Part shown: one piece after another, positions 1-64,000 of the stretch
Layout of the letters: each line of letters begins with the position of its first letter
How positions within the stretch are numbered: the stretch's first letter is position 1
DNA from: Lewinella sp. W8
GTDB lineage: Bacteria > Bacteroidota > Bacteroidia > Chitinophagales > Saprospiraceae
Assembly (NCBI RefSeq): GCF_004375085.3
Contig: NZ_SNAQ03000016.1
Span: 110,696-174,695, forward strand
DNA: 64,000 bases
Reading direction: 5' to 3'
The notes under the pieces: generated by a model
Seen by the model: only the letters and a program-made list of their open reading frames with translations
Database searches by the model: none
What the model was told of the DNA's origin: nothing
Made by a program: the position numbers and the translations under genes

Positions 1-132
1 AAATCCGGCTGCGCCGCAGTGGAAAAAACCGTGCGGCCCGCCCTCAAGAAAAACGGGCAGCCCCGGAAAAGCGCCTCCTCCGGCTTATTCGATAAGAAGA
101 CGCGCCGCCGAATGGGCGGGAAGCGGAAGTAG
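1..132 (+). CDS. C-terminal end of an unidentified gene (cut by window start)
   Basis: Frame 1 is open from the window edge for 43 codons to a TAG at 130-132. The visible tail is basic and low in complexity (about a third Lys/Arg, ending in a KR-rich stretch). Such tails are common on nucleic-acid-binding proteins, for example ribonuclease R, but nothing visible fixes the family. It converges on the glycosyltransferase whose stop codon begins at 134, so the two stops are 1 bp apart. The tight convergent arrangement and lack of other features here favour a real gene end. The identity is unknown. Confidence 0.45.
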   Translation, partial: KSGCAAVEKTVRPALKKNGQPRKSASSGLFDKKTRRRMGGKRK

Positions 133-133
133 G

Positions 134-1093
134 TTACACCTTGGCCTCCGCCTGCCGAACGGCCGCACCTCGTTTGATGTGGCGAATGCGGTAGGGGCGC
201 TTGTCCTGACTTTCGTAGTAGGTACGCATCAACACCTCCACGATCAGGCCAACCGTAATCAGCTGGATACCCCCCAGCACCAAAATGGCTCCGAGAATCA
301 GGATGGGCCGGCCCCAGACATCTTGCCCCATAACCTTCAGGACCAGCAAATAAACGTTGATCAGTAGCCCGATGCCGAACAGGGCCAATCCGGCCTGGGC
401 AAAGAGGTGCATGGGGCGCTGAAGGTACTTTTTGAAGAAGAGCATCAGCAGCAGATCACTGACGACCTTGAAGGTCCTTCCCAAGCCGTATTTGCTCGTC
501 CCGAATTGTCGGGCGTGGTGGCGTACGGGAATCTGCGTAATTCTGGCGCCTTCCAGACTGGCCAGAACCGAAATAAATCGGTGGAGCTCTCCGTAGATGC
601 CCATGTCCTTGGCGATCTCACTGCGGAATACCTTCAGGGCGCAACCGTAGTCGCGCAGGTGGACGCCGCTGAGGTTGCGAATGATCCAGTTGGCAATTCT
701 GCTGGGCACCTTACGGAGCAGCATGCCGTCCTGACGGTTAACCCGCTCCCCAACCACCAGGTCCCAGTCGCCGTCCCGAACGAGGGCCAGCATGTCGGGG
801 ATGTCGAGGGGGTCGTTTTGCAGGTCGCCGTCCATGGTGGCGATGAACTGCCCCCGCGCCACGTCGATCCCCGCCATGAGGGCGAGACTCTGACCGTAGT
901 TTTTGCGGAACTCCACCACGACCAGGCGAGGATCGTCAATGGATTTTAGTTCCTGAAGGGTGCCATCGGTACTGCCATCGTCCACGTAAACAATCTCGTA
1001 GTCCATTCCCGTGAGGGCGTTATTGATACGATCAATAAGGGGGCGGATATTTTCCCGCTCATTGTATACGGTGACGACGATGGATAATAACAT
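134..1093 (-). CDS. Family 2 glycosyltransferase, DPM1/GtrB-like, with two C-terminal membrane helices
   Basis: 319 aa. The GT-A fold is at the N-terminus: VTVYNE at residues 7-12, nucleotide-binding DDGSTD at 38-43, and the metal-binding MDGDLQNDP segment at 87-95. Two hydrophobic helices follow at about 232-252 and 263-288, then a basic cytoplasmic tail. This is the architecture of enzymes that move a sugar from a nucleotide donor onto polyprenyl phosphate at the inner membrane face (GtrB, ArnC, DPM1 type). The next gene upstream on the same strand (2834-1203) is an ArnT-like transferase that would use such a lipid-linked sugar, so the pair probably decorates an envelope glycan or protein. 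Donor sugar and acceptor cannot be read from the sequence. A TAACTTTG box lies 4 nt upstream of the ATG. Confidence 0.9.
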   Translation of the reverse strand: MLLSIVVTVYNERENIRPLIDRINNALTGMDYEIVYVDDGSTDGTLQELKSIDDPRLVVVEFRKNYGQSLALMAGIDVARGQFIATMDGDLQNDPLDIPDMLALVRDGDWDLVVGERVNRQDGMLLRKVPSRIANWIIRNLSGVHLRDYGCALKVFRSEIAKDMGIYGELHRFISVLASLEGARITQIPVRHHARQFGTSKYGLGRTFKVVSDLLLMLFFKKYLQRPMHLFAQAGLALFGIGLLINVYLLVLKVMGQDVWGRPILILGAILVLGGIQLITVGLIVEVLMRTYYESQDKRPYRIRHIKRGAAVRQAEAKV

Positions 1094-1097
1094 GCTG

Positions 1098-1105
1098 CAA
1101 AGTTA
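1098..1105 (-). promoter_or_regulatory. Bacteroidota -7 box TAACTTTG, next to the start codon
   Basis: On the minus strand this matches the TAnnTTTG -7 consensus of Bacteroidota promoters and ends 4 nt before the glycosyltransferase ATG. I see no clear -33 TTTG at 19-21 nt. If used, transcription would start at or next to the ATG, giving a leaderless message. Confidence 0.4.
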
Positions 1106-1202
1106 AGGAGGCTACGGGAACGATGATGCGGTTGGCGCTGAATTCGTGGCCGGTCCCGACAATTACGGGAACGCGTCAGGCTTAGGAAGGTTAGCGTTCC
1201 GC

Positions 1203-2834
1203 CTACTCGGTTGCCCGCACGGGGATGCCGGCCCCCATGCCGTCGCGTAGTACACCATTAAGGGCCGCCCGCCCGGCGGGCGGGTCGGGAAGCCGACCGA
1301 CCGGGTAGTTAACCCGTAAGTGCCGGAGATAAAGGCTGTCCGTAGCGGAAACCTCCAGGTCGGGGTACTGCAGTGGACTGACGATGTAGGCGGTCGTGTC
1401 GTCAAACTTTTCCCACTGACGCGGGATGATCCGGCCCCTCCGGATACTCAGGTAGTAACCCGTAGCGGGCTCGATGAGAGTAAAGCCATAGATGGCCATG
1501 CGCTGGCTCTCGTGTTGGTCAACGACCGCGTGGGCGGTATCCCGCACGGCATTTCCACGCTCATCGCCCGCTGCGCGGGGCGGAAGGACGAAGACATTAA
1601 AAACGATCCGGATGACCAGGAGCATGACGGCAAAGGCCAGGACGGTATCCCGTGGACTTCGCCACCCAAGCCACCACACGGCACCTGCGGTCACGCCCAA
1701 AACAAAGCTTTTCCACCAGGCGTGGCTCACCATTTCCGTATCCGGAATTAGCGGGATCAGGGGAATGACCAGTGCACAGATGGCCATCAACCCCAGGAAT
1801 AACCACCGGAATCCGCGGTAGACCTGCGTATCCTTTTCCTCCTCCCGGGAATAGAGAAAAATCAGGCTTCCGAAAAGCAGGGGGAAGAGCATGAGTAAGT
1901 ACCGTGGGTATACGTTCGGAGAGAGCCAGTATACCGGAATGTTGACCAGAAAGGCGACCAGCGTGAAGGCCGCAAAATCGTTGGTTTTCAGGGCCGTCCA
2001 GCTTCCCTTGCGGAAGAAGAGCAGGAGCAGGATGGTCCAGGGAAGAAAGTGGTAACTCATCTCCAGCGGGAACTCCACCAGGTGACGCAGGGAGGCCCCC
2101 AGCCCCTGGGCCATGGCCGTCCTTTTGCCACTTTCGATGAAGAGGCGTTCGGCCACCCAGGACAGATCAACGTAATTGCTGTAGCGCCAGTAATACAGCC
2201 CCAGCAGGGCCAGACATCCCAGTCCGCTGAGTAGGTGGGCGGCCCGGAAAAATTGCCGCCACTGTTTGGTCCACCAGAGGATGGTCAATACGGTCAGGCC
2301 CTGAAATACGATGGCGGGAAGCCCCTTGAGCATGAATCCCGCTGCGGTGAGGGCGTAGCTCCAACCAAAGGCCCGCCACCACTTTCCCTGCCGTCCGTAA
2401 TGGTAGAGGAGCATAATCTGGGTGTACACGACCCAGCTGAGGGTGACGTCAATCAGGGCCAACAGGCTATCCCAGAACAGCATGCGGCCGCAGGTGACGA
2501 CCATCAGGGCGTGTAGCAGCGCCGTGTGCCGGGAAAAATACTTGCTGCTGAAGAAAAAGGTGGTGGCCCCAAAGCCCAGGAGTGCGAGTACGGTCGGCAG
2601 GCGGGCGGCCCATTCGCTGGCCCCGCCGTGGGCAAGAAAACTCAGTGCTACCAGCCAATTCCAGAGGGGAGGCTTGTTCAGGTAGGCATCGCCGTGCATG
2701 GTGGGGGCAATCCAGTTGCCGCTCCAGATCATTTCCTGAGCCACCAAAGAGCGGATGGCCTCATCGTCAATGAAGACTACGACCCCCAAATTGATCAGCA
2801 GGGCCGGAAGGAGCAAAAGCCCCCCAAGGAGCAT
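1203..2834 (-). CDS. ArnT-like polyprenyl-phosphate glycosyltransferase (GT39/GT83 type)
   Basis: 543 aa multi-pass membrane protein, with about a dozen hydrophobic segments over residues 1-430 and a soluble C-terminal domain. The first periplasmic loop holds the family signature: paired acidic residues followed by Arg (DDEAIR at 23-28), then KPPLW at about 54-58. This is the catalytic pattern of ArnT/PMT-fold enzymes. These use an undecaprenyl-phosphate-linked sugar on the outer face of the inner membrane to modify lipid A, cell-wall glycans or proteins. Pairing with the adjacent GT2 enzyme, which could make the lipid-linked donor, supports this role. Substrate is unknown. Confidence 0.85.
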   Translation of the reverse strand: MLLGGLLLLPALLINLGVVVFIDDEAIRSLVAQEMIWSGNWIAPTMHGDAYLNKPPLWNWLVALSFLAHGGASEWAARLPTVLALLGFGATTFFFSSKYFSRHTALLHALMVVTCGRMLFWDSLLALIDVTLSWVVYTQIMLLYHYGRQGKWWRAFGWSYALTAAGFMLKGLPAIVFQGLTVLTILWWTKQWRQFFRAAHLLSGLGCLALLGLYYWRYSNYVDLSWVAERLFIESGKRTAMAQGLGASLRHLVEFPLEMSYHFLPWTILLLLFFRKGSWTALKTNDFAAFTLVAFLVNIPVYWLSPNVYPRYLLMLFPLLFGSLIFLYSREEEKDTQVYRGFRWLFLGLMAICALVIPLIPLIPDTEMVSHAWWKSFVLGVTAGAVWWLGWRSPRDTVLAFAVMLLVIRIVFNVFVLPPRAAGDERGNAVRDTAHAVVDQHESQRMAIYGFTLIEPATGYYLSIRRGRIIPRQWEKFDDTTAYIVSPLQYPDLEVSATDSLYLRHLRVNYPVGRLPDPPAGRAALNGVLRDGMGAGIPVRATE

Positions 2835-2952
2835 GAGGATTTGACGAACGGAGATGGGGCCAGTAGTTGTACGGCCGGATGCTTTCCCGGCCGCTGGTTA
2901 TCGCCGCAAAAATAAGGCAAGCCCCCTTACGGTGGGGTACGCAAAGTAGTAC

Positions 2953-4488
2953 TTACCGAACGGCTACCTCAAAACGGGAGCTGGCCGCGCGGACACCGCC
3001 CTGAGCATCACGGGCCACCACCACGATGCGGTAGTTGCCGTAGTCATCCGTGGTGGGAAGGGGGAGGGTGACGGAGTCTTCTCCTCCCGCACCTACCTGC
3101 CATAACAACAGGGGAGAAACGGCGGGTACGTTACCCTCCGCTTGCCGGGGTTGAAAGGAGGCGGCGGGCTGCAGGCCACGAATGGTGAGAATGTCTTCGG
3201 CGTCCGCCGCGGGAAAGTTGGCCGGTGGCCGAACGGTTTCGATTTGCACCACGCCGTTGTTGCCCAGGGCGGGGAAGTCCCGCCTTAGTTCGCCGTTGTC
3301 GTAGAAGAAGGAAAGGTATTCCACCTCCGCCGGACTCATCTTATTGATGTAGTTCGAATTCCGGGTGAGCTTGCCGTCTACGATAAACAAGGGCGTATCC
3401 CCGAAAAACCGCTGGTTGGGCGCATTGTACAGGCGGCTGATGTATTCTCCCTTGCGAATTCTGATGCGGAGTTCTCCGGCCACTTCCTTGAAGAAGGTGT
3501 ACATGTCCGGGAAGGCTTTGTAGTCCTGGACGTCAAAGTCCCGGTTCGGGTCCAGTACCCTCCGTTTTTGTTCGGCGACGCTGAATTCCAGCGGCGTTTC
3601 TACGGTGGCAAAAAGCTGGTAGATTTTCTTCCGGCGCCGACTCAGGTCGATGTAGTTGACCACCGCATCCGTGATGGCGGGACGCTCGGTGAGGGGCGCC
3701 AGTTCGGGTAGGGTCAGCCGAACTTTGATGTCGTTACTGTTCAGGTCGTGGCCCTGGATGGTTTTGACGTCTTCAAAGCCGGCCAGTTCCAGCTGGAAGG
3801 CACCGGCAGCATCGGCCTTGGTGAAGAACAAGCGGTAGGTGGCGGGATCGAAGAAGGGCAGCAGGTTGGTCTGAATCGGCTGGCCGACGGTATCCGACAC
3901 GGTACCGGAGTAGAAAAGGGTATCCTTCCACTGGTGGGTAGCGCTTCCGGTGGCCACCTGCAGGTGGCTGGAGAAATTTTCGGGCACCACGTCGTCGTTC
4001 ACGATGCTGAGGCTGTACGCCTGACCGTTGAGACCGGCAATGGTCAGTTGACCGTTTTGGGTGCTGACGGACAACCCGCCTGCGGCGGGCATGGTTCCCG
4101 TCCCGGCAGTGGCGGCCCCCGTCTGGGCCTCCACCCGCTTGTCGGCGTAAACCGCGTGGCGGAAAGTGCCCAGCGAAACCAACTGGTCCTCCGCGGTCAG
4201 GGCCTGGAGTTGGAAGCGGAAGTAGCTCGTTGTGGCACCGTACGGAAAGCGAAAGTGCCCGGAAATACGGTCCTGGTCGTCGGTCTTGAGGAAAAAGTAG
4301 TCCGTCACCTTTCCGTCCGCTCCGTAGACGACTACCCGCACTTTGGGTGGCGCAGGTTTGGCCAGGTAAGCGGTAAACCAGGTGACTTCACCGGCGACGT
4401 GGAAGGGGCGGTCAAATTGCAGGCTGGTCTGAGCGCTCAGGGGAAGTACGAGGGATAACAGGAGCAATAAGAATAGAAAACGACGCAT
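2953..4488 (-). CDS. Exported MG2-like protein with a TonB plug-like C-terminal region
   Basis: 511 aa from the ATG at 4488. An upstream in-frame extension would overlap the DUF4249 gene and hide the signal peptide. The N-terminus is a clear signal peptide ending in LSAQ. Residues 20-110 resemble the MG2/alpha-2-macroglobulin strand module seen in many Bacteroidota surface proteins. Residues about 340-430 resemble a TonB receptor plug (PLFIVDGK, then a VVQIETV strand). No beta-barrel follows. It is the last gene of a three-gene minus-strand set (TonB receptor, DUF4249 lipoprotein, this protein), so it probably works with them at the outer membrane. The partners and cargo are unknown. Confidence 0.7.
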   Translation of the reverse strand: MRRFLFLLLLLSLVLPLSAQTSLQFDRPFHVAGEVTWFTAYLAKPAPPKVRVVVYGADGKVTDYFFLKTDDQDRISGHFRFPYGATTSYFRFQLQALTAEDQLVSLGTFRHAVYADKRVEAQTGAATAGTGTMPAAGGLSVSTQNGQLTIAGLNGQAYSLSIVNDDVVPENFSSHLQVATGSATHQWKDTLFYSGTVSDTVGQPIQTNLLPFFDPATYRLFFTKADAAGAFQLELAGFEDVKTIQGHDLNSNDIKVRLTLPELAPLTERPAITDAVVNYIDLSRRRKKIYQLFATVETPLEFSVAEQKRRVLDPNRDFDVQDYKAFPDMYTFFKEVAGELRIRIRKGEYISRLYNAPNQRFFGDTPLFIVDGKLTRNSNYINKMSPAEVEYLSFFYDNGELRRDFPALGNNGVVQIETVRPPANFPAADAEDILTIRGLQPAASFQPRQAEGNVPAVSPLLLWQVGAGGEDSVTLPLPTTDDYGNYRIVVVARDAQGGVRAASSRFEVAVR

Positions 4489-4534
4489 AACTAATGAGCT
4501 TGGATGGGAAAGAAAACTCCGGAAAGGGGGACAT

Positions 4535-5626
4535 TTATAACTCCCACCAGGGGGGACGGACGGTGGTGGCACCATCGACGATTAAACAGTCAGTACAACG
4601 GTTGACGGGAGGGGGCATACTGGTAGCCAGCGGACAGCCCAGGGTGGGGTTGCCCACTTCCTCCGGTCGCACGGGCACCCGCGCAACGGACTGCCGCGCC
4701 ACGTAGAAGTAGCCAAAAACGTTGTTAATTTCTCCGTTGACGTCAAACACATTACCCACCACCGGGCCTCCGGGCGGCTCAAAGATGCTCAGCTCGGTGC
4801 TGGCAATACTGGCAATCTGATCAAAGTATTCAAAGGCATTGCGGGTGAGCGCTTCCTGCCGGACGGTCATGTAATGACCTTCCGCGTAGCGGAAACTGAT
4901 GCGGTTGGTGCCGAGGCCAAAACGGTCAATTTCACTAACGTTTTCGTTGATGTCGCCGGACAGTTTGAGGGTGCGGGCCTCAAAGGGCAGGGTGATGTAG
5001 CAGGTTTTTCGACCCGTAATCGTGTCCGTGCTTTCGTCGGTCTGTTGGTAGGTCTCCTCCAGGGTCCACCGCAGATAAGCCGAGCTGCCGTCGGGGTAAC
5101 GGAGCGGAGCGTCCACAAAATACGATGCTCCCGGAACGTCCTGTGGCTCGCCGATGGCGTTGATGATGGTGGCGGTACCTGGTTCCCAGTAGGCCCGTTC
5201 AACCTCCAGTTTCTGGGGGAGGATTTCCGAACGACTGGCAAATTGCAGTCCTTCGCGGGTTTCTACTTCTACCCGGAAGCTCATCCCTTCCCGGATGGTG
5301 AAGGCGGGATCATCGTTCTCCAGCGAAGCCACGTAGGCTCCCTGCCGGAAAGGAAGGATGATGGATTGCTCGTCTTCGTTGATCAACCGCACGGTCGCCG
5401 TAACGATCTGGGCTGGCCGGTTGGAGTTTTCGAAGCGGAAGAGCTCCTCCAGCGTGATGCGCACGTCGGAAATGGTGTCTTCCACGTTGATGCGCCCCTG
5501 GAGCACGATGCCTTCCGGTAGCGGTAGCCCCTGGCCCAGTTCAATTTCGTCAATACAACTGCTCAGCAGGGCCGATGCCATCAGCAGGCCGGGAAGCAGG
5601 AAGCGAAGGGAGGTTAAGAATTTCAC
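4535..5626 (-). CDS. DUF4249 outer-membrane lipoprotein
   Basis: 363 aa. Signal peptide with lipobox LLSSC (Cys24), so lipid-anchored after processing. The beta-rich body and the C-terminal cysteine-containing motif CTDC, followed by a short W-rich end, match DUF4249. This Bacteroidota family is almost always encoded beside a TonB-dependent receptor. Here the receptor is immediately upstream (5742-8501) and the MG2/plug-like gene immediately downstream. By context it is a surface partner of that receptor, perhaps a substrate-binding or lid subunit, but the biochemical function of DUF4249 is not established. Confidence 0.85.
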   Translation of the reverse strand: MKFLTSLRFLLPGLLMASALLSSCIDEIELGQGLPLPEGIVLQGRINVEDTISDVRITLEELFRFENSNRPAQIVTATVRLINEDEQSIILPFRQGAYVASLENDDPAFTIREGMSFRVEVETREGLQFASRSEILPQKLEVERAYWEPGTATIINAIGEPQDVPGASYFVDAPLRYPDGSSAYLRWTLEETYQQTDESTDTITGRKTCYITLPFEARTLKLSGDINENVSEIDRFGLGTNRISFRYAEGHYMTVRQEALTRNAFEYFDQIASIASTELSIFEPPGGPVVGNVFDVNGEINNVFGYFYVARQSVARVPVRPEEVGNPTLGCPLATSMPPPVNRCTDCLIVDGATTVRPPWWEL

Positions 5627-5741
5627 GAAAATGGAGGTTTATTGGAGGAATGGGTACGGGGAGTGGGGAGCGTTGGTCCGGCTAGCCGACGAGCATTTTT
5701 TGCCACGGCGTGCGGGTGCCATGCCCCGGGTAGGGCCGTGA

Positions 5742-8501
5742 TTACCGGGTTTCAATGTTGAGCGTAATGGCCGGGAAGACGGTACCCAGTACCGCCAGCT
5801 GGTTGGCTACGTTGGATTGGTCAGGGCCCTGGGTGTAAAACACCGAGAAGGCATTCTTACGCCCGTAGACGTTGTAGAGCGAAATGGTCCAACTGGTCTG
5901 GATTTTCTTGGTCTCGTTGTAGCCCTTGCCCAGGGTGTAGGCCAGGTCCAGGCGGTGATAATCCGGGATGCGGACCTCATTACGCTCACTGTATACGGGA
6001 ACGAAAAGCCCACTCTCCACCCGGTAGTTACCCACCGGCGCCGTCACGGGCCGTCCGGTTCCGTAGGTGAAGTTGGCCGTTAGGGTGTTCCGCTTGTTCG
6101 GGTTCCAGTTCAGGGTCATGACAAAGTTGTGGGGTTTGTCGAAGTTGCTTCGGTAGAATTCCCCGCCGTTGATCCCCGGAACTTTACGTTGGGTGGAGGA
6201 AAGGGTGTAGCTGACCAGGCCATTGAGTTCGCCAACCTTGCGTTTGGCGCTCAGCTCCAGTCCGTAAGCGCGTCCTTCCCCGACGAGAATTTCGGTTTCC
6301 AGGCTCGGGTTGACGATCACCTCCGCAAAGTCGCGGTAATCCCAGAGCTGGTCGATCTGGCGCCCGTAGACTTCGGCCCCCAGCTCCACGTTGTTGTCTT
6401 CCAGGTTGAGGAAGTACCCCAGGGAGAAGTTGTGGCTCAGGAAAGGAGGAATGTAGCGGGTGCTGAGCTGAAATTGTGAACTCGGGGTGGGGGAGTCGCT
6501 CACAAAGATTTGGTTCAGGAACTGGGCCGTACGGCTGTAGCCGGCCCGGATGGAGGCCTGGGAGGTGACCCGGAAGCGGGCACTGATCCGTGGCTGCAGA
6601 CTGTTGTAGGTCGCCATCGTCTCCCCGGAGCCAAAGCGCACCGAATCCACGATGCGATTCCGGGCCGGGATGCCATCCTCATACTGGAACTCCGTTCCGG
6701 GGCCAAGGAAGCGATAGTTGGTAAACCGCAGCCCCGCGCTGATGCTGAAGCGGTCGGAAAAGGCGTAGTCGAAGGAGCCGAAGGCATTGACTTCCAGTCC
6801 CTGTTCTTCTTCCAGGGCCCGGGGAATGATCAGGCTCTCGGCGTTGGACCGCACCCGGACACCCGGATTAATGGTGTAGTGATTGATTTCCAGGCCGCCT
6901 TCCAGCTGCAATTTGTCCGAGGGGTCAAAGTTGATGACCGGCTTTACGGTAAGCTGCCGGACACCGTTATTCACCGTCTCTCCGGTCAGTTCCCGGAGGT
7001 CACTCTGGCTGCTCGTGTAGTCGGAATACACCAGCCCCAGTTCACCGTACACCTTGTCGCTGAAAATCTGGTTCCAGGTGGCCTGCCCCATCATGGTCTG
7101 ATAGTCGAAGGCGAAAGTATTGTTGAAGGTGAACTCGTCCTGAGAGCCGTACCCCTGGAGCACGAAGGTGCCGTTCTTTCCGACGCGTTGGGTAAACCGG
7201 AGGTTGCCGTCGAAGAAGAAGGCTGAGGAGTTCTTGACTTCTTCCACGTTGGCGAAGTTGAGCACCCAGTCGGTGTAGCTGGAACGCGCCCCGAAGATGA
7301 AGCTGCTCCGGTCCTTCACGATGGGGCCTTCGAGCATGATCTTACCGGTTACCGGTCCGATACCGGCCTTCACCCGGAAGTGGTCGAAGTTGCCGTCCCG
7401 GAGCTGTACGTCCAGCACCGAAGCCAAGCGCCCTCCGAATCGCGCCGGAATGTTGGCCTTGTACAGATCGACACTCTTGATGACGTCCGCGTTGTAGGTG
7501 CTGAAGAAACCCAGTGCGTGGCTGGAATTGATCAGTACGCCATTGTCCAGCGTAAGGAGATTCTGGTCAATTTCTCCACCCCGCACGTTAAATCCGGAGG
7601 CACCCTCCCCGATGGAGCTCACCCCAGGGTTGAGCAGCAGCGCCCGCACGACGTCGGTTTCCCCCATGAAGGTGGGCAATTTTTCGAGTTGGGCCAGGTC
7701 GAGGCGCTGCACGCCGGCCTGTACGCGCCCGACGTTGGCGTCGGCGGCCTGTTCGGTCACGACGATCTCCTGCAGGGTAGTGGAAGATTGCCCCAGGCTG
7801 ATGTCGTAGGTGCCGGTACCGCTGACCTTGATGTCTCTGCGGTTCGTACCGAAGCCTACGTAGGAAATGATCAGTGTATAATCTCCCGGACGGAGGCGGA
7901 GTTCATAACTGCCGTCAACTTCCGTGACGGTGGCCGTCGTGGTATTTTCAACCTGGATCGTGGCGCCGATGATGGGTTCACCGGAATTCTGATCCTCGAT
8001 CATTCCGCTGATGACCGCAAAACCGTTGGGCTCCAGCGTCTCCAGGGTTCCGATGTAGGCCGGGCCGTCTTCCCCGGCGGCGGTAGCTTCCGGTTCTCCG
8101 GCAGCAAGCCGCTCGGCGACGGCGGCATAGTAGGCCGCATCAAACTCCGTACCGATGGTGATGGTGGGCCCGATGACGTACACCCGGTCCCGATAATCCA
8201 CGAAGTCCAGGACCGTATTCTCCAGAATAGCGTCCAGCGCTTCCCGCACCGTCGCCTGCTGCAGGTTCAGGGAGATTGGGGCCTCGCTGAGTTGGTCTTC
8301 CTGAAAGAAGATTTTCACGGGGAGCCCATCGTTGATTTGGCGGAGTGCCTCGCCTCTGGTAATGGACTCAGCGACTAAGTTTAGTGTAATCTCTTCCTGT
8401 GCGAAGACGCCGCTGCTCAGTAGGAAGCAGCAGAAGATGGTGAGGAGTGAGTGTTTCACGGGGTTCTTCTTAAAATTCCGGACAAAGCTAATCAAACTCA
8501 C
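5742..8501 (-). CDS. TonB-dependent receptor with STN and carboxypeptidase-like domains
   Basis: 919 aa. Signal peptide ends near VFAQ (about residue 35). Next comes an STN (secretin/TonB short N-terminal) domain at about 45-110, then a carboxypeptidase-regulatory-like beta domain at about 165-240. A plug follows at about 265-370, containing the GFNVRGGEIDQNLLTLDNG region. The rest is a long 22-strand-type barrel ending in an aromatic-poor TLNIETR. STN domains usually connect a receptor to an ECF sigma/anti-sigma pair, but none is adjacent here. It heads the receptor, DUF4249 and MG2/plug gene set. Function: TonB/ExbBD-powered import (or possibly export) of an unknown ligand across the outer membrane. 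Confidence 0.92.
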   Translation of the reverse strand: MSLISFVRNFKKNPVKHSLLTIFCCFLLSSGVFAQEEITLNLVAESITRGEALRQINDGLPVKIFFQEDQLSEAPISLNLQQATVREALDAILENTVLDFVDYRDRVYVIGPTITIGTEFDAAYYAAVAERLAAGEPEATAAGEDGPAYIGTLETLEPNGFAVISGMIEDQNSGEPIIGATIQVENTTTATVTEVDGSYELRLRPGDYTLIISYVGFGTNRRDIKVSGTGTYDISLGQSSTTLQEIVVTEQAADANVGRVQAGVQRLDLAQLEKLPTFMGETDVVRALLLNPGVSSIGEGASGFNVRGGEIDQNLLTLDNGVLINSSHALGFFSTYNADVIKSVDLYKANIPARFGGRLASVLDVQLRDGNFDHFRVKAGIGPVTGKIMLEGPIVKDRSSFIFGARSSYTDWVLNFANVEEVKNSSAFFFDGNLRFTQRVGKNGTFVLQGYGSQDEFTFNNTFAFDYQTMMGQATWNQIFSDKVYGELGLVYSDYTSSQSDLRELTGETVNNGVRQLTVKPVINFDPSDKLQLEGGLEINHYTINPGVRVRSNAESLIIPRALEEEQGLEVNAFGSFDYAFSDRFSISAGLRFTNYRFLGPGTEFQYEDGIPARNRIVDSVRFGSGETMATYNSLQPRISARFRVTSQASIRAGYSRTAQFLNQIFVSDSPTPSSQFQLSTRYIPPFLSHNFSLGYFLNLEDNNVELGAEVYGRQIDQLWDYRDFAEVIVNPSLETEILVGEGRAYGLELSAKRKVGELNGLVSYTLSSTQRKVPGINGGEFYRSNFDKPHNFVMTLNWNPNKRNTLTANFTYGTGRPVTAPVGNYRVESGLFVPVYSERNEVRIPDYHRLDLAYTLGKGYNETKKIQTSWTISLYNVYGRKNAFSVFYTQGPDQSNVANQLAVLGTVFPAITLNIETR

Positions 8502-8512
8502 CGTATGGATTG

Positions 8513-8530
8513 GGCCGACTTCCGTCGGCC
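8513..8530 (-). promoter_or_regulatory. Hairpin in the TonB-receptor leader
   Basis: GGCCGAC-TTCC-GTCGGCC, a perfect 7-bp stem on a tetraloop, lies 12-29 nt upstream of the receptor start codon. No T-run follows on either strand, so it is not an obvious terminator. It may affect translation initiation or mRNA stability. No experiment or family knowledge supports a specific role. Confidence 0.35.
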
Positions 8531-8805
8531 GAACAACCTATTGGCGCTCACCGACGTCCTTTATCGAGACGGTTTCCGGTTTTTATCGGGCTCCTCGTCC
8601 CCTGCATCAGTTTTTTGCTGAATGACCATTGTGCCCCCACCCAGGCGTTTTCGCCGGAAATTTCGGTGACGGAGGAGGCGAAGGAGCGTCCAACTGGTGG
8701 TCTTAAGGCAATGTTAAAAGGCGATTATTGGGGGATGATCACCCAACATAGTCCACCCGCCAGACATTTATTTTGTAGATCACCCGATCATGGGGGCAAT
8801 GGGGT

Positions 8806-8836
8806 TTTGGTCCCCGCCGACAAAACCATAAATTTG
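8806..8836 (+). promoter_or_regulatory. Candidate promoter for the tail-specific protease
   Basis: TTTG at 8806-8809, a 19-bp spacer, then TAAATTTG at 8829-8836. This fits the Bacteroidota consensus TTTG-N19/20-TAnnTTTG. It would give a leader of about 105 nt before the ATG at 8949. Confidence 0.5.
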
Positions 8837-8948
8837 TTACCCTTCGCCCCAAACCGAATAATGTCAGGCACCGTTCTACGTTAGATCCTGACAGCCTTCA
8901 TCTTGTCAGCGCCCCGGTCCCAGGGGCACGCATTGAAAAAGCTTATTT

Positions 8949-11060
8949 ATGAAGTCCCGAGGTACCCTCCTGCTTTCCGCCCTGTTCGTCGTTTCGGCCT
9001 TTATTGCCGCCGTACTCCCCGAACGAACGCCTCCGGGTGAGAAAGAATCCGTTATTGTGCAGGTTCTGCTCCGTAATCTCGAGCGCTTCCACTACCAGCC
9101 GATGGAAATCGACGATGATTTCTCGGAGCGCGCCTACGATTACTACCTGAACGACATGGATGGTGCCCGCCTGTTCTTCACCCAGGAAGATATTGAGGCC
9201 TTCGCCCCTCACCGGCTGCAGATCGACGATCAGGCCAACGCCGGGCAGTACGACTTCTTCGATTTGGTCCAGGACCACTGGGTGGCCTCACTGGATAAGA
9301 CGGAGGTTTGGTACCAGGAAATCCTGAACCAGCCCTTCGATCTCAAAAAGAAGGGCGAAATCGAGATGCGGGACGATGACTCCGGCTGGGTGAAGAACGA
9401 CAAGGCGCTTAAGCAATACTGGGAAGACTACCTGAAGCGGGACGTATTGCGCCAAATCGTCGACAAGCAAAAGGAACTGGAAAAGGATGAATCCGGCGAG
9501 CCCCAGCCATCACTGGCCGAAATTGAAGCCGACATCCGGGAGAAAACCCTCGAGCGTTACGACAAGTGGTTCGAGCGGATGCGGGAAGCCAAACTGTCCA
9601 TCCGGCGCAGTCAGTACCTGAATGCCCTGACGGCGATGTTTGACCCGCATACCCAGTACCTGCGTCCGAAGGACAAGGAAAGCTTTGACATCCGCTTCAG
9701 CGGTCGTCTGGAAGGTATCGGTGCTACCCTGGTCAACGACGAAGACTACACCAAGGTCAACACCATCGTGGTGGGTGGCCCCGCCTGGAAGCAGAAAGAA
9801 CTGGCCGTGGACGACCTGATCATGGCCGTTCGCCAGGAAGATGAAGAGGAGTTCCTCGACATTAAGGATATGCTCGTGGAGGACGTGGTCCAACACATCC
9901 GCGGCGATAAAGGCACTACGGTAACCCTGAAGGTGAAGAAGCCCGATGGCTCCATTCAGGAAATTTCCATCGTGCGGGATATCGTCGTGATCGACGAACG
10001 TTACGCGAAGTCACTCATCATCGGCGGTGAGGAAGAAGGCGATAAGGTAGGCTACATCAACCTGCCCAGCTTCTACGCCGACTTCAACAACGAAGATGGC
10101 CGCTTCAGCGCCAAGGACGTGAAGACAGAAATTGAGAAACTGAACGATAAGGGCGTTGACGGTATCATCCTCGACCTCCGCGGAAACGGTGGTGGCTCCC
10201 TTTCGGACGTCGTTGACATGACCGGTTTCTTCATCCCCGAAGGCCCCGTGGTGCAGGTGGCCGGACGCGGAGGACGCAAGCAGATCCTGCGCGACAAAGA
10301 CCCCCGCGTACAGTACGATGGCCCACTGGTGGTCCTGGTGGACCAGGGTTCTGCCTCCGCGAGTGAAATCATCGCCGCGGCTCTGCAGGACTACAACCGT
10401 GCCGTCATCGTGGGTAGCGAGTCTACCTTCGGGAAGGGAACCGTGCAGCGGTTCTTTGACCTGGATCGGACGGTAGCCGGACTGGCCGACGTCAAGCCCC
10501 TCGGTACGCTGAAACTCACCATGCAGAAATTCTACCGGATCAACGGTGGTTCCACCCAGCTGCGTGGGGTAGTGCCCGACATCATCCTGCCGGACAGCCG
10601 CTCCCTCCTCGAAACCGGCGAAAAGCGGCAGACCAGCCCCCTGGCCTGGACGCAAATCGATCCCGCTGACTACGGACAGGACGTCTACCAGATTGGTCAG
10701 ATGGAAGAGCTGAAGCGCCGGTCCGCCGCGCGGGTGGCCAGCAACGGAACCTTTGGCCTGATTCAGGAAAATGCCAAGCGCGTCAAGCGTCAGAGCGACC
10801 GCAAATCCTTCCCGCTCAGCCTGGCCGATTACCAGTCCATGGACGAAGCTGCCCAGCAAGAAGCCGATCAGTATAAAGGACTTTTCGACGAGGTGGTTAA
10901 CCCCTACGTCTACAACCTTGAGCTGGACATGGAGGAAATCGAGATCGACGAAAGCAAGGTGGCGCGCAACGAAGAATTCAAGAAGAACGTCAGCAAGGAC
11001 GTGTACATCCGGGAGGCGATCAACATCCTGGGTGATATGCTGGAGCTGGAGAGTAAGTAA
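8949..11060 (+). CDS. prc: Tail-specific (C-terminal processing) protease, S41 family
   Basis: 703 aa, full Prc length. N-terminal hydrophobic signal or anchor, then the Prc N-terminal helical domain, a PDZ domain at about 235-325, and the S41 catalytic domain. The Ser-Lys dyad is visible: Ser470 in GSASASEI and Lys496 in FGKGT. A DUF3340-like C-terminal domain follows. Prc enzymes act in the periplasm on the C-termini of envelope proteins, including peptidoglycan hydrolases and lipoproteins. The gene is monocistronic, with its own candidate promoter and a strong terminator directly after the stop codon. Confidence 0.95.
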   Translation: MKSRGTLLLSALFVVSAFIAAVLPERTPPGEKESVIVQVLLRNLERFHYQPMEIDDDFSERAYDYYLNDMDGARLFFTQEDIEAFAPHRLQIDDQANAGQYDFFDLVQDHWVASLDKTEVWYQEILNQPFDLKKKGEIEMRDDDSGWVKNDKALKQYWEDYLKRDVLRQIVDKQKELEKDESGEPQPSLAEIEADIREKTLERYDKWFERMREAKLSIRRSQYLNALTAMFDPHTQYLRPKDKESFDIRFSGRLEGIGATLVNDEDYTKVNTIVVGGPAWKQKELAVDDLIMAVRQEDEEEFLDIKDMLVEDVVQHIRGDKGTTVTLKVKKPDGSIQEISIVRDIVVIDERYAKSLIIGGEEEGDKVGYINLPSFYADFNNEDGRFSAKDVKTEIEKLNDKGVDGIILDLRGNGGGSLSDVVDMTGFFIPEGPVVQVAGRGGRKQILRDKDPRVQYDGPLVVLVDQGSASASEIIAAALQDYNRAVIVGSESTFGKGTVQRFFDLDRTVAGLADVKPLGTLKLTMQKFYRINGGSTQLRGVVPDIILPDSRSLLETGEKRQTSPLAWTQIDPADYGQDVYQIGQMEELKRRSAARVASNGTFGLIQENAKRVKRQSDRKSFPLSLADYQSMDEAAQQEADQYKGLFDEVVNPYVYNLELDMEEIEIDESKVARNEEFKKNVSKDVYIREAINILGDMLELESK

Positions 11061-11079
11061 TTGCCGGATTCCATCAACA

Positions 11080-11126
11080 GCGAAGCCCCGCAGGATTGAC
11101 AATCCTGCGGGGCTTCGCTTTTTTTT
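11080..11126 (+). terminator. Rho-independent terminator after the tail-specific protease
   Basis: Perfect 18-bp stem (11080-11097 with 11101-11118) on a 3-nt loop, followed by eight T residues (11119-11126). This is a textbook intrinsic terminator 19 nt after the stop codon. It also separates the protease gene from convergent hisS. Confidence 0.92.
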
Positions 11127-11136
11127 GAAATGATAT

Positions 11137-12492
11137 TTACCCCAGCAACGCCATCAGTTCCGCCTCGCTGACTTTCGTTTGCTCGCCCGTCGCCATCGTC
11201 TTCAGGGAGTATTGTCCCGAAGCGACCTCCTGACTGCCGATGATGAGCACCCGGGGCGCGTTGCGCTGATCGGCGTATTTCATCATCTTCTGGAGCTTGG
11301 TGGTCTTGGGGTAGAGGTCCGCATGGTGGCCGGCCCGCCGCAGGCGGGTCACGAGCCCAAAGCCGTGGGCGAGACTGTCCTCGTCCAGACCGAGCACGAG
11401 GACGTCAAGGTCCTGCGCGGTGTCGGCGGGGAAGCCATCAATTTCTTCGAGGACGTCATAAATCCGCTCTGCGCCAAAGCTGATGCCAACCCCGGGGGTG
11501 TCCTTCATGCCGAAGATGCTCGTCAGGTCGGCGTAGCGCCCGCCCCCGGCGATGCTGCCCATCTTGACGTCCGTGTGGACGTCGGTATCGACCGCCACCT
11601 CATAAATGCAGCCGGTGTAGTAGTTCAGGCCGCGGGCCAGGGTGACGTCGAATTCGACCCGGTTGCTGACCGTGTGCTGGCGGACGGTATCAAAAACGGT
11701 CCGTAGCTCCTCGATACCCTGCATCCCGACGGGGCTATCGGCGAGTAGCGGGGCTACTTTCTCCAGGTCCGTTACCCCGAGAAATTGCATTACCGTGTCC
11801 ACGGCACCTGCGTTCGCGCCCCTTTCTTCCAGTTCCTTGCGCACGCCGTCGGCCCCGATCTTATCGAGCTTATCGATGGCGATGGTCATGTCCATCATGC
11901 GGTCACCCAGTCCGGCGATCTCGGCCAATCCCGCCAGAATCTTGCGATTGTTGAGTCGGATCACCACACTCAGACCCAGTTCCGCGAAGACCCCGTCCAG
12001 GAGCTGCGTCAACTCCGCTTCGTAGAGCAGGCTGTCGGAGCCCACCACGTCGGCGTCGCACTGATAGAACTCCTGGTAGCGGCCCTTCTGGGGCCGGTCG
12101 GCGCGCCAAACGGGCATGATGGCGTAGCGCTTGAAGGGAAAGCTGAGGTCGTTCTGGTGCATGACCACGTAGCGCGCAAAGGGCACCGTCAGGTCATACC
12201 GGAGGCCGCGCTTCGAGATCTGACTGACGACCTTATTGCTGTCGCGATTCGCCAGGTCCTGCTCGTTGGCTTTGCGCAGGAAGTCACCGTTGTTCAGCAC
12301 TTTGAACAGGAGTTTGTCCCCCTCCTCACCGTATTTTCCGGTCAGGGTACTCAGATTTTCCATCACCGGGGTTTCGATGGGCTGGTAGCCAAAACGCCGG
12401 AAATGCTTGCGGATCACGTCAAAAATGTAGTTCCGACGCCGCACTTCGTGCGGTAGAAAATCTCGGGTGCCTTTGGGGATGGACGGTTTCAT
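11137..12492 (-). CDS. hisS: Histidyl-tRNA synthetase
   Basis: 451 aa class II synthetase. N-terminal PKGTRDFLP, motif 2 region around residues 110-130, HisRS signatures RGLNYYTG and AGGGRYADL, and a C-terminal anticodon-binding domain from about residue 355. It charges tRNA-His. The ATG at 12492 is preceded, 4 nt upstream, by a TACCTTTG promoter box. Confidence 0.97.
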   Translation of the reverse strand: MKPSIPKGTRDFLPHEVRRRNYIFDVIRKHFRRFGYQPIETPVMENLSTLTGKYGEEGDKLLFKVLNNGDFLRKANEQDLANRDSNKVVSQISKRGLRYDLTVPFARYVVMHQNDLSFPFKRYAIMPVWRADRPQKGRYQEFYQCDADVVGSDSLLYEAELTQLLDGVFAELGLSVVIRLNNRKILAGLAEIAGLGDRMMDMTIAIDKLDKIGADGVRKELEERGANAGAVDTVMQFLGVTDLEKVAPLLADSPVGMQGIEELRTVFDTVRQHTVSNRVEFDVTLARGLNYYTGCIYEVAVDTDVHTDVKMGSIAGGGRYADLTSIFGMKDTPGVGISFGAERIYDVLEEIDGFPADTAQDLDVLVLGLDEDSLAHGFGLVTRLRRAGHHADLYPKTTKLQKMMKYADQRNAPRVLIIGSQEVASGQYSLKTMATGEQTKVSEAELMALLG

Positions 12493-12496
12493 GCGG

Positions 12497-12504
12497 CAAA
12501 GGTA
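12497..12504 (-). promoter_or_regulatory. -7 box TACCTTTG of hisS
   Basis: Exact TAnnTTTG on the minus strand, ending 4 nt before the hisS ATG. No convincing -33 element is visible. A leaderless transcript is implied if the box is active. Confidence 0.45.
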
Positions 12505-12771
12505 ATATTAGTCTGAAGAAGAAGAGCCGAGCCAGAGGCGAAGGCTCCGGAAAAGGCTTGCTCCCCGCCCCCTCGATGAATGGTCGGGCAAGCGCAAGCC
12601 GGTCGTGAAGGCTGAGGCTAAGGCTACGCTAAAAACGGTAAGAAAGCTCGTCCGCCCAGGCGTGAGGCACGAGCGGGCTGGTCGGCCGAGCGGAAAGCTT
12701 TAACGGTAGCTTCCGGTTAGCATTGTCCGGGGCTGAGGCTTACACGAAAGAGTAGATGAACGCTGGTGCAT

Positions 12772-12816
12772 TCGTCGGACGATGGCATCGCCGCAGGCGA
12801 TGCCATCGTCCGACGA
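12772..12816. repeat. Perfect 21-bp inverted repeat with 3-nt loop
   Basis: 12772-12792 pairs with 12796-12816 without mismatch around a GCA loop. It lies about 60 bp downstream of the minus-strand gene ending at 12878. No T-run follows in either direction, which argues against a standard terminator. It could be a REP-like element, an mRNA-stabilising hairpin or an insertion remnant. Confidence 0.7.
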
Positions 12817-12877
12817 GAAAAAGAGCGGTCCCCGAAAAGCCTTGCCCCCCCAAGCCAGTCGTCAATCGCCACCGACC

Positions 12878-14227
12878 TCACGTCAGCTCATTCAGCAGCT
12901 GCTCGGCTTTTCTCCGGTAGGGATGGTTGGGGGTGGCGGAGATCTCGGAGAGGATCGCCAGGGCGGCGGGCCGACGACCTTCGGCGAGGAAGGCGAGGGC
13001 TTCGTACCATTCGGAAAAGGGGTGGTAGTAGTCTCCCCGGGGAATTTGCTCGAACCACTCCAGGGCGCGGCTCGGTTGCTCCAGCGCCAGGGCGCAAACG
13101 CCCAGGTAGAGCGGTGCCGCCGGATAGGCCTGGGCGACGGGAAGTAGTTCTTCGTAGGCGTTGCGGTAGTCCTTGCGGTCGTAGTAATACAGGATGTCCT
13201 GCAGGTCCTTTTCCATGGCGTCGCGGGGGGCGCGGCGCTCAAAAACGTTGGGGAAGGGTTCAAAGTGCGCAACGTAGGTTCGCTGGGGTGCTCCGCCCCC
13301 GAAAGTGTCCCAGATGAGCCAGCCGAAGGCCAGGAAGAGGGCTACGGCCACCAGGGTCTGGAGGCTGGGCAGTTCCAGGTTGCCGAGTTTTATGCCGTTG
13401 GGCCGGCGGGGACTCAGTTTGACGTCCTTGGGCGTGGCCGCAGGTGCCGGGGTCGCCACGACGGCATAGCGTTCTTCTTCGCGCAGCAGGGTTTCCATGA
13501 GGTCTTGCCGACCGGCCACCACGAGCACCTCCGCCCAGTCTTCGCGGATTTCCATGGCCCGGCGGAAAACGTCATCCCCGGGCCGGCGGGCTTCCACCTC
13601 CCAGCGCTCGCCCATGGCGAGCTGCCCGAGGAAGTAGCGATCAATGAGGGCTTCGTCTCCCGGACTGGGGATGAACATCGGGTCCACGATCCCCGCAGCC
13701 TGCCAGGATTCGCGGGCCATGATCTGGCACTTCCGGCGGCGGCTCTCAATTTCCACTACCTGGCCCTCAATCCCCATCACCTGGGCCATACGGGCGTTGT
13801 TGAGCCGGTGGTATTCGGCCATCAGCATCAGGTCCCGGCACCCCTTGCCCATCTCGTTGAACTGCCGTAGCATCAGCTGTTGCGTTTCACTCAGCCGGAT
13901 GGGGCGGGGGAGGTAATCCAGGGGATTCTGTACCCCCTCTTCCAGCAGTCCCAGCGGCCGCTGGTCGGCGGCCGCCAGCGCGGAACCCAGGTTGCCCTGG
14001 AAGTAGAGGTCGGTGACGGCCTGGACGTAGTTGAAGATGTCTCCCTGGTAGGGGTTCTCCGGCTGGATGCGTGCCTCGTACCAGCCAATCAGGGCCCGGC
14101 GAAAGTGCGCCAAACGTTCCGCTTCGGGGCGCTGGTAGGCGGCGGACCACGCCAGAAAGGTCTTCCGCAGGGTGTGGAAGTGACGGGGAAGTTCGGCTAG
14201 AAAAACGCCTTGACCAACGGCAGGCAT
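12878..14227 (-). CDS. Sigma-70-like helical domain fused to a membrane-anchored TPR-like domain
   Basis: 449 aa, family not recognised with certainty. Residues about 20-105 are helical. Residues 113-175 resemble sigma-70 region 4: an LSETQQLMLRQFNEMGKGC helix, then a helix-turn-helix-like MAQVMGIEGQVVEIESRRRKC. One membrane helix spans about 287-306. The C-terminal 100 residues look like tandem TPR units (LYLGVCALALEQPSRALEWFEQIP and following). The arrangement puts the sigma-like part in the cytoplasm and the TPR part in the periplasm. It may be a degenerate ECF-type regulator rather than an active sigma factor. The gene stands alone, in line with a small membrane protein and the DUF5916 gene upstream. 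Confidence 0.65.
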   Translation of the reverse strand: MPAVGQGVFLAELPRHFHTLRKTFLAWSAAYQRPEAERLAHFRRALIGWYEARIQPENPYQGDIFNYVQAVTDLYFQGNLGSALAAADQRPLGLLEEGVQNPLDYLPRPIRLSETQQLMLRQFNEMGKGCRDLMLMAEYHRLNNARMAQVMGIEGQVVEIESRRRKCQIMARESWQAAGIVDPMFIPSPGDEALIDRYFLGQLAMGERWEVEARRPGDDVFRRAMEIREDWAEVLVVAGRQDLMETLLREEERYAVVATPAPAATPKDVKLSPRRPNGIKLGNLELPSLQTLVAVALFLAFGWLIWDTFGGGAPQRTYVAHFEPFPNVFERRAPRDAMEKDLQDILYYYDRKDYRNAYEELLPVAQAYPAAPLYLGVCALALEQPSRALEWFEQIPRGDYYHPFSEWYEALAFLAEGRRPAALAILSEISATPNHPYRRKAEQLLNELT

Positions 14228-14304
14228 AGCAAAGGATCAGTGGTGGAGGGGGAAGATAAGGGCTTTCGGCCGCTCGCCCTAAGGATTGTGTTCTGGCCCG
14301 GCAA

Positions 14305-14484
14305 TTACTCCTGCTCCTGCTTACTGCCCATCCGCATCAGGGCAATGGCCGCGCCCATCGTCAGGAACAGGCCAACGGGCACCATCAACAACGCACTCTC
14401 CCCGGTACGGGCCTGGTAGACAATGGTGCCCAGAAGAATGAGGATTCCGAGGGCGGCAATCACGAAGAGGAGGGTCTTGGACAT
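14305..14484 (-). CDS. Small two-helix membrane protein
   Basis: 59 aa, read directly from the sequence (ATG at 14482-14484, TAA at 14305-14307). Helix one is about residues 4-22 and helix two about 31-50, with a charged SKQEQE tail. It sits between the DUF5916 gene and the sigma-like gene, all on the minus strand. Codon use looks like that of neighbouring genes and the hydrophobic pattern is coherent. No known family is recognised. Confidence 0.6.
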   Translation of the reverse strand: MSKTLLFVIAALGILILLGTIVYQARTGESALLMVPVGLFLTMGAAIALMRMGSKQEQE

Positions 14485-14528
14485 GGCAGCGGTTTGTTCC
14501 CAAGGTAAGTTCCTTCGCCGTATTTCCG

Positions 14529-16736
14529 TTACCGCAGCACGTCAAACATCCGGGAGAACTTCAGAACGATGCTGTTGTTGAGCGTTCCTCCTTCCCGAAC
14601 GTTGTGGTTATAAACGATGAAAAGACCGGTGTTGGCCCGCTGGAGCCAGCCCAGACGTAGGTTGACGGCCCAGAGGTCCGTCACCTGGTTGTTCTGAATC
14701 AGACTTTGCACGAAGAGGTTGGGAGTGAAAGAGTAGGAGAGCCGACTGCGGAAAATGTTGGCATTAAAGTTGCCACCGGGCAATCGGAAGATGTTGTAGA
14801 GGTAGGTAAACTCAGAATTGAACTTGTCGCCGAACCGAAGGCGCAGCGTACCGCTGTTGACGTAGCGACTTCCACCGAAGGAGCCGCCCATGACCGACCG
14901 TAGATTGATGGATACCGGATTGCTGGGATTGGTGAAAAACACCAACTGCGCTTCGGCGTGGTCGTAGGTTCCGGGAGGGACAAAGACGTCGGGAGAAATT
15001 TCAAAGGAATCGACGACGCCTTCCGTGCGGAAGTTAATCCCGGTGTGGAACTCCAGGCCGCTTTTGTATTCCCAGTGATTGTCAATGTGGAGGAAGCTGG
15101 TCTGCAGGTTTCCGTTAAAATCCCAGTAGGAGCGGTAGGAGATGTGGGGGCGATGCTCCAGGATTTTGGAATTCTTTTTCTTCGGGCGCAGGTGATACAA
15201 CACCAGGGCCTCGGGTTTGCGGAAGGCTTCCCGCAGGAGGAAGCCCACTTCTGGGTTGAAGCCTTCTCCCACCTCCGTATAGCCCAGCCGCATCTCCAGA
15301 TTGTTCCAGTTGTAGCGGGTTTCCCACTTAAAGGCGTGTTGCTGTTCCTCATCTCCCGGTCCGTTGGAGGTGGCCAGAAAACCGCTCATCCGGGCGCGAT
15401 CTCCCAGGCCCAGTTTGCCGTCTACCGCCATCACGCGGTTAAAGTCGTCTTCGGCGTGGCCCACGCCGGTGCGGCTGATGAAGGCCGCCCCGAGGGCGGA
15501 CCGCCCCTGAAATTCGTGGTTTACCCGCGCAACGGTAAAATTATTCTTCCCGATCCCCGCAGCATCTACGTCATCGGTGACCATGGACAGAAAGCCTACG
15601 TTGGTGCGGTTGAGCTTGCCGGAAAGGCGGGCCCCACCGATGATGGGTACCTGACTGCCGTCATCGGCGATGCCGATGCGCCGGCTGAAGAAGAGGTCCA
15701 CTTCCCCGGGGCTCCCCACCGAAAAGAGACCGGCATTCTCGAGGAAAAAGGGACGCTTCTCCGGAAAGAAGAGGTTGAACCGGTCAAGGTTCACCTGCTG
15801 GTCGTCTACCTCTACCTGCGCGAAGTCCGTGTTGTAGGTAAGGTCCAGCGTTAGGCTGGGGGTAATGCTGTATTTAATGTCTCCACCGACTTCGGGGGTG
15901 AAGTCCGTGGAGGGGTTAGCGGCCTCGTTGTCCCGGGCTACCTGACCGAGTACGTAGGGAATGACTTTGAGGTTGCCGGGGCTCTTCAGGTCAAGTCCCG
16001 TCAGGGTGCCGGCCAGTGACAGGCGGTTCAGGTCCAGACCGATGGGCATGGGGGCCCAGTAGGCAATTTCGTTGGTTTTACGGATGTTCCGGCGGAAGTT
16101 GATGCCCCAGTCCTTGCCCGTCTGGAAGCGGATGGTACTCAGGGGAATGGCGAATTCGGCACTCCACCCGAAATCTCCGACCTGGGTTTTCACCTCCCAG
16201 GCACCATCCCAGTTGAGGTTGAAGCCCCCGATGGTGCCTCCCTGCTGGCGGTTGGCGTTGAAATTGCCCTGCCCTTCATTGTCCACCTGGGCGTCGTATT
16301 CGATACCTACGGAATTGGTGCCGAAGACGAAGCCGTTCTGGTTGTCTTTGTAGGTGTCCAGAATGAAGAGGAAGGCATCCATGTCGTCCAGGGAGGCATC
16401 TCGCCGGGCGTCGGAGACGACCAGGGCGTCCGGGGCGGTATCGAAGCAGACCACCGACACGTAGAGTACTTCATCCGTGTAGGCCACCCGAATCTCGGTG
16501 GGCTCGCTGGCGGCCTGGCCAAAGCTGGGCTGGGCCTGGGTCAGGTCCCCGAAGGCGGGAACACTCGCCCAGATCGGGTCCTGGCGTACCTCGCCGTCAA
16601 TTTCCGGACCGGCGTCGATGCCCATCGCCCGCGCTACGGGACGTTCCGTATCGGTGGCGGCCAGGGAAAGAGGAAGGAATAACCACAGGAGCAAGCCCGC
16701 CGCAAGGGCAGGCCGCAGGGAGTTGGATGCAGGCAT
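14529..16736 (-). CDS. DUF5916 outer-membrane protein with CBM9-like N-terminal domain
   Basis: 735 aa. Signal peptide (cleavage near LSLAA), then a carbohydrate-binding family 9-like module at about 35-220 (typical PEIDGEVRQDPIWASVPAF start). A DUF5916 region of alternating strands follows to the C-terminus, suggesting an outer-membrane beta-barrel. The family is common in Bacteroidota and its substrate is unknown. It is sometimes found near peptidases or hydrolases. Here it has no clear operon partner. Confidence 0.85.
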   Translation of the reverse strand: MPASNSLRPALAAGLLLWLFLPLSLAATDTERPVARAMGIDAGPEIDGEVRQDPIWASVPAFGDLTQAQPSFGQAASEPTEIRVAYTDEVLYVSVVCFDTAPDALVVSDARRDASLDDMDAFLFILDTYKDNQNGFVFGTNSVGIEYDAQVDNEGQGNFNANRQQGGTIGGFNLNWDGAWEVKTQVGDFGWSAEFAIPLSTIRFQTGKDWGINFRRNIRKTNEIAYWAPMPIGLDLNRLSLAGTLTGLDLKSPGNLKVIPYVLGQVARDNEAANPSTDFTPEVGGDIKYSITPSLTLDLTYNTDFAQVEVDDQQVNLDRFNLFFPEKRPFFLENAGLFSVGSPGEVDLFFSRRIGIADDGSQVPIIGGARLSGKLNRTNVGFLSMVTDDVDAAGIGKNNFTVARVNHEFQGRSALGAAFISRTGVGHAEDDFNRVMAVDGKLGLGDRARMSGFLATSNGPGDEEQQHAFKWETRYNWNNLEMRLGYTEVGEGFNPEVGFLLREAFRKPEALVLYHLRPKKKNSKILEHRPHISYRSYWDFNGNLQTSFLHIDNHWEYKSGLEFHTGINFRTEGVVDSFEISPDVFVPPGTYDHAEAQLVFFTNPSNPVSINLRSVMGGSFGGSRYVNSGTLRLRFGDKFNSEFTYLYNIFRLPGGNFNANIFRSRLSYSFTPNLFVQSLIQNNQVTDLWAVNLRLGWLQRANTGLFIVYNHNVREGGTLNNSIVLKFSRMFDVLR

Positions 16737-16914
16737 AGTGGGCGTAACTACTAGTCTAAAACGCGGGTAAGATAATTATTCTTTGCCTCCTTCTCTTTCC
16801 ATTGCACCTGCGCTCCGCGCCCAATCGTCCCAGGAACTCGTAGGAATAGTGGCAGGCATCCGGCAGACGCCGATACGTTGTGGCTAATTTCCCCCCGCTA
16901 TGCTACTCCACACC

Positions 16915-19512
16915 CTACCGAACCACAATCCGTTCGGCATGAGAATTCCCGGCCGCGTCCGTGACGCTCATGATGAAGGCCCCGGATCCTACGCGCTGCA
17001 GGCCCAGGTGCATCGTATGTTCCCGGTGCTCTTCGGTGTGGACCAATTTGCCGTCGGCGCTGAAGACGTCCACCCGCAGCGGGAGTTGCCAGTTGGCGTT
17101 GGCCCGCACGACCATCCAGCCGTTACTGGGATTGGGGAAGGTGATGAAGTGCTCGATGTCCACTTCCTCTTCTCCCATGGCATCGATCCATTCGGCGAGG
17201 GCCTCGACGTAGGCTTCGTCCACGAGGTTGGTGCCGAGGGGTGGCATCTGGTTGTCTCCCCGAGTCTGGTCCCGAATCCACAGCTCCGAAGCGGCGTGAT
17301 TGCCGGGCTCCACGAGGAGGTTGTCGTGACCGGAGGTCTGGCTCAGGGTGGGCAGTTCAATGATGTTTTTGGATTCCAGCGGCGTGTGGAACCTCAGGTC
17401 CATCGTGACGCCACTGATGCCCCCGAGACGATGGCAGGAGGAGCAGTTGGCGTCGAGGTAAGAACGGATTCTGAGGTCCAGACTCACGAAGTCATTCAGG
17501 TCGTAGGCCCGGGGGTAATCACTCCAGTCGTTGTCGTCGTGGTCGATAACGTTGAGGTCACTCAGGTACTGGAGTTGATTTTTGGAAACGCCCAGCGAGG
17601 GATAATACATCTCCGAATTGAGCTGGTGGGTTTTGACGCCCAGTACAAAGTTGGCGTTGGAGTTGTGGCAGGACATACACTGATCCCGACCGGGGAAATC
17701 CCACCGTTGGGTCCCCGCCGACTGCCCCTCGTCCTGGATGTCGTAAGTCGCGCTGGAGTTGTCCAGTTGGAGGTAAGCTTCGGTCTGCTCTTCGTTCCAT
17801 TTGTAGGTGAGACCGTAGGCCGTGTTGTTCCTGGCCATGATGAAAAAGCGCGTTTCCAGCTTCACGCGTTCGTTCGGATTGGAGGTGGAGGTCGGCAGGT
17901 CAAAATGCTTGATGAAGACGGTGCCTTCGGGGAACTCCCAGTCTTCCTCTTCGCTGAATTTAATCTGCTCGCTGGCCTGGTTAAATTCCCCGTCGTTGGG
18001 GATGGCCATCCACCGCCGCTTGATGGCGCGGTCCGACCACAGCGGAGCGTTGACCTCGTAGGGAATGATGCCGTCCGCTACTTCCAGGCGCTCCAGATCC
18101 GTGAACACCCCGAGTTCCGAGAGCTTTGCGGGAGGATCGGGAACGGCTTGGCGTTGCCGCAGGTGCAATATTCGTCCGCCTTCCCGGAAGGGCCAGGCGA
18201 TGGTCGTGACGAGGATTTCTCCGTTGGACAGGTAGTGCATCCCCGAGATGCTGCTGAACTGGGGGAGGTCGACGGGCTCCGGTCCGAAATCCGTCAACAG
18301 GATTTCGGCTTCGGGGGCGCTGTTGACATCGGTGCGGAGGACCATGATGTTGTCCCGCACGTAATCGGCGAAGAGGTAGCGACCGTTGAGGTAGATGAAT
18401 TCCGAGCCGCGGTAAATGCCGGCGCCGATGACGCAGTTGCCCAGGTCATTACCGTAGTGGAAGAGGGGGGCTTTTTCGTTGCCGATCAGCGAGTCGGGGC
18501 GGCCACCGGCCCAGTCTTCTCCCTCCAGGAAGTTCCACTGGAGGTTGTCTCCTTTCTCCACCTGGTTGATTTCTTCCCGTTTGCTGGAGCCCACGTCGCT
18601 GATCCAGATGGTATTTTCCTGGGGGTCGAAGTGGGTGGAGTACGGACTGCGGATGCCGATGGCGTAGAACTCCTCCAGGATGTCCCCCGCTTCGCTGAGC
18701 CAGGGGTTGTCGTTGGGGATCATGTAGCCCTGGGTGTAGGTTTCTTGGGGCCACCCCTCGGGTGGCGCGGCGTTGGCGATGGGCTGGCGACGGATGGGAT
18801 GACTGCGGGTGGGGTCGTTGTCGACGTCGATTCTCAGCAGGCCCGAAAACAGCCCCCTTTCCAGCGTTTGATTGGATTCAGTCCGGTGATCGGGTTCGCC
18901 CTCATCCCCAACGGCCAGATAAAGCAGTCCTTCGTGGAAGAAGAGTCCGCCGCCGTTGTGCCAGGCGGAGCGATCGTACTGCTGAATCAGGATTTCTTCC
19001 GAGGCTTTGTCGAATTGCTGGGCGTCTTCGTCCCAGCTGAATTTGGCGAGGCGGTTGTACCCGAGGTGGTCGTGAACTTCCGGCTCCGGTTTGTAGCGGT
19101 AGAAGATAAAGGCCAGTTGCTTGTCGGGGAAGTCGGGGTTGCCGAATTCGGGGTGGAGGGCGATGGAAATAGCGCCGGCTTCGCTGTAGTTGACGGTGCG
19201 GTCCGTGATGTCCAGCACCAGCTCCTGCGTCTGGGCTTCCAGGTTAACCCGCCAGAGTTGTCCCGTCTTGCAGAGGATCAGCACGTCCTCGGAGTTGGGG
19301 AATTCAAGGACTTTTAGCGGCGCGAGGATATCGATTTCCGGCAGGTTGTTCTCCAGGTACCAGGCCCCGCCGAAGCCGGGCGTAATGTCGGGGAATACCC
19401 CGTTGAGGTAGGCGCCCATCGCGCCGGGGGCGCGGGTTACGGAGGCCATCATGGACAACAACAAAATACTGAACAAGCCGACCATCACGGCGGCCTTAGA
19501 TTTACTAATCAC
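16915..19512 (-). CDS. Secreted PQQ-type sugar dehydrogenase with two haem-c motifs and a sorting tail
   Basis: 865 aa. A GTG start at 19512 gives a signal peptide with a positive n-region (SKSK). The next ATG, at 19485, would lose it. Residues about 45-430 form a GSDH/aldose-dehydrogenase-type six-blade propeller (AWHNGGGLFF, LYLAVGDEG, GIRSPYSTHFDP). Residues about 450-750 hold two CxxCH haem-c sites, CMSCH at 612-616 and CSSCH at 690-694. The last 75 residues are a T9SS-type C-terminal sorting domain (FPNPSNG start, RIVVR end). It is probably an exported oxidoreductase passing electrons from sugar or alcohol oxidation through its own haems. The substrate and true cofactor are not shown by the sequence. 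Confidence 0.85.
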   Translation of the reverse strand: MISKSKAAVMVGLFSILLLSMMASVTRAPGAMGAYLNGVFPDITPGFGGAWYLENNLPEIDILAPLKVLEFPNSEDVLILCKTGQLWRVNLEAQTQELVLDITDRTVNYSEAGAISIALHPEFGNPDFPDKQLAFIFYRYKPEPEVHDHLGYNRLAKFSWDEDAQQFDKASEEILIQQYDRSAWHNGGGLFFHEGLLYLAVGDEGEPDHRTESNQTLERGLFSGLLRIDVDNDPTRSHPIRRQPIANAAPPEGWPQETYTQGYMIPNDNPWLSEAGDILEEFYAIGIRSPYSTHFDPQENTIWISDVGSSKREEINQVEKGDNLQWNFLEGEDWAGGRPDSLIGNEKAPLFHYGNDLGNCVIGAGIYRGSEFIYLNGRYLFADYVRDNIMVLRTDVNSAPEAEILLTDFGPEPVDLPQFSSISGMHYLSNGEILVTTIAWPFREGGRILHLRQRQAVPDPPAKLSELGVFTDLERLEVADGIIPYEVNAPLWSDRAIKRRWMAIPNDGEFNQASEQIKFSEEEDWEFPEGTVFIKHFDLPTSTSNPNERVKLETRFFIMARNNTAYGLTYKWNEEQTEAYLQLDNSSATYDIQDEGQSAGTQRWDFPGRDQCMSCHNSNANFVLGVKTHQLNSEMYYPSLGVSKNQLQYLSDLNVIDHDDNDWSDYPRAYDLNDFVSLDLRIRSYLDANCSSCHRLGGISGVTMDLRFHTPLESKNIIELPTLSQTSGHDNLLVEPGNHAASELWIRDQTRGDNQMPPLGTNLVDEAYVEALAEWIDAMGEEEVDIEHFITFPNPSNGWMVVRANANWQLPLRVDVFSADGKLVHTEEHREHTMHLGLQRVGSGAFIMSVTDAAGNSHAERIVVR

Positions 19513-19640
19513 TGGTTATGGGGGGATTTGCGACCCTAAAAGTAGGAAAAAGCGGCCTGACGCATCGGGACTGGCGTGTCGGGTGGGGGACTTTATTGGA
19601 GTTGCTGGTGGCGCGGTTGCTGGTTGCTGGTTGGGAAAAG

Positions 19641-19892
19641 CTACGCATCCAAATTCCGCTCCTTGATCAGGGCCAGCAGCGCTTCATCTTCTTTGGAGGG
19701 ACGCGTTAGCAGGTAGATGAGAAACAGCGGAATGAGCATCAAAAAGCCGAAGGAATTAACCGCGACGCTGAAGACGATGATGCCGATCAAAAAGCCAATG
19801 AGAAAGGCGTGAATGACGGGCTTCTTTTTCAGCCTTTTGGCTTCTTTCCGCAGTTCTTCGTCCGTGAGGTTGGTCAGATTAGGTTGCTCCAT
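19641..19892 (-). CDS. Small two-helix membrane protein, Bacteroidota-conserved type
   Basis: 83 aa from the ATG at 19892. An upstream in-frame extension runs through a dispersed repeat and is unlikely to be coding. A charged amphipathic start (TDEELRKEAKRLKKK) is followed by two helices at about residues 32-50 and 52-68 and a charged tail (LIKERNLDA). Similar small proteins are frequent in Bacteroidota, with no assigned role that I know of. Confidence 0.65.
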   Translation of the reverse strand: MEQPNLTNLTDEELRKEAKRLKKKPVIHAFLIGFLIGIIVFSVAVNSFGFLMLIPLFLIYLLTRPSKEDEALLALIKERNLDA

Positions 19893-19974
19893 TTTTGACG
19901 ATAGTTTAGGTGTACACAGAAGTTGAAAACAAAAATAAGACGTTCCGAAAAAGACGGCACCCGGGCTAGGCAAG

Positions 19975-20026
19975 GCACCCGTACCGGCTGAGCCGAGTAT
20001 TCCGCTGCGCTTCACGATCCCTCGCC
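19975..20026. repeat. 52-bp dispersed element, copy 1
   Basis: Shares the core GTACCGGCTGAGCCGAGTAT and the following GCTGCGCTTCACG with copies at 38233-38284 and 49097-49148, with only a few mismatches. All three copies are intergenic. Confidence 0.8.
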
Positions 20027-20120
20027 AAAAAAATCGTGACCTCAACCAGAAAAACTACCCCACGGCGCGGACTGAATGGCGCGCAGGGTGAATTGTTTAT
20101 CCAGCAATGAAGCCTCCAGT

Positions 20121-20307
20121 AACCAGCAACTTGGGTTAGGTCCCCCGGACGCACACTCAAAGGTGCTGCGCACACTTCGAGGTGCTGTAAAGTCATTCCC
20201 TGCCCAGCAACTAGACAACCAGCAACTTGGGTTAGGTCCCCCGGACGCACACTCAAAGGTGCTGCGCACACTTCGAGGTGCTGTAAAGTCATTCCCTACC
20301 CAGCAAC
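20121..20307. repeat. 96-bp direct repeat, two copies
   Basis: The unit starting AACCAGCAACTTGGG at 20121 recurs at 20217. The copies are nearly identical over about 90 bp, ending in TCATTCCC(T)(G/A)CCCAGCAAC. The flanks are degenerate TTGCTGG heptamers. The near-identity suggests recent duplication. Confidence 0.85.
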
Positions 20308-20310
20308 CAG

Positions 20311-22341
20311 CTACTTCCGATACCGGTTAAACCAGGCCACGATGTGGTTGATCTTCGTGATCAGCTGGCTGGGGCGGTTGGCGATGAAGTGGTAGGCGCC
20401 GGGCACCTCCACCAGGGCCGTTTCAATCTTGCGCAGTTTTAAGGCGTGGTAGAGCTGCTTGGCTTCGGAGAGGGGCGTGCGCAGGTCGGCACTGCCGACC
20501 ATCACCAGGGTGGGCGTTTCCACGTTGGCGACCAGGGAGATCGGGGAGAATTTCCAGTAGTCCATGGGGTTCTCCCAGGGCTGCCCGGGGTAACGGGAGT
20601 AGGCGTAGCCGTAGTAGTTGTCGGCCACCAGGGTCTTACTGATCCAGTTCATCACGGGCTTGATCACGGCCGCCGAACGGAAGCGGTTGTTCTTGCCGAT
20701 CATCCAGGCGGTCATGATGCCGCCGGCACTGCCGCCGGTCACGAAGAGGCTGTCTTCGCTGAAGTAGGCGCGCTTGAGCAGTTCGTCCACGCCGTCCATG
20801 ACGTCATTGTAATCCTCGCCGGGATAATTGTGGTAGAGCAGGTTGCCAAATTCCTCCCCGTAGCTCGTACTGCCCCGTGGATTGGGGTAGAAAACGGCGT
20901 AGCCGGCACTGGCGTAGAGCTGCACTTCGGGAGAGAAGTGCGGTCCGTAGCTGGAGATAGGACCGCCGTGGTTCTCGACCAGCAGCGGGTAAGAGTCACC
21001 CTCCGTAAAGTCCGGCGGATACACCACCCAGCCCTGAATCTTGCGGCCATCGACGCTAGAGGTATACCATATTTCTTCCAGCTGGCCGAGTTTGCGGTAG
21101 TCCAGTAAGCTCTGACTGACGTGCGTCAGCCGCTGCGGTTGGCCACCCCTAGTCTGCACCGCCAGCTCTGCGGGGTGGTAGGGACTGGTGAGGGTGTAGG
21201 CTACCTTCCCGCCGTTAGAAACGGAATAGGAGCCTCCGCTGTAGGGCCGGGCCACGGAGGTTCCCCCGACGTTTTCTACCAGATCGGTATGCTTACCCTC
21301 CAGGGTAGCGTGGGCCACCAGGGAGGAGCCTTCGTTGTCGTACTGGAAATAGAAGCCCCGGCCGTCGGCACTCCAGTTCAGGTCACTCACGGACCGGTCA
21401 AGGGTGAGGGGGATTTCCCGTTTCCCGCTGCCGTCCAGGTTCATCAGGTACACGCGGGTGATCTGGTAGGTCTGCATCTTGTCCGGGTAGCCGAGGTAGA
21501 GGATTTGCTTACCGTCGGGGGATACGGCCGGACTGCGGTCCGGTCCGTCGCGCTCGGTCAGGGCCGTGATCTCGCCGGTGGCGAGGTGGAGGCGGTAGAC
21601 TTCCGAATTGCGGAAACGGTATTCCCAATCGTCGATGCGGTTGGCGGAAAAGACGAGGTGCTGCCCGTCCGGTGTCCACTGAGGGGCGCCGCGGTGGTGG
21701 TAGTTGCCGGAGGTTACCCGCCGGGGGCTCCCGCCGTCGGCGGGAATGACGAAGTAGTGGGCAAAGCCCGGCTCCATATAGCCCGATCCGTCGGCTTCGT
21801 GCTTCACACGGGTGGTGATCCGAGGTGCGGCGGCCCATTCGGCCCCCTGTGGGGCGCGGGGGCCGCTGACCAGCTTCAACTCCTGGCCGGGGACCAGCAT
21901 GGAGAAGGCGAGGTGCTTACCGTCGGGGGACCAGCTGAGCCCGGAGGGCGAGCGCTCGAGCTGGGTCAGGCGGGCCATGGTGCCCGCGGCGAGCCAGTAG
22001 ACGTAAATTTCGGACCCGTGTTCCCCGCTGCTCACGAAGGCTAGGCGGGTGCCGTCGGGCGACCACACGGCGGCGGATTCATTGACGTCGTTGCTGGTGA
22101 GCTTTCGGTGTTCGGTGCCGTCGGCTTTGATCAGCCACAGCCGGGAGGTCCGGCGGTCCTTCATGATGTCCATGCCCCGGCGTTGGTAGACGACCCAGTC
22201 GCCGTTGGGGGAAATGGCGGGGGCGGTCACCCATTCGAGGTCAAAAACGTCCATGCTGGTGAAGGGGGGCTTATCCTGAGCGGAAAGCAGCAGGGAGCCG
22301 CAGAGAAGGAGGAAAAGGATGATCAGCTTGGGGCTGGGCAT
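20311..22341 (-). CDS. Prolyl-oligopeptidase-family (S9) peptidase, exported
   Basis: 676 aa from the ATG at 22341. The frame extends further upstream, but this start exposes the signal peptide (LILFLLLCGSLLLSAQ). Residues about 25-390 form a PD40/beta-propeller with repeated SPDG(T/K) motifs. The C-terminal alpha/beta-hydrolase domain carries the nucleophile Ser538 in GGSAGG, an Asp in SADLRTP, and the catalytic His in PGAYHF. This matches DPP4/acylaminoacyl-peptidase-type S9 enzymes that clip peptides in the periplasm or outside the cell. No operon partner is visible. Confidence 0.92.
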   Translation of the reverse strand: MPSPKLIILFLLLCGSLLLSAQDKPPFTSMDVFDLEWVTAPAISPNGDWVVYQRRGMDIMKDRRTSRLWLIKADGTEHRKLTSNDVNESAAVWSPDGTRLAFVSSGEHGSEIYVYWLAAGTMARLTQLERSPSGLSWSPDGKHLAFSMLVPGQELKLVSGPRAPQGAEWAAAPRITTRVKHEADGSGYMEPGFAHYFVIPADGGSPRRVTSGNYHHRGAPQWTPDGQHLVFSANRIDDWEYRFRNSEVYRLHLATGEITALTERDGPDRSPAVSPDGKQILYLGYPDKMQTYQITRVYLMNLDGSGKREIPLTLDRSVSDLNWSADGRGFYFQYDNEGSSLVAHATLEGKHTDLVENVGGTSVARPYSGGSYSVSNGGKVAYTLTSPYHPAELAVQTRGGQPQRLTHVSQSLLDYRKLGQLEEIWYTSSVDGRKIQGWVVYPPDFTEGDSYPLLVENHGGPISSYGPHFSPEVQLYASAGYAVFYPNPRGSTSYGEEFGNLLYHNYPGEDYNDVMDGVDELLKRAYFSEDSLFVTGGSAGGIMTAWMIGKNNRFRSAAVIKPVMNWISKTLVADNYYGYAYSRYPGQPWENPMDYWKFSPISLVANVETPTLVMVGSADLRTPLSEAKQLYHALKLRKIETALVEVPGAYHFIANRPSQLITKINHIVAWFNRYRK

Positions 22342-22756
22342 GGCTGGGTGGGTTGTGTGGTTAGGAAGGGAGGGCCGAAGGCGTGGGGTAAAATAGGGTT
22401 TTGGGGGGAATTCGGACGAGGGACCGCAGGTGCAAAGTTCCTTGGGGTAGGGCCGGGTAACCGGGCTTTCGTCGATTGAGCTTACCGGTTGATGGGGGGT
22501 GAAATGGTGACAATTTTTGCTGAGAAATTTGACCACGTCGACTAAGCCTACTTGTAGACGGAAGTTCAGTTGATTAACCCACAATGCTTCAAGTGGAGCT
22601 TTTCTCCAGGCTACGTGATGCCTTACAGGGGGGGCGGTTTTCCGGGGTTCTCTCCCGACAAAGAACGGCTCCGCCACCCCACCAGCATGGACTGCGGCAG
22701 GGTTAGTATTCTAGCAGAAGGTTGGTACTCAAGGGTGCTTCCCCCCTGTTGATCCG
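22342..22756. other. Intergenic region, nothing recognised
   Basis: 415 bp between the S9 peptidase and cold-shock genes (both minus strand). I found no gene, RNA, hairpin terminator or repeat that I can support. Confidence 0.5.
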
Positions 22757-23191
22757 CTATTCCGCGACCTTCTTTACCTTAATCGCAATCGGCCCCTTGG
22801 GGCCACTCCCTACTTCAAAGGTTACCGCGTCATCGGCATCAATCTCAACCTCCAGGTCATTTGCGTGGATAAAATAGCTTTGGTCGGTGGCCACGTCGAG
22901 GATGAAGCCATAGCCCTTTTCTGCGTTGAAGAATTTGACCTTTCCTTGTTTTTCAAAGCGAGATTCATCGGTGTCTTCACTTTTCGGAACACCAATCTCG
23001 ACGTCCTCAAGCTTGACGGACCTTTTTGATGGGTCCTGAGGTTCTGTGGTCAAGTTGCCATTTTCGTCCACGTACATGAACTCAATTTGGGTCTTTCCCT
23101 CCTGCTTGCGTCTTTCTCTTCGGTCCTTTTTGTCTTGTGCCTTTTTGCGCTTCTTTTTTGCGCGTTCTTTTTTACTAAAGCTGTCCGCCAT
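22757..23191 (-). CDS. Cold-shock-domain protein with long charged N-terminal extension
   Basis: 144 aa. Residues 1-80 are highly charged, with a Lys/Arg-rich block (about residues 6-31) resembling a disordered RNA-contacting tail. The C-terminal 62 residues are a cold-shock OB-fold: GKVKFFNAEKGYGFI (RNP1 KGYGFI), and QSYFIHAND in place of the usual VFVH(F/Y)S RNP2. It is probably a single-stranded nucleic-acid chaperone. Extended CSD proteins of this type occur in Bacteroidota. Confidence 0.88.
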   Translation of the reverse strand: MADSFSKKERAKKKRKKAQDKKDRRERRKQEGKTQIEFMYVDENGNLTTEPQDPSKRSVKLEDVEIGVPKSEDTDESRFEKQGKVKFFNAEKGYGFILDVATDQSYFIHANDLEVEIDADDAVTFEVGSGPKGPIAIKVKKVAE

Positions 23192-23592
23192 GTGGATTTT
23201 TTTATTGAGTAATGGTTAAATCCAAACATGAGCAACTAGCTTACTACACTAATTAAAAATATCTTGAACGTAACGTGGAAGGCGACAAGGTAGTCATTAA
23301 AGTATAGATGGGGTTAATATCGGTGCTTTACGACGGTGATGCGGGGCCACTTTAAAAGAAAACTCCGCTGGCCGACTGGCCAACGGAGCTTCCACAAGTG
23401 GGCATAATGATATAAGAGCTTGTTTGGATTTTGGTCGTCTGGCCGAATTTGAGATTTTTTTGGTGGTAGCAAGGCGGGGAACCCGGAGTTTAGCAGCGCT
23501 AAATGAGGATTTCCCCAACGAAGCTAGCGCCAAAAAAGGCCAAATGGAGGCCGATTACTAAATTCCAAACAAGCTCTTAATTAGTGGTGTGC
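23192..23592. other. Intergenic region carrying a palindromic element
   Basis: 401 bp between the cold-shock gene and the DUF1501 gene. The notable content is the 167-bp palindrome at 23413-23579. A short inverted repeat (CTCCGCTGGCC/GGCCAACGGAG) at about 23363-23388 could be a terminator-like hairpin but lacks a T-run. No gene is supported. Confidence 0.6.
23413..23579. mobile_element. 167-bp MITE-like imperfect palindrome
   Basis: Perfect 16-bp terminal inverted repeats (TAAGAGCTTGTTTGGA at 23413-23428 and its complement at 23564-23579). A perfect central palindrome TTTAGC-AGC-GCTAAA sits at 23489-23503, centred exactly at 23496, the midpoint of the element. The arms are also imperfectly complementary. 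No coding capacity. This is a non-autonomous element or large hairpin (MITE/REP class). A 13-bp match to its end, AAACAAGCTCTTA, lies at 50022-50034 just upstream of pdxA. No transposase with these ends is in the window. Confidence 0.75.
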
Positions 23593-25158
23593 CTACTGCT
23601 TGACCACCCGCCGCGTGATGCGGCGGCCGCCTGATAGGGTGAGGTGGATGTAGTAAGCACCGGCGGGTAATCCGTGGGTTTCGACGTTGAGCTGATGCGC
23701 TCCGGCGGAGAAGGACCGATCGGAAACGACCCGCAGTTGCTGGCCCATGGCGTTGAAGAGCGCCAGGCGAGCCCGTTCGTTGCCGGTTACGAAGGACACC
23801 GTGAAGGATTCCCGGAAGGGATTGGGCGCTGCCGTCAGGTCTGGACTCTGCACCTGCGGCCTCGCCCCAATCGACGTCGTGGCGTTGCAGGCAGCAAGTA
23901 CCGGAACGTAGCTGAAGTCATCCAGCAGCAGTTCCCCCACGGCTTCTTCGCTGACGCCAAACCAGTCCATGAGAACCGATCCGTATACGTTGCGGAAGTC
24001 GTACTGCATGGCCACGCCTTCCTGCACGCCCACGGCGGGGTCGATCTCGGGGCTTTCTCCCGTAATGCCCCCGCTCACGCAGCTGCCGAAGAGGAAGAGC
24101 GGCGCGGCGTCTCCGTGATCGGTGCCCTGACTGGCGTTGGACCGTATCCGCCGACCAAACTCACTGAAGGTCATCCCCAACACCCGCTCTTCGAGGCCGA
24201 GGGCCTGCAGGTCGGCCTGGAATGCGGCCACGGCTTCGGACAGCGTCCGGAGCAGGTTGGCGTGTACCCCCGTGCCCGTTTCTCCCGCTACCGACTGATC
24301 GGCGTGGGTGTCAAAACCGCCCAGCTCTACGATGTACACTTTGGTGCGCAGCCCCCCCGAAATCAGTCGGGCAACGCTCTGCAGCTTGGCGGCGACTTCG
24401 TTGTTCTCGGGGTAGGGCACCATGGTGTTGCCCATCTCGGCGGCCTCACTGATGCCCGTGGCGTATTCGTTACTCTGGGCGATCGTGATCCGCAGCCAGT
24501 CCAACTCCCGACCGTAGGGGGTGTTCAGGTCGGCACCTCCGTCGAAGGAGGGCAGCTGACCAACGTTGTCGATGTCCGCAATGGCGATGCTGAAGTTTCC
24601 GCTGGTGCCCTGGCAGGTTTCGGAAACGGAGTTACCCATCACGATGGCGAAGGGACTGGGTTCCTCCACCGAGGGGTAATCACCCGGGAAACCCGGGTAG
24701 CGGGCGTCGAGGTGGCGGCCCAGCCAGCCCGTGGTGAGCACGGTGTCGGCGTCGGAGGCCGTGTTCCAGATGTCCGTGGACCGGAAGTGAGAACGGTTCT
24801 GCTGGGGGTAGCCTACGCCCTGCAAAACGGCTACTTTCCCCTCGTCGTAGAGGGAACGAATGCCACTCATGGCGGGGTGAAAAGCCGCCGTGTCTTCCAC
24901 CTGCAGCAGATCACCCTGCGGGATGATGATGTTGCTGCGGACGGCCGCCAGGTTGTCGTACTGGTCCAGCGGAATGAGGGTATTCAGTCCGTCGTTGCCG
25001 CCGTTCAGCTGGAGGAGGACCAGCACCCGGTCGTCATCGTTCATCTCTCCGGCCAGAAAGGGCTGGGAGAGCGCCGAGAGCTTGAACTGGTTCAGGATCA
25101 GCGGCAGCGGCAGCAGGGAAGCTTTACGGAGGAAAGATCTTCTTTTCATGGTTGTCAA
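23593..25158 (-). CDS. DUF1501 protein with Tat-like signal and T9SS-type sorting tail
   Basis: 521 aa. The N-terminus MTTMKRRSFLRKAS resembles a twin-arginine signal (RRSFLRK). The DUF1501 body (sulfatase/alkaline-phosphatase-like fold) contains VLLQLNGGNDGLNTLIP, LGGFDTH and FSEFGRR. The last about 85 residues are a secretion sorting domain (APNPFRESFTVSF start, RRVVKQ end). DUF1501 and DUF1800 proteins usually occur as neighbouring pairs and probably form an exported complex of unknown activity. Here the DUF1800 gene lies directly upstream with a 4-bp ATGA-type overlap (25155-25158). Confidence 0.88.
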   Translation of the reverse strand: MTTMKRRSFLRKASLLPLPLILNQFKLSALSQPFLAGEMNDDDRVLVLLQLNGGNDGLNTLIPLDQYDNLAAVRSNIIIPQGDLLQVEDTAAFHPAMSGIRSLYDEGKVAVLQGVGYPQQNRSHFRSTDIWNTASDADTVLTTGWLGRHLDARYPGFPGDYPSVEEPSPFAIVMGNSVSETCQGTSGNFSIAIADIDNVGQLPSFDGGADLNTPYGRELDWLRITIAQSNEYATGISEAAEMGNTMVPYPENNEVAAKLQSVARLISGGLRTKVYIVELGGFDTHADQSVAGETGTGVHANLLRTLSEAVAAFQADLQALGLEERVLGMTFSEFGRRIRSNASQGTDHGDAAPLFLFGSCVSGGITGESPEIDPAVGVQEGVAMQYDFRNVYGSVLMDWFGVSEEAVGELLLDDFSYVPVLAACNATTSIGARPQVQSPDLTAAPNPFRESFTVSFVTGNERARLALFNAMGQQLRVVSDRSFSAGAHQLNVETHGLPAGAYYIHLTLSGGRRITRRVVKQ

Positions 25159-26774
25159 TTGAGTTGAAATTCCGGCATGGCCACCATGGCCGCTACCGTG
25201 CGCCGGAGTTTGGTCTCCAGAGCCGCGATAATGTTTTCGTCGTTGGGATTAGCCTGGTATTCGGCGTACTCGATGGACCACTGCGAGTCCGGAAGCCCGG
25301 GAACCACCAGGTTTTTGAGGTAATCTTTTTGTGCCTGCGTGATCGGGCGGGGGAACAGATGCCCCGCCAGCTCGTCGATCATGGCCGTCAGGTTCCCCGG
25401 CGTAGGGAACTGATTGATGAGCGGCAGCAGCTCCACCCGGAAGAAACCGAATTCCCCCAGGTCGGCCCCGATGTTGACCAGTACGTCGGCGATCCGCCCC
25501 CGCTCCCGCAGGGTGACGGAGTTGATCCACATCCGGTAGTACAGCGGGGCCTGGTAATAGGCCTTCCAACCGGCCACGTCGGGCGGGTTGAAGTGGAACA
25601 TCCCCAGTCCACCCGCAGCGCGCGCCACCGCGTTGTCCACCGCTACCTGCCGCAGCGGCGTATTGGTGCGGAAGGGCAACTCCAGACTGCGCAGCATTCC
25701 GTAGAGAAATTCTAGCGGATTTTTGATCATGGGGCCCTGAGACCGGACGTCAAAGAAGTGTTCACTGCCCAGGAAAGCCGCCAGCACCGGTTTAATTTCG
25801 TAGTCGTTGTCCCGGAAGATGGCGGCCAGGGGTTCAATGACCGTCGCCTCCACCTCGTCGGTGATTTCGTAGTACACGAACCAACGGTAGAGCTTGCGGA
25901 CGATGAACCGCGCCACCTCGTCCTGCTCCAGAATGACGTCGATGAGGTTACCGTATTCCTCCTCCCCGGCATTATTGATCACGGCCAGATCGAACCGACG
26001 CGACAGTGTCTTCCGACCAGTATCGTGGCGTTGCGGCACGAAGCTGCTGCCAAAGTCACCGTTGCGGGTGTTGAAGTAACCGTAGTCCACCCAGCCGGTC
26101 AGGATGCGGGAAATTTCCCGGACGTCGTCTTCGGTGTAGTGGGTGTAATCTCCGGGGCCGACCTGTGGCCCCTTGCCGATGGTAAACAACTCCAGCAATT
26201 CCCGGGCGTAGTTCTCGTTTGGGGAGCCGACCCGGTTGACGTTGCCGTTCAGGAAGCGGAGCATGGCCGGGTCAACGGTGATGGCCTTCACCATTTCCCG
26301 GAAATTTCCCAGGGCCAGCTGGCGCAGGGTGTCCAGGTTGCGGTAAATGTATTTGGGCTCCTGAATGGAGCGGATGGCGAAGTGATTGTGCCAGAACAGC
26401 ACCATCGTTTCCCGGATGGAGAACGCTTCGTCGGTCATCAGTCGGCTGATCCAGGCCGTCAGGCTCTGGTTCCGAGCGTTGACGCCCCCCATACCCGCCT
26501 CCACGTAGTAGGGTTTGTCTACCCAGGTCTCCCCGATGGTCCCACCGTCCTGATCGGAGACGATCAGTGGTGGCGTTGGCAGCGGCTGGTCCTGCAGGAG
26601 TTCATCCAGCGTAGCGGCGAGGCCGCTGGCGACGGTTTCAGTCACCTGGGCGTAACTCGCCCCGAAGGTCGTTCGCCGCAACAGGTGTGCGGCTTCCTGC
26701 CGGGTCCAGGGCCCCGAATAGGGCGTCAGACCGTTCCGTACCGTACGATAGGTGGTGAATTGATGATTTTTCAT
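25155..26774 (-). CDS. DUF1800 protein, partner of the DUF1501 protein
   Basis: 539 aa. Typical DUF1800 features: an N-terminal WTRQEAAHLLRRTTFGAS motif, the FWHNHFAI motif, NENYARELLELFTIG, GWKAYYQ and FVYYEI. It lacks a clear signal peptide, having an N-terminal MKNHQFTTYRTVRNG instead, while its paralogue upstream has a Tat-like one. It is translationally coupled to DUF1501 by a 4-bp overlap. The family function is unknown. The conserved pairing indicates a joint role, possibly in processing extracellular polymers. Confidence 0.88.
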   Translation of the reverse strand: MKNHQFTTYRTVRNGLTPYSGPWTRQEAAHLLRRTTFGASYAQVTETVASGLAATLDELLQDQPLPTPPLIVSDQDGGTIGETWVDKPYYVEAGMGGVNARNQSLTAWISRLMTDEAFSIRETMVLFWHNHFAIRSIQEPKYIYRNLDTLRQLALGNFREMVKAITVDPAMLRFLNGNVNRVGSPNENYARELLELFTIGKGPQVGPGDYTHYTEDDVREISRILTGWVDYGYFNTRNGDFGSSFVPQRHDTGRKTLSRRFDLAVINNAGEEEYGNLIDVILEQDEVARFIVRKLYRWFVYYEITDEVEATVIEPLAAIFRDNDYEIKPVLAAFLGSEHFFDVRSQGPMIKNPLEFLYGMLRSLELPFRTNTPLRQVAVDNAVARAAGGLGMFHFNPPDVAGWKAYYQAPLYYRMWINSVTLRERGRIADVLVNIGADLGEFGFFRVELLPLINQFPTPGNLTAMIDELAGHLFPRPITQAQKDYLKNLVVPGLPDSQWSIEYAEYQANPNDENIIAALETKLRRTVAAMVAMPEFQLN

Positions 26775-26847
26775 GGCTTACCGGTTTATCCGCTTCAAGA
26801 TAAGCGGCGAAACGCTCGGATCGAATGCGGGGATGGACGGCATGGTA

Positions 26848-28533
26848 CTAGCTGAGTTGGTATTCAGGCATTTCGAGCATGGAGAGCACCATGGCCCGCA
26901 ACTTGTTTTCCAGGGCCTGCGCGATGGCCTCATCGTCGGGGTTGGATTGATAATCCGCCCACTCCACGGCCCACTGCGTATCCGGCAGACCGGGCAGGAG
27001 CACGTCCTTGAGGAATTCCCGTTGGCCTTCCGTGATGGGGCGGGGGAGGAGCAGCTGTGTCCAGCCTTCGATCATGGGCCAAAGGCTTCCCGGTTCGGGG
27101 AACTGTTCCACGATGTCCAGCAGCCGGAAGCTTACCGGGCCGTAGCCCCGGATGTTCAGATTGGTGGCGAGCAGCGCCTGGCTTAGTTCCTGCCGGCGCG
27201 GCAGGGTCGTTGAGTTGATCCAGGTCCGGTAATACAGGGGCTCCTGATAGAAGGCCTTCCAGCCGGCTACGCTGGGCGGGTCAAAGTACCGCATGCCAAT
27301 GCTGTCGGCGTAGTTGATGATACCAACGTAGAGTTGCTCCCGCTGACGGGGATTGCCGACCACCGGAATCTCAAGTTGCCGAAACAGACCAACCGTAAAA
27401 TCCACCGGATGCTTGATCATGGGCCCCTGACTCAGCACGTCAAAGAAATGCTCGCTCCGGAACAGGACGCTGAGCACGGACTTCACGTCATAATCATTGT
27501 CCCGGAAAACGGCGGCCAGGGGCTCGATGACTTCGGCTTCCGTTTGTTCGGAAATTTCGTAGTACACGAACCAGCGGTAAATTTTACGGACGATGAACCG
27601 CGCTACTTCCTCCTGTTCCAGAATGATGTCCACCAGGTCCGCGTAGGTGTCTTCGCCGGAACTGGCCACCTGGCGGTTACCAAAACGGTGGCTCAGAGTT
27701 ACGGTACTGTTGTCGTGACGGAAGGGGCGGAAAACGGAACCGAAGCTTCCGTCGGTTGACCGTTGCAGGGCGCCGAAGTTCCGCCAGCCCGTCAGTAGCC
27801 GGGCCATGGCCACCACGTCGTCTTCAGTGTAGTTGGTGTAGTCTCCGGGGCCGACCTGCGGACCTTTTCCGATGGTAAATAATTCCATCAGTTCCCGGGC
27901 ATAATTCTCGTTGGGTGCTTCAACGGTATTTTCGTTTCCGTTGAGGAAGGCCAGCATCAGGGGGTCAATGGTAATGTCCTTGACCAACTGCCGAAAATCG
28001 CCGAGCGCGTGTGCCCGGAGGGTAGCCACATTGCGGTAGGCATACTTGGGCTCCACAAATACGTTAATGGCAAAGTGATTGTGCCAGAAGAGGGTCATGG
28101 ATTCGCGCACGCTCATGCCTTCCTGGTACATGAGTTCCGTCAGCCACGCCGACAAGTTGATGAGGCGACTAAATTGGGAGGCCGTCAGATCGTCACCGTA
28201 GGGCTTGTCCACCCAAGTTTCACCCACGGCCGACCCGCCATCCCGGGTACTGGTCGTCAGCGGTGGATCGGGCAGCGGTTGATCGGCCAGGAGTTGGTCT
28301 ACCGTAGCGTCCATACCCATATCCACGGCTTCGCCCACCATGGCGTAGGGAGCGCCAAAGGTGGTACGGCGCAGCAAGTGCCCGGCCTCCTGTCGCGTCC
28401 AGGAACCGGCGTAGGGGGCCAGGCCCGACCCTGAAAAGGTAGGTAGGGCAATGGAGGAGGACTCTTTTTCGGGGCGAGGGGCCGCAGGTGCCAGGCTGTT
28501 CCGGAAAAAGCGGCGGCGGTTCATCGTGGTCAT
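26848..28533 (-). CDS. Second DUF1800 protein, with Tat-like signal
   Basis: 561 aa from the ATG at 28533 (MTTMNRRRFFRNSLAPAA). The frame is open further upstream, but this start gives a twin-arginine-like signal. It carries the same DUF1800 motifs as the downstream gene (WTRQEAGHLLRRTTFGAP, FWHNHFAI, NENYARELMELFTIGKGPQVGP, GWKAFYQEP) and is clearly its tandem paralogue, 73 bp away on the same strand. The order is DUF1800, DUF1800, DUF1501. The duplicates differ in length because of loops and the exported N-terminus. Confidence 0.87.
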   Translation of the reverse strand: MTTMNRRRFFRNSLAPAAPRPEKESSSIALPTFSGSGLAPYAGSWTRQEAGHLLRRTTFGAPYAMVGEAVDMGMDATVDQLLADQPLPDPPLTTSTRDGGSAVGETWVDKPYGDDLTASQFSRLINLSAWLTELMYQEGMSVRESMTLFWHNHFAINVFVEPKYAYRNVATLRAHALGDFRQLVKDITIDPLMLAFLNGNENTVEAPNENYARELMELFTIGKGPQVGPGDYTNYTEDDVVAMARLLTGWRNFGALQRSTDGSFGSVFRPFRHDNSTVTLSHRFGNRQVASSGEDTYADLVDIILEQEEVARFIVRKIYRWFVYYEISEQTEAEVIEPLAAVFRDNDYDVKSVLSVLFRSEHFFDVLSQGPMIKHPVDFTVGLFRQLEIPVVGNPRQREQLYVGIINYADSIGMRYFDPPSVAGWKAFYQEPLYYRTWINSTTLPRRQELSQALLATNLNIRGYGPVSFRLLDIVEQFPEPGSLWPMIEGWTQLLLPRPITEGQREFLKDVLLPGLPDTQWAVEWADYQSNPDDEAIAQALENKLRAMVLSMLEMPEYQLS

Positions 28534-28865
28534 CGGCGAAGCTGATTTGCCCCTTTGATGCCGACCAACCCGAATGGTTGCCCGAGGAGAATAAATTTTT
28601 TGAAACTTCTTCAGCTTTCCCCTCCTTAACCACACCTACCTCTGCCCGGTCCTCGTAGGTGTCTTTGCTTTTACGAGGTCTCGGGCAGGAACTTACCGTA
28701 GAACGTCTCGACCAAGTTGTCTAACTAATTCTTCTTAACTCCGCGACACCTCGGATCAGCTCGCTGCTCTCGACAGATCCGAGGAGCGCTGATTTTTTCT
28801 TCCTTCTTTCATCTTCCTTCTTCACCTCAGCCTTACTCCTAAATCCTCAAGCCTAAATCCTCCCA
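28534..28865. other. Intergenic region with a hairpin repeat and pyrimidine tracts
   Basis: 332 bp. Contains a reverse copy of the CTCCTCGGA(G/T)C...GATCCGAGG hairpin family (28742-28792), TTCTTCC-type pyrimidine-rich sequence, and AAATCCTCAAGCCTAAATCC low-complexity sequence beside the AraC gene end. No gene. Confidence 0.55.
28742..28792 (-). repeat. Dispersed CTCCTCGG hairpin element (reverse copy)
   Basis: CCTCGGATC...GATCCGAGG, a 9-bp inverted repeat around a 17-18-nt loop. It is homologous in reverse orientation to 48895-48948 and to the truncated copy at 63845-63885. A partial match starts near 37871. The right edge is followed by a T-run on the plus strand. Confidence 0.65.
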
Positions 28866-29702
28866 CTACTCCCTCCTCCGAAAGTTCCCCGGCGTCTGCC
28901 CGGTTGATTTCTTAAAGAATCGGCTGAAGTGGCTCGCCTCCTTGAAGCCCGTTTCGTAAGCGATTTCCGCTACGTCCTTATCCGTATACAACAGCAACCG
29001 CTTCCCCTCCAGGGCGACGCGCTGCTGGATAATCTTCAGCGGACTGTCCGCCCCCGACTGCCGGAAAAGATTACTCAGCGTCTTGGGACTTTTGTGCAGC
29101 ATGTTTGCGTAATCCTGCACCTGATGAAATTCCCGGAAATTTTGCTCCACCAGCAGGTTGAACCGCCGGACGATGTCCAGCTCCTCGTCCCGCATCTCGT
29201 TGGCCAGGTGCTGTTCGCGGGCGATGCGGGTCAGCTTGATGATGAGCCGCTTGAGCAACATGCGCAGCATTTCCGCCTGGATGTTGTCGTGGTTGCCAAA
29301 CTCCTCCAGGAAGACCTGATAGAGCAGGTCAAAACTCCGCACCTCCTTCGGACTGAGCTTGACCACCATCGGACTCGGCAGGCCGTAAAAAATGAAGCCA
29401 ACGCAGCTCACTTCCTTATCGTGATCCACAATGCAGTAAAAATCACGGTTGAATTGCCAGGCGGTGATCTGTTCGGCCCGTTCGAAGGTGAATGTATCCC
29501 CGTAGACCAGTAAAATGATGTCGTTCTCCTCCAGGGTATACCGCACTTCATCAACCACCACGGATTGCTCCGGGCCGCGATTCCAGGCGATGGTGAGGTA
29601 GGGCTTTCCCCGATCCCTGACCAGGGAGCGACTAAAACTCGGCTCCTTTTCGGTTAGCCCCAGATACGCCGTGGTGTGGTGTTCGGTGTAGGTATAGACC
29701 AT
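28866..29702 (-). CDS. AraC-family transcriptional regulator
   Basis: 278 aa from the ATG at 29702. An in-frame TTG two codons upstream is possible but less likely. The N-terminal about 120 residues form a cupin-like sensor domain. The C-terminal about 95 residues are an AraC/XylS double helix-turn-helix: KTLSNLFRQSGADSPLKIIQQRVALEGKRLLLYTD, then DVAEIAYETGFKEASHFSRFFKKSTGQTP. It is a DNA-binding activator or repressor. The ligand and targets are unknown. It stands next to, and on the same strand as, the HAD phosphatase gene. Confidence 0.93.
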   Translation of the reverse strand: MVYTYTEHHTTAYLGLTEKEPSFSRSLVRDRGKPYLTIAWNRGPEQSVVVDEVRYTLEENDIILLVYGDTFTFERAEQITAWQFNRDFYCIVDHDKEVSCVGFIFYGLPSPMVVKLSPKEVRSFDLLYQVFLEEFGNHDNIQAEMLRMLLKRLIIKLTRIAREQHLANEMRDEELDIVRRFNLLVEQNFREFHQVQDYANMLHKSPKTLSNLFRQSGADSPLKIIQQRVALEGKRLLLYTDKDVAEIAYETGFKEASHFSRFFKKSTGQTPGNFRRRE

Positions 29703-29766
29703 GGACAATTAACGGCGTGCTTCCCCGCAGGTTGCCCCGACCGGTGTCGCCTGCCGACCATTGGAC

Positions 29767-30444
29767 CTAATACTCAAGAAAGAACGCTCCCGATTGGACT
29801 ACGACTCGCAGCTGCTGAAAATCGGGCCGGAAGGCATCCACCCGCTGGGCGGTGAACTCCTCTTCCTGGTGGGTGGTGGTCAGCACGATTACCGGCGAGC
29901 CCGCATTATTGGCGGCCTGGGCACCGGTGACGCTGTCCTCGAAGATGACGCATTCCTCCAGGGGCACGCCCAGGGCGTGCGCGCCCTGGGCAAACACTTC
30001 CGGGTTCGGTTTGCCCCGGCTCACCATGCCGGAATGAACGACGTGCCCCATCAGTTCGGTCAGACCAAGTCCATCTAAGACGAAGTAGGCATTCTCCTTC
30101 GGGCCGGCCGTCCCGATGGCCATGGGCACCTCCAACTCGTGCGCCCGCCGGATGAAGTCCAGCGCGCCGGGCACGGTACGGTCGTGCAGCTCGCTGGCGA
30201 AGATGTCCCGGTAGGCGGCTTCCTTATCCCAGGCAATCTGCTTGCACTCCTCCAGCGTAAACCGATCCCCGAAGAGTCGCTCCAGGATCTCCAGGTTGAC
30301 GCCGTGGATTTCCTCCTTCACGCGCTCCAGGCTGTAGTCCAGGCCCAGTTCCCGCAACTTTCGTTGCCAGGCGCGGTGGTGAACCATCATGTTGTCAACG
30401 AGGGTGCCGTCTAAGTCGAAAAGTAAACCTTTGAGTGGAATCAT
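29767..30444 (-). CDS. HAD-superfamily phosphatase / beta-phosphoglucomutase-like hydrolase
   Basis: 225 aa, full length. HAD motif I FDLDGTLVDN (nucleophile Asp10, acid/base Asp12), a helical cap domain at about 18-85, motif III Lys in GKPNPEVF, and motif IV VIFEDSVTGAQAA. It resembles PgmB/YcjU and other sugar-phosphate phosphatases. The substrate cannot be assigned. It lies upstream of the AraC gene on the same strand, separated by 64 bp. Confidence 0.88.
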   Translation of the reverse strand: MIPLKGLLFDLDGTLVDNMMVHHRAWQRKLRELGLDYSLERVKEEIHGVNLEILERLFGDRFTLEECKQIAWDKEAAYRDIFASELHDRTVPGALDFIRRAHELEVPMAIGTAGPKENAYFVLDGLGLTELMGHVVHSGMVSRGKPNPEVFAQGAHALGVPLEECVIFEDSVTGAQAANNAGSPVIVLTTTHQEEEFTAQRVDAFRPDFQQLRVVVQSGAFFLEY

Positions 30445-30445
30445 G

Positions 30446-30508
30446 GGAGGTACTGGTTGCTGGTTGCTGGTTGAGGAGTTGCTGGGTGCTAGTTACTGAG
30501 TTGCTGGT
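30446..30508. repeat. Degenerate TTGCTGG heptamer tract
   Basis: About 60 bp of imperfect (GG)TTGCTGG/TAGTTACTG units between two genes. The same heptamer occurs at 19599-19632 and edges the 96-bp repeat near 20100-20310. Likely slippage-prone spacer sequence. Confidence 0.6.
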
Positions 30509-31383
30509 TAGCTACCCTGTACGATCATGCCCACTATTTTGGTTTCGGGCTCCATGAAAATGTTCAGGGTGCCGCTGCCCCAAAAGGAAAGGTGGGCGAT
30601 ATTGTTATTCTTAGAAGGGTCACTGAATTGGTAATCGCTATGTAACAAAGGGATAGACCCATAGGTAGTAAAGGAAGCAATGAGTTTCATTAACCTCCCT
30701 GATTTTGGACAATAGGGTAGTTGATAGTCTTGTTGCCAGTAGGGAATGCCAAGGTTGCCAAACTCTTCCAGGTATTCTCCTCTTTCTTCAGCGTCTTGAG
30801 CCATTTTCAGAGAGATTGATTGTAGGTGAACCTCCTTGTATTGGAGTCTAGCGGAAATAGGCCAGTCTTTGTAGTAGTCTTCATTATAAATTGCTCCAGC
30901 TACCTCAAGTAATACCGGGGCATCGGGTTTGGTATAGTCAAGGAAGATATAGCCATCTATTGTGGAGAGTAGAGGATAAATTATTTCGAGCTCTTCAAAG
31001 GGTAGCCAGAAAAGCTCCGGAGTATTTCGCCTAACTTTTCCGATGTACTGAAAAGGAACGCTAATCGGTCCTGAGTTTGGTAAAGTGATGGTTTCATTTG
31101 TGCCTCCAATGGTGATTCCAGTAGGTACTGGTGATTTAATTAAAACTTGAGGGACATGCGGGGGATGTTCCTCATAAGGCATTCCGATAATTTCATCGGC
31201 TAGTGATATCGAGTGCTTCTCCATAAGGTCATCTACTTCATAAGCAGATGCTAAGTGGCCCCGTTCATCGTATTCAAGCACCGACAAGTCGGGTAGTTCG
31301 GATGCAATTTCTGGGGAAACGATGGTCATTTTAATCAGGTCCATCATTTCCTGACGACTCTTAGGTACATCCAAAGGTGCCAT
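30508..31383 (-). CDS. Hypothetical protein, possibly DUF1963/YwqG-like
   Basis: 291 aa from the ATG at 31383. A GTG nine codons upstream is also open. No signal peptide or membrane helix. The second half (WQQDYQLPYCPKSGRLMKLIASFTT, then FWGSGTLNIFMEP) is reminiscent of DUF1963/YwqG proteins, where a cysteine-bearing loop precedes a core strand and a G-T/S-L-x-(I/V)F strand. This is pattern memory, not a proven match. Base composition is visibly AT-richer than its neighbours, with many AAA/ATT/TTT codons, suggesting acquisition by transfer. Confidence 0.6.
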   Translation of the reverse strand: MAPLDVPKSRQEMMDLIKMTIVSPEIASELPDLSVLEYDERGHLASAYEVDDLMEKHSISLADEIIGMPYEEHPPHVPQVLIKSPVPTGITIGGTNETITLPNSGPISVPFQYIGKVRRNTPELFWLPFEELEIIYPLLSTIDGYIFLDYTKPDAPVLLEVAGAIYNEDYYKDWPISARLQYKEVHLQSISLKMAQDAEERGEYLEEFGNLGIPYWQQDYQLPYCPKSGRLMKLIASFTTYGSIPLLHSDYQFSDPSKNNNIAHLSFWGSGTLNIFMEPETKIVGMIVQGS

Positions 31384-31455
31384 GAATAAGTGGTGGAAGG
31401 TGTTCTTCACTCTGTTGGGTTTTCAATCTCTTCCTTAATCCTCAAGCCTTAATCC

Positions 31456-32199
31456 TCAATCCTGGTAAATCCCCGGCTTCACCACCCCCCACTTCGCCAG
31501 CCGGTGCATCAGCGAGACCCGCAGGACGCCGAGGCCGTACTTGGCGCTGCGCCGGAAGTTGATCGAGCTGGCTTCCTCGAAGTACTTGGTGGGGCAGGTC
31601 ACTTCGGCGATGTCGAAACCGTGGTAGATGATCTGGGAGAGCATCTCGTTGTCGAAGACAAAGTCGTCGTCGTTGGCGTTGAAGTTGATGGTCGTCAGCA
31701 CCTCCCGGCTGAAGGCCCGGTAGCCGGTGTGGTACTCGCTGAGTTTGTAGTTGACCAGCAGGTTTTGGGTGGCGGTAAGGAAGCGGTTGGCCACGTATTT
31801 GTACAGTGGCATGCCTCCCTTCAGGGCGCCTTTGCCCAGAATGCGGGACCCCAGCACGACGGGATAAAGCCCTTCGCCGATGATGTTCACCATGGAGGGG
31901 ATCAGCAGGGGGGTGTACTGGTAATCGGGGTGCACCATGATGACGATGTCCGCCCCAATTTCGAGGGCCTTGTTGTAGAGCGATTTCTGGTTGCCGCCGT
32001 ATCCCTTGTTCCTTTTGTGGGTGATCACGTGGTCCACCCCGAGTTGTTTGGCGAGCGCCGAGGTGTCATCTCCGCTGGCGTCGTCACAAAGGATGACCTC
32101 ATCCACCAGATCGCGGGGGACTTCCCCGTACGTTTTCTCCAGGGTCAGCGCGGCATTGTAGGCCGGCATCACCACTACGACTTTCTTACCTTTATACAT
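31456..32199 (-). CDS. Family 2 glycosyltransferase, dolichyl-phosphate-mannose-synthase-like, soluble
   Basis: 247 aa. GT-A motifs are VVVVMPAYNAALTLEKT at 7-23, DDASGDD at about 40-46, and the DPM1-like MVHPDYQYTP segment at about 91-100. A late FRRSAKYG basic segment is present, but no C-terminal membrane helices, unlike the GT2 enzyme at 134-1093. It likely transfers a sugar to a polyprenyl phosphate or glycan. A TAACTTTG box ends 7 nt upstream of the ATG. Confidence 0.9.
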   Translation of the reverse strand: MYKGKKVVVVMPAYNAALTLEKTYGEVPRDLVDEVILCDDASGDDTSALAKQLGVDHVITHKRNKGYGGNQKSLYNKALEIGADIVIMVHPDYQYTPLLIPSMVNIIGEGLYPVVLGSRILGKGALKGGMPLYKYVANRFLTATQNLLVNYKLSEYHTGYRAFSREVLTTINFNANDDDFVFDNEMLSQIIYHGFDIAEVTCPTKYFEEASSINFRRSAKYGLGVLRVSLMHRLAKWGVVKPGIYQD

Positions 32200-32527
32200 A
32201 GGCGCGCAAAGTTACTCAAGGAAAATTAGCCCGAAGTTAAGAGTGTACGCTCCAAGTTGGCTTGACATTCCTTGTTCACCCCGACCATACTAACGATCTT
32301 TGCACCCGCACGCCGTTGCATTCATTTTGAATCGACGATCCCAACGAGTTACGGACCTCGGGGCCGTTGCCCAAAGTGCTAGTCGCATAAAGGCTTCGCC
32401 GCCAAAACCAGACCTTACTCCTGCGCGTTAAGTTAGTTCTTCCCTTTCGACGGCTGTATCCGTCACCGCTTCATTCTTCTGTCTTCCTACTTCATTCTTT
32501 ATACTTCCTCCTTCATTCTTCCCCCAC
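32200..32527. other. Divergent intergenic region before mtaB
   Basis: 328 bp. It holds the GT2 -7 box (32207-32214) and a possible plus-strand promoter, TTG at 32272-32274 with a 20-bp gap to GATCTTTG at 32295-32302 (one mismatch to TAnnTTTG), which would leave a leader of about 220 nt. TTCATTCTTC-type pyrimidine repeats run from 32470 to 32523, directly before mtaB. No gene or RNA is recognised. Confidence 0.5.
32207..32214 (-). promoter_or_regulatory. -7 box TAACTTTG of the GT2 gene
   Basis: Exact TAnnTTTG on the minus strand, 7 nt upstream of the ATG at 32199. No clear -33 element. Suggests a very short or absent leader. Confidence 0.4.
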
Positions 32528-33871
32528 ATGGCAACCATCGGCACGGTATCCTTCTACACCCTGGGCTGTAAGCTCAACTACTCCGAGACCTCGGCCATCG
32601 GCCGGCAGTTTACGGACGCCGGGTACCAGGAGGTAGACTTTGGCCAGGGCGCGGACGTCGTGGTCATCAATACCTGCTCGGTAACCGATTTTGCCGACCG
32701 GAAGTGCCGCAATATCGTCCGTCGTGCTTTGGGCGCGAACGCAGGTGCCAAGATTGTGGTGGTGGGCTGCTACGCGCAGCTCAAGCCGGCAGAAATCGCC
32801 GACATCGAAGGGGTAGACCTCGTGCTCGGGGCGGCCGAGAAATTCCGCATCCTGGAGTACATCGACGGCATCGGTACCGGTGCCGGAAAGGGTATGGTGC
32901 GGGCCGGAGAAGTCAAGGAAGCCGATACCTTCATCAGCTCCTTCAGCTTTGGCGACCGGACGCGCTCCTTCCTCAAGGTGCAGGACGGCTGCGACTACAA
33001 ATGCACCTTCTGCACCATCCCGCTGGCCCGGGGAAAAAGCCGGAGCAGTACCGTGGAGCAAATCGTAGCGGACGCTGAGGCCATCGCCGCCCGCGGCGTC
33101 AAAGAAATCGTGCTAACCGGCGTCAACATCGGTGATTTCGGAAACGGAACCTCCGTCATCGAAGGCCAACGCCCCCGTAAGGAGGCGCTCTTCGTGGACC
33201 TGGCCCGGGCGTTGGACGAGGTGGAGGGCATCACCCGCTTCCGCATCTCCAGCATCGAGCCCAACCTGTGCACGGACGAAATCATCGATTTCGTCGCCCA
33301 GAGTAAGCGCTTCGCGCCCCACTTCCACATGCCCCTCCAGAGCGGCAACAACAAGCAACTGGCCCAGATGCGGCGGCGCTACAAACGGGAACTCTACGCC
33401 GAGCGTGTAGCCCACATTAAGCAGGTCATGCCACATGCCTGTATTGGCGTAGACCTCATCGTAGGCTTCCCCGGAGAAACGGAAGAAGATTTCCTCGAAA
33501 CGTACCGCTTCGTGCAGGAGCTGGACGTCAGTTATTTCCACGTCTTTACCTATTCGGAGCGGGCCAACACCCCCGCCGCCGAAATGGACGGCGCGGTGCC
33601 CATGGCCGAACGCAAGCGCCGGAACAAAATGCTCAATATCCTCAGCGAGAAAAAGCGCCGCGCCCATTACGAAGCCTACGCCGGAGACGTTCGCCCCGTG
33701 CTGCTGGAGAAATCCAAAGAGGAGGGCATTCTCCAGGGATTCACGGATAATTACGTCCGGGTGTCCTTCCCCGCCGAAGACAGCTGGATCAATCACCTGG
33801 TGGACATGAAGCTGGGGGAGATCGGGGAAGATGGCCTGGTCAACGCCGAGGTGGCGGAGGCTGCGGTGTAG
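32528..33871 (+). CDS. mtaB: tRNA (N6-threonylcarbamoyladenosine(37)-C2)-methylthiotransferase MtaB
   Basis: 447 aa. The MTTase N-terminal domain has Cys14, Cys50 and Cys81 for the auxiliary 4Fe-4S cluster. The radical-SAM cluster motif is CDYKCTFC (Cys155, Cys159, Cys162), followed by MPLQSG and the VDLIVGFPGETEEDF signature, then a C-terminal TRAM domain. The NTCSVTDFADRKC motif fits the MtaB (e-MtaB) clade rather than MiaB or RimO. It adds a methylthio group to t6A37 of ANN-reading tRNAs. It stands alone, followed by the 218-bp tandem repeats. Confidence 0.93.
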   Translation: MATIGTVSFYTLGCKLNYSETSAIGRQFTDAGYQEVDFGQGADVVVINTCSVTDFADRKCRNIVRRALGANAGAKIVVVGCYAQLKPAEIADIEGVDLVLGAAEKFRILEYIDGIGTGAGKGMVRAGEVKEADTFISSFSFGDRTRSFLKVQDGCDYKCTFCTIPLARGKSRSSTVEQIVADAEAIAARGVKEIVLTGVNIGDFGNGTSVIEGQRPRKEALFVDLARALDEVEGITRFRISSIEPNLCTDEIIDFVAQSKRFAPHFHMPLQSGNNKQLAQMRRRYKRELYAERVAHIKQVMPHACIGVDLIVGFPGETEEDFLETYRFVQELDVSYFHVFTYSERANTPAAEMDGAVPMAERKRRNKMLNILSEKKRRAHYEAYAGDVRPVLLEKSKEEGILQGFTDNYVRVSFPAEDSWINHLVDMKLGEIGEDGLVNAEVAEAAV

Positions 33872-34645
33872 GAGAAGACACCGGAAAAGGCTTGCTCCCC
33901 CAACGGTCGAGACGTTCCACGTCGAGCCAAGACGGCGCGGGATATCTTCCCATAAAAATCCTGCGCCCTCCTTGGTCGGGCAAGCACCAGCTGGAGGTGG
34001 AAGAGGTCTGCTCCGCAGGCCGGTCGTGAGAGAAGGGTAAATTAAGCCGGTGGGGACACACAAAGGAGCAACGCGCTGCGCTTGTTGCACGCTTCGTGGT
34101 CCGGGGGCAGCGCACCCCAAAATGGTTGAGACGTTTCACGTCGAGCCAAGACGGCGCGGGATATCTTCCCATAAAAACCCTGCGCCCTCCTTGGTCGGGC
34201 AAGCACCAGCTGGAGGTGGAAGAGGTCTGCTCCGCAGGCCGGTCGTGAGAGAAGGGTAAATTAAGCCGGTAAGGACACACAAAGGAGCAACGCGCTGCGC
34301 TTGTTGCACGCTTCGTGGTCCGAGGGAGGTGCACCCCGATGGTTGAGACGTTCCACGTCGAGTCAATGACGGCGCCGGATATCTTCCCATAAAAACCCTG
34401 CGCCCTCCTTGGTCGGGCAAACACGATTCGGTCGTGGAAGAGGTCTGCTCCGCAGGCCGGTCGTGAGAGAAGAAGTGTGTTCGGGTAGGCGCGAGGCGCA
34501 CTGACTGGTTAGCCGAGCGGAAAAATCGAAACCTCCTGGGCCACCGGGTTCCAGCAATCAGAAATAGACCCAGGCCCAGGAGGACAACTAAATACCGATA
34601 ATTAATAGAGACCAATAATCCTTATAGGGTTGGTGTGGGAAGTGC
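33872..34645. other. Intergenic repeat block
   Basis: 774 bp without a credible gene. Most of it is the tandem repeat at 33909-34480. Long frames that appear here on both strands come from the repeat periodicity and contain no recognisable domain. Confidence 0.7.
33909..34480. repeat. 217-219-bp tandem repeat, about 2.6 copies
   Basis: The unit begins GAGACGTTCCACGTCGAG at 33909 and restarts at 34128 (T in place of one C) and 34345. Copies 1 and 2 are nearly identical. Copy 3 diverges and is cut off after about 136 bp. Each unit starts with GACGT-N3-ACGTC, a perfect split palindrome also found upstream of the caspase-FGE genes, and includes CTCCGCAGGCCGGTCGTGAG. Confidence 0.9.
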
Positions 34646-35413
34646 TTACTGGGCTTCCCTCAAGTAGACATTGCCGTACGGGGTTTTGCACTGCACCAGC
34701 GCACCGCCGCCGCCAACGCTTCCCACTACGTGCTGGTAAAAATTCTTTTCCTTGCTGCGTTCCGTGTCGACGTCAATGTCGAGGTCCGTCAGTAGACTGC
34801 CGTACTGGGTGGTGAGGTCCACCTCCCCGCTGAAACCGCGGGGAACCGTCAGGTCCACGGCACCGTACTCACTGTTCAGCTTGAGCTGGCCGAAGCGGGT
34901 GCTTTCGGTAAAGACTACGTCGATGGCACCGTATTTGGCCTTCGCTTCGGTCAATCCCCGCACGTTAGTGGCTTTAACGCCCCCGTAGACGGTTTCTACG
35001 GTCACCGCTACGCCCGCTGGCACCTGGACCTTGAGAATGGCTTCCACCACGGTCATGTCCTGCCCCGATCGATAGTAGTTTTGGCTGCGGTCTTCACTGT
35101 GGAAGGTCGTAACGTTACCTCCGCCGGATTCCCGGTTGATGAGCTTGGCCGTGGGTTTTACTTCCCGGATGGTCAGGGTATTTCCCGAACGTTCAACGCT
35201 CAGTTCCCGGAGGTCGGGGCGATCTTCTCCGTCGACGGAGAGGATGTGGGTGAGGGATACTTCGCGAACCGGGCTGGTCGTAATTTCTACCCCACTGAAG
35301 GCGGCAAAAATGTGGACTTTGGTGGCACCTTCCAGGGGAATGGTCTGGTCGGTTTGGGCAAAGCAGTAGCTAGTGGCCAGCATCAGCAGGCCGGAGAACA
35401 GGAGGCGAAACAT
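34646..35413 (-). CDS. Exported DUF4097-like beta-helix protein (putative adhesin)
   Basis: 255 aa from the ATG at 35413, which gives a signal peptide (LLFSGLLMLATSYCFAQ). The remainder is short repeating beta strands with Gly turns (VYGGVKATNV, KYGAIDVVF, EYGAVDLTV, QYGSLLTDL), the DUF4097/DUF2807-type right-handed beta-helix. It is the last gene of an ECF sigma / anti-sigma / adhesin-like / adhesin-like set on the minus strand. It is probably periplasmic or surface-exposed and induced by that sigma factor. No enzymatic residues are visible. Confidence 0.75.
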   Translation of the reverse strand: MFRLLFSGLLMLATSYCFAQTDQTIPLEGATKVHIFAAFSGVEITTSPVREVSLTHILSVDGEDRPDLRELSVERSGNTLTIREVKPTAKLINRESGGGNVTTFHSEDRSQNYYRSGQDMTVVEAILKVQVPAGVAVTVETVYGGVKATNVRGLTEAKAKYGAIDVVFTESTRFGQLKLNSEYGAVDLTVPRGFSGEVDLTTQYGSLLTDLDIDVDTERSKEKNFYQHVVGSVGGGGALVQCKTPYGNVYLREAQ

Positions 35414-35551
35414 GGGTTGGGTTATTTGCGGTTGCGACGGATAATCATCCGTCGACCGGGGAGGAAAGAATCCGACGGAAATCAATCAACCGTCGAGGAT
35501 TAGCAAGTAGGCACCAGGGACAGGGGGAATGCCCCCGGTGCCCGCTGGGTA

Positions 35552-36319
35552 TTACCCTTTACGAAGGTAGATGTTTTTGTAGGTTGCCCGCAGGGAGATC
35601 AGTTCTCCGCCGCCGTTGATGAGGCCAGTCAGGTTGCCTTCATCGTCGCCGAGCTCACTACCGCCCTTGACCTGTACGTCGAAGTCGGTGTACATGCTGC
35701 CGTAGCTGGTGGACAGTCGGAGGTTGGCCTTCGTGCTGTTGGGCATCTGCAGTTCCACGTTGGAGTAGGTGGAATGGAGGCGGATTTCCTTGGTGGGGGC
35801 TTTGTTGAGCATCGCCTTGATGCCGCCGTAGATGGTATTGACGGCCAGGGGGCCGGTGCAATTGTCCAGCATCACCTGATGGTAGTGCATACTGACGTTC
35901 AGCTCGCCACTGAAGTCGGATACCTTGAGGTCCGTCCCCCGGTAGGTGGACTGCTTGACCTTAACGGCGGCCGAGTTGGGAACCTGAATCACGATGGCCC
36001 CGTTACTTTTGCCGACTTGCTCGACCGTGACTACGTTCCCTTCCGTGCGGACGGACACGCCAAAACCGGTGTTGTCTTGTCGGCCAGAAGCACTGATTTT
36101 CTTCAGGCCCTTGGCGCGGGGGTCTTCTTTTTTGTCGCCCTCATCGTCCATGCTGCGGCTGATGATCATTTCCGAGCCGGCGACGCCGACGATGGTCAGA
36201 TCGTCCAGTTCACTGAACTCAATGGTTTTACCGGAGGCGGCTACCTTGTATTCGGACTGGGCCGCGAGGCCGAGGGAAAAGAGAAAAAGACAGGAGAATA
36301 GAATCGTTTGAAGTTTCAT
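35552..36319 (-). CDS. Exported DUF4097-like beta-helix protein, paralogue
   Basis: 255 aa with a signal peptide (SCLFLFSLGLAAQ). Strand repeats are the same type as its downstream neighbour (IYGGIKAML, TYSNVELQM, SYGSMYTDF). The pair are tandem paralogues, although sequence identity looks low. It follows the anti-sigma gene by 73 bp. A structural or sensory envelope role is inferred from context only. Confidence 0.75.
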   Translation of the reverse strand: MKLQTILFSCLFLFSLGLAAQSEYKVAASGKTIEFSELDDLTIVGVAGSEMIISRSMDDEGDKKEDPRAKGLKKISASGRQDNTGFGVSVRTEGNVVTVEQVGKSNGAIVIQVPNSAAVKVKQSTYRGTDLKVSDFSGELNVSMHYHQVMLDNCTGPLAVNTIYGGIKAMLNKAPTKEIRLHSTYSNVELQMPNSTKANLRLSTSYGSMYTDFDVQVKGGSELGDDEGNLTGLINGGGELISLRATYKNIYLRKG

Positions 36320-36392
36320 GGTATTTCACTTTGTCGTCCCGCAAATTTTCGGGAACGGGGGGTTATTGAGGAGGGTGACCGAGGGTCACGGT

Positions 36393-37166
36393 TTAAATCA
36401 GCTTGAAGCTGGCCATCTGGGCGGCGTCCCGCACCGGTTGGGGTAAGCTGTCGGCGTCAATCATTTCTTCGAGGATGGGGAGTACCCGTTTTTCTTCCAG
36501 TTGCACCAGGGTCTCGATCAGCTCGAACCGGAGCACTTCGGGCGGACTCGTTTCCAGTGCCCGGAGCAGTTCTTCCCGGACCTGAGGGAGGTCGGAAAAT
36601 CGGCGCAGGGCGTCGAGGGCGGCGAGGCGCACGTTGGGGTTTTCGTCGTTTTGCAGCAGGTAGGCGAGGTTTTCGATGACCGTGGGGTCGGCCACGGGCA
36701 GGTCAAGGGTTACGGTAGTGGCCTGCATGCGCTTGCTGCTGCGGTCGTCCTTCATCAGGTCGAGCATCAGTTCGCGGGCGGCGGCCAGTTGTCGTTCGGT
36801 ATCGGATTGTCCGGCACCCCGCAGGAGCCACCCCCCGGCGAAGGCCAGCAGGAGGATTGCGGCGGCCGCGGCCCACTGGGGGAGTCGGCGTACGCGGGCC
36901 GGGGGCTGCCCGTGGTTAGGAGTAGTGCTGGTGGTAGCCAGTTTGGCCTGCTCCCGGGCCAGCATTTCGGCGAAGCGGGTGTCCGCCGCGGCCGAGGGCC
37001 GCGGCTCGGGGATGGCGCGGATGTCGGACTGCAGGGCCCGCAGGTCGGCCAATTCCTCCCGCAGTGCCTCGTCGGTAGCCAGCCGAGCTTCGAGGGCCCG
37101 GTGGCGTTCGGTGGAGAGCTCCCCACCGAGGTAATCGATCAGATCCGTGGTGTCAAAGACGTCCAT
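36393..37166 (-). CDS. Transmembrane anti-sigma factor with HEAT-repeat domain
   Basis: 257 aa. Cytoplasmic N-terminus with a zinc-finger-less anti-sigma-like helix bundle (LIDYLGGELSTERHRALEARLATDEALREELADL, residues 9-42). One membrane helix spans 96-115. The periplasmic C-terminal domain (about 150-257) has HEAT-like helix pairs (NPNVRLAALDALRRF, SPPEVLRFELIETLVQL). Its ATG overlaps the sigma gene stop as TGATG, so the two are translationally coupled. It most likely holds the sigma factor inactive and senses an envelope signal through the HEAT domain. Confidence 0.85.
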   Translation of the reverse strand: MDVFDTTDLIDYLGGELSTERHRALEARLATDEALREELADLRALQSDIRAIPEPRPSAAADTRFAEMLAREQAKLATTSTTPNHGQPPARVRRLPQWAAAAAILLLAFAGGWLLRGAGQSDTERQLAAARELMLDLMKDDRSSKRMQATTVTLDLPVADPTVIENLAYLLQNDENPNVRLAALDALRRFSDLPQVREELLRALETSPPEVLRFELIETLVQLEEKRVLPILEEMIDADSLPQPVRDAAQMASFKLI

Positions 37167-37708
37167 CAGTGGTTTAATTTTTGGTAGTTCACGCGGAGTT
37201 GCTTCGTGGCCCGGTGCATGCGCACCTTGACGTTAGCCTCCGTGATGCCGAGAACCTCGGCGATTTCTTGGTATTTCAGTCCGCGTTTCCACGCCAGGTC
37301 CACTACCTCGCGGTAGCTGGCCGGCAGGGCCGCCAGGGCGGCTTTGCCCTGGTTGCGGGTTTCCTGATCCATCCACTCGGTCTGGACTGAGGGGGAGGCC
37401 AGGGGGAGTTGCCCGAGGTCGACGCCGTTGCGTCGGGGCATCCGACCATTCAGCTTTTGCTGATCGGTCAGGGCGTTACGGGCCACCGCATACATCCAGG
37501 CCCGAAAGCTGTTCTCTGACTGGTAGGACTGGCGATACTTCAGGATGCGCTCGAAGGTGACCTGGAGGAGGTCTTCGGCGTTTCCGGCGTCCCGCGTCCG
37601 GCGCACCAGGAAACCGTACAACTGGTCGCGGTAGCGACCGTAGAGCTCCCCCAGCTGGGCGAGATCTCCGTCGGCAACGGACTGCATAATGGTTTCGTCG
37701 GTTCGCAT
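37166..37708 (-). CDS. ECF-type RNA polymerase sigma factor
   Basis: 180 aa. Region 2 at about 22-88 (YGRYRDQLYGFLVRRTRDAGNAEDLLQVTFERILKY, SFRAWMYAVARNALTD). Region 4 at about 120-172 (LPASYREVVDLAWKRGLKYQEIAEVLGITEANVKVRMHRATKQLR). It directs transcription of an envelope regulon, probably including the three downstream genes. The initiating ATG is at 37708. Confidence 0.95.
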   Translation of the reverse strand: MRTDETIMQSVADGDLAQLGELYGRYRDQLYGFLVRRTRDAGNAEDLLQVTFERILKYRQSYQSENSFRAWMYAVARNALTDQQKLNGRMPRRNGVDLGQLPLASPSVQTEWMDQETRNQGKAALAALPASYREVVDLAWKRGLKYQEIAEVLGITEANVKVRMHRATKQLRVNYQKLNH

Positions 37709-37923
37709 TTACGGGGTTGTTCTGCGGTGGTTTCGATGGGGGTACCGTAGTTTTCGGAAAAGGTTACAGTAAGGTTAAAAAAATTTAGGATTAAGGATGA
37801 AGGCTTCAGGATTAAGGATAGGGCTGAGGTGGAGGAGAAGGAAGAGGAAGAAGAAAGAATGAAAAAGGAAGCAGCGCTCCTCGGAGCCGGAAAGCGAAAT
37901 CCAGAGAGAGGGATTTCGGGAAA

Positions 37924-37940
37924 GGCTTGCTCCGCAAGCC
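37924..37940. repeat. GGCTTGC-TCC-GCAAGCC hairpin, copy 1
   Basis: Perfect 7-bp stem with 3-nt loop, followed by GGTCGTTTAGGC. The same sequence occurs at 48843-48859, and degraded versions lie near 12560 and 33889. Confidence 0.65.
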
Positions 37941-38005
37941 GGTCGTTTAGGCTAAGGCAGAAAAGGCTATGTGCTGGCCCGGAGTGTTCTTGGATACTTT
38001 CTTTG

Positions 38006-38078
38006 TCGCGAGGCCCTGAGTCGATGCCGAGCATCGACTTGCAGACCTCGCTCATGGAGGAGGACCCCTCCGGGGCCC
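38006..38078. repeat. TCGCGAGGCCCTGAG hairpin element, copy A
   Basis: About 73 bp: TCGCGAGGCCCTGAG, an internal hairpin (TCGATG-N5-CATCGA), then GGAGGAGGACCCCTCCGGGGCC. Homologous copies lie at 42699-42771 and 44913-44984, with a reverse copy at 46860-46935. It flanks or separates the caspase-FGE genes. Confidence 0.75.
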
Positions 38079-38232
38079 AATCGGATTGAGACGTTCCACG
38101 TCAAATGCCTCCCACTGGAGGCGGTTCCTCAAGTTTTCATATATCTATGCCTTGCCCCGAAATGTAGCATCCTTTCTTCTAAGGACCGGCTTGGTCGGCC
38201 GAATTAAAATTCTGTTCCGCAAGCAAGACTTT

Positions 38233-38284
38233 GCACCTGTACCGGCTGAGCCGAGTATTCCGCTGCGCTTCACGGTCCCTCGCC
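38233..38284. repeat. 52-bp dispersed element, copy 2
   Basis: Matches 19975-20026 and 49097-49148 (core GTACCGGCTGAGCCGAGTAT). It lies about 190 bp before the first caspase-FGE gene, and copy 3 lies about 400 bp after the last gene of the island. Confidence 0.8.
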
Positions 38285-38442
38285 CATAAGTTATTAGGGG
38301 CCACCGGGATTGTATTGATCAATTATCCAAGCGACACCCACCGCTAAGGGCTGGGACCGTCCAAGTAATAGTTTTAGCTCCGGACTTGCCGAGGTCGACG
38401 CGCGCCAAAGGCTGATATACTGAGGGTGTACGGCGAATCCCC

Positions 38443-38450
38443 TATCTTTA
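38443..38450 (+). promoter_or_regulatory. Candidate -7 box TATCTTTA of caspase-FGE gene 1
   Basis: One mismatch to TAnnTTTG, 20 nt upstream of the ATG. Spacing matches the boxes of genes 2-4 (19 nt). Confidence 0.35.
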
Positions 38451-38470
38451 GTAGCCTTATCCCCTATCTA

Positions 38471-40363
38471 ATGAATTTACGGTTTTATTTTCTCCTAGCC
38501 CCGTGGCTACTGCTGGCCCTGCCCGTTACGGCTACTGACTACGCCCTCTTCTTTGCGGTGGAGGAATACGAGCACATGGCTCCCCTTTCCAATCCGATTG
38601 ACAACGTCACTAAAATTGCTGACGAGTTACGGGATAGCTATGGGTTTCGTACGGAGGTGGTATCCAATCCTACCTTTGCGGACATTGCGAGTAAGATTCA
38701 TGAATACGAGCAGCTTTTCGCCTCCGGGGAATATGATCAGCAGGGGCAGTTGCTGATCTTCTTTAGTGGTCACGGGGTACAGGAGGGAAACAATGGCTAC
38801 TTCATCCCCAAAGATGGTGACCCCAGCAAGCTTTACGAACGGGTTATTGAATACGATTACTGGCGCAACAAAATTGACCAGATCGCTTGTCAGCATATTC
38901 TGGTCACGATTGACGCTTGCCACTCCATCACTTTTGACCCGAATTGGCGTAATAAAACTGATCGCAACTTCGGCCGACGCGGGGATCAGGCCAAAGATTT
39001 GGTGCGTCTGCATCATAAAAGCTTTCGCGCCCGGCTGTTCTTCACCTCCGATGGAGAGAACAACGAAACCCCCGACCGTTCGACCCTGGCACGGCAATTT
39101 TTGAATGGCTTGCGGACGCACCGCAGCGCCAACGGCTACCTATCGGCTAGTGTGCTTTTTGCGGATTACCTCAAGGCCTCCGCCCCCGTTCCTGGAGGGG
39201 GTGATTTCGGTAGCGATGATCCGGGCTCCCGATTTTTGTTTTTCTACCAAAATTTAGAGCGTGATCCGGAGGAAATCAAGACGGACCTCAGTGATTGGCA
39301 GCGGGCACAATCCGAAGATTCCTGTCCGGCATACAAAGCCTATCTGGAAAAGCACCCCAACGGTGATTTCGTGGAGCCAGCCCGACAAAAACTGGAACCT
39401 TGTGAAGCGGAGGAGCGGATGTTTACCGCCTGGCAAACCGCTAAGCGACGGGACGATTGTGAAGCCTACCTGCAGTTCCTTGCTGATTATCCCGAAAGTC
39501 CTTATGCGTCGCTATTGCTGGATCGCCTAAGGGCGCTCAACTGCAGTAGTGTCATTCCACCCCCCGAGAACATGGTCCTGATCCCCGGTGGTACCTTCCA
39601 AATGGGCGACCAATTCGGTGGAGGATCTGGAGACGAAAAGCCCGTGCACCCCGTAAGCTTGACGGAGTTCTACCTGGGCCTAACCGAAGTAACCAACCGG
39701 GAATACGCCGAGTTTTTGAGTGCCGTGGGTAACCAGGAGCAGGGAGGAAAGAAGTGGTGTCTCACCACCGAAAATGCAAACATCAACGAATCGGGCAACA
39801 GCTTTACGCCAAAGGAAGGGATGGGTGACCATCCGGTAGCCACGGTCAACTGGTACGGGGCGATTGCCTACTGCAACTGGTTGAGCGAGCAACACGGGCT
39901 AAAGCCAGTGTATCGGGTCAGTGGCACTACGGTCACGGCCGACTGGACCGCCAACGGCTACCGCTTGCCCACCGAGGCAGAGTGGGAATACGCGGCCCGC
40001 AGTGGCGGCCAGCGGGAAAAATGGGCGGGTACTTTCAGTCAGGAAGACATCGCGGATTTCGCCAAATATGGCGGCAAGGAAGCCGGTCCGGGGCCGGTGG
40101 GGATGCTGCGGGCCAATAACCTGGGACTGGCGGACATGTCTGGCAACGTCTGGGAATGGTGCTGGGATCGGTACGCGGGGGATTATTATAAGCAGTCTCC
40201 ACAAGATAACCCCCGGGGACCCAGTACGGGAACAAACCGCGCTTTGCGCGGGGGGAGCTACTGGGACTACCTGCAGGATTGTAGCACGACAAGTCGTTAT
40301 GATTTCAACCCCCTGTCAGGCAGTATCCTATTTGGGTTTCGAATTGCCCGCAATGTTTACTAG
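38471..40363 (+). CDS. Exported caspase-like (C14) / FGE-CLec fusion protein, copy 1
   Basis: 630 aa from the ATG at 38471. Upstream frame is non-coding, and this start gives signal peptide MNLRFYFLLAPWLLLALPVTA. Caspase/C14 domain about 22-260, with catalytic His101 (FFSGHG) and Cys150 (IDACHS). Two about 40-residue helical, Cys-containing TPR-like units at about 276-358. FGE-sulfatase/C-type-lectin-fold domain 367-630 (NMVLIPGGTFQMGDQF to GFRIAR). The terminal 41 residues (590-630) correspond to the diversified region of genes 2 and 3, but the DNA has drifted beyond the template pattern. It lacks the first catalytic Cys of true FGE. Interpretation: a periplasmic or surface caspase carrying a ligand-binding head. 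Target and cleavage substrate are unknown. Confidence 0.88.
   Translation: MNLRFYFLLAPWLLLALPVTATDYALFFAVEEYEHMAPLSNPIDNVTKIADELRDSYGFRTEVVSNPTFADIASKIHEYEQLFASGEYDQQGQLLIFFSGHGVQEGNNGYFIPKDGDPSKLYERVIEYDYWRNKIDQIACQHILVTIDACHSITFDPNWRNKTDRNFGRRGDQAKDLVRLHHKSFRARLFFTSDGENNETPDRSTLARQFLNGLRTHRSANGYLSASVLFADYLKASAPVPGGGDFGSDDPGSRFLFFYQNLERDPEEIKTDLSDWQRAQSEDSCPAYKAYLEKHPNGDFVEPARQKLEPCEAEERMFTAWQTAKRRDDCEAYLQFLADYPESPYASLLLDRLRALNCSSVIPPPENMVLIPGGTFQMGDQFGGGSGDEKPVHPVSLTEFYLGLTEVTNREYAEFLSAVGNQEQGGKKWCLTTENANINESGNSFTPKEGMGDHPVATVNWYGAIAYCNWLSEQHGLKPVYRVSGTTVTADWTANGYRLPTEAEWEYAARSGGQREKWAGTFSQEDIADFAKYGGKEAGPGPVGMLRANNLGLADMSGNVWEWCWDRYAGDYYKQSPQDNPRGPSTGTNRALRGGSYWDYLQDCSTTSRYDFNPLSGSILFGFRIARNVY
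40238..40363 (+). other. Drifted DGR-type variable region of copy 1
   Basis: Aligned to the gene 2/3 variable regions, residues at the 12 diversified positions are again non-identical and aromatic/acidic-rich (W,D,Y; D; S; Y,D,F; and others). The framework codons have also changed, and the 94-bp conserved tail is absent after the stop. It was probably once a target or descends from one, and is not freshly rewritten. Confidence 0.45.
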
Positions 40364-40448
40364 GGTGGGTAATTTTTAATGAGCAGCACCGCGAGGTCCT
40401 ACCCGCTCATTTTTTGGGGACAGGCCCTTCGGCGTTTACTTCGGTGGA

Positions 40449-40461
40449 GACGTTGCACGTC
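40449..40461. repeat. GACGT-TGC-ACGTC split palindrome
   Basis: Perfect 5-bp inverted repeat with 3-nt gap inside GGTGGAGACGTTGCACGTCGACTGGCTTTCGC. The same 30-bp stretch recurs at 42792-42821, upstream of gene 3. Related sites start at 33911, 34130, 34347 and 38090, with a degraded one at 45010. Possible regulator-binding site or repeat core. Confidence 0.55.
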
Positions 40462-40594
40462 GACTGGCTTTCGCCGTAAGGGGAAAGAATAGGGATCAGC
40501 AGCCCGCTAAAATTTGTTCAAATGCTCCGACTCGGGGTAAAATCAAGTACTAGGAGGTGGTTTCCGGAGGGCGAGCAAATACTTCCATTCCCAC

Positions 40595-40602
40595 TATATT
40601 TG
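40595..40602 (+). promoter_or_regulatory. -7 box TATATTTG of caspase-FGE gene 2
   Basis: Exact TAnnTTTG, 19 nt upstream of the ATG at 40622. No strong -33 motif. Confidence 0.5.
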
Positions 40603-40621
40603 TTTGGAACGTCTCCGCGCC

Positions 40622-42589
40622 ATGACCTTGCCACGCTTTTTCTTTTTCCTTGCTTTATTCCTGCTGGTGGGTGTATTGCCCGCTAAGGATTACGCTATCT
40701 TCTTTGCTGTGGAGGACTATCAGCACATGACAAAGCTCACCAACCCGATTGACAACGCTACGGCGATCGCCGATGAATTGCGGGACAATTATGGGTTCCA
40801 GATTGAGGTGGTGCCGAACCCTACCTTTGCCGAGATTGCGGGGAAAATTCAGGAATACCAGCAGCGCTTTGCCTCGGGGGCCTTTGATCAAAAGGGGCAA
40901 CTCCTGATCTTTTTCAGTGGCCACGGAGTACAACGGGGGAACAACGGCTATTTCATTCCGAAAGACGGTAATCCGAGCAAGCTGTACGAACGGGTGATCG
41001 AATACGATTACTGGCGTAACGAAATTGACCAAATCGCCTGTCAGCACATTCTGGTGACGGTAGATGCTTGCCACTCCCTCACCTTCGATCCGAACTGGCG
41101 CAATAAGACCGATCGGAACTTCGGCCGCCGGGGTGATCAAGCCAAAGATCAGGTACGGCTGGATTACCAAAGCTACCGGGCCCGACTGTTCTTTACCTCG
41201 GATGGGGTCAACGACCAGACGCCGGACCGCTCCACTCTGGCCCGGCAATTCTTACTCGGCCTACGGACCCACCGCACCGCCAACGGCTACCTCTCTGCCA
41301 GTGAGCTATACGCGGGTTATTTGAAGGCAGCTGCTCCGGTTCCTGGTGGTGGCGACTTTGGTCGCGATGAACCGGCTTCTCGCTTTCTGTTTTTCCGGAA
41401 ACAGGCCCAGGGTGATATTTCGGGAGTGCAGTCTGATTTAACGGACTGGCGTATTGCGGAGGCACAGGATAACTGTTCGGGTTACCGCACCTACTTACAG
41501 AAACACCCCAGAGGGGACTTCGCAAGTATGGCCCGAACGAAAATTAATTCATGCGAGAAAGAAGAGCGAATGTTGGCCGCCTGGCAAAACGCGAAGACTC
41601 GGGGTGATTGTGGTACCTATAAGAAGTTTAACGAAGATTATCCCGATAGCCCTTACGCAGACCTCGTGCGGGAGCAGCTCTTCATGATGAATTGTAAGGA
41701 GGAGACGCCCCCTTCGGTGCCGCAGTCGCCTCCTACAATTGAAGAAGTAGATCCGGATGAGATAGAAATGGAGGCACCTGACAACATGGTCTTCATCCCC
41801 GGCGGCACCTTTCAGATGGGCGACCAGTTTGGCGATGGCGAGGATGACGAAAAGCCGGTACACAGCGTAACGGTCTCCGACTTTTACCTGAGCCGCACCG
41901 AGCTGACCAACCGGGAATACGCGGAGTTTTTGAGTGCGGTGGGTAACCAGCGTCAGGGAGGTGCCCAGTGGTACGATATTGAAAGTAGTTACGCGGGCAT
42001 CACCGGCTCCGGCAACAGTTACGTACCCAAGGCGAGTATGGACGATCATCCGGTGGTGGAAGTGAGCTGGTACGGGGCGGTGGCCTACTGCAACTGGCTG
42101 AGTGAGCGGCACGGACTGACCCCGGTCTACCGGGTAAGCGGCACGGCGGTCACCCCCGACTGGGCGGCCAATGGCTACCGGCTGCCGACGGAAGCGGAGT
42201 GGGAGTACGCGGCGCGCAGCGGTGGTAAACGGGAAAAGTGGGCGGGGACTTCCAGTGAACAAGACTTGAGACAGTTTGCCAACTACGATGGTGATGCCGA
42301 CGGCTACGCCCGGACGGCTCCGGTGGGAATGCTGCGGGCGAACAACCTGGGCCTGGCGGATATGAGCGGCAACGTCTGGGAATGGTGCTGGGACTGGTAC
42401 GCCAGTGACTACTACGGAAAATCACCGGGCAGTAATCCGAAAGGCCCGGGATCGGGTACTTTCCGCGTTATTCGCGGCGGTAGCTGGAACTTCTACCCCC
42501 AGATTTGCCGCACGGCCCGTCGTAGCAATTACGGGCCTTCCGATCGCAACAGGTACGTTGGCTTCCGCCTCGCCCGCAGTTCAAAGTGA
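40622..42589 (+). CDS. Exported caspase-like / FGE-CLec fusion, copy 2, DGR-type diversified
   Basis: 655 aa from the ATG at 40622 (an in-frame TTG 18 nt upstream would weaken the signal peptide). Signal peptide MTLPRFFFFLALFLLVGVLPA. Caspase domain with His101 (FFSGHG) and Cys150 (VDACHS), very similar to copy 1. Two TPR-like Cys-containing units at about 275-358, a Pro/Glu-rich linker at about 359-385, and an FGE/CLec domain from about 389 to the end, more like that of copy 4. Variable region: residues 615-655, with 12 diversified residues at 623-625, 628, 633, 635-637, 641 and 643-645. The FGE active-site Cys336 equivalent falls on variable residue 624 (Phe here), so catalysis is not expected. 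Caspase and FGE modules have different closest relatives in the array, implying recombination. Confidence 0.9.
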   Translation: MTLPRFFFFLALFLLVGVLPAKDYAIFFAVEDYQHMTKLTNPIDNATAIADELRDNYGFQIEVVPNPTFAEIAGKIQEYQQRFASGAFDQKGQLLIFFSGHGVQRGNNGYFIPKDGNPSKLYERVIEYDYWRNEIDQIACQHILVTVDACHSLTFDPNWRNKTDRNFGRRGDQAKDQVRLDYQSYRARLFFTSDGVNDQTPDRSTLARQFLLGLRTHRTANGYLSASELYAGYLKAAAPVPGGGDFGRDEPASRFLFFRKQAQGDISGVQSDLTDWRIAEAQDNCSGYRTYLQKHPRGDFASMARTKINSCEKEERMLAAWQNAKTRGDCGTYKKFNEDYPDSPYADLVREQLFMMNCKEETPPSVPQSPPTIEEVDPDEIEMEAPDNMVFIPGGTFQMGDQFGDGEDDEKPVHSVTVSDFYLSRTELTNREYAEFLSAVGNQRQGGAQWYDIESSYAGITGSGNSYVPKASMDDHPVVEVSWYGAVAYCNWLSERHGLTPVYRVSGTAVTPDWAANGYRLPTEAEWEYAARSGGKREKWAGTSSEQDLRQFANYDGDADGYARTAPVGMLRANNLGLADMSGNVWEWCWDWYASDYYGKSPGSNPKGPGSGTFRVIRGGSWNFYPQICRTARRSNYGPSDRNRYVGFRLARSSK

Positions 42590-42650
42590 GCGCGATGAGC
42601 TACGAGCCGGCCCGGCGCCGACCGAGCCGGAGCGCGGCGGTAGCCAGCGC
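42464..42650 (+). other. DGR variable region plus invariant tail, copy 2
   Basis: 42464-42556 is the core, in which 20 bases differ from gene 3, all within 12 codons. Every difference is compatible with an adenine in a common template of AAY-type codons. Framework bases between them are identical. 42557-42650 (94 bp, 61 bp of it beyond the TGA stop) is 100% identical to 44771-44864 and holds a G/C-only run from 42607 to 42620, similar in kind to the IMH element that sets the 3' limit of mutagenic retrohoming. No template repeat or reverse transcriptase is found in the window. Confidence 0.88.
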
Positions 42651-42698
42651 CCGGTGGGGGCGGGATTGGACTGGGGAGTTTTTGGGGCTCTATCAATG

Positions 42699-42771
42699 TC
42701 GCGAGGCCCTGAGCCGCTGCCCGGCATCGGCTTGCAGACCACGCTTATGGAGGAGGACCCCTCCGGGGCCC
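42699..42771. repeat. TCGCGAGGCCCTGAG hairpin element, copy B
   Basis: Follows caspase-FGE gene 2. About 85-90% identical by eye to copy C at 44913-44984. Confidence 0.75.
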
Positions 42772-42796
42772 AGATAGGTAAACCCCTCCTGGTGGA

Positions 42797-42809
42797 GACG
42801 TTGCACGTC
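42797..42809. repeat. GACGT-TGC-ACGTC split palindrome
   Basis: Same sequence and same flanks as 40449-40461, here about 160 bp upstream of caspase-FGE gene 3. Confidence 0.55.
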
Positions 42810-42940
42810 GACTGGCTTTCGCAGTAAGGGAAAAGAATAGGGATCGGCAGCTACCCAAATGTGTTTAAATGCTCCCGCTCGGGAGTGGGCAAGTGAAATT
42901 AGGAGGCGTTTTGGCCGCTAGGATATATTCCATTTTCTTC

Positions 42941-42948
42941 TTTTTTTG
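42941..42948 (+). promoter_or_regulatory. Candidate -7 box TTTTTTTG of caspase-FGE gene 3
   Basis: Positional counterpart of TATTTTTG before gene 4 (same flanks TTCCATTTTCTTC...GTCCG), with T in place of the A. 19 nt upstream of the ATG. Confidence 0.3.
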
Positions 42949-42967
42949 TCCGAAACACCTCCACACC

Positions 42968-44803
42968 ATGGCCTCTCCACGATTTTTCTTCTGTTTTGTG
43001 TTTCTGATATTGGCGGCGACCCTCGCCGCCAAGGACTACGCCCTCTTCTTCGCCGTCAATGACTACGACCGGATGACGAATCTGCGCAACCCGATCCAGA
43101 ACGCACGGGAAATTGCGAAGGAGCTGCGGGACAAATACGGTTTCCGGACCGAGGTGGTGGAGAACCCAACACTGGTGACCATCGAGGAGAAACTGGCGGA
43201 ATACAAGGCGAAATTTGCCAGCGGGGCCTTTGACCAGAAGGGGCAGCTGCTGATCTTTTTTACGGGACACGGCACGATGAGGGGGCGCAATGGCTACTTC
43301 ATGCCTAGAGACGTAGACCCCAGTATTGTGCACCGCACCGGACTGGAATACGATTACTGGCGGGATGAGATCAACGGCTTTGCCTGCCAGCATATTCTGG
43401 TGACGGTAGATGCCTGCCACTCGGCGACCTTTGACCCTGATTTCGGGAAAAATGGCCGGGACTTCTCCCGGAAGGGGGACAACACCAAAGACCAGATTCT
43501 GCTGGATCACCAGGCGTATCGGGCCCGCCTATTTATCACCTCCGACGCCCAGGGCAACGAGACGCCCGATAACTCCACCCTAGCCAGGAAGTTCCTGCTG
43601 GCCCTGCGCAGCCACCGCTCCCAGACGGGATATCTAACCCATGACGTACTGCTGGGGACTTACCTGAAGCAAGCCAGTCCCATCCCCGGCGGCGGGGAGT
43701 TTGGCGGGGATGAGTCGGCTTCCCGGTTCTTATTCTTTCGTAAGAATACCGGTCCCAGTATTGATCTCCAGGACCAGCGGGCCTGGGATTTTGCCCGGCA
43801 GCAAAAAAGTATGGCTGCCTACCAGTACTACCTGAACAGCTTCCCCAATGGCCACTACCGTGGGGCCGCCCGCACGGCACTGGATAAAATTCCGACGGCT
43901 CCAGCCCCAACCCGAACAGGCACAAAAATTCCGGACTTTCTCGTCTTCATACCCGGTGGTACTTTCCGGATGGGGGATACGGTAGAGGATGAGATGGGGG
44001 AGGATGACGAGAAACCGGTCCACACCGTAGCCCTTTCCGATTTTTACCTGGCCCGCACCGAGGTGAGCGTAGCTGAGTTTGCCACCTTCGTGGATGCCAC
44101 CCGCTACGTAACGGAGGCCGAGCGTGACGGGGGTAGCTACAAATGGACGGGAGGAAAATGGGAAAAACAGCCTGGTACCAACTGGCGGTACGGACCCTTT
44201 TTCAAGGAACGTCCGGAAAGCGACTACAATCACCCCGTGATTCACGTAAGCTGGAACGACGCGGTACGCTACTGTAACTGGCTGAGCCGCGAACATGGAC
44301 TGCAGGAAGTGTACACCCTAGTGGGTGATGAGGTGACGCCTGATTGGGGGGCCAACGGCTACCGCCTGCCCACCGAAGCGGAATGGGAGTACGCGGCCCG
44401 CAGCGGTGGCAGAGACCACCTCTATGCCTGGGGCACCGGGGAACCCAACGGTAACGTAGCGGATGAGTCGGGCAACTGGTCAGAAGGCTCGGTGATCTTC
44501 ACGGGCTACAATGATGGGTATCACGGCACCAGTCCGGTGGGAAAGTTTCCTCAGGGAAATTATGGCTTGGCGGATATGACCGGCAACGTAAATGAATGGT
44601 GCTGGGACTGGTACGCCAGTGGCTACTACGGAAAATCACCGGGCAGTAACCCCAGAGGACCTAGTACGGGTACTTACCGCGTTATTCGCGGCGGTAGCTG
44701 GGGCAGCAGCCCCCAGGGTTGCCGCACGGCCAATCGTTTCAGTAACGGGCCTTCCAATCGCAGCAATAGCGTTGGCTTCCGCCTCGCCCGCAGTTCAAAG
44801 TGA
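42968..44803 (+). CDS. Exported caspase-like / FGE-CLec fusion, copy 3, DGR-type diversified
   Basis: 611 aa from the ATG at 42968. Signal peptide MASPRFFFCFVFLILAATLA. Caspase domain with His101 (FFTGHG) and Cys150 (VDACHS). One shorter helical unit at about 273-305, where copies 1 and 2 have two. FGE/CLec domain about 319-611, of a different subtype: it has the long EAERDGGSYKWTGGKWEKQPGTNWRYGPF insertion and RDHLYAWGTGEPNGNVAD that resemble canonical FGE more than copies 1, 2 and 4 do. Despite this divergence, residues 571-611 match gene 2 at all 29 framework positions and differ at all 12 variable ones. This is the key evidence for template-driven rewriting. Likely a ligand-diversified exported caspase. 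Confidence 0.9.
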   Translation: MASPRFFFCFVFLILAATLAAKDYALFFAVNDYDRMTNLRNPIQNAREIAKELRDKYGFRTEVVENPTLVTIEEKLAEYKAKFASGAFDQKGQLLIFFTGHGTMRGRNGYFMPRDVDPSIVHRTGLEYDYWRDEINGFACQHILVTVDACHSATFDPDFGKNGRDFSRKGDNTKDQILLDHQAYRARLFITSDAQGNETPDNSTLARKFLLALRSHRSQTGYLTHDVLLGTYLKQASPIPGGGEFGGDESASRFLFFRKNTGPSIDLQDQRAWDFARQQKSMAAYQYYLNSFPNGHYRGAARTALDKIPTAPAPTRTGTKIPDFLVFIPGGTFRMGDTVEDEMGEDDEKPVHTVALSDFYLARTEVSVAEFATFVDATRYVTEAERDGGSYKWTGGKWEKQPGTNWRYGPFFKERPESDYNHPVIHVSWNDAVRYCNWLSREHGLQEVYTLVGDEVTPDWGANGYRLPTEAEWEYAARSGGRDHLYAWGTGEPNGNVADESGNWSEGSVIFTGYNDGYHGTSPVGKFPQGNYGLADMTGNVNEWCWDWYASGYYGKSPGSNPRGPSTGTYRVIRGGSWGSSPQGCRTANRFSNGPSNRSNSVGFRLARSSK

Positions 44804-44864
44804 GCGCGATGAGCTACGAGCCGGCCCGGCGCCGACCGAGCCGGAGCGCGGCGGTAGCCAGCGC
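44678..44864 (+). other. DGR variable region plus invariant tail, copy 3
   Basis: Core 44678-44770 and identical 94-bp tail 44771-44864. Variable codons read G,S,S; G; N; F,S,N; N; S,N,S. Eleven of twelve end in C or T in both copies, as expected for AAY template codons. The one third-base difference (AGG against AAT) still fits an adenine in the template. Confidence 0.88.
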
Positions 44865-44912
44865 TGGGCGGGTGGCGGGATAGGGCTGGGGAGTTTTGGG
44901 GCTCTGTCAATG

Positions 44913-44984
44913 TCGCGAGGCCCTGAGCCGATGCCAGGCATCGGCTTGCAGACCACACTCAGGGAGGAGGACCCCTCCGGGGCC
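44913..44984. repeat. TCGCGAGGCCCTGAG hairpin element, copy C
   Basis: Contains a perfect 9-bp inverted repeat with a single-base spacer. Follows caspase-FGE gene 3. Confidence 0.75.
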
Positions 44985-45157
44985 AGACAGGTAAACCCCT
45001 CCTGGTGGAGAAGTTGCACGTCGAATCGCGCTCCCGGCAGCGAAGGGAAAAGACAAGTGCTGCCGATCTGCTCAACGTTGATGGGACTACCCTACGCTAA
45101 ATCCTTCATTCATTCCGGGGCCGTTCCCGGGTGACGGGTAAATATTCCATTTTCTTC

Positions 45158-45165
45158 TATTTTTG
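45158..45165 (+). promoter_or_regulatory. -7 box TATTTTTG of caspase-FGE gene 4
   Basis: Exact TAnnTTTG, 19 nt upstream of the ATG at 45185. Confidence 0.5.
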
Positions 45166-45184
45166 TCCGGAACACCTCCACACC

Positions 45185-46843
45185 ATGATCTCCCCCAGAA
45201 TTTGTTTTTTGATCCCGTTGATGGCCCTGGCATTTTCCCTGCCCGCCAAAGACTACGCCATCTTCTTTGCTGTGGATAATTACTCCCAGGTCACGGGATA
45301 CGATAATCTGTCAGACCCCATCGCCAGTGCAGAAAAGCTATCCGCCGAGCTGAAGGACATGTATGGCTTTTCCACGGAGGTGGTGAAAAATCCTTCCCGG
45401 ACCAAAATTTACGAGAAGCTGCGCGAATACCGGAGAAAGACCTTTGGCCATGACGATCAATTGCTCGTCTTTTTCTCCGGTCACGGAGAATTCGATGAAT
45501 TTGAAGTGAAGGGGTATTTCGTGCCCTATGCTGGTCGGAGTATTGACCTGACAACTCTCGGAAACATTGTGACCGAGATACCCTGTCGGCATATTTTGCT
45601 GGCGATTGACGCCTGCTATTCGGGCACCATTGATGCCAAGATAGCCTTCAAGGGCAGGACCTTTTCACGGGCTGGCGTGACGGCGGATACGGAGCGGCAA
45701 AACCTGATCGCTCGGAAGCTACGGAATAAATCTAGGCTCTTGCTAACTTCCGGGGCTAAAGAACGCACGCCGAGTCGGTCTGGTGGCTCCCCTTTCGCGC
45801 TGGGTTTTCTAAACACTCTCCGTGCTGCCTACGGTAGCGGCGATGGCCTGGTTACTTACGAGGACCTTTTGGCTCGGATGGAACGCGTCAGCCCGGTACC
45901 CCACCACGGGAGACTGATCGGGCACGAGGAGGGGAGTTTTGTGTTTGTGACCAAGGGCATAGTTCCGCCGCCACCCCCACCACCGGTTGTAAATCGTACG
46001 GCACGGAATACTACTACTCGTAACCCACCCCCCGACAACATGGTCTTCATCCCCGGCGGCACCTTCCAGATGGGGGACCAGTTTGGGGATGGAGACGAGG
46101 ATGAAAAACCGTTACACTCCGTAACGGTATCTGATTTTTACCTTAGTAAGACTGAATTGACTAACCGGGAATACGCCGAGTTCCTGAGCGCGTTGGGTAA
46201 TCGGGAGCAGGGTGGCACTCAGTGGTACGAAATTGGAAGCAAAGATGCGGGTATAACGGGCTCCGGTAATAGCTACGTACCCAAGGCAGAGCTGGTCGAC
46301 CACCCGGTGGTAGAGGTAAGCTGGTACGGGGCAGTGGCCTACTGCAACTGGCTGAGTGAACGGCACGGACTTAAGCCGGCCTACCGGGTGAGTGGCAGCA
46401 CGGTCACCCCAGACTGGACGGCCGACGGTTACCGTCTGCCGACGGAGGCGGAGTGGGAATATGCGGCCCGCAGCGCCGGCAAGCGGGAAAAATGGGCGGG
46501 GACCTCCAGCGAGGGGGAACTGACCCAGTTCGCCAATATTAGCGGGGAGGCCGATGGCTACGCCCGCACGGCTCCGGTGGGAATGCTGCGGGCCAACAAT
46601 CTAGGGTTAGGGGACATGAGCGGCAACGTGTGGGAATGGTGCTGGGATTGGTACGGCGTGGATTATTACGGCAAGTCTCCGGGGAGAAACCCTAAGGGGC
46701 CTAAAGTGGGCTCTCTCCGCGTTATTCGCGGCGGCAGTTGGTACCGCAACCCTCAGTATTGTCGTGTGGCTGATCGTATTAACAACGGGCCCTCCCAACG
46801 CAACAATACCGCCGGCTTCCGCCTCGCCCGCAACGCCAACTAA
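45185..46843 (+). CDS. Exported caspase-like / FGE-CLec fusion, copy 4 (shorter)
   Basis: 552 aa from the ATG at 45185. Signal peptide MISPRICFLIPLMALAFSLPA. The caspase domain is the most divergent of the four, with His100 (FFSGHG) and Cys144 (IDACYSG). No TPR-like units, only a Pro-rich linker (PPPPPPPVV at about 261-269) before the FGE/CLec domain (about 284-552). That domain closely resembles copy 2 (GGTFQMGDQFGDG, GITGSGNSYVPKAE). Residues 512-552 show the same framework with different residues at variable positions (Y,R,N; Y; D; I,N,N; Q; N,N,T). Framework bases have drifted and the 94-bp tail is missing, so it may be an older target or use another template. Confidence 0.88.
   Translation: MISPRICFLIPLMALAFSLPAKDYAIFFAVDNYSQVTGYDNLSDPIASAEKLSAELKDMYGFSTEVVKNPSRTKIYEKLREYRRKTFGHDDQLLVFFSGHGEFDEFEVKGYFVPYAGRSIDLTTLGNIVTEIPCRHILLAIDACYSGTIDAKIAFKGRTFSRAGVTADTERQNLIARKLRNKSRLLLTSGAKERTPSRSGGSPFALGFLNTLRAAYGSGDGLVTYEDLLARMERVSPVPHHGRLIGHEEGSFVFVTKGIVPPPPPPPVVNRTARNTTTRNPPPDNMVFIPGGTFQMGDQFGDGDEDEKPLHSVTVSDFYLSKTELTNREYAEFLSALGNREQGGTQWYEIGSKDAGITGSGNSYVPKAELVDHPVVEVSWYGAVAYCNWLSERHGLKPAYRVSGSTVTPDWTADGYRLPTEAEWEYAARSAGKREKWAGTSSEGELTQFANISGEADGYARTAPVGMLRANNLGLGDMSGNVWEWCWDWYGVDYYGKSPGRNPKGPKVGSLRVIRGGSWYRNPQYCRVADRINNGPSQRNNTAGFRLARNAN
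46718..46843 (+). other. Divergent DGR-type variable region of copy 4
   Basis: Most variable-position codons still end in C or T with changes at bases 1 and 2 relative to genes 2 and 3. About ten silent or framework substitutions separate it from their shared framework, and the sequence after the stop is unrelated. Confidence 0.5.
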
Positions 46844-46859
46844 GTCGCTAAGTTTGGCA

Positions 46860-46935
46860 CGGGGCCCCGGAGGGGACTTCCTACCCGAGCGAGGTCACAA
46901 CCCGATGCTTTGCATCGCGTTGGGGCCTCGCGAAC
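46860..46935 (-). repeat. TCGCGAGGCCCTGAG-type hairpin element, reverse copy D
   Basis: Read on the minus strand it matches copies A-C (CGCGAGGCCCC, GATGC-AAA-GCATC hairpin, CCCCTCCGGGGCC). It lies between the last caspase-FGE gene and the secreted protein gene. Confidence 0.65.
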
Positions 46936-47020
46936 ACGGCGAGTAGCCATCAGTCACATCCCCTACAGACAAGGATATCTTTCCAAAACCGTAATTTCAT
47001 CACACCAACACCCACCCACC

Positions 47021-47986
47021 ATGCGCAGCATCCCACTTCTTCTGCTCTTCACCCTGCTACTTGGCACCAGCGCTCGCGCCCAAAAAAATCAGGACCTCCG
47101 GCAAGATTCCACCTTTTTTGAGCAACAGGCCGCCCTTTACCAGGCATGGCTCGACGACACGGGGATCGGACAGTATTTGCGGTACCGGGAACTGGACGTC
47201 GGCGAACAAGAACTGGCCATTTACCTGGAATTCAAAACCAGCGATCTGGATCTGATCGTCAATCAGTGGACAACGCTCAAGGAAGGCTTTGAGGAACAAT
47301 CGGCGATCAGCCTGGAGCAACAGCTGTTCTACAAGGCCGCCAACCTGATGGAGGTGCGGCAGTCCGCCCTGAGTGTACAGGTGTACGATACCTACGACCT
47401 GCGCAAGGAGCCCCTTTTTTCCCGGGTAGCGTACTTCGAGGACGGTAGGGTACAGGTGGAGGAGTCCAACCCAAAGTCCCCCATCAAACCAATTCAGTTG
47501 ATGCCCCGGGCCATTGGGGAAAGGGCGGCGCCCAGCACCGCCGATTTCCAGGCGCAACTCAACCGGGAAAAAGCCTACGAATGCATCCTGGACTACGCCC
47601 GCGAGCGCTACGAGAATGCGGGCTACAACGGGAAATTGCCCGAGATTCGGGTGCTGGAAGACGAGGAAAACCTTCGCTTCGAAATCATTGATCTGCGACT
47701 GGAGGTCCTTAAAGGCTCCAACGTGCTGTGCCCCTGGCTGGAGAAGCGTGGCTACAATTGTCCCTGGGCCAAAAGGGAGCTGCTGACCTTCCTGTTTACC
47801 TATTTACCATCCGCCAATGGCGTCGTCATTTCCGGAGATATTGACGGCAAGGTAGGCTCGGGACTTTACGCCAACGTAGAACGGGGGGGCTACCTCAGTA
47901 TGGAAAAGGACTACGACGAGACCATTAAAAGCTACATTGACGCCTTCACCGTGGAACTGAAAAATCGGCTGCGCAACTGTCAATAA
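47021..47986 (+). CDS. Secreted protein of unknown function, coupled to the EAD-like membrane protein
   Basis: 321 aa from the ATG at 47021. The upstream frame overlaps hairpin element D, and this start exposes the signal peptide SIPLLLLFTLLLGTSARAQ. No known domain recognised. It is mixed alpha/beta with several Tyr/Glu-rich helices and a conserved-looking Cys pair in CPWLEKRGYNCPWAK (about residues 232-246). The stop overlaps the next ATG (TAATG at 47984-47988), so the two genes are translationally coupled. It lies 177 bp after the last caspase-FGE gene on the same strand, suggesting membership of the same system. Confidence 0.75.
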   Translation: MRSIPLLLLFTLLLGTSARAQKNQDLRQDSTFFEQQAALYQAWLDDTGIGQYLRYRELDVGEQELAIYLEFKTSDLDLIVNQWTTLKEGFEEQSAISLEQQLFYKAANLMEVRQSALSVQVYDTYDLRKEPLFSRVAYFEDGRVQVEESNPKSPIKPIQLMPRAIGERAAPSTADFQAQLNREKAYECILDYARERYENAGYNGKLPEIRVLEDEENLRFEIIDLRLEVLKGSNVLCPWLEKRGYNCPWAKRELLTFLFTYLPSANGVVISGDIDGKVGSGLYANVERGGYLSMEKDYDETIKSYIDAFTVELKNRLRNCQ

Positions 47987-48693
47987 TGAATCAGGAGGAA
48001 TTTAAGGACGAGCTCCGCCGCCTCGTGGCGGCCAACCGACTGGAGGATGCCAGTAAGAAACTACTCAACGCCACCGCCAGCGATGACTACGGGGAATACC
48101 GCCGCCTGGTACTGAACCATTCCGGAGAACTCACGGGCTACCACCAGCAGGAAGTGATGGGCACCGCCGATCCGGCACAACTGACCCGTACCCGCAACGC
48201 GATCAGCCTGAAATTACTGACCCTCATTGATCAGCTCCCCGACGCCGCCGCGCTGGCCGCGGCAAAAAAGAAACCCGAGGGCGTGGCGGAAGATCGCCTG
48301 AAGAAACGGCTGTTCTGGATGTTGCTCCTGGGTAAGGGGCTGGTCATCGGATTCGCCGCGCTGCTCTGGAGTACCAACTCCTTCACCAACGAGCAATTCA
48401 TCACCGTAGTGGGCATGTTGGTGCCCCTCTTCGCCGCTCACCTGACGCTGATGGTCCAGGATGCCACCAAACACCGCGGCATCCTGAAGCCCGGAGACAA
48501 ACGGGTAAACACCAGTTTCGCCCGCATGGCCTACGTGCTGGTGATCGGCTATGCCCTGGTGCTGCTTTTTCTACTCAACCTGCGGGGCCCAGGTACGATT
48601 ACCTTCCTCCAGTTTACTACTTTCCTGGCGCTGGCGGAGAGTGGGTTAGGGGCGTATTTGGGGAAGGTGGTGTATGGGTTGTTTAAGGATTAA
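47986..48693 (+). CDS. Membrane protein with an N-terminal EAD11-like domain
   Basis: 235 aa. Residues 1-86 (FKDELRRLVAANRLEDASKKLLNAT, then RLVLNHSGELTGYHQQEVMGT, then LTRTRNAISLKLLTLIDQLP) follow the pattern of Effector-Associated Domain 11: L-x-x-L-I/V-A-x-x-x-L-E-x-A, an L-x-(S/G)-x-(Y/L)-x-x-(L/Y) helix, and a final R-x-x-I/A-x-x-x-LL-x-LID-x-L helix. Four hydrophobic helices follow at about 104-122, 132-150, 174-193 and 199-218. EADs are small adaptor domains that join effectors such as caspases to sensors in bacterial conflict systems, and their presence beside four caspase genes is telling. The assignment is by pattern recognition, not a profile search. Confidence 0.72.
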   Translation: MNQEEFKDELRRLVAANRLEDASKKLLNATASDDYGEYRRLVLNHSGELTGYHQQEVMGTADPAQLTRTRNAISLKLLTLIDQLPDAAALAAAKKKPEGVAEDRLKKRLFWMLLLGKGLVIGFAALLWSTNSFTNEQFITVVGMLVPLFAAHLTLMVQDATKHRGILKPGDKRVNTSFARMAYVLVIGYALVLLFLLNLRGPGTITFLQFTTFLALAESGLGAYLGKVVYGLFKD

Positions 48694-48842
48694 GGCGGAG
48701 GCTGAGGTTGAAGGATTTAGGCTTCAGGACTTAGGTTGAGCCAGGTTGTCGGCCAAGCCGCGAGGCACGAGCTGGTTCGTCCGCCGACCGGAGGAAGGGA
48801 GGCTGAGGAGGAGGCTAAGGCTTAGGATAAACCCTTGGACAA

Positions 48843-48859
48843 GGCTTGCTCCGCAAGCC
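48843..48859. repeat. GGCTTGC-TCC-GCAAGCC hairpin, copy 2
   Basis: Identical to 37924-37940, including the following GGTCGTTTAGGC. Confidence 0.65.
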
Positions 48860-48894
48860 GGTCGTTTAGGCAAAGGAAATAAGTAGAGAAGGAA

Positions 48895-48948
48895 GTAGCG
48901 CTCCTCGGAGCTGTCGAACGCAGTGAGCTGCTCCGAGGTGTCGCGGGG
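48895..48948 (+). repeat. Dispersed CTCCTCGG hairpin element
   Basis: CCTCGGAGC...GCTCCGAGG 9-bp inverted repeat. Same family as 28742-28792 (reverse) and 63845-63885 (truncated). Confidence 0.65.
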
Positions 48949-49096
48949 TCGTTCTCCCGTTCTCCCGAGACCTCGGAGCAGCACCGCGACCTGCGGCCAG
49001 CGGCGACGGCTACGAGGACCGGGAGATTCCCCGCTCGTCCGCCCAAACGCGAAGCACGAGCTGGGTGGTCGGCCGAGCTAAGGCAGGCTAGACCTT

Positions 49097-49148
49097 GTAC
49101 CTGTACCGGCTGAGCCAAGTATTCCACTGCGCTTCACGGTCCCTAGCC
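49097..49148. repeat. 52-bp dispersed element, copy 3
   Basis: Matches 38233-38284 with about four mismatches. Confidence 0.8.
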
Positions 49149-49190
49149 CAAACCAATTCCTTCCTCTTAAGTCCTCAATCCTAAAACCTC

Positions 49191-49697
49191 TCAATACTCC
49201 TCCCGCAACGGACCCACCGAGGGTAGCGAGTCTCGCACCATCGTGGAATCCTGCATTATTTGCTGGATGATGGGCAGGAGGCTGTCCTGGGGGATACCGA
49301 GTTGCAGCAGGCTGTCGCGGAGAGTGCTGTCCAGCCGCAGGCTGTCGCGCAACTCGGGATCAAAGCGGATTTCGAAGGGGAAAAGCGGCCGCAGCGGCAG
49401 CGGATTGGACAACTCCTTCTCCGGCGGCGCCCCGGGCCGGGTGGGTTTTGGCGGACGGCCCTCAATGCGGCGCATCCGGCGGGCACGGTCGATGAGCAGG
49501 GAGTCGGCCCGCAGGGCGGCCGTCTGGATTACGTCCTCCCGACAGTCCTTACGCAGCTTGTCCGAAAGGGCGGCGACGCGTTCGGCTACCTTCTCGGCCA
49601 CCAGGGCGGTGGAGTCCACGGAACGGTTCGTGCAGGCGGTGGCCATCACCAGTAGGATCAGCGCCAGGGTGACGGGATGAATGCCGGAGCGCATCAT
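49191..49697 (-). CDS. Probable lipoprotein, unknown function
   Basis: 168 aa. Signal peptide with lipobox-like ATAC (Cys22), then a helical region and a Pro-rich segment (RPPKPTRPGAPPE), ending in repeated (L)RDSL units (ELRDSLRLDSTLRDSLLQLG). No family recognised. Overlaps the upstream small lipoprotein gene by 4 bp (49694-49697), so they form a coupled pair. The DSL repeats and charged helices suggest a coiled, possibly periplasmic structural or inhibitor protein. Confidence 0.65.
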   Translation of the reverse strand: MMRSGIHPVTLALILLVMATACTNRSVDSTALVAEKVAERVAALSDKLRKDCREDVIQTAALRADSLLIDRARRMRRIEGRPPKPTRPGAPPEKELSNPLPLRPLFPFEIRFDPELRDSLRLDSTLRDSLLQLGIPQDSLLPIIQQIMQDSTMVRDSLPSVGPLREEY

Positions 49698-49984
49698 TGG
49701 CGGCGGGTTTGGGGAATCCGGGCCCGCAGCCGGGCTTCTTCTTCCAGTTGTCGCTGTACGATGCTGTCCGTGGCCAGGGCCACCTGGTCGTCAAAGGTCA
49801 CCCGGCAGATGCTGTCGATCAGGGGGCGGAGGCTGTCCATCTGGGCGGTGACCATCCGGTCCACCTGCTCCCGTTCCTCCAGCGTCAGCCGCACGTTGAG
49901 GCCCTCGTTGCCGGGGCCACCACAGCTGCTGCCGCCCAAAAGGAGCACAAAAAGGGAAAGCATGACGGTGTAATGACGACGCAT
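49694..49984 (-). CDS. Small lipoprotein, unknown function
   Basis: 96 aa. Lipobox GGSSC (Cys21) after a hydrophobic stretch. The rest is one charged helical region (LTLEEREQVDRMVTAQMDSLRPLIDSI, QRQLEEEARLRAR). First gene of a coupled pair with 49191-49697. A TAAGTTTG box ends 4 nt upstream of its ATG. Divergent from pdxA. Confidence 0.65.
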   Translation of the reverse strand: MRRHYTVMLSLFVLLLGGSSCGGPGNEGLNVRLTLEEREQVDRMVTAQMDSLRPLIDSICRVTFDDQVALATDSIVQRQLEEEARLRARIPQTRRQ

Positions 49985-49988
49985 GCCA

Positions 49989-49996
49989 CAAACTTA
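49989..49996 (-). promoter_or_regulatory. -7 box TAAGTTTG of the lipoprotein pair
   Basis: Exact TAnnTTTG on the minus strand, 4 nt from the ATG at 49984. A TTGG lies 20 nt further upstream as a weak -33. Implies a leaderless transcript. Confidence 0.45.
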
Positions 49997-50039
49997 CGAT
50001 AGTTGGGCTACCTTCGCCAACAAACAAGCTCTTAGTTGC

Positions 50040-51149
50040 ATGGATCCGCTGCGCATTGGTATTTCGATTGGTGACGTGAACGGCATCGGCCCGGAAGTGG
50101 TCGTCAAGGCCCTGAGCAGACCCGGGGTGCTGGACCTGGTCACTCCGGTCATCTACGCCACCCCGCAAGTCCTCAAGGACTACCGCGGGGAAGAGGATCG
50201 GGCCTTCAATTTTGAGATTATCCAGGACCCAGAGGCGGCCGAAGACGGCCGCATCAACCTCATTGAGGCCTGGGAGGGCAGCATCGACCTCAACCCCGGT
50301 CAACCCACCGAGGCCGGCGGCCGCGCCGCCGCCAAATCCCTGGAACGCGCCGTGGAGGACCTTAAGGAGGAAAACATCGACGCCCTGGTCACCGCCCCGA
50401 TCAATAAATCGGTGATGCCCAAAGACGATTTTCCCTATCCCGGGCACACGGAAATGCTGACCGCGAAGCTGGACGTCAAGGAAAGCCTCATGTTTCTGGT
50501 CGCCGACGAGTTGCGGGTGGGCGTGGTGACCAACCACATCCCCGTTTCGGAGGTGGCGAAATCCGTGACCAAAAACCGGATCCTGGACAAGCTCCGCATC
50601 ATGGACGCCAGCCTGCGGGCAGATTTCGGCATCGAACGCCCCGTGATCGGCGTGCTGGCCCTCAATCCCCACGCCGGAGACGAAGGACGGATCGGTAAGG
50701 AAGACGAAACCATCGTCCGTCCCGCCGTGAAGGCCGCCAAGGAAGAAGGCATCCTGGCCATGGGCCCCTTCCCCGCCGATGGCTTCTTTGGCAGCGGAAA
50801 GCACCTCAAATTCCACGCCGTACTGGCCATGTACCACGATCAGGGACTGATCCCCTTCAAGGCCCTCAGCTTCGGTAAGGGCGTCAACTTCACCGCCGGA
50901 TTGCCCGGCATCCGGACCAGCCCCGACCACGGAACGGCCTACGATCTGGTGGGGCAGAACGCCGCCAGTCCGGATTCATTCCTGAGTGCCCTCTTCCTGG
51001 CCCGGGAGACCTACCTCAACCGGGAACGCTACGAAGAAGATACCGCCGATCCCCTTACCAGCCGGATGCATCTGGTGTACAAAAAGAAGCCCCGACCCAA
51101 GCGCGGGGGTGGAAAAGGGGGCGATCAGTCCGGAAAAGGTAAAAAATAG
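50040..51149 (+). CDS. pdxA: 4-hydroxythreonine-4-phosphate dehydrogenase
   Basis: 369 aa from the ATG at 50040. An in-frame upstream ATG would overlap the divergent lipoprotein gene. Family motifs: ISIGDVNGIGPEV at the start, ALVTAPINKSVM, GHTEMLTAKL, LALNPHAGDEGRIGKEDE, and the metal/substrate region MYHDQGLIPFKALSF with NFTAGLPGIRTSPDHGTAYD. It oxidises 4-phosphohydroxy-L-threonine in pyridoxal-phosphate synthesis. The C-terminal about 20 residues are a basic, Gly-rich extension. A TACCTTCG box at 50009-50016 may be its promoter. Confidence 0.96.
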   Translation: MDPLRIGISIGDVNGIGPEVVVKALSRPGVLDLVTPVIYATPQVLKDYRGEEDRAFNFEIIQDPEAAEDGRINLIEAWEGSIDLNPGQPTEAGGRAAAKSLERAVEDLKEENIDALVTAPINKSVMPKDDFPYPGHTEMLTAKLDVKESLMFLVADELRVGVVTNHIPVSEVAKSVTKNRILDKLRIMDASLRADFGIERPVIGVLALNPHAGDEGRIGKEDETIVRPAVKAAKEEGILAMGPFPADGFFGSGKHLKFHAVLAMYHDQGLIPFKALSFGKGVNFTAGLPGIRTSPDHGTAYDLVGQNAASPDSFLSALFLARETYLNRERYEEDTADPLTSRMHLVYKKKPRPKRGGGKGGDQSGKGKK

Positions 51150-51248
51150 CCCGGAAGTCTTCCGCCGGGAAAACCATTTGCGCTACCGCTGCTTTAGGGA
51201 GGAGTTGTGCGGCCGACGTAGTCGGTGGCTCACCCAATCCTTATCCCC

Positions 51249-53486
51249 ATGCGCCAGTACCGCCTCCCGGTCCTAATCCTGTTTGCCTTTTTTGCCGCCG
51301 CGGCGGTTTACGGCTGCTTCAACCTGAAGTTCAGTTTCGATTTTCAGCAGTTTTTTCCCCGCGGGGACGAAGACCTGGCCTTCTTCCTGGAGTTCATCGA
51401 AGAGTTTGAGGGAGACGACAATTTCCTGCTGGTGGCCCTGGAGCGGGAGCCGAGCATCTTCGACAGCAGCTTCCTGGCGCAGGCCCACGATTTCGCCCTG
51501 GCTACCCGTGAGCTTCCCGAAGTGGAAAGCATGCAGTCCCTGACGACCTTCGGCTACCCGGTCAAAACGCCCTTCGCCATTACGACGATTCCGGCCATTC
51601 ACCGGGATGACCCCTCCTATTACGCTTCCGACAGCGCCAGAATCATGCAGGACGAGCGCTTTGTGGGCAACCTGATCAACAAACGGGGAACGGCCCTGGT
51701 CATCGCCCTGAAGACGCCGAGCTTGATTGGCCTGGAGGAAAGTCGGAGTTTGATGGCGGGGCTGGAAAACCTGGTCCAGCAGTACGATTTCCCCGATCAT
51801 CATTACCTCGGTCCGGCCTACTTTCAGAAGGAACTGGTGGAGATGCAGGTGCGGGAAGTGGCGGTGTCGGCCATCGTCTCCGGATTGCTGGTGGCCTTCA
51901 TCATGTTCCTGCTCTTCCGGCGGCCCCTCGGGATCGCCGTGGCCCTGACGAGCATCGGTCTCGGCCTGCTGCTCTTTATGGGGCTGCTGGGCCTGCTCGG
52001 ACGGGAACTGAATGCCATTGCGGCCCTCTACCCGGTGCTGATGATCATCGTCGGCACCAGCGACGTGATCCACATTATGTCCAAGTACATTGACGAGTTG
52101 CGGGCGGGTCGGGACAAGGAATCGGCCATCAAAATTGCCATCAAGGAAATCGGTCTGGCGACCCTGCTGACCTCCCTCACCACGGCGGTCGGTTTTGCGA
52201 CCCTGCTGACGAGTCGGATCGACCCCATCCGGAATTTCGGCATCAACGCGGCCCTGGGCGTGATGGTGGCTTACGTCACGGTCATTTTGTTCACGACGTC
52301 CCTGCTGAGCTTTCTTAGCGTGGATCAGATCGTTAAGCTGGGGCGGCAACAGGCGTTCTGGGATCGCTTGCTGGAGTCGGGCTATCAGTTTACGCGCCGG
52401 CGGCCAGGTGCCATAAAAATTGGTGCGGCCGTGGTTGCCGTATTGTGCGCGGTTGGCATCAGCATGATTACCACCAATTACCGCATCGAGTCCACCTTGC
52501 CCCGGGACCGCAAGATCACGGAAGACTTCCTCTTCTTCGAGCGGGAACTGAGTGGCTTTCGCCCCTTCGAATTGGCCGTCACCGCCCGGGATACGAACCG
52601 GATTACGGATTTCGCCGTCATGCAGGAAATCGGGGCCATCGAAGATTACGTAAAAGAATTCCCCTTCGTCCAGAGCACCGCCAGTATTTCGGCGGTCTAC
52701 CGGAGCATCAACCAGATGTTCAACAATAACCGGCCGGAGGCCTACGAACTTCCCGACGATCCCGCCACCTACCGGCGCTACCAACGCATGGCGGACCGGG
52801 TGCCCGCCCTGAACCTGAACGTCCTGATGAGTAAAGATCGGACCAAGGCCCGGATCACCAGCCGGATGGATGACCTGGGCGCGGACAGCATCAAGGTATT
52901 CCTCCAGCGCACCGACACCTGGATCAACGAAAATATCGATACCTCCCTGATCGATATCCGGAGCACGGGGACGGGGCTGATCATCGATAAAAACGCGGAG
53001 TATATCCGCCGTAACCTCTTGCAGGGCCTCGGACTGGCCGTACTGATCGTGTGTGGCCTGATGGCCCTGCTTTTCCGCAGCTGGCGGATGCTCGTCGTCA
53101 GTCTGGTACCCAACATTTTGCCCCTCCTGCTCGCCGGCGCCATGCTCGGTTATCTGGGCATCGAACTGGAGGCCGGCGTCAGTATCGTATTTGCCATCAT
53201 CTTCGGCATTGCCGTAGACGATACGATACACTTTCTCGCCAAGTACCGACTGCTTCGGGGTAGGGGAGTAGGCGTCACGGAGGCGATCCACAAGACCTAC
53301 CGGGAGGCGGGCAAAGCCATTGTACTCACTTCGGTGGTGCTATTCTTTGGCTTTCTCGTGATGCTGTTCAGTATCCACCCACCCAGCGTTACCATTGGCT
53401 TGTTGATCAGCCTGACTTTGGCCAGTGCCGTGGTAAGCGACCTCTTGCTGATCCCCCTGCTGCTCAAGTGGCTGGACCGGGATTAG
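51249..53486 (+). CDS. RND-superfamily (MMPL/SSD-type) membrane transporter
   Basis: 745 aa from the ATG at 51249 (a GTG 24 nt upstream is less likely). Two repeats, each a membrane helix, a large periplasmic loop and a bundle of five helices. Signatures are GTSDVIHIMSKYIDEL (about 275-290) and GIAVDDTIHFLAKY (about 655-668), with intramembrane Asp residues typical of proton-driven RND proteins. It resembles the hydrophobe/amphiphile or hopanoid-type MMPL exporters, with no adaptor or outer-membrane partner nearby, so it probably moves lipids within the envelope. Substrate unknown. Overlaps the convergent methyltransferase gene by 4 bp. Confidence 0.9.
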   Translation: MRQYRLPVLILFAFFAAAAVYGCFNLKFSFDFQQFFPRGDEDLAFFLEFIEEFEGDDNFLLVALEREPSIFDSSFLAQAHDFALATRELPEVESMQSLTTFGYPVKTPFAITTIPAIHRDDPSYYASDSARIMQDERFVGNLINKRGTALVIALKTPSLIGLEESRSLMAGLENLVQQYDFPDHHYLGPAYFQKELVEMQVREVAVSAIVSGLLVAFIMFLLFRRPLGIAVALTSIGLGLLLFMGLLGLLGRELNAIAALYPVLMIIVGTSDVIHIMSKYIDELRAGRDKESAIKIAIKEIGLATLLTSLTTAVGFATLLTSRIDPIRNFGINAALGVMVAYVTVILFTTSLLSFLSVDQIVKLGRQQAFWDRLLESGYQFTRRRPGAIKIGAAVVAVLCAVGISMITTNYRIESTLPRDRKITEDFLFFERELSGFRPFELAVTARDTNRITDFAVMQEIGAIEDYVKEFPFVQSTASISAVYRSINQMFNNNRPEAYELPDDPATYRRYQRMADRVPALNLNVLMSKDRTKARITSRMDDLGADSIKVFLQRTDTWINENIDTSLIDIRSTGTGLIIDKNAEYIRRNLLQGLGLAVLIVCGLMALLFRSWRMLVVSLVPNILPLLLAGAMLGYLGIELEAGVSIVFAIIFGIAVDDTIHFLAKYRLLRGRGVGVTEAIHKTYREAGKAIVLTSVVLFFGFLVMLFSIHPPSVTIGLLISLTLASAVVSDLLLIPLLLKWLDRD

Positions 53487-54142
53487 CGCTTCTCAACCTT
53501 CTTGTCCGCTACGACGATGTACTGGTATTCCAGCGTCTGATCGTCGCTGCTCACCAGGTGAAAGCCCGCCTTGCGGAGCATTTCTTCCAGTTGATAGAGC
53601 GCAACGCGCTTATCCTGAGGCGGACCGATGTCCGTCCGTTTTTTCTTCCAGTCGACGATGACGATTCGGCCATCGGGCCGGAGGGCCGGGAATAGTTTCT
53701 TCAGGTAATCCACCTGATTGTTGATCTCCAGGAAGGTGTTGACGATGAGGATGATGTCCACTTCCCGGTCCTCCAGGTTGGGGTCGTTGGCCGTCGCCAG
53801 CCGGGGTTCCAGCCGGGGCTGGAATTTCTGGGGGAGCTCAAATTGCTTGAGGGTGTCCAAATATTGGATGTAGCGCTCGTCAATCTCAATGGCGATGACC
53901 CGGTCGGCCAGTTGGGCGAGGCGTTGGGCGAAAAATCCCTCTCCCGCGCCGATGTCCGCGATGACCTTTTCTTCCACGTCGCCCATGGCGTCGATGACGG
54001 CACCGGGCTTTTGCCAGATCAGGCGCTGTCGATTTTCTTCATCTGAAGTTGGCACGAAAATGTCTTCGGACGGTGGTGGGGGAGGCTCCGTGCACGCCCC
54101 AATCATCAGGCAGGAAAGAATGGCCAACAAAAAAAATCGCAT
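53483..54142 (-). CDS. Class I SAM-dependent methyltransferase with lipoprotein signal
   Basis: 219 aa. N-terminal signal with lipobox IGAC (Cys17) and a Pro-rich spacer (EPPPPPSED). Then a Rossmann methyltransferase: motif I VIADIGAGEGFFAQRL at about 66-81, acidic end of beta-2 AIEIDE, motif IV DIILIVNTFLEI, and VDWKKKRTDIGPP. The catalytic fold appears intact. The lipoprotein signal would put the enzyme outside the cytoplasm, away from SAM, which is odd. Similar predicted lipoprotein methyltransferases occur in other Gram-negatives. Alternatively the true start is internal, but no good internal ATG precedes motif I without removing the N-terminal helix. Confidence 0.8.
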   Translation of the reverse strand: MRFFLLAILSCLMIGACTEPPPPPSEDIFVPTSDEENRQRLIWQKPGAVIDAMGDVEEKVIADIGAGEGFFAQRLAQLADRVIAIEIDERYIQYLDTLKQFELPQKFQPRLEPRLATANDPNLEDREVDIILIVNTFLEINNQVDYLKKLFPALRPDGRIVIVDWKKKRTDIGPPQDKRVALYQLEEMLRKAGFHLVSSDDQTLEYQYIVVADKKVEKR

Positions 54143-54277
54143 GAAACGGGTTTTAACTGGCGGGTAAGATAGGGTGATTAACCGTTCCGGTATTTGTCCG
54201 CTCCCCGATCGGTGACTTTTTAACCCAACTTTTAGACGTACGGGACGAATCCTAGGATATTCTTAAAGGGAAGACTA

Positions 54278-55732
54278 CTAGGGGGCGAGTTGGCATAATT
54301 CTTTCATCAGCGCGAGCATCTTGTTGCGTAACGGACGACCCTCCATGGTGTGATTATTGACCATGATGCAAAAGGCCAGCTCCCGCCCCTTGGCGCTTCG
54401 GATGTAGCCGGCGTAGGCACGCACTGCTCCCAGGGAGCCACTTTTCGCCCACAGTCGGCCGTCGGCCACCGTCCCCTTCAGGTAGGAGCGCATGGACCCC
54501 GTCTTCCCGGCCAGCGGAATGCTCTGCCGCCAACGGGACTTCCCAGCCTGGCTGCGTAAGAAGGCCGTCATGAACTCCGGCGAGAAAAAGTTTCTGGTCG
54601 CCAAGCCGCTACCGTCTTCAAATTGTAGTCCTTTGGTGGGAAGCCCCCGCTCTTCCAGCCATTCAAGATAGTATTCGGGGCTGGCCAACAGGGCTAATTC
54701 CCGACCCCGCTCCTTATTAACCGCGCGCAGCAGCGCTTCGGCGTACAGATTATTACTCCGCAGGTTGGTTCGGTCAACGAGGCTACTCAATTTCGGAGAA
54801 TGGTGCTCATCCAGCACCTTAACGGACGGACGGTCATCGGCCCCCAGTTGCCGGGTGGTAACCGCCGGTAGGCGGACGGCAACACCCTCCGCGGCCAGGG
54901 CCTCCCGCAGCAACTGGGCGAGAAACAACGGCGGATCCGGGATGGCCCCCTTGATGGTAAAGGTTCCCGTACCGACGGGGATGGTCCCCCGCACGTAGTT
55001 GTCGTACCCGTAGGGCGCCCCATAGATGTAGGCCTGGTCGCCACTGCCCCTTGGCCCGGAACGTAATTCATTGCTGAGGCTCAGTCCGGGGACGCTTGGC
55101 CGCAAGCGTTGTACGGCGGGACGATCCCCGACTCTAGACCGCTGCAGCAGGTCGAGGAAATAAAAATTTTCGTGGACGTTAAGCCCGTAGGCGCCCGCGC
55201 CATAGTAATTGCCCAGATCCGCCCACGGCCACCCCGGAGCGGAGCCATCGGTGCCGAAGTAGGCGTCATCCGCGATGATTCTTCCCCGGACTTCGGTGAT
55301 GCCGGCCCTACGGATTTTATCCACCCAGCGATCCAGCAGCTCGGGGAGTCTGGGAACTCCCTCCAGATAGGGACTGGCCAGACTGGGGTCCCCTCCCCCC
55401 TCAATGATGATGTCTCCCGAAAGCACCCCTTTTTCGAGGGTGCCGCTGGAAAGCAGGCGTGTACGAAAGGTATGATCTGCTCCCAGAACATCCATCGCGA
55501 TGGCGGTGGTGATGAGTTTTTGGGTAGAAGCCGGAATCAGGGCCAGGTCCGGCTGATGGGCGGCCAGTCGCTGTCCGGTGCTGACGTCCACCACGTCAAT
55601 GGCCACCACCGCTCCGGCCAGGTCTTCGTCAAGGGCAAAGGCCCGTACGGCCTGGCTCATACTACCCTGCGCCGTTGCGGTGAGGTCCGAAAAAAAGATG
55701 AGAAGCAGGAGCAGGATCAGGTGGCGGGTCAT
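54278..55732 (-). CDS. dacB: D-alanyl-D-alanine carboxypeptidase/endopeptidase (PBP4, S13)
   Basis: 484 aa with a signal peptide (LIFFSDLTATAQ). Penicillin-binding motifs: SxxK at 69-72 (STQK), SxN in LRSNNLYAE, and KTG in LAGKTGS. Length and a large inserted domain between SxxK and SxN fit class C PBP4. It trims peptidoglycan stem peptides and cross-links in the periplasm. It stands alone. Confidence 0.93.
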   Translation of the reverse strand: MTRHLILLLLLIFFSDLTATAQGSMSQAVRAFALDEDLAGAVVAIDVVDVSTGQRLAAHQPDLALIPASTQKLITTAIAMDVLGADHTFRTRLLSSGTLEKGVLSGDIIIEGGGDPSLASPYLEGVPRLPELLDRWVDKIRRAGITEVRGRIIADDAYFGTDGSAPGWPWADLGNYYGAGAYGLNVHENFYFLDLLQRSRVGDRPAVQRLRPSVPGLSLSNELRSGPRGSGDQAYIYGAPYGYDNYVRGTIPVGTGTFTIKGAIPDPPLFLAQLLREALAAEGVAVRLPAVTTRQLGADDRPSVKVLDEHHSPKLSSLVDRTNLRSNNLYAEALLRAVNKERGRELALLASPEYYLEWLEERGLPTKGLQFEDGSGLATRNFFSPEFMTAFLRSQAGKSRWRQSIPLAGKTGSMRSYLKGTVADGRLWAKSGSLGAVRAYAGYIRSAKGRELAFCIMVNNHTMEGRPLRNKMLALMKELCQLAP

Positions 55733-55796
55733 TGGTTTGGGGATTTTTGGGGCGGTCAGTTGGCCTTAGGGGAAAACGGAAGGATTTGTAAAGTAT

Positions 55797-55834
55797 AAAA
55801 AAGCGGGGCAGCCACCAAGATGACTGCCCCGCCC
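55797..55834 (-). terminator. Rho-independent terminator of the secreted protease gene
   Basis: On the minus strand: GCGGGGCAG...CTGCCCCGC, a 9-bp GC-rich stem, followed by six T. It starts 32 nt after the protease stop codon at 55866. Confidence 0.85.
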
Positions 55835-55865
55835 TTTCGAAGATCAGTGGACGATATGCCGTCGT

Positions 55866-58800
55866 TTATGGCATCACGACGAGGCGTTCGGTCCGCTCTA
55901 CCCCTTCGTTCGTCAGGCGCAGGTAGTAGACCCCCGCACTGAGTTGTCCGAGGTCAATCTGCGTGAGGGTGCCCGCGGGGTTCGCGATGCGGAAGGTTCT
56001 CAACTGGCGGCCAGTAGCGTCCAGTAAGGTGGCGTCAATATCGCTGGACCAGTTTCCGCTGGCTTCCAGGTTCAGCAGCCTCCGCACGGGATTGGGGTAA
56101 ATGTTCAGGGAACGGTTGGCACCAAAGGACTGAAGACTCAGGGGACGGGTCTCCAGAACCCGGACCTCACTGATGGCCGTACCGCAGTCGTTGTTGGATA
56201 GTACCCGCCAGTAAATGGTGGTATTCTCCGGTAAGTCGAGGGTAAAGGACGTACGGCCCATGACCCGTTCGAATTCGATGGTGGAGAAGTCCTCAGTGAA
56301 GGAATACTGCAGCGTATAGTTATTGGTGCCCCCCACGGCGTCCCAGTCGAAGGTGACGTCTTCCGGACTGGTCCGGGCACCATTATCCGGTCCCACCAGC
56401 GTAGCCACCCCGGGAGCCAGGGCGAGCTGTAGGGGAATAACGAGGCTGTTGACCGTACCGTCGGTTGCCGTTACCGTCATGGTCAGGTCGTAGCTACCCG
56501 GATTGAGTCCATTCCACCCCTCGATGTTCACCGTCATGATGGAGGTGTTGGGATTGAAATCAGTCGTGACGTTGGTGAGTGTAGTCCCGTCGGCGTCTAC
56601 GCTGACGGTGGGGCTTTCTCCGTAGGCGTTACCCAGCTGAATTTCCACGGAGGGGAATTCATTCTGGCAAACGTCCAGCTCGCTGGTGGAGGTCGTCAGG
56701 CCATAATCCTGAATGCCTCCACCGGAGGTGCAGAACAGGATTTCAAAATCTACGATGGAACCGCCGTCAAAGTCTGCGTTATCGGTCACCCTCAGGACCC
56801 AGTTGCCGACGGCGTTTTCTCCGTTGAAGGCGGAGAGCGCTTCGGCCGACTGGAAAGTGCCGGAAACGGCGGGATTGTCGGAGGTGCAGGCGTTTTCGAA
56901 GTCAGTGGAGGTCTGTGCCGCCTGATCAGTGAAGATGACCTGAAGGTTACTGCCGCTACAGGCGCCGCCATTTACCTGGTTGAAGAGGTTGATCGTAGTC
57001 CCGTCGGGAGACGTCAGGGTCGCACTCAGGTCGCCCGCAAAGGAGTGGGCGATTGCCAGGGAAACCTCCATGGATTCGATGAGCAGGCTGGCGGCCACGT
57101 TCAGGTTTGCCGCTACGGTAGGTGTTCCGGAGGAAGGAATCGTGACGGGAAGTCCGGTTGCCGCTGCGTTGGCGCAGGAGATGTCTGCCGTCGTGAAGAC
57201 AAAGGGCGTGGACCATTCACTGGCACCACACTCTCCCACGGCACGGATGCGCCAGTAGAAGGTCGTGTTACCCGGGAGTGGGTTGGTAAATCCGGCGCTG
57301 GTGGTCGTAATGTTGGAACCGGAACCCAGGATGGTTTCAAAGTTTTCGTCGGCGGCCAGTTCAATGTCGTAACTCTCGGCGTTTGCCACGGGGCTCCAGC
57401 TTAGCAGCGTAGTGGGGGAAACGTCCGTACTTCCGTTGGCGGGAGTACTCAGCGTTGGCGCAGCGAAATCCTGGCTGGTGAAGTTGACCACCAGGGTGAT
57501 GTCGTCCTGGGTGCTTCCACTACCCACCGTAACAACGACGGAGTAAACACCCGTGGGTGTGCCATTGTCGCCGGAGATCGTGAGGGTAATGGTTTCTCCA
57601 CCGCCGGCGGTACTGGCCGACAGGGAAGTGCCGAACACGTCCGGAGCACTGCTGACCACCACGGGGCTACCGGCGGGGAATCCGGTGCCGAGCGTGAGGG
57701 GAACGTTAAGATCGGTGTTGGCGCAGGCCGTCAGGCAGTTGTCCGTCGTCGTAACGATGGTGTTGAGGTCCGACTGGTTAATGCCGTCCATGGACGTCAT
57801 ACCCGTTCCGCAGGGGTCGAGCCAGTCGCGCAGCCGCGTTCCGGCGCTGCCGCCACCTTCCCAGCTTACGTGAAAGTATCCGTAGACGTCGTAGGCCTGG
57901 TTGCCGCAGGCTGCCTGTCCACCAAAAAGTTGGCCCCGAACCCGCTTGTTTTTATCGAAAATCGGTGATCCCGAAGAGCCTCCTTCGGTGGTGCCGATGT
58001 CCCAGAAGGGTACTTCCAAAAGGTTGCCGTCGGCAACCGTAGGACCGTTTCCGTTATTTACCCGACGCGCCTGCTGAAAGGAGAAGGAAATTCTTTTTTC
58101 GTCCACGCCGGGGTGGTGAACGGCAATCAGGGTATCCGTGGGCAGCGCCGCTTCATTGGACCATCCCGCGAAAAAGGCATCAGCATTGGGGTTCAGGGGG
58201 TCGTCTAGCTCGGTGATGGTTACGTCCGAATTGGCGAAGCTGGCCAGATGGATCGTGCCAGAATTGAATACGTTGCGCTGACCGTTGCCGTTGCCGCCAC
58301 TGGCACCCGAGTTGGGCTGGCGACAGAAGCTGTTTTCGAAGTTCCAGTAGGCGACCAGGCTGGGGGAGCTGTTGGCCGTAACGTTACAGTGGTTAGCCGT
58401 CATGAACAGCGGCCGTCCGTCTTCATTGGCGTTATTGATCAGAAAGCCCGTACACTGATCAATACCGTTGAGGGTGTAGGCGGCCACACTGCGGATGATA
58501 TCACGGTAAGGCTCAACGATGCCCCAGCCATCATTTTCGCCGCAAACTACGTCGAGGTTACAGGCGCCGGAGGCGGACTTGGTAATGTCCACAAAGTCAT
58601 GGTTGACGGAAGTGAGGTAGAGTTGTACTCCCTTGCGCAGGTGTTCCGGCGTGCGGAGCTCCAGCAGCAATTCATCACCAATGATTACCGGGGTCCATAG
58701 CTGATTGTGCACCTCATTATCTGCGGCGGTGAAGGGACCAAACCGCTCGGTGGCGGAAGAAATATAAAATTCTGCTCCCGCAGGCAGGTTGAACTCCGAG

Positions 58801-59111
58801 AACCCGAGGTTCAGGGTTTTTGCCCCGGCGCTCTGTACGCGCATCCGCCAGATGCTCGTGCTGCCCTGCTTGGTCCACTGTCCGACCTTGCCGGGCCGGA
58901 TGGCCACCGGAAGGGAAACGGCAAATTTTGCGGGGCGACCCGGACGACGTTTGGCCATCTCCGCCTGCTTCAGGGCGTCATTATCTTGTTGGGGGAGAGT
59001 GTGAACGGGAACCTTCTCAAAGGTTGCCGGAGGGAGTGCGTATTGTGCCTCGGCAGAACTACTAAGGAACAGGGTCAGGAGTAGCGCCTGACAAAAAACG
59101 AAAAGTCTCAT
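55866..59111 (-). CDS. Secreted trypsin-like serine protease with Fn3, P-domain and T9SS-type sorting tail
   Basis: 1081 aa. Signal peptide ends near SSAEAQ. Trypsin/lysyl-endopeptidase-like domain about 195-430, with catalytic His241 (TANHC) and Ser380 (GGSSGSP). A further DITELDDPLNP region could supply the Asp. Then a beta-sandwich, an Fn3-like module (about 555-650: TLSTPANGSTDVSPTTLLSWSPV), a proprotein-convertase P-domain (about 660-810: IPSSGTPTVAANLNVAASL, GNWVLRVTDNADFDGGSI) and another Fn3-like module. Last is a C-terminal sorting domain (NIYPNPVRRLLNLE start, RLVVMP end). It is probably exported through the type IX system and active outside the cell. Its own terminator follows. Confidence 0.92.
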   Translation of the reverse strand: MRLFVFCQALLLTLFLSSSAEAQYALPPATFEKVPVHTLPQQDNDALKQAEMAKRRPGRPAKFAVSLPVAIRPGKVGQWTKQGSTSIWRMRVQSAGAKTLNLGFSEFNLPAGAEFYISSATERFGPFTAADNEVHNQLWTPVIIGDELLLELRTPEHLRKGVQLYLTSVNHDFVDITKSASGACNLDVVCGENDGWGIVEPYRDIIRSVAAYTLNGIDQCTGFLINNANEDGRPLFMTANHCNVTANSSPSLVAYWNFENSFCRQPNSGASGGNGNGQRNVFNSGTIHLASFANSDVTITELDDPLNPNADAFFAGWSNEAALPTDTLIAVHHPGVDEKRISFSFQQARRVNNGNGPTVADGNLLEVPFWDIGTTEGGSSGSPIFDKNKRVRGQLFGGQAACGNQAYDVYGYFHVSWEGGGSAGTRLRDWLDPCGTGMTSMDGINQSDLNTIVTTTDNCLTACANTDLNVPLTLGTGFPAGSPVVVSSAPDVFGTSLSASTAGGGETITLTISGDNGTPTGVYSVVVTVGSGSTQDDITLVVNFTSQDFAAPTLSTPANGSTDVSPTTLLSWSPVANAESYDIELAADENFETILGSGSNITTTSAGFTNPLPGNTTFYWRIRAVGECGASEWSTPFVFTTADISCANAAATGLPVTIPSSGTPTVAANLNVAASLLIESMEVSLAIAHSFAGDLSATLTSPDGTTINLFNQVNGGACSGSNLQVIFTDQAAQTSTDFENACTSDNPAVSGTFQSAEALSAFNGENAVGNWVLRVTDNADFDGGSIVDFEILFCTSGGGIQDYGLTTSTSELDVCQNEFPSVEIQLGNAYGESPTVSVDADGTTLTNVTTDFNPNTSIMTVNIEGWNGLNPGSYDLTMTVTATDGTVNSLVIPLQLALAPGVATLVGPDNGARTSPEDVTFDWDAVGGTNNYTLQYSFTEDFSTIEFERVMGRTSFTLDLPENTTIYWRVLSNNDCGTAISEVRVLETRPLSLQSFGANRSLNIYPNPVRRLLNLEASGNWSSDIDATLLDATGRQLRTFRIANPAGTLTQIDLGQLSAGVYYLRLTNEGVERTERLVVMP

Positions 59112-59182
59112 GATGATGATTCACTAGTTATTAGGTACACAAGGTACAATCTTCCGCTTGCCTTAATCTGGCAAATACTAAA

Positions 59183-59214
59183 TTTGTATGATATCCGGCA
59201 AAGTCTTACCTTTG
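59183..59214 (+). promoter_or_regulatory. Promoter of rpmH
   Basis: TTTG at 59183-59186, exactly 20 bp spacer, then TACCTTTG at 59207-59214. This is the best match to the Bacteroidota consensus in the window. It predicts a leader of about 50 nt before the ATG at 59272. Confidence 0.75.
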
Positions 59215-59271
59215 CCCTCCTTTTAAAAACCTCCGGTCCGGGACCCCCGGTACCTCCAATAATAAAGTACC

Positions 59272-59427
59272 ATGAAAAGAACGTTCCAACCCTCCAAGCG
59301 CCGTCGTGTAAACAAGCACGGATTTCGTAGCCGCATGAGCACGAAAAACGGCCGTAAGCTCCTGGCCCGTCGTCGTGCCAAAGGTCGTTATAAGCTTACC
59401 GTAAGCGACGACACCCACAAAAAATAA
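59272..59427 (+). CDS. rpmH: 50S ribosomal protein L34
   Basis: 51 aa, read directly from the sequence: [20 protein letters not shown] followed by [19 protein letters not shown] and a C-terminal [11 protein letters not shown]. The start is the canonical MKRTFQPS with the RMST...GR(K)LARRRAKGR core. The C-terminal SDDTHKK extension is normal for Bacteroidota. It has its own promoter and terminator. rnpA does not follow, and the next gene is a convergent DUF1206 gene. Confidence 0.98.
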
Positions 59428-59468
59428 TTTCCCTTACCGGACCATCCGGGAGGTTGCAAAAGTGAATA

Positions 59469-59501
59469 GCCCATTGCCGCACCGCGGCAATGGGCTTATT
59501 T
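59469..59501 (+). terminator. Rho-independent terminator of rpmH
   Basis: Perfect 12-bp stem GCCCATTGCCGC / GCGGCAATGGGC on an ACC loop (59469-59495), followed by TTATTTTA. Confidence 0.88.
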
Positions 59502-59548
59502 TATGCGTGGTCATGTCTCTTGGACCAGCAGTCAATAATTCTTCAGGA

Positions 59549-60334
59549 TCAGACGTGCTCGTAGCGGGCGCGCACAAACATGAAAAATCCGTAGGCAAAC
59601 AGACCTGCTCCCACTACGGCCAGCAGGGCTGCGCCCCAGCTGCCGTTCTCGAGGTAGGAAAGTGCTTCCCCAATGCCCTTGAACTGGCTGGCGTCAGACA
59701 TCGCTGCAGCCCGGAAAAGGAAGTAGGCAATCACGGCGTATACCGTTGCCTGGGCGGCTAGACCTACCCGCCCGGCATACCGAAACAAGTCTTCGCGCTC
59801 GGAGGATAAATGTTGTCCCTCCAGGTTGTCCATATGGCGGTCGGTGACTGCCCGGTAAATCTGGTAGATGCCGACGCCGGCAACGATGATGCCCACCACC
59901 GCAACGAGCGTTTGCCCCCAGGGTTGGTTCAGCAGGGTGGCAACCATGTCTTCCTTGCCGCCGGTGCTGCCGCCGTTGGAGAACAATTCTTTAAAGGTGT
60001 AGACACTCAGGATACCGTAGGCCGTTCCGGAAACCGCCCAGCCAATCCGCTTGATGGTGCCGCTGGCGTCGGACCCCTCATTTTCGGTATCCTTGACGGC
60101 TTTGTACCAGCGCCAAGCACAATAGGCCAGCAGGCCACTACCGACCAGGAAAAGCAAAAACTGTCCGAGCGGGTTCCCCCCAATCCAGTCAATGACGTCC
60201 TTTGGCCCACTCGTAGAGCGGGCGGCACCAATGACGGTGGCTACAGCAAAAAAGCCAATGAGTAAATAGACAACTCCCTTGGCCGTGTAGCCGGCGGTGA
60301 AGAGTTTATTCTGGGTAGATTTTGATAGTCCCAT
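59549..60334 (-). CDS. DUF1206 membrane protein
   Basis: 261 aa from the ATG at 60334 (an upstream in-frame GTG would add 13 unlikely residues). Three tandem DUF1206 units, each a two-helix hairpin preceded by a G-(Y/R)-x-A-x-G motif (AGYTAKGVVYLLIGFFA, RIGWAVSGTAYGILSVYTF, YAGRVGLAAQATVYAVIAYFL), giving six membrane helices. Function unknown. The family is widespread in Bacteroidota and Actinobacteria. Confidence 0.88.
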   Translation of the reverse strand: MGLSKSTQNKLFTAGYTAKGVVYLLIGFFAVATVIGAARSTSGPKDVIDWIGGNPLGQFLLFLVGSGLLAYCAWRWYKAVKDTENEGSDASGTIKRIGWAVSGTAYGILSVYTFKELFSNGGSTGGKEDMVATLLNQPWGQTLVAVVGIIVAGVGIYQIYRAVTDRHMDNLEGQHLSSEREDLFRYAGRVGLAAQATVYAVIAYFLFRAAAMSDASQFKGIGEALSYLENGSWGAALLAVVGAGLFAYGFFMFVRARYEHV

Positions 60335-60384
60335 AGGGATGCACTTTTTATTTTTTACAGCAAAAAAATGCACCGGGAGGTTCG

Positions 60385-61767
60385 TTATCCGTTTTTCTCT
60401 AACCAGCTAACGAACAGCCGCATACCGTAACCCGTAGCCTGACGGTCTTTGGCGAAAGGCCCCTGCTTGAGGGCTACTCCGGCGATGTCGAAGTGAATGT
60501 AGCGCGGGTGCTCATCGGTGAAAAACTCCAGGAATTTGAAGGCGTCAATGGCTCCGGCGATCGGACGCCCGCTGTAGTTTTTGATGTCGGCCACGTCACT
60601 GTCCAGGCTGCTGCGGTAACTGTCCCAGGGGGGGAGTGGCCAGACCAGTTCCCCGCTGTCCGTTCCGGCCTCCCGGAATTCCTGCATCAGTTCCTCGTTT
60701 TTGCTCAGCGTAGCGGCGCATTCGTACCCAAAAGTGCGTACGGCACTTCCCGTCAGGGTAGCCACGTCGATGAGAGTTTTGGGGGAGTAGTGCCGGTTGG
60801 CGTAGCTCAGCCCGTCACTCATCACGAGTCGACCTTCGGCGTCGGTGTCGATGATCTCAATGGTTTTGCCGCTGTAGCCCGTGATGACGTCGCTCGGTTT
60901 GATGCTCAGGGCGTCCACACTGTTGTCGGTGCTGGGCACGATGCCGATCAGGTGGACGGGCAGCCCCAGCCGGGCGCAGGCCTCCAGTGCCCCGAAAGTA
61001 GCCGCGGCTCCCCCCATGTCGCTCTTCATCAGGTGAAGGTTCTGACTGGGCTTGATGCTGAGTCCTCCGGTATCGAAGGTGATGCCCTTGCCGATGATGG
61101 CCGTAGGGCCATCTTCGCAGCCACCCCCCACGCCGCAGTACTCCATGATGATGAAGCGGGCGGGGTCTTCGCTGCCCCGGTTGACGGCCAGCAGGGCCCC
61201 CATGCCTTCGGCTTCACAGGCCTCCTTGTCGAGCACCCGCACGTGATATCCGTAGCGTTGCCCGGAGTCCAAGGCCCACTGGGCGAGGAATTGCGGGCGT
61301 TTGATGTTGGCCGGTGCATCAACGAGGGCCATGATGCGTTGCTGAACGTCCGCCAGGACCAGCGCCCGCTCGGCGGCGGCGATCAGCTCATCGTTGGCGT
61401 CCGGGAGGTACACGGCACCTGCGTCCTCGCCCAAAACATGACTTTTCTTATCGGATTTCCATTTCCCCGGCCGGTAGGTACCCAACCAGAGGCCTCCGAT
61501 AAAGTCGGCCACGAGCTCGGGGGCGATACCCTGAGCGGTCAGTTGGAGGTTCGCCGCAAGAAACTCGGCCTCCTGATGGCTCAGACTGTGCCCCAGGTTT
61601 CTGGCCTTGGCGGGGGTGGCGTCATCGGGCAGACGGACCATAATGCCGGCTCCGCCCAGCTGCCGCAAAAAACTGCCTGGCTTCAGGTCTTCCTGGTGCG
61701 CAGGATCATCAGCAGCAAGTAGGGTAAGGGATAGCGCCTTGGGAAGCGCCGTCGGACTAATTCTCAT
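60385..61767 (-). CDS. Leucyl aminopeptidase family protein (M17)
   Basis: 460 aa. The M17 catalytic domain in the C-terminal two-thirds has Lys/Asp ligands in IGKGITFDTGGLSIKP, DMGGAA, and the hallmark (D)TDAEGRLVMSDGL. A metal-dependent cytoplasmic exopeptidase removing N-terminal residues. The first residue of NTDAEGRL is Asp here, which is common in Bacteroidota homologues. The N-terminal domain is shorter than in E. coli PepA. Confidence 0.94.
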   Translation of the reverse strand: MRISPTALPKALSLTLLAADDPAHQEDLKPGSFLRQLGGAGIMVRLPDDATPAKARNLGHSLSHQEAEFLAANLQLTAQGIAPELVADFIGGLWLGTYRPGKWKSDKKSHVLGEDAGAVYLPDANDELIAAAERALVLADVQQRIMALVDAPANIKRPQFLAQWALDSGQRYGYHVRVLDKEACEAEGMGALLAVNRGSEDPARFIIMEYCGVGGGCEDGPTAIIGKGITFDTGGLSIKPSQNLHLMKSDMGGAAATFGALEACARLGLPVHLIGIVPSTDNSVDALSIKPSDVITGYSGKTIEIIDTDAEGRLVMSDGLSYANRHYSPKTLIDVATLTGSAVRTFGYECAATLSKNEELMQEFREAGTDSGELVWPLPPWDSYRSSLDSDVADIKNYSGRPIAGAIDAFKFLEFFTDEHPRYIHFDIAGVALKQGPFAKDRQATGYGMRLFVSWLEKNG

Positions 61768-61826
61768 AATGGCTAAATCAGTTTGGGGTCGGTGAGTGCT
61801 ACAACTAAAGAATAAAGGTAGTTTAT

Positions 61827-62855
61827 TTACCGGATGCCTCTGGCCCGGAGGTTGGCCACGTAAACGGCGATATTGCGGGAATGGCCCGCCATGGTTTTGG
61901 CGAAATTGTGGTACCCACTACCGTCTCCTCTGGCGCACATGAAAATGTAGTCGCTCTTTTCTTCATTCAGTACCGCATCGATACTGCCCACGCTGGCCAT
62001 GGTGATGGGGCCGGGCGGAAGACCCGCATTTTTGTAGGTATTGTAGGGGCTGTCAAACTGCGTATGGCGGTTGAGGACCCGGCCGACGCTGAACTCCCGG
62101 GTGGCAAAAACCGCCGTTGGGTCAGCCTCCAGCCGCATGCCTTTGCGGATGCGGTTCAGGTAGAGGCCCGCAATGATGGGCCGTTCGTCGGGGCGTAAAC
62201 TTTCCTTTTCCACGATACTGGCCAGGGTGTACACTTCGGCCGGACTGAGCTTGAGCGCCCGGGCCCGTTCCAGGCGGTTGCCGGTGTTCCAGAACCGGTC
62301 GTGCTCCTTGATCATCCGGGCGATGAATTCGCGCGGGGAGCTGTTCCAGTACAATTCGTAAGTATTGGGGATGAAGAGGGTCTGGAGGGTCTCCGGGGAG
62401 AATCCGATGCTGTCCAGGTAGGCCTCGTTCTGGAATAGCCGGACGAAGTCCAGGCTGTCGGGCTCCAGGAAGCGGGCCACCTTGGCGGCCACGTTCATGG
62501 GCTCCCGCTCGGTGGTGAGGACCACCTTGACGGCCTCCTGGCTTCCGTTGCGGAGCTTGCGAATCAGGTCCAGATAACTCATGCCCGGCTCCAGTTTGTA
62601 GCGGCCGGAGCGCATCTTCGGTCGCTTCCAGGCCATCCGCTCGGCCAGGGGGTCGAGGAGCTTACGGTCGGGCTCAATCCCGGCGGTCGCCAGTATCCCG
62701 AGGACGTCCTCGTAGCTGCTGCCGGTGGGGATCTCAATCGTTACCGGACCCTCAAGGTCATTCGGAACCGCCGGAGAGGCCGAAATTGTGTAGTAGGCGT
62801 ATCCGAACAGGAGGACACCTACGGCCACCAGAAGGAGGATAATTTTCTTAACCAT
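61827..62855 (-). CDS. mltG: Endolytic peptidoglycan transglycosylase MltG
   Basis: 342 aa from the ATG at 62855. The frame extends upstream without plausible residues. One N-terminal membrane helix (about 4-22), then a periplasmic LysM-like region and the YceG catalytic domain: LASIVEKESLRPDERPIIAGLYLNRIRKGMRLEADPTAVFA, with catalytic Glu in the EKE motif, and the downstream SPYNTYKNAGLPPGPI and GSIDAVL signatures. It cleaves nascent glycan strands and sets their length. Adjacent to panB on the same strand. Confidence 0.95.
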   Translation of the reverse strand: MVKKIILLLVAVGVLLFGYAYYTISASPAVPNDLEGPVTIEIPTGSSYEDVLGILATAGIEPDRKLLDPLAERMAWKRPKMRSGRYKLEPGMSYLDLIRKLRNGSQEAVKVVLTTEREPMNVAAKVARFLEPDSLDFVRLFQNEAYLDSIGFSPETLQTLFIPNTYELYWNSSPREFIARMIKEHDRFWNTGNRLERARALKLSPAEVYTLASIVEKESLRPDERPIIAGLYLNRIRKGMRLEADPTAVFATREFSVGRVLNRHTQFDSPYNTYKNAGLPPGPITMASVGSIDAVLNEEKSDYIFMCARGDGSGYHNFAKTMAGHSRNIAVYVANLRARGIR

Positions 62856-62947
62856 AGATTCAAATAACGCAATTACGGTCAGGGGCGTTGAGACTAACGG
62901 GGCGGAATCTACCAACCGGTACGCCCCCATGCTCTATCGCCGTACCC

Positions 62948-63769
62948 CTAATATTGTTCTTTCTCGTTCGGGAAGTCTTTGGACTTTACGTCGTTGACGT
63001 AGCGCTCCGTGGCGTCCTGGATCACGTCAAAGAGTTCGGCGTAGCGCCGCAGGAAGCGCGGGTGGAAGTCTTTGGTGATGCCCAGCAGGTCGTGGGTGAC
63101 CAGCACCTGTCCGTCGCAGTCCGATCCACCGCCAATGCCGATGGTGGGAATGCTGATGCTTTCACTGACCTTGCGGGCCAGGTCGGCGGGAATCTTCTCC
63201 AGCACGACGGCGAAGCAACCGAGTTCCTCAAGTAGTTTGGCGTCCTTCATCAGGCGTCGGGCTTCCTGTTCCTGTTTGGCGCGGACGGTGTAGGTGCCGA
63301 ACTTGTAGATCGACTGGGGGGTAAGCCCCAGGTGGCCCATCACCGGAATGCCGGCACTCAGGATGCGCTTGATGCTGTCTTCAACCTCACTGCCGCCTTC
63401 GAGTTTTACCGCGTGGCCACCGCTTTCCTTCATGATCCGGATGGCCGATTTTAGGGCCATCTTACTGTCTCCCTGGTAGGTGCCGAAGGGCAGGTCCACG
63501 ACCACCAGTGCTCGCTGCACGGCCCGCACCACGCTGCTGGCGTGGTAGATCATCTGGTCCAGCGTGATGGGCAGCGTGGTCTCGTGACCGGCCATCACGT
63601 TGCTGGCCGAATCTCCCACGAGGAGCACGTCGGCACCCCCGGCGTCGAGGATACGGGCCATGGAGTAATCGTAGGCGGTCAGCATGGCAATTTTCTCGCC
63701 AACGTCCTTCATCTCCTGGAGGGTGTGGGTAGTTACCCGCTTGGCCTCCACTTTCTTGTGTACGCTCAT
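62948..63769 (-). CDS. panB: 3-methyl-2-oxobutanoate hydroxymethyltransferase
   Basis: 273 aa, normal length. Family motifs: [26 protein letters not shown], a [16 protein letters not shown] loop, [24 protein letters not shown] and TIGIGGG. It transfers a hydroxymethyl group from 5,10-methylene-tetrahydrofolate to ketoisovalerate, the first step of pantothenate synthesis. A TACCTTCG box ends 4 nt upstream of the ATG. Confidence 0.96.
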
Positions 63770-63773
63770 GATG

Positions 63774-63781
63774 CGAAGGTA
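63774..63781 (-). promoter_or_regulatory. -7 box-like TACCTTCG of panB
   Basis: One mismatch to TAnnTTTG on the minus strand, 4 nt upstream of the ATG. It fits the leaderless spacing seen at 1098, 12497 and 49989. Confidence 0.35.
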
Positions 63782-63844
63782 AGGTTAGTTAGGCTTAAGG
63801 ATTTAGGAGTAAGGCTAAGGATGAGGCAAAGGCTAAGGAGTAAG

Positions 63845-63885
63845 GAGCGCTCCTCGGAGCCGTCGAACGAAGTGAGCTGCTCCGA
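63845..63885 (+). repeat. Truncated CTCCTCGG hairpin element at the transposon edge
   Basis: Reads like 48895-48948 up to GAGCTGCTCCGA, then stops and gives way to the transposase 3' end. The GGTGTCGCGG continuation seen in the intact copy is missing here. Confidence 0.6.
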
Positions 63886-63888
63886 TTA

Positions 63889-64000
63889 CTATAGTCCTTG
63901 CAAGTTTTGATGATACTTTTTGCAATACATAGTGTCTTTTTCCAGGCAGGCATAAAGGACTTTGATGATTTTGTTACGTACGGCATTGATTGCTTGTTTA
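63889..64000 (-). mobile_element. C-terminal end of a transposase, probably IS110 family (cut by window end)
   Basis: The minus-strand frame ends at a TAG (63889-63891) and is open to the window edge: 37 residues ending ...CKKYHQNLQGL. The segment KQAINAVRNKIIKVLYACLEKD resembles the last helix of IS110/IS116/IS902 transposases, where KQAINAVRNK and a following aromatic-rich tail are typical. It is AT-richer than its neighbours. Its end coincides with the break in a dispersed hairpin repeat. Family assignment is from the tail only. Confidence 0.6.

Follow-up and report, generated by a model that had tools for sequence, protein, structure and literature searches.

Caspase-FGE genes of Lewinella sp. 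W8 with probable variable regions of the diversity-generating retroelement type

Two neighbouring genes of Lewinella sp. W8 differ near their 3' ends at a small set of codons and are identical around them, which raises the question of whether a diversity-generating retroelement (DGR) has rewritten them and, if so, where its reverse transcriptase (RT) and template reside. The locus was analysed in a window of 64,000 nucleotides (contig NZ_SNAQ03000016.1, positions 110,696 to 174,695), which carries an array of four caspase-FGE genes on the forward strand. Gene 2 (40622..42589) encodes 655 aa from its ATG in an open reading frame (ORF) that opens at 40604, with matches to both PF00656 and PF03781 over the cut-off, and gene 3 (42968..44803) encodes 611 aa from the likely ATG in an ORF that opens at 42869. 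Their variable regions, VR1 (42461..42586) and VR2 (44675..44800), each hold 13 variable codons, which lie within 42461-42556 and 44675-44770, respectively; in VR1 they are followed by conserved framework up to the stop. Genes 1 (38471..40363) and 4 (45185..46843), recognised by domain search, carry a degenerate variable-region-like end (40235-40351) and an older variable region (46715-46831), respectively, the latter differing at 11 framework positions from VR1 and likewise from VR2; the recent framework is common to only two of the four paralogs. Further along the same strand lie a hypothetical gene (46910..47986) with no Pfam match and a gene for an EAD11 protein (47986..48693; PF19964, E 1.2e-11) with hydrophobic, likely membrane, segments as judged by eye, both of which have homologs in the caspase-FGE loci of other genomes.

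The variable-region pair

The gapless alignment of 42464-42556 with 44678-44770, described earlier in a sequence-only reading of this DNA, was reproduced: 20 base differences fall in 12 codons, the encoded residue is altered at all 12 and the other 29 of the 41 residues are the same. An additional differing codon just upstream (TTC/TAC at 42461-42463), added only after the template of a relative (G033, see below) had been viewed, brings the totals to 13 codons and 21 base differences between VR1 and VR2, while the remaining 151 bases of 42464-42650 show none; the original observation is true and stronger than first put, with 13 codons instead of 12. The third position is the same pyrimidine in both copies at 12 of the 13 codons (p = 7.5e-9 for at least 12 of 13, given the codon usage of the four genes) and the framework differs at 0/151 bases against 32/281 aligned bases in the flanks (Fisher p = 8e-7; 14/100 upstream and 18/181 downstream, with 9 gap columns excluded), both tests being post hoc and the flank limits having been set once the identity profile was known. 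One copy has an A at 17 of the 21 differing bases. The proposal that every difference is explicable by an A in a shared template is correct, although weak evidence when taken alone because any base can arise from A; templates from relatives, being independent, turn it into a test.

The variable-region pattern was found in 56 among the 120 listed proteins of 670 matches, three of the 56 being the window's own. In these 56 proteins, K, E, Q, M and W account for 13 of the 728 residues at the 13 columns, as compared with 19.8% before the variable region. The other 64 listed proteins do not show the strict pattern and were excluded from the residue count; several of them have similar but shifted ends and others are without that end.

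Templates and DGR loci of relatives

Complete DGRs are present in genomes of the same family, with caspase-FGE genes as the cis target in two of them, G033 and G276. All 13 variable codons of the window fall on AA-codons of the G276 template (13 AA-codons among 40; p 8e-11), the G033 template (14 among 43; p 4e-10) and the G021 template (15 among 40; p 9e-9), or 12 of 12 in each case when the later-added codon is left out, and 11 of the 13 fall on A-codons of the G005, G006 and G047 templates. The variation is confined to template-adenine codons, as in a DGR target, when judged by the templates of relatives and not by one of its own. Across 11 template/variable-region pairs from five relatives, mismatches occur at only 2 of 858 non-A template bases, at 189 of 287 As that adjoin another A and at 14 of 54 isolated As, the last of which fits the isolated As that are unchanged in the window. 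Mismatches facing a template A number 13 of 13, 20 of 22 and 20 of 22 in the three caspase-FGE variable regions of G033. Of 27 loci scanned, 12 showed an A-biased repeat pair and the other 15, the window included, showed none. On another G005 contig (L132), a match with the look of a variable region failed to pair with that genome's template and was rejected.

The G033 locus (L131) resembles the window in its targets with PF00656 and PF03781, its variable-region layout and its homologs of the hypothetical and EAD11 neighbours, but there an HRDC gene, an RT and a template sit within the array, whereas the window yielded none of the three. In G276, the caspase-FGE, HRDC, RT, hypothetical and EAD11 genes lie together in one locus, with a second variable region (13639-13760) outside the ORFs listed for it. 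The congeneric genomes G005 and G006 (loci L050 and L053) have FGE-type variable regions at the same positions, in DGRs with HRDC, RT and template present; unlike the window genes, the one target that was domain-checked (L050:12186-12989) is a short FGE-only protein. The A-codons of the relatives' templates, in combination with the cis caspase-FGE targets of G033 and G276, support the earlier assignment of the two regions as DGR-type variable regions.

The missing mutator and the alternative explanations

The RT and the template had been expected elsewhere in the genome, an expectation that the draft assembly does not support. Three RT searches of its 91 contigs (RVT_1 and two DGR RT proteins) yielded a group II intron maturase (340 bits against a cut-off of 300) as the sole RT; the RVT_1 search does recover the DGR RTs of G005, G006, G021, G033 and G047. 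A search of the assembly with the variable-region DNA gave significant E-values only at VR1, VR2 and gene 4, with E of at least 0.6 at the other 17 places and no template-like copy. A 19-bp match to the variable-region 3' end on contig C6 sits in an unrelated-looking open frame and was discarded. The G005 HRDC query matched only inside far longer frames of 731 and 757 aa. A literature search gave no paper on DGRs in Lewinella; that for Saprospiraceae led to a paper on salt-marsh sulfur bacteria.

Neither a DGR-type RT nor a template was found in the assembly, so that defining parts of a DGR were sought here without success, and the genes are filed as orphan DGR target genes and not as a DGR. 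The sequence-only reading had named such an absence, in a closed genome, as evidence against itself; the outcome is mixed, since RT and template were not found, yet the DGRs of the relatives support the origin, and because of them a missing RT does not refute it. We consider it very likely that a DGR rewrote the variable regions; neither its RT nor its accessory gene nor its template turned up in the assembly, the cassette most likely having been lost from the locus. On this view a template carrying A at all 13 codons would once have existed, and the cassette would have disappeared instead of being overlooked, although one draft assembly cannot separate loss from missing sequence.

A possible but somewhat doubtful alternative is that the cell does contain the RT and the template, which would work in trans from a contig, plasmid or prophage absent from the 91-contig draft. 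In G135, 20 bases separate a variable region on contig C140 (L135:8498) from a template on C112; template A lies opposite 19 of them, and 16 of those 19 are within the 13 codons. The C140 gene is a caspase-FGE gene and an RT is present on C112, making trans targeting of a caspase-FGE gene in the family likely. The absence of framework divergence suggests recent homing, and trans targets are described in PMC10907252, together with disrupted loci in which the RT persists in the structural variants. The assembly in which no DGR RT or template was found is, however, estimated to be 100% complete, and a phage-borne template, sought in viral contigs with two exact-match patterns, gave 0 matches, a weak argument in that such matching is blind to variants.

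A two-step origin, in which ordinary gene conversion acted between the paralogs and the binding face then came under strong diversifying selection, is very improbable. As claimed previously, 42557-42650 is identical to 44771-44864, including a non-coding tract of 61 bp after the stop codon (42590..42650 on the forward strand, identical to 44804-44864). The downstream spacers, stated to have clearly diverged, have not: 42651-42835 and 44865-45050 are about 90% identical, the upstream flank (42361-42460) shares 86% identity with the other copy, and similarity is raised over about 470 bp around the region, so that some conversion between the paralogs is likely. In the relatives, template/variable-region similarity stops near the stop codon, and therefore retrohoming gives no direct explanation for the identity of the 61 non-coding bases; it may require gene conversion, which would account for it. 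Conversion with selection is nevertheless opposed by the shared pyrimidine at 12 of the 13 replaced codons, by the 151 other sites without a difference and by the coincidence of the variable codons with the A-codons of the relatives' templates.

With regard to an IMH and a recognition structure downstream, the 3' end of the variable region is similar to that of a G005 variable region. A hairpin reading of the 61-bp tract was rejected, as the two window copies fold no better than shuffles (z -0.40 and -0.57). The same holds after two G005 variable regions (z -0.22 and 1.38); folding is stronger after one G021 variable region (z -2.40) and two of G033 (z -6.73 and -5.20), where the folds could equally be terminators.

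Cassette shuffling from silent 3'-end donor copies, in the style of pilin-type antigenic variation, can practically be dismissed: the array does hold several paralogous 3' ends, but the three significant places in the DNA search of the assembly all lie inside array genes, with no silent donor.

Protein architecture and biological implications

His101 and Cys150 of the caspase domain (gene 2) are invariant in 31 aligned proteins, and the caspase-FGE proteins carry a likely export signal. The FGE domain matches TvpA of Treponema denticola (PDB 2y3c) in sequence (E 1.4e-35) and in structure (TM 0.74 normalised to the target); with PF03781 and this match, the proteins have the C-type-lectin/FGE fold and C-terminal variable region of a DGR target. 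The Cys pair that we take to be the active site of formylglycine-generating enzyme is not kept, as the alignment to 6muj retains one Cys and the second position is a variable codon in the window proteins. TvpA, a DGR variable protein according to PMC7159879, shares with the window proteins the FGE/C-type-lectin fold and the C-terminal variable region, whereas its solved chain (294 aa) is without a caspase domain. The fusion of a caspase domain to a TvpA-like C-type-lectin domain is probably a ligand-triggered protease.

Thiohalocapsa belongs to a different phylum from the host of the window. In Thiohalocapsa PB-PSB1, as described in PMC10907252, DGR-diversified C-type-lectin sensors are tied to caspase-like, TIR or trypsin effectors. 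The combination of lectin sensor and caspase-like effector, and the trans and incomplete DGR loci reported for that genome, make it comparable with the window. The systems there are, however, of the STAND or MoxR kind; in the DGR 2 target the caspase-like domain is CHAT, and the genome retains DGR RTs at other loci.

On the favoured reading of DGR rewriting followed by loss of the cassette, adenine-mutagenic retrohoming would have used one shared template to rewrite the 13 differing codons, and an exported caspase-family protease would display a C-type-lectin (FGE-type) domain with a randomised binding face. Ligand binding would activate the protease, perhaps in concert with the hypothetical and EAD11 proteins, and without a mutator both variants would today be passed on as fixed receptors. 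We tentatively propose, at somewhat less than even confidence, that a retroelement-randomised lectin face on an exported caspase has since lost its mutator, the receptors being frozen and caught soon after the switch, while relatives keep the mutator in a similar array.

The array offers a direct link between a probably exported caspase and a DGR-type variable domain. Variable-region pairs can be recognised without a nearby RT, and surveys anchored on the RT miss such pairs by design; PMC8144416 states of its own approach that remote targets would not be detected. Similar gene arrays with and without a detected mutator provide a natural comparison for the fate of hypermutated receptors after mutator loss.

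Variable-region pair and the templates of relatives

The variable regions (VRs) of two caspase-FGE genes, VR1 (42461..42586; gene 2, 40622..42589, forward strand) and VR2 (44675..44800; gene 3, 42968..44803, forward strand), were compared by alignment, which is gapless for 42464-42650 against 44678-44864 and bears out the 20 base differences confined to 12 codons, every one residue-changing, that had been noticed from the sequence alone. A thirteenth codon lies one codon further upstream (42461, TTC/TAC), giving a total of 13 codons and 21 differences, distributed as nine at first, 11 at second and one at third codon positions. The framework, i.e. the remaining 151 bases of 42464-42650, carries no difference, against 14/100 between the paralogs in the immediate upstream flank and 18/181 aligned bases in the immediate downstream flank (Fisher p 8e-7, with flank limits chosen after inspection of the identity profile); the 61 non-coding bases alone show 0/61 differences (p 0.0025). 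The downstream spacers, described in the sequence-only reading as clearly diverged, retain about 90% identity to about 42835, and the identity profile places the diverged part of the paralogs in the gene bodies further upstream.

Since a pattern between two sequences is open to over-reading, independent templates were sought in relatives. Complete diversity-generating retroelements (DGRs), comprising a reverse transcriptase (RT) and a template/VR pair, were found in two genomes of the genus (G005, G006), three from elsewhere in the family (G021, G033, G276) and one from elsewhere in the order (G047); an A-biased repeat pair was present in 12 of the 27 loci scanned and absent in 15. In 11 template/VR pairs from five relatives' genomes, with ends trimmed, mismatches occur at 189/287 template A bases next to another A, 14/54 isolated A and 2/858 non-A bases. 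The low mismatch rate at isolated A in the relatives also meets the objection that As in the identical tract are unchanged. The templates were superposed on the window VRs via the GGSW motif. The A-codons of the G276 template, 13 in number, then fell exactly on the 13 window codons, and those of G033 (14 A-codons) and G021 (15 A-codons) each covered 13/13, the thirteenth codon being included only after inspection of the G033 template (12/12 for all three without it); the templates of G005, G006 and G047 covered 11/13.

In the relatives, template/VR similarity stops near the stop codon, and the 61-bp tract following the stop in the window folds no better than shuffled sequences. This tract might serve as a recognition element, or it might reflect either a template of greater length or a conversion event involving the two genes.

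Search for the mutator cassette

The RT and the template had been expected elsewhere in the genome; neither was found in the draft assembly searched (6.18 Mb, 91 contigs, completeness 100). The RVT_1 profile, which recovered the DGR RTs of five relatives, gave a single match at the end of contig C32, and the G005 and G033 DGR RT queries matched the same place only. The protein encoded there clears the group II maturase cut-off (340 vs 300 bits), while the DGR RTs of G033 and G005 fall short of it (154 and 84 bits). This group II intron maturase gene (loci L001 / L066) is truncated by the contig end. The VR DNA search returned no template, its third and last significant place being gene 4 (45185..46843; 75%) with an older variable region, and the G005 protein for the accessory gene HRDC matched solely inside frames of 731 and 757 aa. 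Loss of the mutator cassette is tentatively favoured over a gap in the assembly, given the completeness rating and the concordant outcome of the template search and all three RT searches.

Within the genus, the G005 RT has matches at E <= 1e-15 in 2/21 genomes, with additional weak matches (26-28% identity) in G003 and G017 at E <= 1e-12. In the family sample, 66/398 genomes match this RT at E <= 1e-12, a count that includes weak matches of other RT kinds, and the caspase-FGE query has matches at E <= 1e-40 in 88/398, in many of them through the FGE part alone. Three further draft genomes (G018, G146, G410) carry caspase-FGE genes with no match to the G005 RT at E <= 1e-12. DGR action in trans is likely within the family: in G135, a caspase-FGE VR lies on contig C140 and the template on C112, and 19 of the 20 bases that distinguish the two are template A. 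At G166:C1:5458851-5459855 and G075:C134:414000-414989, DGR-like RT frames are interrupted by stop codons; these may be decaying mutators in other family genomes.

Gene neighbourhood and repeats of the array

The G033 locus is ordered caspase-FGE, HRDC, RT, template, caspase-FGE, hypothetical, EAD11 and caspase-FGE, with a VR in all three caspase-FGE genes (mismatches opposite template A 13/13, 20/22 and 20/22); HRDC is listed among DGR accessories in PMC10053308. The window has four caspase-FGE genes followed by homologs of the G033 hypothetical (46910..47986; 37% identity) and EAD11 (47986..48693; 32%) genes but, unlike that of G033, its array yielded neither HRDC nor an RT nor a template. 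G276 holds the same gene set within one locus, its hypothetical and EAD11 genes being on the other strand. In all, homologs of both genes (window 46910-48693) occur in seven of the loci examined from other genomes (L131, the G033 locus, and L132, L134, L137, L138, L140, L143), most of which were chosen for caspase-FGE matches; this suggests a three-gene system. A single protein combining Roc, COR and CHAT domains is encoded upstream of the G005 DGR (L050:8611-11730).

A dispersed repeat of ~75 bp (TGTCGCGAGGCCCTGAG...), present at 42692-42772, recurs 16 times elsewhere in the genome; its copies lie in array spacers and on six other contigs. The caspase-FGE/EAD11 array is itself flanked by a direct repeat of 68 bp (38219-38286 and 49083-49150; 90% identity), which could be an island marker or another dispersed repeat.

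Protein features and probable roles

Conflict systems in which DGRs diversify an FGE or lectin domain, and whose effectors are caspase-like or of other types, are described in PMC10907252, PMC7159879 and PMC8195603, together with trans targets and loci with parts lost, and the kind of system is thus already known; an RT-anchored survey is, by its own statement, blind to remote targets (PMC8144416). The window member, with its probably exported caspase fusion, EAD11 neighbourhood and mutator-less state, was not found in the literature searched. The caspase-FGE N-termini look, by eye, like export signals, and the same survey reports a signal peptide or membrane segment in most cellular target clusters.

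The FGE domain matches formylglycine-generating enzymes (FGEs) and TvpA; it is unlikely to be an active enzyme of this type, because just one of the two aligned FGE cysteines is retained. A structure model gave a mean pLDDT of 82.5 and a pTM of 0.47, and its domain arrangement is therefore unreliable. In the caspase domain, His101 and Cys150, which we take to be the catalytic dyad, are invariant across 31 aligned proteins. At the 13 variable columns, K, E, Q, M or W account for 13/728 residues in the 56 VR-pattern proteins (three from the window) among the 120 matches listed.

A pre-diversified ligand-binding face would, on this reading, gate the protease, and the EAD11 protein may serve as a membrane partner.
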